Shown one piece after another: positions 1 to 34,968 of a stretch of 34,968 nucleotides of DNA. The notes beneath the pieces were generated by a model. It was not told the DNA's origin and did no database searches. It worked only from the letters and a program-made list of their open reading frames with translations. The stretch lies in the NCBI GenBank assembly GCA_002085085.1, contig MZGN01000003.1, forward strand, positions 1 through 34,968, written 5' to 3'. Each line of letters opens with the position of its first letter. Position 1 is the first letter of the stretch. The translations under genes were made by a program, and so were the position numbers. The DNA comes from Helicobacteraceae bacterium 4484_230 (lineage in GTDB: Bacteria; Campylobacterota; Campylobacteria; Campylobacterales; Sulfurimonadaceae).

Positions 1-488
1 ATTTCATCGATGGGCGGAAAGGGTAGGGAAGAGTTTGAGTGAACCTTCCAGTTATCACTATACTTCCAAACGGTCATATCATCGAACAAGTCTGCTGAAA
101 CTACTGTTTTTGAAGGCAGGGCTACCAGATTCCATCCTGTTTTCAATTCAAGATATGATATTGGCGTCTTGGCGGCTAATTGAAGTTCCAGCATCCATGC
201 GGAAGTACTGTGTATCCAAAAAGCCTGCCAGGGCTTGAGGGATTTTAAAAGTGTATACCCGGCATCTGTTATTTTTGTCTGGACGGATGTATCGCGAGAG
301 TATCCTTGCCAGCTCTGTGTGGACGCATTGAAACTCCAGATGATCACTGTGTCATTATTGTCAAAAAGTGACATATCATCTATTGCTTCCGGTACGCTTG
401 CCAGCTGCCATCCTTTATCGATATTGATAGTGATATTTGCATAGACAGCCATTGGGAGCAGTAATAAAAAATAGAGAAGAAAACGCAT
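1..488 (-). CDS. Exported hypothetical protein, C-terminus off the window edge
   Basis: Open minus-strand frame from ATG at 488 to the window edge, absent from the ORF track because it has no stop inside the window. Translation begins MRFLLYFLLLLPMAVYANITINIDKGWQLASVPEAIDDMSLFDNNDTVIIWSF, with a signal peptide and a repeated 'GW-L---P' pattern. Confidence 0.8.
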   Translation of the reverse strand, partial: MRFLLYFLLLLPMAVYANITINIDKGWQLASVPEAIDDMSLFDNNDTVIIWSFNASTQSWQGYSRDTSVQTKITDAGYTLLKSLKPWQAFWIHSTSAWMLELQLAAKTPISYLELKTGWNLVALPSKTVVSADLFDDMTVWKYSDNWKVHSNSSLPFPPIDE

Positions 489-578
489 TGTCAGATCCTT
501 TTTAGGATAATAATAAGTATAGCATATCGGAAAATAATGTAAAGATAATGAGAGGCTGGGGATAGGGGATAGGGATGT

Positions 579-603
579 GTCATCCCTGCGAAGGCAGGGA
601 TCT
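579..603. repeat. REP-like intergenic palindrome GTCATCCCTGCGAAGGCAGGGATCT
   Basis: ATCCCTGC-GAAG-GCAGGGAT perfect 8-bp inverted repeat, preceded by purine-rich GGGGATAGGGGATAGGGAT. Confidence 0.65.
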
Positions 604-618
604 AATATTGGTAGAGTA

Positions 619-2001
619 TTAGAGCCCCATTTTGTTTGGATTCAGGATGTTGTTGGGATCGAACGCTTTTTTGATGGATCTGAAAAGGTTCATCTCTTCA
701 TCAGTGAACGCCATGCTCATGTATGGTGCTTTCGCCAGGCCGATTCCGTGTTCCCCGCTTAATGTGCCTCCAAGATCGATGGTCGCCTGAAACACCTCTT
801 TGATAGCCTCATAGCCTATTTTTACCTGCTCCGGGTCATTTCCGTCGACCATTACATTTGTGTGTACGTTTCCGTCACCGGTATGGCCGAAACAGGGAAT
901 GTTGATCTTGTATTTGTCTGCTATGGCATAAAATTTTTCCAAAAGTTCAGGCAGTACTGAGCGTGGTACGGTGACATCTTCATTAAGCTTCTTGCTGCCG
1001 TAGACTGCGAGTGACGGCGAGGCGTTTCGGCGGGCAAACCAGATATCTGCCGCCTCTTTGGCATCTTTTGCTATTTTGAAGTCTGAACATCCGTTCTCAA
1101 GAAAAACTTTTTCGATCTGAGAGAGCTGAAAATCAAGATCATCCTCAAGGTTGCCGTCTACATCGGTGACCAGAATGGCCCCTGCATCGACAGGAAGGCC
1201 TTTGTGGAAAGTCTGCTCTACTGCGCGGATGGTAAGGTTGTCGAGAAACTCCATGGCAACCGGCGTAATACCGCTGGCCATAGTCTTGTAGACGGCCTCC
1301 ATAGCTTTATGCACGGAGGGAAATACACCCATTGCAGTCTTCGTCATCTTTGGTTTGGGGATTAGTTTAAGAGTCACTTCGGTAGTAACGGCAAGCGTCC
1401 CTTCGGAAGCAATCAGTATGCCGGTTATGTTGTAGCCGGCCACATCTTTTATGGTTCTTTTGCCGGCTTTTATAATGTCGCCGTTTGGCAATACGGCGCG
1501 TATGGCCATAACATAGTCTTTGGTTATGCCGTATTTTGCGGCACGCATTCCTCCGGCATTTTCATTTACATTGCCGCCGATCGTGGAGTAATCCTGGCTG
1601 GCTGGATCCGGGGGATAGAACAGGCCTACCTCTTCAACCGCTTTTTGAAGATCCATATTGATAACGCCCGGCTGCACAACGGCAACCATATTTGCCATAT
1701 CGATCTCCAGTATCTTGTTCATATGTTTCTCCATAGCAAGAACGATCCCGCCACTGCTAGGAAGTGCTCCGCCTGTAAAACCGCTTCCCGCACCGCGCGG
1801 CACGATGATGATAGAGTGCTCATTGCAGTATGAAAGTATTTTACTGACATCATCTTCACTGCGCGGGAATATTACGGCATCCGGTTCAAAGCGCGTACGT
1901 GTAGCATCGTATGAGTAGGCAATCAGGTGGGCTTTGTCGTTATATACATTTTCTTCCCCGACAAGGTTTTTAAAATACACTATATCTTTTTCTTCAATCA
2001 T
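619..2001 (-). CDS. glcD: FAD-linked oxidase, GlcD / D-lactate dehydrogenase-like
   Basis: 460 aa; FAD_binding_4-type PRGAGSGFTGGALPSSGGIVL and C-terminal CFGHTGDGNVHTNV...GTLSGEHGIG motifs. Confidence 0.85.
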   Translation of the reverse strand: MIEEKDIVYFKNLVGEENVYNDKAHLIAYSYDATRTRFEPDAVIFPRSEDDVSKILSYCNEHSIIIVPRGAGSGFTGGALPSSGGIVLAMEKHMNKILEIDMANMVAVVQPGVINMDLQKAVEEVGLFYPPDPASQDYSTIGGNVNENAGGMRAAKYGITKDYVMAIRAVLPNGDIIKAGKRTIKDVAGYNITGILIASEGTLAVTTEVTLKLIPKPKMTKTAMGVFPSVHKAMEAVYKTMASGITPVAMEFLDNLTIRAVEQTFHKGLPVDAGAILVTDVDGNLEDDLDFQLSQIEKVFLENGCSDFKIAKDAKEAADIWFARRNASPSLAVYGSKKLNEDVTVPRSVLPELLEKFYAIADKYKINIPCFGHTGDGNVHTNVMVDGNDPEQVKIGYEAIKEVFQATIDLGGTLSGEHGIGLAKAPYMSMAFTDEEMNLFRSIKKAFDPNNILNPNKMGL

Positions 2002-2015
2002 TTTAGCACTGCCTT

Positions 2016-2726
2016 TCAGTTGATCTCAAATTCTTCCAACAGATGCGTTATATTGGAGTCATTGTTCTTAATGTATTCATATAGCTTTTTTGAAGCTGTG
2101 TTGTTTTCAACTATCAGCTCCATGTAGTATGGATCATAGGTCTCGAGAGGGTTGCTTCCCTCCCCCCACCAGGCTTCCCTGATCTCCTCTACGCGTGAAT
2201 AGAAAGGGAGTTCACTGCCGGTTCTATCATATGGAGCCGGAGTGATCTGCAGCAGTGCGAAGGACTGGCAGTCAAGGGTGAAAAGTGCATTCTGAGCATA
2301 GATATACAGCAGACCTGCATTTACAACGGTGCAGAATCCGCTGATGTCATCTTTCAGCGGAGTTGGATGCCCCAGATATGAAAGATAGGTGGCAAGCGTA
2401 TCGGGATGCACCCACTCAAGGGCATTGACGCTCGAAGAGATTTTATACCAGATGGACTCCTGGGGTGCAATAAGAAGTGCTCTATTGTAGCCAAATGCCA
2501 AAACGGCTTCGTCGCCGACCCTTGGCTCCCAGGCTCCGCTTGGCAGGGAGTTGTTGCGCAGTCCCGTATATTTTGAAAGACTTAAAGTAAGAGTTTTGTT
2601 GTGTTCGTTATAATTTTTGACAACAGCATTTGCGATTATTGCACTGTGTTCATCGTTAAAGTGACGGACAATGAAACCGCTGACCCCGTTTTCTATTTTT
2701 GCGGTATTTATTGTTGCACTGGCCAT
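2016..2726 (-). CDS. Conserved hypothetical protein
   Basis: 236-aa ORF directly upstream of glcD on the same strand; no motif recognised. Confidence 0.65.
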   Translation of the reverse strand: MASATINTAKIENGVSGFIVRHFNDEHSAIIANAVVKNYNEHNKTLTLSLSKYTGLRNNSLPSGAWEPRVGDEAVLAFGYNRALLIAPQESIWYKISSSVNALEWVHPDTLATYLSYLGHPTPLKDDISGFCTVVNAGLLYIYAQNALFTLDCQSFALLQITPAPYDRTGSELPFYSRVEEIREAWWGEGSNPLETYDPYYMELIVENNTASKKLYEYIKNNDSNITHLLEEFEIN

Positions 2727-2851
2727 TCTTTCGTCTTTCTTGTCCTAAAGTGAATTTGGATATAATTAATCGATAAAAATAATATAAAGAGTACCTCTTG
2801 AGGATGCGGATACCGTGTCTAGGATTTTTGAGAGATACCCAAAAAGAAGTC

Positions 2852-5137
2852 ATGACTGTATCTGTTATCTGTTATGTAGCGATATGCCTGCTTGCACTGG
2901 CCTGTCTTATCGTTGTATATTATATGCGAAAATATAAAGCTGCACTGGCCGAGTCTGATTCTAAAATAGAAGAGGCTACCCAGGTAAAAGATCAGTTTCT
3001 GGCCAATATCAGCCATGAGATACGCACACCGCTCAATGCCATTGCCGGGTTGGCACAAATACTCCAAAAAACAGAGTTGACGTCCATGCAGGAGAGAAAT
3101 CTTAAAAAGATTCTTGGCTCTTGCGACATACTGCTCTCCATAACCAATGAGATACTGGATTTTTCAAAAATCGAAGCAGGGAAGATGCAGATCAACAATG
3201 TTGAATTTGAGTTGAACGAGATACTGGACAAAGTTGCAGACATTATGGTTGTTTCTGCCAGGGAAAAGGATTTGGAGCTGATTTTCAATATTGGAGAAGA
3301 GGTACGCTCTGTAATGATAGGTGATCCTCTGCGGCTAACCCAGATTCTTATTAATCTGCTCGGCAATGCCGTTAAGTTTACCAGTAGCGGGAGCGTGACA
3401 CTGCACGTTGCAGGAGGAAAATCCGATGCAACGCACCAAAGTCTGCGTTTTGACATTATAGATACCGGCATAGGCTTGACAGATGAGCAGATGGATAAAA
3501 TATTTGATTCATTTGCGCAGGCCGACAGCCGTACGGCTAAAAAATTTGGAGGCACAGGGCTTGGTCTGACGATTACCAAAGAGCTTGTTAAGATGATGGG
3601 CGGACGAATGGATGTTGAAAGTACATATCGCCAGGGCAGTACTTTTAGTGTAATTATCTCTTTTGAGACGCCATATCATGAAGATGACAAACAGCGCAAA
3701 CTGTCTGCGCGTCTAATAGCCGATAAATCAATACTGATTCTTGATGAGAAACGTTCTGCATCTGTACTGGCAGAGCTTCTTGCTGTTTTTGATGCCAGGC
3801 CAAAAGTGTGTGTTGATACTGTGGAGGCTGAAAGACTGTTGGCTGTAAATGAGTTTGATGCCGTTATGATTGATGAGCGTTATGCAAGCTCATCTTCTTT
3901 GATTGAAAGTATAAAAAAGCATAGCGGGTACGGTGTGCTTTTGGGTTACAGCGGGGTAAAAGAGATGGATGGTTTTGCAGTGCTTAACAAGCCGGTCACG
4001 CCGTTTAAGCTTTTTGGTCTTACCAATGGACTTTTCGGTAAAAAAATTATAAGACGCAAGATTAGCGAAAAACAGTACTCTGTTGAGGACCTTTTGGTTT
4101 TAAAAGGCAGCAGGGTGCTGCTTGTCGATGACAATGAAGGCAACCGAATGGTGACGGAGGGCCTGCTTGAGGGCAGCGGCATTGAGCTGATAGAGGCGGA
4201 AAATGGTCAGCGGGCAGTAGAAGCTGTGCTCAAGTCTTCAAAAGCTTTTGACCTGATTCTGATGGATATAAACATGCCTGTTATGGATGGCTATGTCGCT
4301 ACATCAATTTTGCGTGAATATCAAAAATTTGACACCTTGCCTATTGTTGCATTAACGGCTAATGTTACAGAGACCGATATAGAAAAATTTAAAAGCTATG
4401 GCATGCAGAGTTATCTGGAAAAACCTTTTGATGTGGAAGAGTTTTATAAAATGCTGCTTCAGTACATCTCTCCAAAGCAGTCTGCTGCCGTTAAGGCTGA
4501 TAAGCCGGCCAAAGAGAAAAAAGAGGAAGTGAAGACAGACAAAAGCAGAAAATATGATGATCTTGTGGGTATTGATGCAAAAGCAGGGCTTGCCCGTCTT
4601 AACGGCAACAGCGTGGTTTATGAAAAGATACTTGACAAATTTGCGGATATGTTTGAGAATGCCATTGTTACGCTTCAGACGATGCTGAAAAAAGGAGAGT
4701 TTAAAGAGGCAGCCGATTATGCGCATAATATAAAAGGGCTTTCCGGGAATATCGGGGCTGATACGATCTATGATATAGCAAAAGATCTGGATGAAGCATG
4801 CAGGTCAAGATCCGAAGAGTCTTTTGCCATTTTGAAAGAGTTGGATAAAAATCTTACTCCCATGATTAACACCTTGAAGGCCAGAAAGGCGAAAAATATC
4901 AAAGAGGTAGTTAAAAAAGAGCTGATATCACCATCAGGTTTGAATGATTGCCTAAGCGCCCTTTATAAGGCTGCAGAGGAGAACAAGGCACGTGCTGCAA
5001 AAAAAATCTGTGAAGAACTCACGGGATATGTATGGCCTGAAGATAAACGTGAAGTGCTGCAGGAGGTGGTAAATGCATCAAATGCATATGATTTTAACAA
5101 GGCAAAAAAGCTTATCGGCTATTTGCAAAAATTGTGA
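2852..5137 (+). CDS. Hybrid sensor histidine kinase (TM - HisKA - HATPase - receiver-like - REC - Hpt)
   Basis: FLANISHEIRTPLNAIAGL H-box, GTGLGLTITKELVKMMGG, RVLLVDDNEGNRM...LILMDINMPVMDG, AHNIKGLSGNIGA Hpt; internal ATG at 2852 (MTVSVICYVAICLLALACL) is a more plausible start than 2798. Confidence 0.9.
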   Translation: MTVSVICYVAICLLALACLIVVYYMRKYKAALAESDSKIEEATQVKDQFLANISHEIRTPLNAIAGLAQILQKTELTSMQERNLKKILGSCDILLSITNEILDFSKIEAGKMQINNVEFELNEILDKVADIMVVSAREKDLELIFNIGEEVRSVMIGDPLRLTQILINLLGNAVKFTSSGSVTLHVAGGKSDATHQSLRFDIIDTGIGLTDEQMDKIFDSFAQADSRTAKKFGGTGLGLTITKELVKMMGGRMDVESTYRQGSTFSVIISFETPYHEDDKQRKLSARLIADKSILILDEKRSASVLAELLAVFDARPKVCVDTVEAERLLAVNEFDAVMIDERYASSSSLIESIKKHSGYGVLLGYSGVKEMDGFAVLNKPVTPFKLFGLTNGLFGKKIIRRKISEKQYSVEDLLVLKGSRVLLVDDNEGNRMVTEGLLEGSGIELIEAENGQRAVEAVLKSSKAFDLILMDINMPVMDGYVATSILREYQKFDTLPIVALTANVTETDIEKFKSYGMQSYLEKPFDVEEFYKMLLQYISPKQSAAVKADKPAKEKKEEVKTDKSRKYDDLVGIDAKAGLARLNGNSVVYEKILDKFADMFENAIVTLQTMLKKGEFKEAADYAHNIKGLSGNIGADTIYDIAKDLDEACRSRSEESFAILKELDKNLTPMINTLKARKAKNIKEVVKKELISPSGLNDCLSALYKAAEENKARAAKKICEELTGYVWPEDKREVLQEVVNASNAYDFNKAKKLIGYLQKL

Positions 5138-5154
5138 TTTAGGGAGGGAAACAG

Positions 5155-6009
5155 ATGAATAAAACCAATGAGCAGACAAAAATACTTATTGTTGATGACA
5201 GCCCCGTAAATATTGATTTTCTAGTTGAATTGCTTGAGGATTATGATGCCAGAACTGTTATAGACGGATTTACGGCACTGGAAGTAACACGCAACGAGCT
5301 TCCCGACCTTATACTGCTCGACATAACTATGCCCGGATTGAATGGTTATGAGACATGCAGAAGGCTGAAGGCAAAACCTGAGACAAGAGATATACCTGTT
5401 ATTTTTCTTAGTGCGAGCAATGATCCGCAAAGTATCGTAAAAGGTTTTGAAGCAGGAGGGATAGATTATATCACCAAGCCCTACAATACCAAGGAGGTGC
5501 TGGCACGTATACAGACGCACCTGAAATTAAAATTTGCACTTGAAAAACTTAAACATCTGTCGGACTATGATGAACTGACAGGCGCACTGAAAAGAAAAAA
5601 ATTTATGGAAAATGCGCAGGGTTGGCTTGTGCGTGCACAGAAGATCAACCAGCCGCTGCACCTTTTTATTATCAGTATCGACAATATTAAGGATATCAAT
5701 GCACAGTACGGTTTTAGTGTAGGTGATGAGGTGATTAAAGCCGTAGTTGTTGTGGCCAAGAAGGTACTGACAAGTGATTACAGCATTGCGCGTTTTATCG
5801 GAGGAGAGTTTATTCTGTTGTTTAAAGATCTTTCAAAAGAGGAATCTATCCGGCAGGCGGAACTGCTTCGAAATGCCATAGGGCGTTTGAGATTTAAAAA
5901 ACTGCCGGAACTTAATTTTACGATCTCTATGGGTATGGCAGAATCCAACAAAGATGATATTTCAGCAGATGATATTATCAAGCGTGCCAATGCCAGTATG
6001 GGGTTATAG
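5155..6009 (+). CDS. Response regulator with degenerate GGDEF domain
   Basis: REC domain (ILIVDDSPVN...LILLDITMPGLNG...YITKPYN) plus GGDEF-fold with IGGEF in place of GGDEF; 17 nt downstream of the kinase. Confidence 0.88.
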   Translation: MNKTNEQTKILIVDDSPVNIDFLVELLEDYDARTVIDGFTALEVTRNELPDLILLDITMPGLNGYETCRRLKAKPETRDIPVIFLSASNDPQSIVKGFEAGGIDYITKPYNTKEVLARIQTHLKLKFALEKLKHLSDYDELTGALKRKKFMENAQGWLVRAQKINQPLHLFIISIDNIKDINAQYGFSVGDEVIKAVVVVAKKVLTSDYSIARFIGGEFILLFKDLSKEESIRQAELLRNAIGRLRFKKLPELNFTISMGMAESNKDDISADDIIKRANASMGL

Positions 6010-6054
6010 GCGGCATGCAGACAATTTTGATCTTAAGCGATAATATATTTTCTG

Positions 6055-7254
6055 ATGACTAGAATCGTTCTATTTGTATTTTTGCCTCTTCTGTTGGGTG
6101 CTGCTGCCGTCGAAAACCTGAAGTGGAGTACAGGAGAGACATACCTGATGTTCCTTGAGCGCCTGCAGTTGCCGAAAGACCTCTATTATAAGATTGATAA
6201 AGAGGATCAGAAGCTGACTGAAGAGATCATCAGCGGTGTTGAGTATCAAATCTTATATGACGGGAATCGTACGATAGAGCAGGTGCTGATACCGGTAAAT
6301 GACGAGCTTCAGCTTCACCTTTATCGGGATAAAAAAGGCAGTTTTGCATTCGAGGCGATCCCGATAATAAGTAACACAAAAAGGGAGTCGATAGCGCTTA
6401 ACATCGAGAAAAACCCTTATGAGGATATTCTCAAGGCGACCGGCTCCAGGCGTCTTGCCCAGGCTTTTGTAAACAGCTTCAAGAACTCTCTCAATTTTCG
6501 GCGTGACCTTAGAAAAGGCGATCCTCTGGTTATGATATATGACCAGAAGTATCGCCTTGGAAAGCCGTTTTCTATGCCTGTTCTGCAGGTAGCCATGATA
6601 GAGATGCGCAAAAAACGCCATTATGTGTTTCTTAACAGTGATGGCCGGTATTATGACGAGAACGGAGCACAGGTAGAGGGTTTTCTGCTTGCCAGGCCTG
6701 TACGCAATGCAAGAATAAGTTCCAAATTTACCAAACGCCGGTATCATCCCATACTTAAGCGCTATCGGGCACATCTTGGCATAGATTATGCCGCAAGGCG
6801 CGGAACGCCGATCATGGCCGCGGGCAGCGGAAAGATTATCTTTGCCGGAAGGACGCGCGGATACGGTAACCTTATCAAGATACGCCACAGCGACGGCTAT
6901 ATGACTCTGTATGCCCATCAGAAATCATTTAAACGGGGCATCAGAAAAGGAAAATATGTTAAACAGGGGCAGGTGATAGGCTATGTCGGGACAACGGGGC
7001 TTTCAACCGGGCCGCACCTCCATTTTGGACTGTATAAAAACGGGCGCGCGATCAATCCGGCACGTGTCGTAAGGGTTACTACAAAAAAACTGAGCGGTAA
7101 AAAGAGAAGAGCTTTTTTAAAAGTCAAAAAAGAGCTTACCGCTTTGGTAGATGAAACAATGCAGACTGCCGGCAGTCCGGTAAAACATGATAGGTTCGAG
7201 TCGGTATGCTATGTCGATATTCAGGATTTTAAACGTCTTGGCGGTGAAGGGTGA
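6055..7254 (+). CDS. M23 family zinc metallopeptidase, Csd3/HdpA-like cell-shape peptidase
   Basis: 399 aa; HLGIDYAARRGTPIMAAGSGKI...GYGNLIKIRHSDGYMTLYAHQ...GTTGLSTGPHLHFGLYKNG LytM motifs. Confidence 0.88.
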   Translation: MTRIVLFVFLPLLLGAAAVENLKWSTGETYLMFLERLQLPKDLYYKIDKEDQKLTEEIISGVEYQILYDGNRTIEQVLIPVNDELQLHLYRDKKGSFAFEAIPIISNTKRESIALNIEKNPYEDILKATGSRRLAQAFVNSFKNSLNFRRDLRKGDPLVMIYDQKYRLGKPFSMPVLQVAMIEMRKKRHYVFLNSDGRYYDENGAQVEGFLLARPVRNARISSKFTKRRYHPILKRYRAHLGIDYAARRGTPIMAAGSGKIIFAGRTRGYGNLIKIRHSDGYMTLYAHQKSFKRGIRKGKYVKQGQVIGYVGTTGLSTGPHLHFGLYKNGRAINPARVVRVTTKKLSGKKRRAFLKVKKELTALVDETMQTAGSPVKHDRFESVCYVDIQDFKRLGGEG

Positions 7255-7304
7255 TTGGAAAATAGGGAAGAGGAAATAGGAAATAGGGAATAGGGAATAG
7301 GAAA
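7255..7304. repeat. Purine-rich low-complexity tract of degenerate GGGAATAGGAAATA units
   Basis: ggaaaatagggaagaggaaataggaaatagggaatagggaataggaaa. Confidence 0.7.
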
Positions 7305-7382
7305 ATGATAGAGTAAATCTAAATGCAGGGTTGGCTTTAGCAAACCAAAACAAGATCTGAAACACTCCAATTTCTCTAGCAT

Positions 7383-7556
7383 TTTGGAACCCGCAACTTA
7401 TTATGGGCCAAATGGACTGATTTTGCCCTGAACAAGTTCGGGGTTCCGGTAATGATTATACCCAGCTTTGGAGCCCGTAACTTGTTGCGGGCAAATATAC
7501 GATATAGAGAGCATAGAAGAGGAGATAGTTGTCATCCTGAACTTGATTTGGGATCC
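7383..7556. repeat. Cluster of REP-like palindromic repeats (three related CCCG-AACTTGTT-CGGG units plus GTCATCCTGAACTTGATTTGGGATCC)
   Basis: 7383-7412 TTTGGAACCCGCAACTTATTATGGGCCAAA; 7421-7449 (inverted copy) CCGGAACCCCGAACTTGTTCAGGGCAAAA; 7467-7496 TTTGGAGCCCGTAACTTGTTGCGGGCAAAT; 7531-7556 related palindrome. Confidence 0.7.
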
Positions 7557-7615
7557 ATATCAAGCTTGAAGACAATAAAGGCTTGCGGGGTGTAAAACAA
7601 AAAGAAGGAAGTGGT

Positions 7616-8182
7616 TTGCATAAAATAGAAGATATCAGACTTGAGCCATGCAAAAAATCATCTTTTGTAAAACTGGAGCGAATGAGCTATCTTCAAGACG
7701 GCATAGAAAAAAGCTGGGACATAGCACAGGTTCATGACAGCGTGGCCATACTGCTTTATCATGTCCAAAAAGAGGCTTTTGTGCTTGTCAGGCAGTTTCG
7801 TCCGCCGGTATATTTGAAGAACAGAGACGGTTTCACTTTTGAACTCTGTGCCGGCATAGTTGACAAGGATAAGACCCTAAAAGAGATAGCGAAGGAAGAG
7901 GTTTATGAGGAGTGCGGATATGAGATTCCTCTTGACAGTATTGAAAAAATTACATCATACTACACTTCCGTCGGCTTTGCAGGTGCGCGCCAGACACTCT
8001 ATTATGCCAAGGTGGATGAGAGTCTGAAGGTGCATGAAGGGGGCGGGGTGGATGCAGAAATGATAGAGATCGCATATCTGCCTTTAGGTGAGGCAAAAAC
8101 ATTTCTTCTTGATGAGAACAAGGCAAAGACACCTGGATTGATGTTTGCCTTTATGTGGTTCTTCAGTCGTCGAGACTTTTAA
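7616..8182 (+). CDS. Nudix hydrolase (ADP-ribose pyrophosphatase-like)
   Basis: Nudix-box-like GIVDKDKTLKEIAKEEVYEECGYEI; TTG start at 7616 preceded by AAGGAAG preferred over the track start at 7583, which lies in repeat DNA. Confidence 0.82.
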   Translation: MHKIEDIRLEPCKKSSFVKLERMSYLQDGIEKSWDIAQVHDSVAILLYHVQKEAFVLVRQFRPPVYLKNRDGFTFELCAGIVDKDKTLKEIAKEEVYEECGYEIPLDSIEKITSYYTSVGFAGARQTLYYAKVDESLKVHEGGGVDAEMIEIAYLPLGEAKTFLLDENKAKTPGLMFAFMWFFSRRDF

Positions 8183-9254
8183 CTATCGATTCGGTGATCT
8201 CGTCGAATGAGAGTACTCTTTTGCCGGAGTGTTCGTTTTTAAAGTTCTCTGCCTGCTCTTTTGTCTCGAAAGGGATCAGTTCGTTGCCCATCGGTCCATA
8301 AACATTTGAGCCTGTAACATACCATGCTTTTTGTGCCCTTAGCGGCTTGAGAGTGTAGTAATCGCTTACAAGAAGTCCTGTTATCATAGAACGCTTTGCG
8401 TTGCGATGAAATGAATCGGGATGAAAATAGAATTTCATCATATCTTTTACCCCGTCAAAGTAATGTGTATATCCGTCTATATTGATCTGTGCGGCCCACT
8501 TGGGATATTTTGAGATATACATACCGCAAACCGGGCATTTGGCATCTTTAGGCACTTTAATGGGTTCGACATTTTTGGCCAGCATTTTATTTTTGCTTGT
8601 CAGGTAAAGCGCTATCGCCTGGTACTTTTTATCATCCAGTTGGCCGCATATATTGCTGTTGACGATATATGTTTTTGCATCAGAGATAGAGTCAAAAACT
8701 GCAAGAGGAGTGTGCCTGCAGATGCTTTTGTACATCTTTTCGCCTTTTGCGGCCATTTTGGAGCGTTTCTTCCCTATCATAATGTTGTCACTGTAGAGGT
8801 CGTCTGCGGCTATCTGTACCGCATCCGGGAATCCCATTATCTCTCCGCCGTATTTTTTCACAAAAGCCTTTGCATCCTCTTCTGTTGAAAAGGCGTACTT
8901 ACTGTTTGCGGTCATGGTACCCTTTTTGCTGCTTCCTACCACATAGAAAGCGTCCATGGCAAGAATGAAATTGAGATTTTTGGCATCTACAACCTGCGTA
9001 TCGGCACTTATTTCACTGTTTGCTTCGGCAAGGCAGTGGATGGAACAGTATTGATGGATAGTGCCGTCAACCTGCTTCATGGCGTGGGAAGTCCTGTAAA
9101 ACTTGATCAGGTTCATTCCGCAGTTAGAGCAGTAGAGTTTGTTTTTACCGCTTTGAAGCAGTATCGCCTTTTCTGGTTCTACACTCTGAAACATCTTTGC
9201 GTCGGCAAACAGGGCAGTAAACATAAGTATTAGTGCTATTTTAATCATTTTCAT
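8163..9254 (-). CDS. Long NosL-like protein: N-terminal NosL-like domain, central heme-less cytochrome-like segment, C-terminal NosL domain
   Basis: 363 aa with signal peptide; KLYCSNCGMNLIKFYRTSH...QYCSIHCL and KCPVCGMYISKYPKWAAQI...YFDGVKDMMKFYF; paralog of 15402-16496. Confidence 0.85.
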   Translation of the reverse strand: MKMIKIALILMFTALFADAKMFQSVEPEKAILLQSGKNKLYCSNCGMNLIKFYRTSHAMKQVDGTIHQYCSIHCLAEANSEISADTQVVDAKNLNFILAMDAFYVVGSSKKGTMTANSKYAFSTEEDAKAFVKKYGGEIMGFPDAVQIAADDLYSDNIMIGKKRSKMAAKGEKMYKSICRHTPLAVFDSISDAKTYIVNSNICGQLDDKKYQAIALYLTSKNKMLAKNVEPIKVPKDAKCPVCGMYISKYPKWAAQINIDGYTHYFDGVKDMMKFYFHPDSFHRNAKRSMITGLLVSDYYTLKPLRAQKAWYVTGSNVYGPMGNELIPFETKEQAENFKNEHSGKRVLSFDEITESIVKSLDD

Positions 9255-9287
9255 ATTTTCCTCCGTAAGAAATCAGTCCCGTTGTCT

Positions 9288-11013
9288 TTAAAAAGTATAG
9301 CTGGCGTTGACATAAAAATAGCGCCCCGGCTCATTCATCATCATGATCGGATCGTTGCTCGCGTCATCAATCAGGATAAGGTCTTTGTAGGTATTTGAGA
9401 TCGCATAAGTTTTGTCAAGCACATTGTCTACTCCGACAGCCTATATTTTGAAACGAGTGAAACGCGGCACCCATTGCATTGGTATTGTCTGCATTGTAAT
9501 AGATATAGTCTTTTAGCATACTGTAGAATATTTTGGTTTTGATGCTGAAGCTGTCATAGTTGTTCTCCATGCCGAGATCGATTTCGTAGTTTGTCGTCTG
9601 ATCCAGGTCCGGCGTACCTGCCTGTACACCCATAGAGCTGTACCAGTAGAGCTCACGCCCGTCAGGAACACGCGATGCCTTTCCTATGCCCCCGAAGAAT
9701 TTCAGATTGTCGTTTGCGCTGTAGTTGGCAAATATGTTGGCGCTGAAAGCACTGTAATCATTGTCAGGTTCGTTGCCGGCTGGTTTTATGCTTGTATCGT
9801 CATAGCGTGCCCCCACTTTGAACTCCACGGCACCGAAATGGTGTCTGACTTCAAGAAAAAGGGCGGCATTGTCTGTATCTACATCCGGAATACTGATCTT
9901 TGTCTGCCCGGCTTTCGGAGAGGTTGGCGGATATTTCATTGGAATGCCGTTTTTTGTGTAAAGGCCGTCCCAGTTCCTCCTGCTTGCGTCCAGGCCGAGT
10001 GTCAGTTCGACACGGTCCGTCAGGTCTGCGACATTTTTAAGCTTGAAGCCGTCCACATCGGTTGTCAGGGCGCTGGTGATATCCCCTTTCACAACAGATG
10101 ATTTTCTGTACCTTATGGACATAGGATGCTCTACATCAGTATGGAAGTACTGTGCACTGAGCTCTTTGGAGAAGCTTCCAAGATTTTTGATACTGTATTG
10201 TACATTATATATGTTGGAATCATCGAATATGGCATCCATCTTGCTTGACGGGTAGAGAACATCGTCGCTTTCGTTACGTGTATACTCCAGGCGCAGCTCC
10301 TGGTCGTCAGTAAAATTAACAAAGACTTTTCCCATAAAAGACTTTTTCTCATAAGCCTTCATGTCTCTATATTCAGGAAGATAGGCTGTGCCGGCAACTG
10401 AAGCGGGATTGGCCGCATTTTTAATAAAGTTGTCCACCTGGTCGGCAAAAGTATTGCCGTCACCGTCTTCATATTGGTCACTCTCCTCATAAGAGGCGCC
10501 GAGAAGAAACCTGATCATATCGGTTCCGCCGGTTATGGTTGCAGAAGCTTTTTTGTAATTCCAACTGCCTGCATTCAGGCTTATATCACCATGCACTCCC
10601 TCTTCCGGCTTGGCAGTAGTCACATAGACGCCGCCACTCAAAGATCCGAAATTTTCGACATCATAAGGCCCTTCGATTACTTCAACGGACTCTACGTTGT
10701 GTGTGACTATGTGAGAAGTCGGCGGATCCATACGGTTGGGACAGGCTCCGCATACTTTGGCGCCATCAACCAAGACGCTGATGTTGTCTTTTTTCTGGCC
10801 TCTGAGAATGATATCATTTGCGATACCGCTTCTTCTGACCAGTGAGATGCCGGGAACTTTTTTAGCCAGTGCTTCTGCCAAATCGGCGGATTTTATCTCT
10901 TCGCCGCTTACATCACTGATCTTTGTCGCATCAACAGAGATAGGCTCAAGCGTTATTTCGCCGGCATGCAAAAGCGCGGCACAGGCAAGCGAAAGATAGG
11001 CAATTTTTTTCAT
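9288..11013 (-). pseudogene. TonB-dependent receptor, OprC/NosA-like (putative copper receptor), apparently disrupted by frameshift/internal deletion
   Basis: ORF 9415-11013 carries signal, plug (VDGAKVCGACPNRMDPPTSHIVTHNVESVEVIEGPYDVENFGSLSGGVYV) and part of the barrel, then ends FQNIGCRSRQCA*. A different minus frame reads VGVDNVLDKTYAISNTYKDLILIDDASNDPIMMMNEPGRYFYVNASYTF* to 9288, a typical receptor C-terminus. Confidence 0.8.
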
Positions 11014-11068
11014 TTAACAATCCTTGAATAGTTGACTTAAATTTCAAATTAAATAATGATAGAAGAAA

Positions 11069-11090
11069 AGTGTTACAGGAGTGTTAAATA
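11069..11090 (-). promoter_or_regulatory. Direct-repeat operator candidate TTAACAC-TCC-TGTAACACT
   Basis: Two TAACAC half-sites 11 bp apart (minus-strand sense), about 55 bp upstream of the TonB receptor start; same motif at 16557 and 29161. Confidence 0.55.
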
Positions 11091-11148
11091 GCAGATTTTT
11101 TGATGCTAAATTCTGAATACCGGATGCAAATATCCGGTTGTCCAGAAA

Positions 11149-11856
11149 TCAATGGCACTGCAGTATGCTGCGGTTTGGGTCGGAGATGAACTGTGAGCCG
11201 TTGTAGATGGTAAAAATACCGTATGCTATAACAGTTATCGATGCGAGTTTGATCATAGTGGTTCTAAGGTTGAACTTTTGAAAAAGTCCTACAAAAAAAC
11301 CGAGACTGAAAAGTGCCGGTATGGTACTGAGTCCAAAAACAAGCATAACTATGGCACCCCAGAGCGGACTGGCAGTACTTGCTGCGGTAACGGCAAAAAA
11401 GTAGACAAATCCACAGGGAAGAAGACCGTTAAGCATGCCCAGCATAAAAAAACTAAAAAGCGTTCTTTTGCCCATAAGCGCTTTAAAACCGTTTTGGTAC
11501 CATTTGAACTTAGTCAGAGAATGTTCGATCAGAGTTAAAAATTTTATTTTTCCAAGAAGTGACAGGCCTGTCAGTATCATTACGATGCCGGCAAAAATAA
11601 GCAGCACTCCGTTGCCGAAGGCGCTGAAAGTCGCAACACTGCCAAGGTAGCCAAACAGAGTGCCAAGGATCACATATGTAAATACCCTGCCTAGTGAATA
11701 TAGTATATGGGCTGTCGCCTGTGTTGTTTTACTCCACTGCTTATCTATTTTGGTGCTGGTGTATGCAATGATGATTCCGCCGCACATACCGATGCAGTGC
11801 CCGAAAGAGCCGAGAAAAGCAATGGTGATAATAGTGGCGAGATTAATGGCGTCCAA
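11149..11856 (-). CDS. Sulfite exporter TauE/SafE-like membrane protein (metal-transport-associated family)
   Basis: 235 aa polytopic; FGHCIGMCGGIIIAY and LNGLLPCGFVYFFAVTAASTASPLWGAIVMLVFGLSTIPAL motifs. Confidence 0.82.
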   Translation of the reverse strand: MDAINLATIITIAFLGSFGHCIGMCGGIIIAYTSTKIDKQWSKTTQATAHILYSLGRVFTYVILGTLFGYLGSVATFSAFGNGVLLIFAGIVMILTGLSLLGKIKFLTLIEHSLTKFKWYQNGFKALMGKRTLFSFFMLGMLNGLLPCGFVYFFAVTAASTASPLWGAIVMLVFGLSTIPALFSLGFFVGLFQKFNLRTTMIKLASITVIAYGIFTIYNGSQFISDPNRSILQCH

Positions 11857-11857
11857 A

Positions 11858-12364
11858 TCAGTATCCCAAAAGTTTTTTACGGATATAAGGATCGGTCAGA
11901 TTCTCGCCGCGCAGCATCTTCATCTGCATAGCTTCAAAGTCGATCATGCCGTCTTTGCGATTTTCGTAGGCTCCAAAACCGTACTGCATGGGAGTGTTTT
12001 CGGTTAGAGAGTAGTAGGCATTTCTGGGATCTATCCATTTTTCTGTATCGATCGTATGGATCCAGAGTGTGATTTTGTCTTTAACGGATTTGTCGTTCAG
12101 CCACAGCACCAGGCATCCTGGATCATCAAAAAAGAAAGTTTTGCCGTCAGGCATCACTGCTTCGGCAGAATATTTAAGCGTTTCGATCTCCATTTTGCAT
12201 TGCGGGCACTGATACTGACCGGGTTTGAATTCAATAACCTTTTTATCGTGGTTTCCTTCATAAAACACCAATAGATGCTCCTGCTGGGCAAGAGACATAA
12301 AGAGTGTTATTATAGCGCCGACGGCAATAGCGATGATCAGTAGCGGCATAATGAGTTTTTTCAA
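11858..12364 (-). CDS. nosL: NosL family copper-chaperone-like protein
   Basis: 168 aa; QYQCPQCKMEIETLKYSAEAVMPDGKTFFFDDPGCLVLWL. Confidence 0.85.
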   Translation of the reverse strand: MKKLIMPLLIIAIAVGAIITLFMSLAQQEHLLVFYEGNHDKKVIEFKPGQYQCPQCKMEIETLKYSAEAVMPDGKTFFFDDPGCLVLWLNDKSVKDKITLWIHTIDTEKWIDPRNAYYSLTENTPMQYGFGAYENRKDGMIDFEAMQMKMLRGENLTDPYIRKKLLGY

Positions 12365-13329
12365 AGCCAGACTCCGTTTTTAAGATAATAGACAAGCACA
12401 TACGCGCTGACTAATAATACAAACAATGTGTTGAAAAAGAGTGAAAATTTATAAGTATAAAGGACATCTTTTTTTGCAAACCATTTTAAAGGCAGTGAGT
12501 TTATCCCGAAAAAAGTCCCGCTGAAAAGTGAGGCCCATACAAGATAGCCTACGTAGTAGTACTCCTTCTGAAGCATACAAAAAGGGCATTTGTGGGTCGG
12601 AAGTTCATATATGTATGTTCCAAAGAAGTACACTACCGCATAGTAAGCCGTAACAAGAAAGAGGATATTGGCGACAAACCCCGTAGCTGCATAGCGGCCG
12701 ATAGCGCTTATTGCGGTCATAAAGTAGAAGAGATAGAAAAGCACCAGCAGTTTTGCCGTATCCAGTCCGAAAGGAAGGGGATTGCTTCCCCCCTGCTGTC
12801 CAAAAGTAACGGAACAGCAGCTTACCGGCTTGGTAGTAGTAATATTTCCGAAATAGGTAAAATCCAGAAAAAGTTCAATGCTTATAAGGATTGCGATCAG
12901 CAGAAAGAGTCCTGTTTTGATCCTGAAAAACGGATAGTTTGGCGATTGAAGATCCAGGTTGTTTATGATGATCCAGGTGCCGCTTATAAAAACTGTGGCG
13001 ATTTTCAATCCCAAGAGTGGGTATCCGTACTCATTGGCCCCGATTACCCCGGATGCACACATCGCGCCTGGAACCAGATCTGAAAGTTTGTCTATGCCGT
13101 AGGCAAAGTAGGGCAGGGTGGCGATCTTGACGATAAAGGCAAAAGTGATAATGGTCATAACAAGATAGGCACGTTTTTCCAGTGTAAACTGTATTTCGCT
13201 GTAAGAGCCGAAATCCCATTTTATTATGAGCTGAAGGCTGAGAAGTGCAGCGATAAGGATCAGAACATATATGACCGATTCACTCAAAAGGTAGATCAGC
13301 ACCTCGTTGGAGAGAAAAATCTCACTCAC
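12361..13329 (-). CDS. Polytopic membrane protein with cysteine motifs (MCASG, SCCS, KCPFCML)
   Basis: 322 aa, multiple hydrophobic helices; start/stop overlaps with both neighbours. Confidence 0.75.
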   Translation of the reverse strand: MSEIFLSNEVLIYLLSESVIYVLILIAALLSLQLIIKWDFGSYSEIQFTLEKRAYLVMTIITFAFIVKIATLPYFAYGIDKLSDLVPGAMCASGVIGANEYGYPLLGLKIATVFISGTWIIINNLDLQSPNYPFFRIKTGLFLLIAILISIELFLDFTYFGNITTTKPVSCCSVTFGQQGGSNPLPFGLDTAKLLVLFYLFYFMTAISAIGRYAATGFVANILFLVTAYYAVVYFFGTYIYELPTHKCPFCMLQKEYYYVGYLVWASLFSGTFFGINSLPLKWFAKKDVLYTYKFSLFFNTLFVLLVSAYVLVYYLKNGVWL

Positions 13330-14003
13330 TTTGGCTCCCCCAGCTCTCCATCGCTCATATGCAGGATGCTGTCATGAAAACCTGCCTCTTCAAAGAGCGG
13401 ATCGTGAGTAGCGATAACAATCGTTTTACCCATTTTTTGAAGTGTTTTTACCAATTCGATAAAATGCAGAGAGTTGGTTCTGTCAAGGTTTGCGGTCGGT
13501 TCGTCGCAGAGGATGATGCCGGGGTCGTTTACCAGTGCGCGCGCGATCGCACAGCGCTGCTTCTCCCCTCCGGAGAGCTCTTTTACCTGTTGATCGGCTT
13601 TATGGGATATGTTTGCCAACTCCATGCTTTTTTGGACTTTTTCATCTACTGTTTTTATGCTCAGCCCCAGCGGTATCAGTACAATGGAGATGTTGTCTTT
13701 GACTGAGAGTTCGTCAAGGAGGTTGAAGTGCTGAAAAATGAAGCCTATGCTGTTTGCCCTGAAGTGGGATGCGTGAATATCAGGAAGCTTGCTGACAGCC
13801 TTGCCGTCGACGATAACCTCGCCGCTGGTCGGTTTATCCATGGCGGAGATGATAGAAAGCAGGGTTGATTTTCCGCTTCCGCTGACCCCTTTAAGAATAA
13901 CAAGCTCTCCTTTGTTGATCTGCAGGTTGATCTCTTTTAGGACATGTGCAGCTTTTTTCGTAGAAGGATTAAAGATCTTATCGAGGTTTTTTATACGAAT
14001 CAT
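13326..14003 (-). CDS. ABC transporter ATP-binding protein (LolD/MacB-like)
   Basis: 225 aa; Walker A GVSGSGKST, signature LSGGEKQRCAIARAL, Walker B IILCDEPTANLD. Confidence 0.92.
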   Translation of the reverse strand: MIRIKNLDKIFNPSTKKAAHVLKEINLQINKGELVILKGVSGSGKSTLLSIISAMDKPTSGEVIVDGKAVSKLPDIHASHFRANSIGFIFQHFNLLDELSVKDNISIVLIPLGLSIKTVDEKVQKSMELANISHKADQQVKELSGGEKQRCAIARALVNDPGIILCDEPTANLDRTNSLHFIELVKTLQKMGKTIVIATHDPLFEEAGFHDSILHMSDGELGEPK

Positions 14004-15148
14004 TTCATCGCCTCTTTAGGTTCGGTAACTGCGATTTTCCAGACAGGAATAAGCACTGCCGCAATAAAAGGGATTCCAAAAAACAGAAATATAGAGCCCA
14101 GCAGACCAAAATCAACTACCGGCATAAAGGCAACCTCGTTAGATAGGTTTTCACTGCCGAGAAAAAGATTGCTTAACAGCGGTGCATCAAACAGGTAGAC
14201 ATAGCAATAGGCTATGATTACGCCGTTGATGAATGATAGAAGAACTATTATGGATGTCTCGAAAAATTTCAGCTTCAAAACGTCTTTTATGCTCCATCCA
14301 ACTGCGACCATTGCGTAGCGCTGATAGATAATCAGAATGAAGGTCATGATCGTAATAAGATAGAGCGCCAGAAAGAGCCCTCCTTTGTAGTTGAACAGAT
14401 TGTGGTAAGACTTGGTGATCTCCTCTTTGGTAATCACCCGTATGTCATAGTGAAGCAGGTGGAGTTTTGTCAGGACATTGTCCCATTCGGCTTCATTGGG
14501 AACATTGAAGGCAATATCTGTCAGCGTCTCTTCATCCATCGCAAAAATGGAGCGCAATAGCTCCATAGGCATTATGATCATGTCGTTGCTTATGATATTT
14601 GTCTCTTTGTCGAATGAGCTGTAAACAGGCACTTTAATGATCTCACCGTCAGGATTTTTAAAGTTGTAAAAACCTTTATAATAGTGCTCCTGTAAAAATT
14701 TTTTAACTCCGTCTCCTACGATCATCTGTTCTTTTGAAAGAAATTTTCTGAGATCTGTTTCTTGTACAATCTTTTCAATGGCCTTACTGCTCTGTTCATC
14801 AAAAAAATCAACTCCAAAGAGAAGAAAATGCTCTTCACGCGGTGAAAAATAGTACTCTCCGTAAACTCTTGGCGTTACGGATGAGACACCGTTTATCTCC
14901 TGTATCTCTTCGAGCCATTCGACAGGAACGTCGATGCGTTTGCCGGCCCTGATCCTTTGAACGACAAAATCCGGCTGTGCTTTCAGCTGCAGGGCAGTTT
15001 CTGCCTGTATGGACTGGGATATGAAAAGGACTGCACTAAGCAGTGCTACGATCAATGAGGAGATAACGGCAATGCCTGCGTGTTTGCTTCTGTACTGATA
15101 TAGCAGCAGAAGCAAAAAGCGCAAAAAAGTGCTATTCGCCATAGACAA
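14000..15148 (-). CDS. ABC transporter permease, FtsX/MacB-like
   Basis: 382 aa; N-terminal TM, large periplasmic domain, three C-terminal TM segments; overlaps ATPase start. Confidence 0.85.
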   Translation of the reverse strand: MSMANSTFLRFLLLLLYQYRSKHAGIAVISSLIVALLSAVLFISQSIQAETALQLKAQPDFVVQRIRAGKRIDVPVEWLEEIQEINGVSSVTPRVYGEYYFSPREEHFLLFGVDFFDEQSSKAIEKIVQETDLRKFLSKEQMIVGDGVKKFLQEHYYKGFYNFKNPDGEIIKVPVYSSFDKETNIISNDMIIMPMELLRSIFAMDEETLTDIAFNVPNEAEWDNVLTKLHLLHYDIRVITKEEITKSYHNLFNYKGGLFLALYLITIMTFILIIYQRYAMVAVGWSIKDVLKLKFFETSIIVLLSFINGVIIAYCYVYLFDAPLLSNLFLGSENLSNEVAFMPVVDFGLLGSIFLFFGIPFIAAVLIPVWKIAVTEPKEAMK

Positions 15149-15386
15149 AGCTCATGGTATCTATAGGCATCATATCCGGATAGGATGGATTTGACGGCTT
15201 GGTATAGCCGCGTATCCCGGCAGCCATATAGGATGTTGAAAGCGATAGCGTCGGAAGATTCACGATGCTGAGAGTCTGCATTATTTTTTCCCTATGAGAA
15301 TCTCTTTTAAAAAAGAGCATATGTGCTGTTATCGATGTCAGTGCAGCAGTGTATAGCAGTGCAAGAACAAGGAAGCCTTTAATCAT
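15132..15386 (-). CDS. Small single-TM exported protein
   Basis: 84 aa with N-terminal hydrophobic segment MIKGFLVLALLYTAALTSITAHMLFF; overlaps the permease start. Confidence 0.6.
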   Translation of the reverse strand: MIKGFLVLALLYTAALTSITAHMLFFKRDSHREKIMQTLSIVNLPTLSLSTSYMAAGIRGYTKPSNPSYPDMMPIDTMSFVYGE

Positions 15387-15401
15387 TTTAAGTTAAAACT
15401 C

Positions 15402-16496
15402 CTATTTGTCGAGAGCCGCTATCATCTCTTTGGTTATCTGATCAAATTTAAGGATCAGTTTCCCGCCATGATCATTTTTAAAATCGACTGCGCTTTTCTT
15501 GTTTTTAAACGGAATAAGCTCATTCCCCATTGGCCCGTAAACATTAGAGCCTTTTACGTAAAATGCATCTTTTGCCGCTATTTTATCCAAAGTATAATAA
15601 TCTGTTACATATATGGAGGTGATATTTGATCTGTCAAGCTTGTACTCCTGCGGATAGAGGTAAAATTTCATCATATCCTTAACTCCGTCAAAGTAGTAGT
15701 TTTTGTTTCCAATCGTCATTTGTGCTGCCCATTTTGGGTATTTGTCGACAAACATTCCGCATACCGGGCATTTTGCACCTTTTGGTACAGCGATGTGTGC
15801 GGCACTCCCTGTTTTTGTACCGGCCAGATAGATAGCTACTGCCTGAAGCTGTTTGCCGTTGAGTTTTCCGCATGCTTTGTTTTTAACGATCTGCGCTTTG
15901 ATATGCGGAATATCGGTTTTCGTAATTTTTGATCCGTCACACATACCTTTATATATCTTTTCACCTTTTTTGGCCATCATCTTCTTTTTTTTCATAATCA
16001 TTGCAGTGTCACCGGAAAAGTCTTTTTCGGCTGCAGCGTATGCCTGGTCAAAAGAACTGACTTTACCGCCGTTTTTTTCCGCAAAAGCTTTGGCAGCTGC
16101 AGAATCGGAAAATGCATATTTGCTGTTCATAGTCATTGTTCCTTTTATCTTGCTGCCGACAACATAAACCGCTTTCCTGGCATCGATAAATTTCAGGCTG
16201 TTTACGTCAATGACCTTTATGGTTTTGACATCATTTTTGTGCCCGTGTTTTTCGAGATCGTTAACAAGGCAGTGGATGGAGCAGTACTGTTTAATGCGGC
16301 CGTCTTTAAACTCAGCGGCGTGGGATGTTTTGTAAAACATTCCTAAATGCATACCGCAGACAGGGCAGAACATCTTTGCATCTCCTTTTTGCAGAAGTAT
16401 GACTTTTTCCGCCGGAGCGCTTTGAAACATTTTCATTGGTTTGGCATCGGCAAATGCCAAGAGAAGGGCAAGCCCAAGCAGTATTTTTGTTAACAT
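15402..16496 (-). CDS. Long NosL-like protein, paralog of 8163-9254
   Basis: 364 aa; MFCPVCGMHLGMFYKTSHAAEF...QYCSIHCL and KCPVCGMFVDKYPKWAAQM...YFDGVKDMMKFYLYP. Confidence 0.87.
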   Translation of the reverse strand: MLTKILLGLALLLAFADAKPMKMFQSAPAEKVILLQKGDAKMFCPVCGMHLGMFYKTSHAAEFKDGRIKQYCSIHCLVNDLEKHGHKNDVKTIKVIDVNSLKFIDARKAVYVVGSKIKGTMTMNSKYAFSDSAAAKAFAEKNGGKVSSFDQAYAAAEKDFSGDTAMIMKKKKMMAKKGEKIYKGMCDGSKITKTDIPHIKAQIVKNKACGKLNGKQLQAVAIYLAGTKTGSAAHIAVPKGAKCPVCGMFVDKYPKWAAQMTIGNKNYYFDGVKDMMKFYLYPQEYKLDRSNITSIYVTDYYTLDKIAAKDAFYVKGSNVYGPMGNELIPFKNKKSAVDFKNDHGGKLILKFDQITKEMIAALDK

Positions 16497-16529
16497 CGGT
16501 AATCCTTTTTTACTTTAAATTAGATATCC

Positions 16530-16547
16530 TTATGATAATTATCATAA
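16530..16547. promoter_or_regulatory. 18-bp perfect palindrome TTATGATAATTATCATAA, candidate repressor operator
   Basis: Self-complementary sequence 34-51 bp upstream of the 15402-16496 start codon. Confidence 0.6.
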
Positions 16548-16556
16548 TATCTATTA

Positions 16557-16578
16557 AGTGTTACATTTGTGTTAATTT
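16557..16578 (-). promoter_or_regulatory. Direct-repeat operator candidate TTAACAC-AAA-TGTAACACT
   Basis: Two TAACAC half-sites 11 bp apart, about 61 bp upstream of the long NosL-like gene; same motif as 11069 and 29161. Confidence 0.55.
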
Positions 16579-16620
16579 ACAGGTGCGTTAGTTTAAAATT
16601 GAAACTGCTACAATCCCTCT

Positions 16621-16722
16621 ATGAAAACAGAAAAAATTAAAAAAATTGCCACTATAGTTACTCTTCTGGCCGCTTCGGGATTCTTTTTGTACAACGGATT
16701 TTCACTTCTCTTCTCCGAATAG
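16621..16722 (+). CDS. 33-aa putative single-TM microprotein, divergent from the NosL-like gene
   Basis: ATG...TAG frame MKTEKIKKIATIVTLLAASGFFLYNGFSLLFSE*, below the ORF-track cutoff; basic N-terminus plus hydrophobic stretch. Confidence 0.45.
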   Translation: MKTEKIKKIATIVTLLAASGFFLYNGFSLLFSE

Positions 16723-16734
16723 CTTTAAATATTT

Positions 16735-17739
16735 TTATTTGGAATTCAAAATTACATTTTGGGGAAACTGCATGGTAACGCAGTGGAGTGATCCATACTG
16801 GCGTATCAGAACCGAACAGTCTATGGCGATAATCTCTCTGTCCGGAAAGTTTTCCCTGAATATTTCAAGGGCTTCTTTATCATGTCTGTCGTTATAGGTG
16901 GGGACCAGTACTGCGCCGTTAACAATCAGAAAATTGGCATAAGTTGCCGGCAGGCGCTCGTTTTCATAATAGATCGCATCTGTCATAGGCAGGGGTACAA
17001 GGTGGTAGGGTTTGCCGTTTTCATTTTTAAACGCCTGAAGCTCTTTTTGCATTTCTGCAAGGGCAGTGAAGTGCTCATCACTTCTGTCTGTACACTGTAG
17101 GTACATAATTGTATTTTTGTCTATAAAGCGGGCAAGGGTGTCGATATGGCTGTCGGTGTCATCCCCGGCCAGGTATCCATTATGAAGCCAGTGGATTGTA
17201 TGCAGCCCAAACTGTTTTTTAAGTACAGATTCGATCTGTTTAGATGACAATGAAGGGTTGCGGTTTTTATTTTGCAGGCATCGGGAGGTTGTCAAAAGAG
17301 TGCCGCTGCCGTTTGATTCGACAGCTCCGCCCTCAAGCGTAAAATCGACCTTTTTTACTTCAGCACCGTATATATTTTTAATGGAGGCTGTCATGTTATT
17401 GTCCCTGGCTGCCTCAAATTTGTTTCCCCATCCGTTAAAGTTAAAGTCCAGTATGACCGGCTTGCCGTCTTCTATAACGGTAATGCCACTGCAGTCACGC
17501 GCCCAGGTATCGTCACTCTGGTACTGGATAAAACAGAGATTATTGCAAGCGGGAAAATAAGAGCGTACGCGCTCGATATCGTCGCAGACAATCAGACACG
17601 GCTCAAATCTTGAGACAGCTTCGGCAATAGAAGCAAAAGAGCGGCACGCCTCTTCCAGATAGGGACTCCAGTCGCTCAGCGCATGCGGAAAGATCATCTG
17701 GACAAAACTCTGCTTTTCAAATTCGCCGGGCAAACTCAT
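16735..17739 (-). CDS. aguA: Agmatine deiminase
   Basis: 334 aa PAD_porph family; DTWARDCSGI, TLEGGAVESNGSGTLLTT, DTDSHIDTLARF, GSLHCVTMQFP. Confidence 0.88.
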   Translation of the reverse strand: MSLPGEFEKQSFVQMIFPHALSDWSPYLEEACRSFASIAEAVSRFEPCLIVCDDIERVRSYFPACNNLCFIQYQSDDTWARDCSGITVIEDGKPVILDFNFNGWGNKFEAARDNNMTASIKNIYGAEVKKVDFTLEGGAVESNGSGTLLTTSRCLQNKNRNPSLSSKQIESVLKKQFGLHTIHWLHNGYLAGDDTDSHIDTLARFIDKNTIMYLQCTDRSDEHFTALAEMQKELQAFKNENGKPYHLVPLPMTDAIYYENERLPATYANFLIVNGAVLVPTYNDRHDKEALEIFRENFPDREIIAIDCSVLIRQYGSLHCVTMQFPQNVILNSK

Positions 17740-17780
17740 AAATCTTCCTTTTATTAATCACGAATCATTTATAATGCCGT

Positions 17781-18800
17781 ATGGCATTTATAAGACTCAG
17801 CCGTTCGGCTTTTTTTCACAATCTTGATATTATCGCACATCGTGCCGGAAGTATAGATAAAATTGCGCTGGTCCTAAAAGACAGTGCCTACGGGCACGGC
17901 CTGCTTGAGATGGCGGCAATGGCGAAGGAGTATGGTGTTTCCCGTGCAGTAGTTCGCAGTGATGAGGAAGCGCAAAGACTTGCAGATTATTTTCCGTATA
18001 TTCTTGTATTGGCCGAGATTCCGAAAACTGTCTCTTCGCGGATCTGCTATACAGTCAATTCGCTTGAGACTATAAGCCGTTTTCCAAAAGGCTGCAGGGT
18101 GGAGTTGAAAGTAGATACCGGCATGCATCGCAACGGTATTTCTATGGAAGAGCTGGCTGATGCTTTCGGGTCGGCAATAAGGGCAGGGTTGAAGATAGAG
18201 GGGGTTTTCACCCATTTTCGCAGTGCGGATGCTTTGAGTTCCGAATGGTTCTGGCAGTATAAATTTTTTGATAAGGTTAAAAAAGAGGCAAAAGTTTTGG
18301 CACTGCAGTATGGCTTGGATGAGCTCCGTTTTCACTCAAAAAATTCGGCTGCACTCTTTAGGAGCACATCATGCGATGAAGCAATGGTGCGTATCGGTAT
18401 AGCTGCGTACGGCTGTCTCCAGATGGATAGAACCCTTTCTCAGCCTGCTTTGAAGCCGGTACTTTCGCTATGGGCAGAAAAGATTATGTCCCGTACGCTT
18501 GAACCTTCACAGCGCGTAGGTTATAACGGCACATATGCAGCTTTGAAAACAGAGAGGGTTTCAACATATGATATAGGCTACGCGGACGGACTCCTGAGGG
18601 CCGCATCCAACTCATATGTTGCACCGGATGGAGCTGCCCTTTTAGGTCGTATCTCGATGGATAACACAGAATTTTCCTCAACGGATGAAAAAATCTGTAT
18701 TTTTCAAGATGCCAATGCTTATGCCAAAGCGGCCGGTACGATAGGGTATGAGATACTGGTGCTGCTCTCATCAGGTATAAAAAGAGAAGTCGTGCAGTAA
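17781..18800 (+). CDS. alr: Alanine racemase
   Basis: 339 aa; N-terminal VLKDSAYGHG PLP-Lys-type motif, ELKVDTGMHRNGI, MVRIGIAAYGC, GRISMDNTEF. Confidence 0.88.
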   Translation: MAFIRLSRSAFFHNLDIIAHRAGSIDKIALVLKDSAYGHGLLEMAAMAKEYGVSRAVVRSDEEAQRLADYFPYILVLAEIPKTVSSRICYTVNSLETISRFPKGCRVELKVDTGMHRNGISMEELADAFGSAIRAGLKIEGVFTHFRSADALSSEWFWQYKFFDKVKKEAKVLALQYGLDELRFHSKNSAALFRSTSCDEAMVRIGIAAYGCLQMDRTLSQPALKPVLSLWAEKIMSRTLEPSQRVGYNGTYAALKTERVSTYDIGYADGLLRAASNSYVAPDGAALLGRISMDNTEFSSTDEKICIFQDANAYAKAAGTIGYEILVLLSSGIKREVVQ

Positions 18801-18809
18801 GCACTGCGC

Positions 18810-19100
18810 CTATTTGGCGACAACCTCTCTTCTTACCCACAGCTCTCTCAGGTTTACCGGTGCAACTTTAAGATAGGTTTCGTCTTTGTCGAGAATATCG
18901 ATCTTTGCACCTTGAAACAGGATCTGGCACTGGTTGAGAGTCATAAATTTTATAAACCCTTTGCTTCCGTTATGTTCCCATAGGTAATAGGCGCGCTCAA
19001 CATTTTCTTTGACTTCGCAACCCACAGTTTTTTTGGAGATGGTAGCGCCAGATGATGCCGCAAGGCAAAAGACAGATAAAAGAGCAAGCGCTTTTATCAT
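18810..19100 (-). CDS. Small exported protein, SH3-like
   Basis: 96 aa with signal peptide; IDILDKDETYLKVAPVNLRELWVRREVV resembles SH3b; overlaps the next gene start. Confidence 0.6.
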   Translation of the reverse strand: MIKALALLSVFCLAASSGATISKKTVGCEVKENVERAYYLWEHNGSKGFIKFMTLNQCQILFQGAKIDILDKDETYLKVAPVNLRELWVRREVVAK

Positions 19101-19567
19101 ATGCGGCCGTTCAGTAGCCGGATAAGACTGTTTTTGATTTCGCTGAAGCGCAGGATTCGTTTGCCTTTATATTTTTTTGCAAACTTTTCTGCATCTTCGA
19201 GTTTTGCAAAAGGCACCAAGTCGTCTCCTGCAGGACTGGTCTGGGTCGAGCCGTAGACATAGTATGAGGAGCGTGCATTTATAGCGTTAAGTGTGTTGAA
19301 ATCGGTCACGGTCAGTGAAGTGATGTCATCCGGAGTAGCCGCACCGAACTCCATCCACCTGTCCGGTTGAAAGTAGAACTCGAACATGGATTTGGGGCTG
19401 CTGAAATAAGCCGTTTCTCCTTTGGCGGTTTCGGCTTTCGCTATCCATGAAGGGTACTTGTAGACTTTAAACTGGCGAACGGCGCATGTGTCGTTTCTGT
19501 TTACTTTAATGCTTCCGGCCATGAGCAGGCCTGCTGCCAATATTGTCATCACTACTGTTTTTATCAC
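19097..19567 (-). CDS. NosL-like protein with degenerate metal-binding motif
   Basis: 156 aa; VYKYPSWIAKAETAKGETAYFSSPKSMFEFYFQPDRW aligns with the C-terminal domains of the long NosL-like proteins, but CPVCGM is replaced by CAVRQF. Confidence 0.75.
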   Translation of the reverse strand: MIKTVVMTILAAGLLMAGSIKVNRNDTCAVRQFKVYKYPSWIAKAETAKGETAYFSSPKSMFEFYFQPDRWMEFGAATPDDITSLTVTDFNTLNAINARSSYYVYGSTQTSPAGDDLVPFAKLEDAEKFAKKYKGKRILRFSEIKNSLIRLLNGRI

Positions 19568-19579
19568 TGTTTCTCTCCT

Positions 19580-20407
19580 TTATACCAAGTCTCTTTTTCT
19601 AAATATACTATAGCCGAAAAAGGCAAATACTATACCTAATAGCATGGGGTAGGCGATAGAAAAAAGCACAAACACGCTTTGCGAGACAGTGTCGAGAATA
19701 TAAAAAGCGACAGGTCCCATAACCGTCAGTTCCGGATCAAAAAGACTGATTGCGGCGACACGGAAGATCTCCATAGGGTTGATCAAAGCAAGAGAGATGA
19801 TCAACTCTTCGCTCATGCGGTTTTGGAGCATCAGGCTTATCAGGGCAATATCGATAAAGGCAAGGAGAAAGATCCAGACAAAAAAGGAGATGCCAAGTGC
19901 CATTTCAGATGATTTTACGACGGAAGAGATAAAAAAGGCAATGCCTAAAAATACCGAACTCAGTGAAAAGAGCAGTCCAGTATAGAGCAGAAATATACTC
20001 CACGGTACCGCAGCACCTTTTGATATGCCGTAGACAATGGCGATAGCCATTGCCATAAATACCGGCAGAAATACGGTTATGAAACGGCCGAAAACCTTGC
20101 CCCAGTAGTACTGCGAAAGAGAGATGGGAAAAGAGAGCATATACTCTAAAATATGGCTGTCCCGATCTCCGGAGATGGAGCGCACGGTAGTGATAAGTAT
20201 AAAAATCGGCAAAATGATAATAGTTACCTGGATGTACATAAGCAGCAGTCTGCTAAGTCCGCTGAAGCCCATTACCTGCGATTCTGTGATGCCGGCAATG
20301 AAAAACAGGGCTATAAGGCCGCCAAATACCAGAGAGTAGATAATGAACCATCTGGCCCGAATGGACTCTTTAAGGTCAAGGTATGCAATTAGCAGCAGAT
20401 TTTTCAT
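19580..20407 (-). CDS. nosY: ABC transporter permease NosY
   Basis: 275 aa; ABC-2 type permease with SGDRDSHILEYMLSFPISLSQYYWGKVFGR; in nosF-nosL-nosY order. Confidence 0.88.
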   Translation of the reverse strand: MKNLLLIAYLDLKESIRARWFIIYSLVFGGLIALFFIAGITESQVMGFSGLSRLLLMYIQVTIIILPIFILITTVRSISGDRDSHILEYMLSFPISLSQYYWGKVFGRFITVFLPVFMAMAIAIVYGISKGAAVPWSIFLLYTGLLFSLSSVFLGIAFFISSVVKSSEMALGISFFVWIFLLAFIDIALISLMLQNRMSEELIISLALINPMEIFRVAAISLFDPELTVMGPVAFYILDTVSQSVFVLFSIAYPMLLGIVFAFFGYSIFRKRDLV

Positions 20408-20883
20408 TTAATGCCTCTTTTATTGTTGCGTTCTTCTATTTCGACAACACGCTTTGCCACATCATCATAGCGGAGAATCTCTTCTCCTTTTTTGATGGTA
20501 GATTTATCTTTATGTGCCGCAATGCCGTATGCCATCGGTGTTATATTCATTGTATCATAATATGCGGTTCTGGCATCGATCCACTCACCTGTTTTTACAT
20601 CGGTTATCCAGATCACGGCTTTGTCCGCCCATTCTATCTGCTCCTCCTGCAGCCAGAGTACGGTACAGCCGATATCATCGAACATGTAGACCCTGCCGTT
20701 TTGAGGATTTATCACCTGTACGGCATGCTTGCGGTCGCTGACGACCATCTTGCATCTGGCGCACATGTCTCGGTCCCAGTGTACTTTTTGCAGTTCTGTA
20801 CTGATTTTTTGTTCACAGCCGTCAAAAAAAAGTGAAGCCGCCAGTATGGCCGCAAGCACGGTAAATTTCTTAAACACACTCAT
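20404..20883 (-). CDS. nosL: NosL copper chaperone lipoprotein
   Basis: 159 aa; lipoprotein-like ASLFFDGC, DRDMCARCKMVVSDRKHAVQVINPQNGRVYMFDDIGCTVLWL. Confidence 0.88.
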   Translation of the reverse strand: MSVFKKFTVLAAILAASLFFDGCEQKISTELQKVHWDRDMCARCKMVVSDRKHAVQVINPQNGRVYMFDDIGCTVLWLQEEQIEWADKAVIWITDVKTGEWIDARTAYYDTMNITPMAYGIAAHKDKSTIKKGEEILRYDDVAKRVVEIEERNNKRGIK

Positions 20884-21508
20884 CTGATACTATAGTTCCT
20901 AAATCCATATATATTTGACGATTTACGATCTCCTTGATCTCATCGAGCCTGTGCGTAACAAAAAGTGCGATTTTATTCTCTTCATGCTCTTTTAAAAGCC
21001 TGTAGAAGTTGTCCCTGGCTTTTGGATCCAGGTTGGCGGTCGGTTCATCATAGATCATTATTTCGCTCTCTTTGGCTAAAGAAATGGCAATAAGCAGTTT
21101 TTGTTTCATTCCTCCCGAGAGTTTAAAAAACGATTTGCCCAGATTTGGCTTAAGGTCGAGTTCCATCTCATTAGCATAATGAAAAATACGCTCTTTTTTT
21201 ACCCCGGAACTACTGCAAATATACTGTATCAGTTCATCAAGGCTCAGTTTGATCGGTGGCGGAAGTTGTGGCACAAAGCTGACGTGTTTTAGTATATCTA
21301 CGCGCTCCTTGACAGGATCCATGCCGTTGATGCTGATCGTTCCGGCATTTGGATGGTAGTATCCCAGGATAAGTCTTATGAGGGTTGTTTTTCCCGCTCC
21401 GTTTGCACCCATAAGGGCAACGGCATCATCTTTTTTGAAATCTATGGAAACATTATCCAGAGATACTGTTTTGCCAAATTTTTTGGTAACGCCACGGACT
21501 TCAATCAT
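20870..21508 (-). CDS. nosF: ABC transporter ATPase NosF
   Basis: Walker A GANGAGKTT, LSGGMKQKLLIAISLA, IMIYDEPTANLDP; start set at ATG 21508 (MIEVRGVTKKFGK) rather than 21577, which overlaps nosH further. Confidence 0.9.
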   Translation of the reverse strand: MIEVRGVTKKFGKTVSLDNVSIDFKKDDAVALMGANGAGKTTLIRLILGYYHPNAGTISINGMDPVKERVDILKHVSFVPQLPPPIKLSLDELIQYICSSSGVKKERIFHYANEMELDLKPNLGKSFFKLSGGMKQKLLIAISLAKESEIMIYDEPTANLDPKARDNFYRLLKEHEENKIALFVTHRLDEIKEIVNRQIYMDLGTIVSDECV

Positions 21509-22410
21509 ACAAGTGACTTTAATCTGAATTCGAATTTGAGTGCATCTGCATGGCAGACATCTATACAGCGGCCGCAAAGCGTGCAGTCGGCACCGGTTAC
21601 AAATTTCTTCTTTATGCCTTTGTCTTCGTTCTCTTTGTGGTATTTGGCTTTTGTAAGCTCAAGAACCTGGTTTTCAAAACAGACATCGTGACAGACCATG
21701 CAGTGGTCACAGTTGTCGTTCCACTCTACACGTGTTGCACTGATAGGCCCTATAAGGCCGTAGGTCGTACCTATGGGGCAAAGATAGCGGCACCATGCGC
21801 GCCGGGAGAAGAAGATCTCTATCAGCAGGACTGCAAGTACCCATGACAGTGAGACGCTCCAGCCATAAGCTATAAAGCGGCTGAGTATGCCTACGACATT
21901 AAAGGTTTCGAAGACAAGATAACCGCTTGTAAAGGTCAGTATGATAAAGATCGCCCAAAAGATGTAGCGTACACGGTTGTCGAACTTGCGCTCTTTGATA
22001 ATTTTTTTATTAACCAGGGTGTTGTGTATCTTTTCACCGATCTCACTTAGCAGTCCGTATGGGCAGACCCAGGCGCAGTAGGTGCGTCCCCCGATCAGCA
22101 GGTAGACGATAAATATCGTAACGGTTCCGATTATCATATTTACATGCAGATGATGGGTAGCTATGAAAGTCTCAAGTGTTACAAAAATATCTATAAGATG
22201 AAATCCGAGAAAGCGTGAGCCGTTAAGAGTTCCTTCAAGTACCTGTATGTCTATCGCAAAAGAGAGGAAGAAGGTGAGATGTATTGCGATGATCAGCACC
22301 CAGCGCTTGGTGCGGTAGCTCAGTTTGGTTTTTCCGTCGGGTGTTTTTGTAGTGAACGTCGATAAAAAAGAGGTATTTTTTATCGTCGCCCTAGAGTTGT
22401 ACTGATCCAT
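21505..22410 (-). CDS. nosH: NosH, NapH-like polyferredoxin membrane protein
   Basis: 301 aa; TYCAWVCPYGLLSEIGEK, RRAWCRYLCPIGTTYG, CDHCMVCHDVCFE, CTLCGRCIDVCHADAL. Confidence 0.88.
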   Translation of the reverse strand: MDQYNSRATIKNTSFLSTFTTKTPDGKTKLSYRTKRWVLIIAIHLTFFLSFAIDIQVLEGTLNGSRFLGFHLIDIFVTLETFIATHHLHVNMIIGTVTIFIVYLLIGGRTYCAWVCPYGLLSEIGEKIHNTLVNKKIIKERKFDNRVRYIFWAIFIILTFTSGYLVFETFNVVGILSRFIAYGWSVSLSWVLAVLLIEIFFSRRAWCRYLCPIGTTYGLIGPISATRVEWNDNCDHCMVCHDVCFENQVLELTKAKYHKENEDKGIKKKFVTGADCTLCGRCIDVCHADALKFEFRLKSLV

Positions 22411-22422
22411 TGCCTGCTCCAG

Positions 22423-22902
22423 TTATTGTTGTAAAGCTTTCGCTCTAGATTCAAATTCGCCAATCTCATCGGCAAACTCTCTCAGATCTGCTTCATTCAG
22501 TTTCATAAGCAGCCCCTTCATGACCAGGTTCTCTTTTCTGCCTGCTTTGTAGTCAAGCAGTTTTTTATACACATCGTCACTTTCAAGACCGATCAGTTTT
22601 GGCCCGATTATACCGGCACCATTCATTCCGTGGCATGAGGCGCATTTGCTTTTGTAAGACTGGGATACTTTGAATCCTCCGACATTCCCCGCTTTGTCTC
22701 TCAGGGCTTTGAGCTTGTCCTGCTCAATTTCACGATCGTCTTTGGACGCCGGCTCCATCTGGGAACTTTTTGCCGCTCTTCCTGCGATGTCTTCAATGAC
22801 TTTTCCCTGTTCACCGCCGTGATAGGCCCTGCCTCTCATAGCTGTAAGGGCCATCAGCGCAATAATAAACAGCGTCAGTATGCCTACAATAATATTTTTC
22901 AT
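22423..22902 (-). CDS. nosC2: Monoheme cytochrome c of the nos locus
   Basis: 159 aa; N-terminal anchor, CASCHGMNGAGIIGPKLIG. Confidence 0.82.
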   Translation of the reverse strand: MKNIIVGILTLFIIALMALTAMRGRAYHGGEQGKVIEDIAGRAAKSSQMEPASKDDREIEQDKLKALRDKAGNVGGFKVSQSYKSKCASCHGMNGAGIIGPKLIGLESDDVYKKLLDYKAGRKENLVMKGLLMKLNEADLREFADEIGEFESRAKALQQ

Positions 22903-23471
22903 TATTTCATTCCTCGTTTTGATCTCAATTCATTTATTTTTGCATTGAATTCAGCAATTTCGTTTGCAAGTTTTTTTATCTCTTCATTACTCATCTGTTT
23001 AACCAGGGCTGTCATCAGGATATTTTCTTTTTTTCCCGTTTTGTATTTAGAGATAGTTCCATAGATAAATTTTGCATCTTTATCCAGTAGTGATGGGCCG
23101 ATAATACCGTTGGCGTAATCATTATGACACGCAGAGCATCTGACGATAAAGTCTTTGCTCAGTTTATGTACCATCAGTTCTATTTCCACCTGTTCGTAGG
23201 GGCTGCGTACATGCAGGTTGGCGTCTATTGTCGTACGTTTTTTCTCTGAGGCTTTCTTTTTGTCGGTATTGTAGTCATAATAGTAAGATTTACTCTGTTT
23301 TTTATCGACACTCTTTTTCTCTATCTTCTGCTTGTAGGCATCAGCATTTTTGCTTACTTCAATGTGGCCTGAAGCCTGTGTTGCGGCTTGCGTCTGCTGT
23401 TTGTCCTCTTTTTTTTCACCGCATCCTGCAAAAAGCAGCAATATGGCGACAATCGGGGCATATCTTCTCAT
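22902..23471 (-). CDS. nosC1: Monoheme cytochrome c lipoprotein of the nos locus
   Basis: 189 aa; lipobox LLLFAGC, CSACHNDYANGIIGPSLLDKD. Confidence 0.82.
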   Translation of the reverse strand: MRRYAPIVAILLLFAGCGEKKEDKQQTQAATQASGHIEVSKNADAYKQKIEKKSVDKKQSKSYYYDYNTDKKKASEKKRTTIDANLHVRSPYEQVEIELMVHKLSKDFIVRCSACHNDYANGIIGPSLLDKDAKFIYGTISKYKTGKKENILMTALVKQMSNEEIKKLANEIAEFNAKINELRSKRGMK

Positions 23472-24223
23472 GAGCGTATCCCTTTTTCATAATAATCTTC
23501 ATAAGTGAGGCGCGGCTTGACGACAATAGCAGGAGAATCAACGGGGCAGACCTCTTCGCAGACGCCACAGCCTATACATCCGTCATAGATCTCAGGCCTT
23601 CTGCCTCCGTTTTTGTCCGGAACCATAGCAATTGCGCTCATAGGGTTCGGGAGTGGGCAGATATCGGCGCACATAGAACACTGCTTGCCTTCAAACGCAT
23701 CTACCTTATCCAGCACATCCTGTTCGAGCTGCCTGGTATTTGGATGGGTATGCATTCTCTGTATATGTTTTTTCGGAACCGGCGTATTACTCATGGCGAT
23801 ACATGAATCGGGAAATTCCAATACCGCTATTCCCATTCTTATGTCCGTTGCTTTTTCGCAGGAGTGGTCGAGTGCACCGCTGGGGCAGGCCAGAACGCAC
23901 GGGACGGCCTCGCAGGCGTAGCAGGCGCGTTCGCGCGCATCTATATATGGTGTTCCCTCTCCCGCACCTGTAAATATATCGGCAAGATGAATAGAGTGGT
24001 AAGGGCAGACCTGCTCACATTGGCCGCACTTTATACACAGGCCTAAAAAGGTGTGCTCGTCAACAGCTCCCGGAGGACGCAGCCGCGTCTCGTGCGGATT
24101 TAGATAGGGTGAGGCGAGTACGCCCCCGCCAAGCACCAATCCCAAAACACCCAGAGTAGAGTACTGAATGAATTCTCGCCTCTTTTTTTCCACTTTTTCT
24201 GTTTTATCTTCTTTTTCTGCCAT
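23468..24223 (-). CDS. nosG: NosG, NapG-like periplasmic ferredoxin
   Basis: 251 aa; KRREFIQYSTLGVLGL Tat-like signal and four Cys clusters (CIKCGQCEQVCP, CYACEAVPCVLACP, CSMCADICP, CIGCGVCEEVCP). Confidence 0.88.
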   Translation of the reverse strand: MAEKEDKTEKVEKKRREFIQYSTLGVLGLVLGGGVLASPYLNPHETRLRPPGAVDEHTFLGLCIKCGQCEQVCPYHSIHLADIFTGAGEGTPYIDARERACYACEAVPCVLACPSGALDHSCEKATDIRMGIAVLEFPDSCIAMSNTPVPKKHIQRMHTHPNTRQLEQDVLDKVDAFEGKQCSMCADICPLPNPMSAIAMVPDKNGGRRPEIYDGCIGCGVCEEVCPVDSPAIVVKPRLTYEDYYEKGIRS

Positions 24224-24225
24224 GA

Positions 24226-25443
24226 TCAGCCCTTTTCTCGTAATCTTGGTTTTGCATCTTCAAGTAAAAATATCGGTTCGCTAAACGGTGCCAGCTTTGC
24301 CAGAAAATTCAGCAATGATATCACCGGTGAGCCGTAAAAAAACTTAACTTCCGGGTTGTACAGCCAGAGTTTATCCGCATATTGGTAAACCTTGTGCGGT
24401 GTATCTCCGATATTGTCGTTATTGCGGTCAAATCCCGCATAACTGTCCCAGTAGTTGCCCTCAAAATCGTTTTCATCTGTTTTACTGCCACGTGAATCAT
24501 TGACAATATCTTCGATATTGCCAAGCAGGGTATTGTCCTTTATAATGTTATTTTCACTCAACGAGTGAAAATGCAGAGCTTCTGCATTGTATAGGATCTT
24601 ATTACCCTCTATAAAATTATGCGTCTCCGGTTCAAACGGGGAGCGGTCTATATACAACCCTTGTGCATTATAAATAACCGTATTGTCTTTTATCGTAAAA
24701 TTAGAGACATCTTTGAGGCCTATGCCCATTCCTGTCGCTCCCAGTGAGCTTTTTACTATGTTTCCGGTGGCGATAGTGTCTTTGCTATACATAAAAAAGA
24801 TGCCCACCGAGTTGTATTTGTAACTGTTGTTTCGAACATAGTTTTTGCCTGCATACATGAAATGAAGCGAGTAGCGGCAGTGTTCGCCGTAGTTCTCTTC
24901 TATAATATTTCCATGGGAATACCATACAACCATATCCCTTGATTTTACCAGGCGGTTGCCTTTGATGAGGTTATCGTTGCTGTACCATAGCCGCAGGCCG
25001 TCACCCCGCAGGCCCAGGTCAAAATCTTTGGAGGTGATATAGTTATTCTGTATAATTGAATTATTTGTCATCTGCATATCTATACCGAACAGACAGTCGG
25101 TGATGGTGCAGTCCGATACCTCGCATTGTGAAGCGTCATTTATACTGATAGCACAGTCAAGGTTCTCATGCCTGCTGCCGCTGTTTGTAATAGTCAGGTT
25201 TTTCAGTGTCACATAAGAGCTTTTTACGGCTATGACACTTCCTTTGCCCTCACCGTCTATGATGACACCTTTGGCGGTACCGATTATGGTAATGGGTTTG
25301 GTTATTGTCAGCCTGCCTTTGTATATGCCGGGGCTAAGCTTTATAATAGATCCGGCTTCAGCATTATCGATCGCCTCTTGCAGCGCAGATGCATTTAAAA
25401 ATGCAAAAAACAGTGCCAAGATAAAAGCGATCCTGCTAATCAT
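24226..25443 (-). CDS. nosD: NosD, right-handed beta-helix copper-assembly protein
   Basis: 405 aa; multiple N-rich parallel beta-helix repeats, signal peptide, FEGNYWDSYAGFDRNNDNIGDTPHKVYQYADKLW. Confidence 0.92.
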   Translation of the reverse strand: MISRIAFILALFFAFLNASALQEAIDNAEAGSIIKLSPGIYKGRLTITKPITIIGTAKGVIIDGEGKGSVIAVKSSYVTLKNLTITNSGSRHENLDCAISINDASQCEVSDCTITDCLFGIDMQMTNNSIIQNNYITSKDFDLGLRGDGLRLWYSNDNLIKGNRLVKSRDMVVWYSHGNIIEENYGEHCRYSLHFMYAGKNYVRNNSYKYNSVGIFFMYSKDTIATGNIVKSSLGATGMGIGLKDVSNFTIKDNTVIYNAQGLYIDRSPFEPETHNFIEGNKILYNAEALHFHSLSENNIIKDNTLLGNIEDIVNDSRGSKTDENDFEGNYWDSYAGFDRNNDNIGDTPHKVYQYADKLWLYNPEVKFFYGSPVISLLNFLAKLAPFSEPIFLLEDAKPRLREKG

Positions 25444-26231
25444 TACTGCTGCTCTGCCGTTTCTCTATTGGCTTTGTTTCTTGCCATAATTGCTAAAAGA
25501 GAGAATAGTGCGATTAGAAGCAGCATATAAAAACCGATAGTCGGATAGGAGTGGGTGGTAAACTGTGCGATCTTTCCGTCTCCAAATACTGTCGGCATAA
25601 AAGGCTTGATCTTGAAGGCACCCCAGTCATGCAGGTTGTGTCCGAACCAGTAGAGCCAGTAAGAGTAGTCCGCCATAAAAAGAAGCGGCAGCGATACCGG
25701 TATAAACATAAGATATGTCCAGATCTTTTTGTTGTAGGCGATAAAATAGATCATTGCCAAAGATAGGGCAAGAAGTGCATAGATGCCGATCTCGCGCTCT
25801 ATGTGCCCACCTACCCACATCGGGTCCATACCGACATAGTGGTTGATGGTGTTCATTTCATGGACTTCGCCGCTATAGCCGTCAAAATGGAAAAATACGG
25901 GAATTCCCTCGGGAAAGGCTTCTTTAGGGTAGTTGGGTGCTTCAAGGGATACGGCCCAGATAGGCAGAGATGCCACTCCCAGCTCCGAAGATGTTTCGAT
26001 CATCTCCATCAGGTCGTTATGGGCAGATTCCGGTGTAGTCGTGCTGATGTATCTTCCCTTGCTGTAGAGGTTCCAGACTTTTGCGGTAAGCGGAGATATA
26101 TCCTCTATTCTATTATCATGTACTGCATTCAGTGTACCGTGAAAAACAACCATTGGAAGTGTGAACGAAAAGGTCATTATCAGCAGTGCAATAGTTGCAA
26201 ATATCCTTGATTTCAAAAAACTTGGATGCAT
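25443..26231 (-). CDS. nosB: NosB-type integral membrane protein
   Basis: 262 aa polytopic, located between nosZ and nosD as in the Wolinella-type cluster. Confidence 0.78.
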   Translation of the reverse strand: MHPSFLKSRIFATIALLIMTFSFTLPMVVFHGTLNAVHDNRIEDISPLTAKVWNLYSKGRYISTTTPESAHNDLMEMIETSSELGVASLPIWAVSLEAPNYPKEAFPEGIPVFFHFDGYSGEVHEMNTINHYVGMDPMWVGGHIEREIGIYALLALSLAMIYFIAYNKKIWTYLMFIPVSLPLLFMADYSYWLYWFGHNLHDWGAFKIKPFMPTVFGDGKIAQFTTHSYPTIGFYMLLLIALFSLLAIMARNKANRETAEQQ

Positions 26232-26338
26232 TTGTTTTCCTTTTTTAAATCTTATCTATAAAAATTTTATGCAAAATGATTTTATAAATAAAATCTATGG
26301 TGTTAACTAGAGTGTAACTGTTTTACTGAAGAAAGTCA

Positions 26339-26352
26339 TTGATATTTATCAA
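26339..26352. promoter_or_regulatory. Perfect FNR/CRP-type box TTGATATTTATCAA
   Basis: Exact TTGAT-N4-ATCAA palindrome in the nosZ-nosB intergenic region, about 108 bp upstream of nosB. Confidence 0.65.
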
Positions 26353-26355
26353 CAA

Positions 26356-26378
26356 CCAAAGGAGACAGGCTCCTTTGG
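26356..26378 (-). terminator. 9-bp perfect hairpin CCAAAGGAG-N5-CTCCTTTGG, 11 nt after the nosZ stop
   Basis: Inverted repeat 26356-26364 / 26370-26378; followed on minus strand by TTGTTGATAAAT, so the U-tract is weak. Confidence 0.55.
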
Positions 26379-26389
26379 CAGATGTTGAA

Positions 26390-28981
26390 TTAGAACAGAT
26401 TGGCGTTGTCGTCAATCCACTTAAAGTACTCGATGATATCTTTGATCTCGTCATCACTCATATGCTGGTTAGGCATTTTGAGGTTGAAGTAGTCGATCAT
26501 CGCTTTGACGTAAGGATCGCTGAATTTTTTCTCTGGGTTTTTGATGAAATCCGCTACCCATTTTTCAGCATTTTCGTGTCGCTGCAGTACACCTGTAAGG
26601 TCTGGGCCGGAGCTGACTTTACCGACAACGTGACAGCCTGAACATCCACCTTCGTTAAACGCACGCTCACCGCGCTCTGCAGAGAGAGACTGCTTGGTAG
26701 CCACTTTTTTGACAAGAGTATCTTTTGCACGGATACCGACGTCTGCAGTTTTAACCATATACTGCCAGATCATGTTTTCAAACAGGATCGCTTTGTCGAG
26801 ATCGCCCGCTGCAACTGCCTCGTCTGATTTTTTCTTCTCGGCAGGGATCTTGCCGTACTGGTCAAGGGCATCCACAACAAGGTTTTTAACTACAGGATAT
26901 TTCTCATAGTGGTTCTCTTTCAGGAACTTGACAACACTCTGAATGACGGCATCTGTAGCAGCATTTACAGCTACTGTCTTGTCATACTCTGCCTTAAGCT
27001 CCTCTGGAGACATTGTTTTCATTTTCAGTTTCTGAGCCGAAACATATTTTTTGTTCGGATCTTTAACCATAAGATAACCCATCATCTCCAGGTGAAGTGC
27101 TGAACAGAACTCTGTACAGTAGTAAGGGAAAACACCTTCGATGTCTGCAATGAAGTTGATCGCTGAAGTCTCACCCGGCTCGAGTGAAGCATGAACATCA
27201 TAATGGTCTACGGTAAAGCCGTGAGTCTCATCCTCTGCTCTTTCAAGGTTGGTCAGATAGATGGTAACATTGTCACCCTTGTTGACTGTAATGCGCTCCG
27301 GATTGATGTGGGAGCGAACCATTGTCGCATACACTTTTACATTGTTTCCGTCACGCTCGATACGCTCTTGTCCCGCAAGAGTTTTACCCTCATGGATCTT
27401 ACCTGTTTTGGTGTTTGTACCCATTTTGTAGCGTACTTCCGGATGCAGTTTGCTTGCACGGATAGCAACAGCCTGGTGAGGTTCGCCCAACGGTAGAGGC
27501 ATATCGACCAGCAGGTCCATTTTCTTACCGCGGATATCGATCAGCTGGTGGTTTTGCGGATGCAAAGGACCAACCGGATTGAAACGGTCAATGGCAAGTT
27601 TGTTCAGCGCGATGATATATTCACCCTGAGGATCTGCCGATTTGCCTTCCATTCCACATAAGTGGCCGATGTTGTAGTGAACATTGACTTTATCAAGAAC
27701 TTTTAGAGTCTTGTAGTTCCACTTTACGACCTGGCTGTCAACATACAGTGAAGTATAGATCTCGCCGTCCACATTGGAGTACTGGTTGTGCAAAGGCCCA
27801 AGACCCAGCTCAACTTGACCATGGAGAGCTTTTTTCATATCCAAAATAGGGATACCATATGGATCTCTTCCGGCAAAGTCCTTGTTTTTGATCAGTTTTT
27901 TGATCTTTGGCCAGCTATATACGGATGCATGTGTATCAAGCTTACCACAAACAGTGATGTAGTTACCGTCAGGTGAAACATCCACTCCGTGAGGTGATTT
28001 TGGCTCCGGGATCAGGAACAGTGCGTTATTTTTGACCGCGACATCCATCGGAACGACTCTGTGGCCGTTTATGACTTTGACATTTTTCTTGTCTTTTGCC
28101 AATTTTGCCAGTTTTTCCCAGTTGTATACATGCAGGAAGTCGGTGTCGTTACGGCTACATCCGGCTTCGAACGGCGGCATGCCCACTTCGATACCGCCGG
28201 TATACATCTCTGAGTTGAAAGAGTTGGTAAATCCCCATCCGTGTGATGCGTTTTTACCGGCATCGCTCAAGTCCTGCATATATGGAGGCATCTCTATAGT
28301 AAATGATGATTCCGGATGGATGCGCCCCTCTTTAGGGTTGAAATCCCATACCGTCACACCACCGCGGTAAGTCTCTTTATACTCTTCTATCGGGTGGTAG
28401 TTGTTGTCATAAGGTGCGGCATACTGGCATGCCTCAAGGATCCACTCGGAGTTTTGCGTGAAGAACGCACCACCGTGATCCGATTTGAAGATTGGGTTGA
28501 CGACGATCTGTTTGGTTTCGAAGTCCAGCAGGTCTATAACGGCAATACGCGGGTTGGCTTTGTCGTTGATGATCAGCCATTTACCGTCATATTTTCCATC
28601 TTTTTCGGAAAGCGCAGGGTGGTGTGTATCACCCCAGTTGATCTCACGTCCGCGGATATTACCCTGGCGCAGGATCTTCGTAGAGTCCACATCATATCCA
28701 TACCCCTGCCATGGTTCCGGCGTAAATACGGCGATGTATTTCAAAATTCTCATCGACGGAACACCGTAGACGATCATCTGTCCTGATTGTCCTCCAGAAC
28801 TGAAGACGATGTAGTCTTCACGACCGCCCGTCGGGGTGTAGGTCTTTGCCGCGCGGATAACATCGTTTTCTGTCAATCCACGTTCTTTCATCACTTTTTC
28901 CAGGGTACCGCTTGCAGATACAGCTGTTGCAGCCAGTGCGGTTCCCAGAAGCAGCGATGAAAGTTTGTTAAGATTTTTCAT
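26390..28981 (-). CDS. nosZ: Nitrous oxide reductase with C-terminal cytochrome c domain (atypical/clade II cNosZ)
   Basis: 863 aa; Sec-type signal, WGDTHHPALSE, CuA motif CTEFCSALHLEMMG, heme motif CSGCHVVG near the C-terminus; AAGGAG SD. Confidence 0.97.
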   Translation of the reverse strand: MKNLNKLSSLLLGTALAATAVSASGTLEKVMKERGLTENDVIRAAKTYTPTGGREDYIVFSSGGQSGQMIVYGVPSMRILKYIAVFTPEPWQGYGYDVDSTKILRQGNIRGREINWGDTHHPALSEKDGKYDGKWLIINDKANPRIAVIDLLDFETKQIVVNPIFKSDHGGAFFTQNSEWILEACQYAAPYDNNYHPIEEYKETYRGGVTVWDFNPKEGRIHPESSFTIEMPPYMQDLSDAGKNASHGWGFTNSFNSEMYTGGIEVGMPPFEAGCSRNDTDFLHVYNWEKLAKLAKDKKNVKVINGHRVVPMDVAVKNNALFLIPEPKSPHGVDVSPDGNYITVCGKLDTHASVYSWPKIKKLIKNKDFAGRDPYGIPILDMKKALHGQVELGLGPLHNQYSNVDGEIYTSLYVDSQVVKWNYKTLKVLDKVNVHYNIGHLCGMEGKSADPQGEYIIALNKLAIDRFNPVGPLHPQNHQLIDIRGKKMDLLVDMPLPLGEPHQAVAIRASKLHPEVRYKMGTNTKTGKIHEGKTLAGQERIERDGNNVKVYATMVRSHINPERITVNKGDNVTIYLTNLERAEDETHGFTVDHYDVHASLEPGETSAINFIADIEGVFPYYCTEFCSALHLEMMGYLMVKDPNKKYVSAQKLKMKTMSPEELKAEYDKTVAVNAATDAVIQSVVKFLKENHYEKYPVVKNLVVDALDQYGKIPAEKKKSDEAVAAGDLDKAILFENMIWQYMVKTADVGIRAKDTLVKKVATKQSLSAERGERAFNEGGCSGCHVVGKVSSGPDLTGVLQRHENAEKWVADFIKNPEKKFSDPYVKAMIDYFNLKMPNQHMSDDEIKDIIEYFKWIDDNANLF

Positions 28982-29002
28982 TTTCCACTCCTTAAATAGT
29001 TA

Positions 29003-29067
29003 TGCCCAAATCCAACATTTAAGTACAAATCCATCACGAACATGTACTTAAGCGTTAAATCCGGGCA
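29003..29067 (-). ncRNA. Candidate cis-acting leader hairpin of nosZ mRNA
   Basis: Arms 29003-29027 and 29043-29067; nosZ-sense pairing is 19 Watson-Crick + 5 G.U + 1 C.A mismatch over 25 positions, with a 15-nt loop. Confidence 0.6.
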
Positions 29068-29160
29068 ATCAGCCTAATCAACTGAACTTATCAGACTTAT
29101 AAGAGAGTTTATAGAGTATCTACTGTCAACAAACTTAAAAAAGTAGCTGTTTTTTTAAAA

Positions 29161-29181
29161 AATTAACACTTTTGTAACACT
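29161..29181 (+). promoter_or_regulatory. Direct-repeat operator candidate TTAACAC-TTT-TGTAACACT
   Basis: TAACAC half-sites at 29164-29169 and 29175-29180 (11-bp period), upstream of nosZ; opposite orientation to the two other copies relative to the downstream gene. Confidence 0.55.
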
Positions 29182-29190
29182 TTTTCGATA

Positions 29191-29214
29191 TTGACAATAT
29201 TTGACAATATTTGA
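29191..29214. repeat. 10-bp tandem repeat TTGACAATAT x2 plus TTGA
   Basis: ttgacaatatttgacaatatttga. Confidence 0.6.
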
Positions 29215-29273
29215 AACTTTAAATAGCGGCAGCGGGGTGTAATCCCCTTAAAGTTTTTTAGATTTTTTAAAGC

Positions 29274-29798
29274 CTAATAAAATCTGTGTATCTCTTCCAT
29301 AATATTATGAAATTCTACATCTTTACCTTTTTCTTTCAGGAAAGAGTCAAGATATTTTTCTGCAGCTTCGACACTCTCGTTTTTCTCTATTTCAAGCAGT
29401 TTTTCATAGAGTGAAGAGATAATCTCTACCACATGTTTTGAAACTGCTTTTCTATGTGCCGTATATCCGAAGACATTTCCGGTAGTTGGATCTTTTTTGA
29501 TGGAAAACTCGGTAAACACCCAGTAGTAGCGGCCGTCTTTAGCAAGATTTTTGATCACGGCATTGATATTTTTACCGGCTTTAACGCGCTCCCACAGCAG
29601 CTTGAATACGACTTTGGGCATATCGGGGTGGCGGACTATGCTGTGGGGCTGACCCACAAGTTCACTCTCGCTGTAGCCCGAGACTTCCATAAAGTAGTCG
29701 TTACAATAAGTTATGACTCCCTTTTCGTCAGTTTCGCTGATCAGATAGCGTTTAGGGTCAAGTATTATCTCTTCATTGATTGGTTCATGTTTTTTCAA
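29274..29798 (-). CDS. PAS domain (Aer-like) sensor protein
   Basis: 174 aa; DEKGVITYCNDYFMEVSGYSESELVGQPHSIVRHPDMPK...YYWVFTEFSIKKD. Confidence 0.82.
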   Translation of the reverse strand: MKKHEPINEEIILDPKRYLISETDEKGVITYCNDYFMEVSGYSESELVGQPHSIVRHPDMPKVVFKLLWERVKAGKNINAVIKNLAKDGRYYWVFTEFSIKKDPTTGNVFGYTAHRKAVSKHVVEIISSLYEKLLEIEKNESVEAAEKYLDSFLKEKGKDVEFHNIMEEIHRFY

Positions 29799-29865
29799 GT
29801 CAATATCCTTTTATTTTTTTATGCAAGTATAACAGATTGGTGCCTCTCTTTTATGAATAGGGCTC

Positions 29866-30258
29866 TTAAGAGGTTATCTTTATGACGGCATCTGAGAACA
29901 TAACCCCGTCTATTCCCTCAAAGGCCATTGCCTCGATCTGGGACTCTTCCCTGATGCGGCAGAGGATCTTGGCATCGAACAGATATGTTTCGGCTATCTT
30001 TTGGGCGCTTTTGGCAAGCACACTCTCTACGACAATAAAAGAGGCTCCAAGGTTTTCGGCATAAATAAGGTCTCTAACCGTATTGACGGCCAGGACAAAA
30101 TTAATGTCATTATCTTTCAAATGGTTGATTATGTCGAGATTTTTTTCATTAAAAACCAGGTAGATGAGACTGTTGGAAGGTGTATGCGCTATTGCATCTA
30201 TATCTTCAATGTGATAAAAGTTTTGAGAAGAGATAAAGCGGTGTCCAAATATCAACAT
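29866..30258 (-). CDS. Conserved hypothetical protein
   Basis: 130-aa ORF tightly linked to the next gene; alternating beta/alpha pattern, possibly TrkA-N-like. Confidence 0.6.
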   Translation of the reverse strand: MLIFGHRFISSQNFYHIEDIDAIAHTPSNSLIYLVFNEKNLDIINHLKDNDINFVLAVNTVRDLIYAENLGASFIVVESVLAKSAQKIAETYLFDAKILCRIREESQIEAMAFEGIDGVMFSDAVIKITS

Positions 30259-30259
30259 T

Positions 30260-30499
30260 TCAGCTCTTTTCCATGCATATTTTTGAGCAGAAGTAGTGCC
30301 CGTTTTTTATATAAGCTTCATCGACAGCAGTATATGTACCGCATTCAGTGCATTCAATCATTGTATTTTCGTCGTCAAAAGATGACTTTTTAGCAGGTTT
30401 CTGCCTGACGGAACGAACTCTGCTTTTTTTGAAAAAAAGAAAATATACGGTTGCGATTACAATTATCGTCAGAAGTAATTTTAAAATCATTTGGCTCAA
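30260..30499 (-). CDS. Small membrane-anchored zinc-ribbon-like protein
   Basis: 79 aa; N-terminal TM, ECTECGTYTAVDEAYIKNGHYFCSKIC. Confidence 0.75.
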   Translation of the reverse strand: MSQMILKLLLTIIVIATVYFLFFKKSRVRSVRQKPAKKSSFDDENTMIECTECGTYTAVDEAYIKNGHYFCSKICMEKS

Positions 30500-31071
30500 C
30501 TTTCAATTAGAAGATAATGGCGTTTTTTTGCTTTGACAATCTTGTATCTAAGTGAATTGTCGATCTCTTCAAATACTTTTTCGCCTTTATAAAACAACAG
30601 CAGGCTTCCGTTTTTTAAAAACGGCCTGCTTAGTTTTAGCAGCATGTCTGTCTGCGTGACAGCCCTGGAGGTGACAAGGTCGTACGGTTCGGATTCAAGC
30701 TCTTCAGCCCTGCAGTTCCTGACTGCAACGTTGTCCAGTTTTAGATCGGCTTTGATGAACTGTAAAAAACTTGCACGTTTCTGCAGCGGTTCTACCAGGG
30801 TAAAATGTGTCTGTTTTAAAGCAAAAGCCAGGATCATTCCGGGAAAACCGGCACCCGTTCCTATATCTATTGCAGTTTTTACTTCGGGTAAAAATTTGAC
30901 CGGATAGACTGCATCATAGATAAATTCATCGATCATCTTTTCAGTTCTTGCTCCTGTAAGGTTGTGCACTCTGTTCCATTTCATCAGGTGCTCTTTGTAA
31001 CGCTGCACAAGATCGAAAAAAGATTTATCTAATTCTATGCCGTCATTTTCCAGTGATGTTTTAATGTTCAA
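30496..31071 (-). CDS. rsmG: 16S rRNA (guanine-N7) methyltransferase RsmG
   Basis: 191 aa; KWNRVHNLTGARTEKMID, AIDIGTGAGFPGMILA, VTSRAV. Confidence 0.9.
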   Translation of the reverse strand: MNIKTSLENDGIELDKSFFDLVQRYKEHLMKWNRVHNLTGARTEKMIDEFIYDAVYPVKFLPEVKTAIDIGTGAGFPGMILAFALKQTHFTLVEPLQKRASFLQFIKADLKLDNVAVRNCRAEELESEPYDLVTSRAVTQTDMLLKLSRPFLKNGSLLLFYKGEKVFEEIDNSLRYKIVKAKKRHYLLIES

Positions 31072-31133
31072 ATGGACTCTTTGATCTATATTAAGTATGG
31101 CATTATAGCTTTTTATCGGAAATCTTAAAAAAT

Positions 31134-33242
31134 TTATCGATCGGCTTTGGCAGCACTCATGAGTTCAATGATTTTTTTTGAAGACATGGGTTTGTGGAAA
31201 TAGTACCCCTGAATATAATCACAGTCGATCAGGCGAAGATAGTCAAGTTGCTCTTTTGTTTCCACTCCCTCGGCTATTACTTTCAGGTTTAGGCTTTTAC
31301 CGATTGTGACAATAGCGGAGACAAGTTTTCTATCAGTCTCCTCGGCAGCGATATTGTGTATAAAGCTCTTGTCTATTTTGATGAAATCTAATGGAAATTT
31401 CTTGAGATAACTGATGGAGGAGTAGCCGGTTCCAAAATCATCAATAGAGATATTGATGCCAATTTTTTTAAGATTCTGTATAGTTTTGACTGCCTCTTCA
31501 TAATTGTCTATCAGGGTGTCTTCGGTAATCTCCACACCAAGCTGTTCGGCAGAAATATTATATTGGTCAAGTTTTTTTGTGATTTGACTGTCAAGATCGA
31601 AGAACGAAAAAGTATGCCCGGAGATGTTTATTTTGACTCTTGGTGACAGTCCGATATCCTGCCACTGTCTTAATGTTCTGCAGACTTTATCAATTACCCA
31701 TTTTCCGATTTTGTCTATCAGTATGCTTTTTTCGGCAAAAGGAATAAAATCACCAGGCAATATAATCTCTCCATCGGAAGATCTAAAACGTATCAGCGCT
31801 TCAAGATAAACTATTTTCTCACTGTTTGTGTCAACAATTGGCTGATAATACAGCTGGAACCTGTCATGTTTGAGCGCTTCGCGAATCAAAGTTTGTGTTT
31901 TCAGTTGCTTTTGAATTATGCTGTTGAGTGCATTTGAAAAAAAGACAAAGCGGTTTTTCCCAAGCGTCTTGGCTTTGTACATCGCCGTATCGGCATGTCT
32001 TAGAAGAGTATGTCTCTCTTCTCCGTTTTCCGGAAAAAGAGAGACCCCGATACTGCATGAGATATGAAGTTCATGTTTGTCGATATAAAAAGGGGTCTGA
32101 AGTATATTGATGATCTTTTCAAAGAGCGCAGTGTTCTCTTCTATATGCTCATAGGGAGACAACAGGATAAATTCATCCCCTCCGAAACGGGCAAGAAAGT
32201 CATAGCTTCTTAAAATGTTCCGTATTCTTGATACAACCTGTTGCAGGAGGCTGTCACCGACATCATGTCCAAAAGAGTCATTTATGGTCTTGAAGTTGTC
32301 AAGATCTATAAAAGAGAGCGAGAAGCATCTATCCATCCTGGATGATTCGTTGATCAGACGATCAATATAACTTACAAACTGCTGTCGGTTGGGTAGTTGG
32401 GTGAGCGTGTCGAACGAAGCAAGCCATTCAAGTCTGTTTTGTGCAATTTTTTCTTTTGTCAGATCAACGTCGATGCAAAACAGTGTTGGATTTCCATCCC
32501 CGTCGTCAAGCAGGATATGGTCTGAAAAAACAGTAATGGAGGATCCGTCCTTGCGCATAAGCGTCAGTTCGGATGGCTCAATAACTACACCTTTTTCAAC
32601 CCAGTTCTTTATGCTGCTGATAACATCTTCACGCATTGAGAGCGGTATGATCAGATCCTCGATTTTTCTATCCCAGACCTCTTCTTTGGTGTACCCGTAG
32701 AGTTTTTCACTGGCTTTGTTCCAATAAACTATCCTCCGGTGCCTGTCATACCCCTGGACCGCTATATTGGGAAGTTTGTCAAGAAGTTCTCTGAAGCGTT
32801 TTTCATTTTTTTGTATATTTATTCTTGAGATCTTCTCACGTGTTATATTGCGCAATATGCCGCTTACGGCAACAGGTCTGTTTTTGTTGTCATACCGGCA
32901 TACGCCGCCAAAATTTTCAACCCAGATCCAGTAGCCGTCATGATGACGCATTCTAAATTCTATGCTTTTGAATGTCTTGTCGCGTAGAATACGATATGTT
33001 GCAGCTTTTGTGCGTTCAAAATCAGCAGGATGTATGCGTTTTGCGCAGTCATCTTCTGTATAGTCAAGTTCACACTCGGGTACGCCGAGAATATCAAGCC
33101 ACTGCTGATCTACTTCATGGTGTTTGGTATTAAGATCAAGACTCCATTTGCCAAAGTCCTTTTCGTCAAAAATTGATGAAATGCTGTTTAGATATTTTTT
33201 ATACTTATCAAGTACATCTGTCTCTTTGCAATATGCCGACAT
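31134..33242 (-). CDS. PAS-PAS-GGDEF-EAL c-di-GMP signalling protein
   Basis: 702 aa; FLARFGGDEFILLSP and YLEALIRFRSSDG...VEITEDTLI...DDFGTGYSS...KIDKSFI. Confidence 0.93.
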   Translation of the reverse strand: MSAYCKETDVLDKYKKYLNSISSIFDEKDFGKWSLDLNTKHHEVDQQWLDILGVPECELDYTEDDCAKRIHPADFERTKAATYRILRDKTFKSIEFRMRHHDGYWIWVENFGGVCRYDNKNRPVAVSGILRNITREKISRINIQKNEKRFRELLDKLPNIAVQGYDRHRRIVYWNKASEKLYGYTKEEVWDRKIEDLIIPLSMREDVISSIKNWVEKGVVIEPSELTLMRKDGSSITVFSDHILLDDGDGNPTLFCIDVDLTKEKIAQNRLEWLASFDTLTQLPNRQQFVSYIDRLINESSRMDRCFSLSFIDLDNFKTINDSFGHDVGDSLLQQVVSRIRNILRSYDFLARFGGDEFILLSPYEHIEENTALFEKIINILQTPFYIDKHELHISCSIGVSLFPENGEERHTLLRHADTAMYKAKTLGKNRFVFFSNALNSIIQKQLKTQTLIREALKHDRFQLYYQPIVDTNSEKIVYLEALIRFRSSDGEIILPGDFIPFAEKSILIDKIGKWVIDKVCRTLRQWQDIGLSPRVKINISGHTFSFFDLDSQITKKLDQYNISAEQLGVEITEDTLIDNYEEAVKTIQNLKKIGINISIDDFGTGYSSISYLKKFPLDFIKIDKSFIHNIAAEETDRKLVSAIVTIGKSLNLKVIAEGVETKEQLDYLRLIDCDYIQGYYFHKPMSSKKIIELMSAAKADR

Positions 33243-33558
33243 GTATTCAATCCTGTTTTAGACACCTTCGCAAAATTGTACATTTTTTTTGTTTAACATA
33301 AGGATATTATAAAATATGCTATAGTTTACAGTATATTTTTCCTAAAATTTAATTTTTATAATTTAACATTATCAAAATTATCAAAATTATTTATCATTAT
33401 AAAATTTTTTTATATCAATTGAGCAAATATTGTCATTAATGTTACCTTTGGTGATATGTATATAAGGGGCTTAGACGCTATTTTGTCAATTTTACGGTGT
33501 TGAAACAAATGATGTGGTAGCATATCAAATTAAGAGTGAAATACTTGAAGGAGATATA

Positions 33559-34968
33559 ATGAAAAAAAATGATCTTGATGATCTGATCCTGGATCAGGCC
33601 ATACTGGATGATCCAAATATGAGCCGCCGAGATGCAATGAAGCTGATGGCTTTTTCACCGCTGGCCGCTTCTGCCGTTGCGGGAATCACTGCCGGTTCTA
33701 CCGAGGCGAAGGCATCGGATGCAAAAGGAAAGATCCTGATCGTCGGCGGCGGGCTTGCAGGTATGTCGACTGCTGCCAGATTGACAAATACACTTTCAAA
33801 TCCGGACATAACGGTAGTAGAGCCTGATCCACTATCTGTTTCTTACCAGCCCGGACAGACACTCGTCGGCGGAGGTGTCTGGGAGAGAGATGCCGTTGTA
33901 TTCAAGCGTGACAATTTTGTTCCAAGCGGTGTTACGCTTGTGAAAGATACGGTTACCGCCTTTGATCCAGACAACAACAAAGTAACCACTGCATCAGGCA
34001 AAGAAATTGCCTATGACTATATGATTATTGCAACAGGTCTTATGTTGAACTATGGTGCTATTAGAGGGCTTGACGGACTGATTACCTCGGCAGGTGCCGA
34101 TAACAGTGCCGTAAAAGAAAAAGTGGGCAGAGACGGTGTCTGTTCTATCTATTTTCAAGACGGTGCGGCCGATACCTGGATTCAGATCCAGGAGCTTATA
34201 GAAAAAGCTAAAACCCACAGTGGTCCAGGGAAGCTTCAGGCACTTTTTACACACCCGAATACACCGATAAAGTGTGGCGGTGCACCTAAGAAAATTATGT
34301 ATCTGACAGATGCAAGACTGCGGGAAGCCGGCGTAAGAGACAAAGTCGAGATGACCTTTCTTCCAAACGGTGGAAAGATGTTTGGCGTAAAAGAGTATCA
34401 TGAGGCTATCGTCAAGCAGTTTGAGGCAAGAGACTTCAAATGGCACTACAAACACAACCTTGTAGCTATCGATACAGATGCAAAAGTAGCTACATTTCAG
34501 AAGAGATGGCTTGAAAAGGGCGAGTACGACGAGGATCTCGAAGAGTATGAAATGATCCTGAAGACGGAAGATGTCGAGAAGAAGTACGACTTCATCCATA
34601 TTACCCCTCCTATGAAAGCGCCACCTGTTGTCGCGGAGTCGAAAGTCGGCTCAGGTAAAGGTTGGGTTCCTGTAACCAAAGAGACCCTTCAGCATGCCAG
34701 GTTTGACAATGTATTCTGCCTTGGAGATGTGGCTGCTGTACCAATGGGCAAAACCGGCGGTAGTGCGCGTAAACAGTATAAAGTGGTTGTAGACAACCTG
34801 ATCGCACAGATGGAAGGCAAAAAGCTTGAAGCTGCGTACGGTGGATATACTGTGTGCCCATTGATTACAAGTATCGGTACAGTAATGCTGGCAGAGTTCG
34901 ATTGGAGCAAGAAGCCGACTCCATCATTTCCTCTTGATCCTACACAGGAGCGCTGGATCTGGTGGTTG
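33559..34968 (+). CDS. Sulfide:quinone oxidoreductase / flavocytochrome c-like FAD oxidoreductase, truncated by window edge
   Basis: 470 open codons, missing from the ORF track; GGAGATATAATG start; MSRRDAMKLMAFSPLAASAVAG, KILIVGGGLAGMSTAARL, VEPDPLSVSYQPGQTLVGGG, FDNVFCLGDVAAVPMGKTGGSARKQ, PTQERWIWWL. Confidence 0.87.
   Translation, partial: MKKNDLDDLILDQAILDDPNMSRRDAMKLMAFSPLAASAVAGITAGSTEAKASDAKGKILIVGGGLAGMSTAARLTNTLSNPDITVVEPDPLSVSYQPGQTLVGGGVWERDAVVFKRDNFVPSGVTLVKDTVTAFDPDNNKVTTASGKEIAYDYMIIATGLMLNYGAIRGLDGLITSAGADNSAVKEKVGRDGVCSIYFQDGAADTWIQIQELIEKAKTHSGPGKLQALFTHPNTPIKCGGAPKKIMYLTDARLREAGVRDKVEMTFLPNGGKMFGVKEYHEAIVKQFEARDFKWHYKHNLVAIDTDAKVATFQKRWLEKGEYDEDLEEYEMILKTEDVEKKYDFIHITPPMKAPPVVAESKVGSGKGWVPVTKETLQHARFDNVFCLGDVAAVPMGKTGGSARKQYKVVVDNLIAQMEGKKLEAAYGGYTVCPLITSIGTVMLAEFDWSKKPTPSFPLDPTQERWIWWL

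What the first reader, a model, noticed from the sequence alone, without database searches (positions are those of the whole stretch)
29003..29067. Long hairpin in the nosZ mRNA leader, with strand-asymmetric G.U compatibility
Seen in sequence: TGCCCAAATCCAACATTTAAGTACA (29003-29027) and TGTACTTAAGCGTTAAATCCGGGCA (29043-29067) form a 25-nt-arm inverted repeat with a 15-nt loop. Six arm positions are not Watson-Crick. In the nosZ-sense RNA five of these are G.U pairs and one is C.A; in the antisense RNA only one is G.U and five are A.C-type mismatches. That asymmetry is what selection on RNA structure in the nosZ direction would leave. The structure ends about 22 nt before the AUG and just upstream of the AAGGAG SD. 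Inference: an mRNA stabiliser, attenuator or regulated leader for nosZ.
Basis: partly seen in the sequence, partly recalled or inferred. Interest (0 to 1): 0.72.

Follow-up and report, generated by a model that had tools for sequence, protein, structure and literature searches.

The report
Stem-loop leader of nosZ mRNA
The messenger RNA for the N2O-destroying enzyme NosZ in this bacterium begins with strong folded hairpins, and related bacteria keep a hairpin at the same place although its letters have changed, which suggests a protective cap that makes the message last longer; it is probably a new example of a known trick.

Summary
A 25-nt-arm inverted repeat (29003-29067) lies between the nosZ promoter region and its ribosome-binding site. 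In the nosZ sense it pairs 24 of 25 arm positions (5 G.U, 1 C.A; -32.7 kcal/mol, z -8.8) and is the strongest of 121 gene leaders in 285 kb of this genome. Together they fill the leader from the homology-inferred start site (29098) to the Shine-Dalgarno.

Of 130 distinct nosZ leaders from Campylobacterota relatives, many carry a stem-loop at the same place with unrelated sequence. Where a Crp/Fnr box fixes the likely start, the hairpin begins at -1 to +6 in 54% of leaders (6% in shuffles). In 31 alignable leaders, 8 of 12 pairs show compensatory changes (0/500 shuffles). A model of that motif hits the nosZ leader in 10 of 16 genomes, with one marginal hit elsewhere; Rfam has no match.

Best reading: a 5' stem-loop that stabilises the mRNA against RppH/RNase J, as shown for Helicobacter pylori vacA. 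The RNA structure is well supported; the stabilising function is inferred. The long hairpin itself is known from one genome. New member of a known kind.

The parts
29003..29067 (-).
   Evidence: pair probabilities near 1
29071..29097 (-). H1: small hairpin AGUCUGAU/AUUAGGCU at the inferred 5' end of the mRNA; also forms in same-genus L021
   Evidence: weak on its own (-6.3 kcal/mol, z -1.7)
29098..29098 (-). inferred nosZ transcription start (A of AAGTCTG), by homology with L021, where it lies at Crp/Fnr box + 48, and with L003/L005 (within 1 nt)
   Evidence: rule from PMC11539149; not mapped
29099..29146 (-). promoter region; holds TTGACA (29124-29129) and TATAAA (29108-29113) but no Crp/Fnr box with fewer than 3 mismatches, unlike the relatives
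   Evidence: not a canonical spacing
28988..28993 (-). Shine-Dalgarno AAGGAG of nosZ, outside the stems
26390..28981 (-). nosZ, clade II nitrous oxide reductase with C-terminal cytochrome c domain

Best explanation
The nosZ mRNA leader of this Campylobacterota (Sulfurimonas/Sulfurovum-like) bacterium is a structured 5' element: a small hairpin at or near the 5' end (H1), then a long hairpin (H2) that ends just before the Shine-Dalgarno. Shown: the fold, its strand preference, and, in relatives, a stem at a fixed distance from the promoter box kept by compensatory change. Inferred: the transcript starts at about 29098; the double-stranded 5' region hinders RppH and the 5'-3' exonuclease RNase J; the mRNA of this long respiratory gene is thereby stabilised while the ribosome-binding site stays outside the stems. 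The stems act as structure rather than as sequence, so no specific ligand or protein is needed.
For: Fold and z-score; first of 121 leaders in own genome. In 83 relatives with an exact TTGA-N6-TCAA box and a leader of at least 36 nt, the strongest hairpin starts at -1..+6 of box+48 in 54% against 6% (max 12%) in shuffles; the 48-nt rule comes from Nitrosophilus labii nap/nor/nosB (PMC11539149). Covariation: 8 of 12 pairs changed on both sides, 0/500 shuffles, all slid registers far lower. Unrelated but paired sequences in closer kin: L006/L007/L008/L184 and L003/L005. Pooled wobbles 136 G.U to 61 A.C against about 58% G.U in shuffles. Hairpin 3' end a median 18 nt from the ATG. RNase J present, no RNase E/G above cut-off. 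Precedent: H. pylori vacA stem-loop at +4 to +30 raises mRNA half-life (PMC4843948).
Against: No transcript or decay data. The window lacks the Crp/Fnr box, so its start site rests on homology; from 29098 the strong H2 starts only at +32 and the hairpin at the very 5' end, H1, is weak (z -1.7). H2 is known from one genome; the same-genus relative L021 has a different long stem, so H2's own pairs cannot be tested for covariation. Eight box-driven leaders are only 18-31 nt long, too short for a comparable stem, so it is not essential everywhere. Mean sense z over all leaders is modest (-1.47 against -0.76 antisense).
Confidence: 0.6

Rival explanations
1. Translation-side role: the stems do not guard against decay but hold the leader compact and keep a single-stranded landing stretch around the Shine-Dalgarno, setting ribosome access and thereby NosZ output.
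For: The stems end at a fixed short distance before the ATG (median 18 nt, IQR 17-21) directly before the Shine-Dalgarno.
Against: Hairpins are also fixed relative to the promoter box; in the window the Shine-Dalgarno can pair with early coding sequence, and mean Shine-Dalgarno openness over the leaders is only 0.50.
Confidence: 0.15
2. Regulated element: the stem is bound by a protein or small RNA, or senses a condition (Cu, N2O, nitrate), and so controls nosZ after transcription starts.
For: The Sulfurimonas-type motif is confined to nosZ at the sensitivity used and partly conserved in sequence (UUUGAGUAU).
Against: Stem and loop sequences differ freely between genera; no Rfam match; H2 pair probabilities near 1 leave no competing fold; no U-run for attenuation.
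Confidence: 0.12
3. The inverted repeat works in DNA (operator or cruciform), or is a chance or relic repeat without a role in RNA.
For: The inverted repeat also exists as DNA, and the antisense fold is significant too (z -5.6); H2 itself is known from one genome only.
Against: The sense fold is far better; pooled G.U excess in the nosZ sense; covariation through G.U intermediates in relatives; position downstream of the predicted start; single copy.
Confidence: 0.1

Closest known systems
Helicobacter pylori vacA 5' UTR stem-loop (PMC4843948)
   Same: Same phylum, no RNase E; stem-loop at the 5' end of the mRNA (+4 to +30) with pairing often maintained through substitutions; disrupting it cut half-life 1.6-fold and the re-paired mutant was like wild type.
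   Different: Different gene and sequence; vacA has 80 nt between stem and ribosome-binding site, nosZ about 10; the window has two hairpins; no function has been tested for nosZ.
E. coli ompA 5' stem-loop (own knowledge) and B. subtilis 5' stabilisers (5' 'roadblocks', PMC3997798)
   Same: 5' structure or roadblock that shields an mRNA from 5'-end-dependent decay.
   Different: E. coli acts through RNase E; here RNase J would be the enzyme.
Crp/Fnr-type (Nss) promoters of Campylobacterota denitrification genes (PMC11539149)
   Same: TTGA-N6-TCAA box 48-49 nt before the start site; the box is found in most nosZ leaders here.
   Different: The passages read do not describe a leader hairpin; N. 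labii nosZ has a start site only 15 nt from the ribosome-binding site; the window's own box is lost.

Membership tests
5' stem-loop mRNA stabiliser (vacA/ompA type) | Stem-loop at or within a few nt of the mRNA 5' end | tested here: inconclusive
   Relatives: predicted yes, 54% against 6% in shuffles. Window: H1 at +2 and H2 at +32 only if the start is 29098, inferred by homology.
5' stem-loop mRNA stabiliser (vacA/ompA type) | Structure rather than sequence is conserved | tested here: met
   Sulfurimonas-type set: 8 of 12 pairs with changes on both sides, 0/500 shuffles. H2 itself not testable (one genome).
5' stem-loop mRNA stabiliser (vacA/ompA type) | Ribosome-binding site lies outside the stem | tested here: met
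   SD 28988-28993, stem base 29003. With 40 nt of coding sequence the SD is predicted to pair with that instead.
5' stem-loop mRNA stabiliser (vacA/ompA type) | A 5'-end-dependent decay enzyme is present | tested here: met
   RNase J family 631 bits in G000; no RNase E/G above cut-off, in a genome 66% complete.
5' stem-loop mRNA stabiliser (vacA/ompA type) | Disruption shortens and re-pairing restores mRNA half-life | not testable with these tools
   Needs an experiment.
Riboswitch or other described RNA family | Match to a curated RNA family | tested here: not met
   No Rfam match at gathering score; only chance-level microRNA-type hits, E 0.16 and up.
Intrinsic terminator / attenuator | G+C-rich stem followed directly by a U-run | tested here: not met
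   None found; the stem is followed by UAACUAUUUAAGGAG.
   No match in the window at E <= 5: same place and kind, not the same sequence family.

The most novel reading that the evidence does not exclude
A nosZ-specific cis-acting RNA element of Campylobacterota whose stability or protein binding is adjusted by copper, N2O or nitrate, giving post-transcriptional control of N2O reduction.
Probability: 0.12. Interest if true: 0.75.

Novelty: new member of a known kind. Interest (0 to 1): 0.47.

Why it matters
NosZ is the only known biological sink of N2O. A covarying leader structure that recurs before nosZ across Campylobacterota would add a post-transcriptional layer to a system that the papers read here discuss in terms of Crp/Fnr-type promoters, and a stem that can be broken and re-paired is a simple handle for testing how nosZ mRNA lifetime sets N2O reduction.

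Tried and rejected
Rfam search of the window and of six relatives' loci: nothing. Terminator/attenuator: no U-run. Repeat or mobile element: single copy. MAFFT alignment of all leader types together gives no consensus fold, because the stems are not homologous letter by letter; only the Sulfurimonas-type subset could be tested for covariation. MAFFT alignments of the closest kin (A2, A3) misalign the arms, so these were compared species by species. A terminator for the upstream PAS-domain gene was looked for at 29200-29275: only a weak fold (z -0.6). No paper on nosZ leader hairpins or nosZ start sites in Sulfurimonas was found in the library searched.

Full report
Observation. The arms 29003-29027 and 29043-29067 form a 25-nt inverted repeat with a 15-nt spacer. 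On the nosZ strand 24 of 25 arm positions pair, five of them as G.U, with one C.A mismatch, and four more pairs form in the apical part. The fold is -32.7 kcal/mol (z -8.8, none of 200 shuffles as good) in the nosZ sense against -18.8 (z -5.6) in the antisense. Among 121 gene leaders from 285 kb of the same genome it is the most stable. The 5' arm is single copy. The gene behind it is a clade II nosZ with nos_propeller, cupredoxin and cytochrome c domains (the clade assignment is from general knowledge of the cytochrome-c-bearing type). The 5:1 wobble asymmetry alone is only suggestive (two-sided binomial 0.22).

What was missed. The transcript start was inferred by homology. In the same-genus relative L021 an exact Crp/Fnr-type box (TTGACCTATATCAA) lies 48 nt before AAGTCTGAATAAGTTCA. 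48-49 nt is the distance from exact boxes to start sites reported for napA, norE and nosB in Nitrosophilus labii (PMC11539149). In L003 and L005 the same rule lands within 1 nt of the first A of the same AAGTCTG. The window has AAGTCTGATAAGTTCA at 29098 but has no such box. H1 alone is weak (-6.3 kcal/mol, z -1.7) but forms in L021 too.

Relatives. 130 distinct nosZ leaders were collected. On the 113 available first, the leader is more structured in the sense direction (mean z -1.47) than antisense (-0.76) or further upstream (-0.62). Ninety-one have an exact box in the searched range, and 83 of these have a leader of at least 36 nt. In these 83 the strongest hairpin between box and Shine-Dalgarno begins at -1..+6 of the predicted start in 54%, against 6% (maximum 12%) in shuffles, and ends a median 18 nt before the ATG. 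A typical form is UCAUUUGAGUAU...AUACUCAAAGGA. Some leaders have two hairpins, as in the window (L003, L005, L021, L077, L082, L088). Eight box-driven leaders are too short to hold a comparable one.

Selection on structure. In 31 alignable leaders 90.5% of pair cells are standard pairs and 8 of 12 pairs have changes on both sides (G-C to A-U, U-A to C-G through U.G). None of 500 shuffles reaches these values or the covariation score, and registers slid by 1-3 columns fall to 29-53% paired. In the genus of L006-L008 and L184 the loop GAGGGGUU is constant while the arms change together, for example GC/CG to AU/UA next to the loop. In a strand-neutral search for stems, wobble-type departures from Watson-Crick in the leaders are 136 G.U to 61 A.C (69%); five shuffles pooled give 58%, the region further upstream 40%. 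The sequences are related, so these counts overstate independence.

Specificity. A covariance model of the Sulfurimonas-type leader (R1) was run on 16 whole genomes. Ten gave one significant hit each, in every case at the nosZ leader; an eleventh gave one marginal hit (E 0.076) elsewhere. The model does not match the window: the window's stems are analogous in place, not homologous in sequence. Rfam has no match. napA leaders of the same genomes often begin with small hairpins, in part with a second one, so the arrangement may be a wider habit of Crp/Fnr-driven respiratory genes.

Mechanism. The closest tested case is the vacA stem-loop of Helicobacter pylori at +4 to +30: disrupting it cut mRNA half-life 1.6-fold, the re-paired mutant was like wild type, and the authors propose protection from RppH and RNase J (PMC4843948). 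The window's genome has RNase J and no RNase E/G above cut-off, although it is only 66% complete. I therefore take the nosZ leader stems as mRNA stabilisers. Shown: fold, position, covariation in relatives. Inferred: start site in the window, protection from decay, benefit for NosZ output. A role in ribosome access, or as a regulated element, remains possible.

Limits. There are no RNA data here. H2 is known from one genome. Its distance from the inferred 5' end (about 32 nt) is larger than in most relatives, and if the start is really 29098 the strictly 5'-terminal protection would rest on the weak H1, with H2 as a second barrier.

Noticed in passing
L240-L260 (napA leaders): napA mRNAs of several Sulfurimonas-type genomes are also predicted to begin with a small hairpin (GUUAAUGGACACCUUAAC) at box+48; L240 has a second hairpin that L241 and L242 lack between otherwise identical flanks, a clean gain or loss of a hairpin.
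   Followed up: partly
window 29099-29146: The Crp/Fnr box present in the same-genus relative and in most other relatives is absent from the window's nosZ promoter, which suggests a changed regulator input.
   Followed up: partly
genomes G008, G228, G256, G265, G381: Several Campylobacterota genomes carry two nosZ genes, one about 80% and one about 70% identical to the window's NosZ.
   Followed up: no
window 28942-28993: The nosZ Shine-Dalgarno and start codon are predicted to pair with the early signal-peptide coding region.
   Followed up: no
window 29274-29798: A PAS-domain protein (174 aa) is encoded directly upstream of nosZ on the same strand, its stop about 290 nt before the nosZ start; no clear terminator lies between them.
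   Followed up: partly
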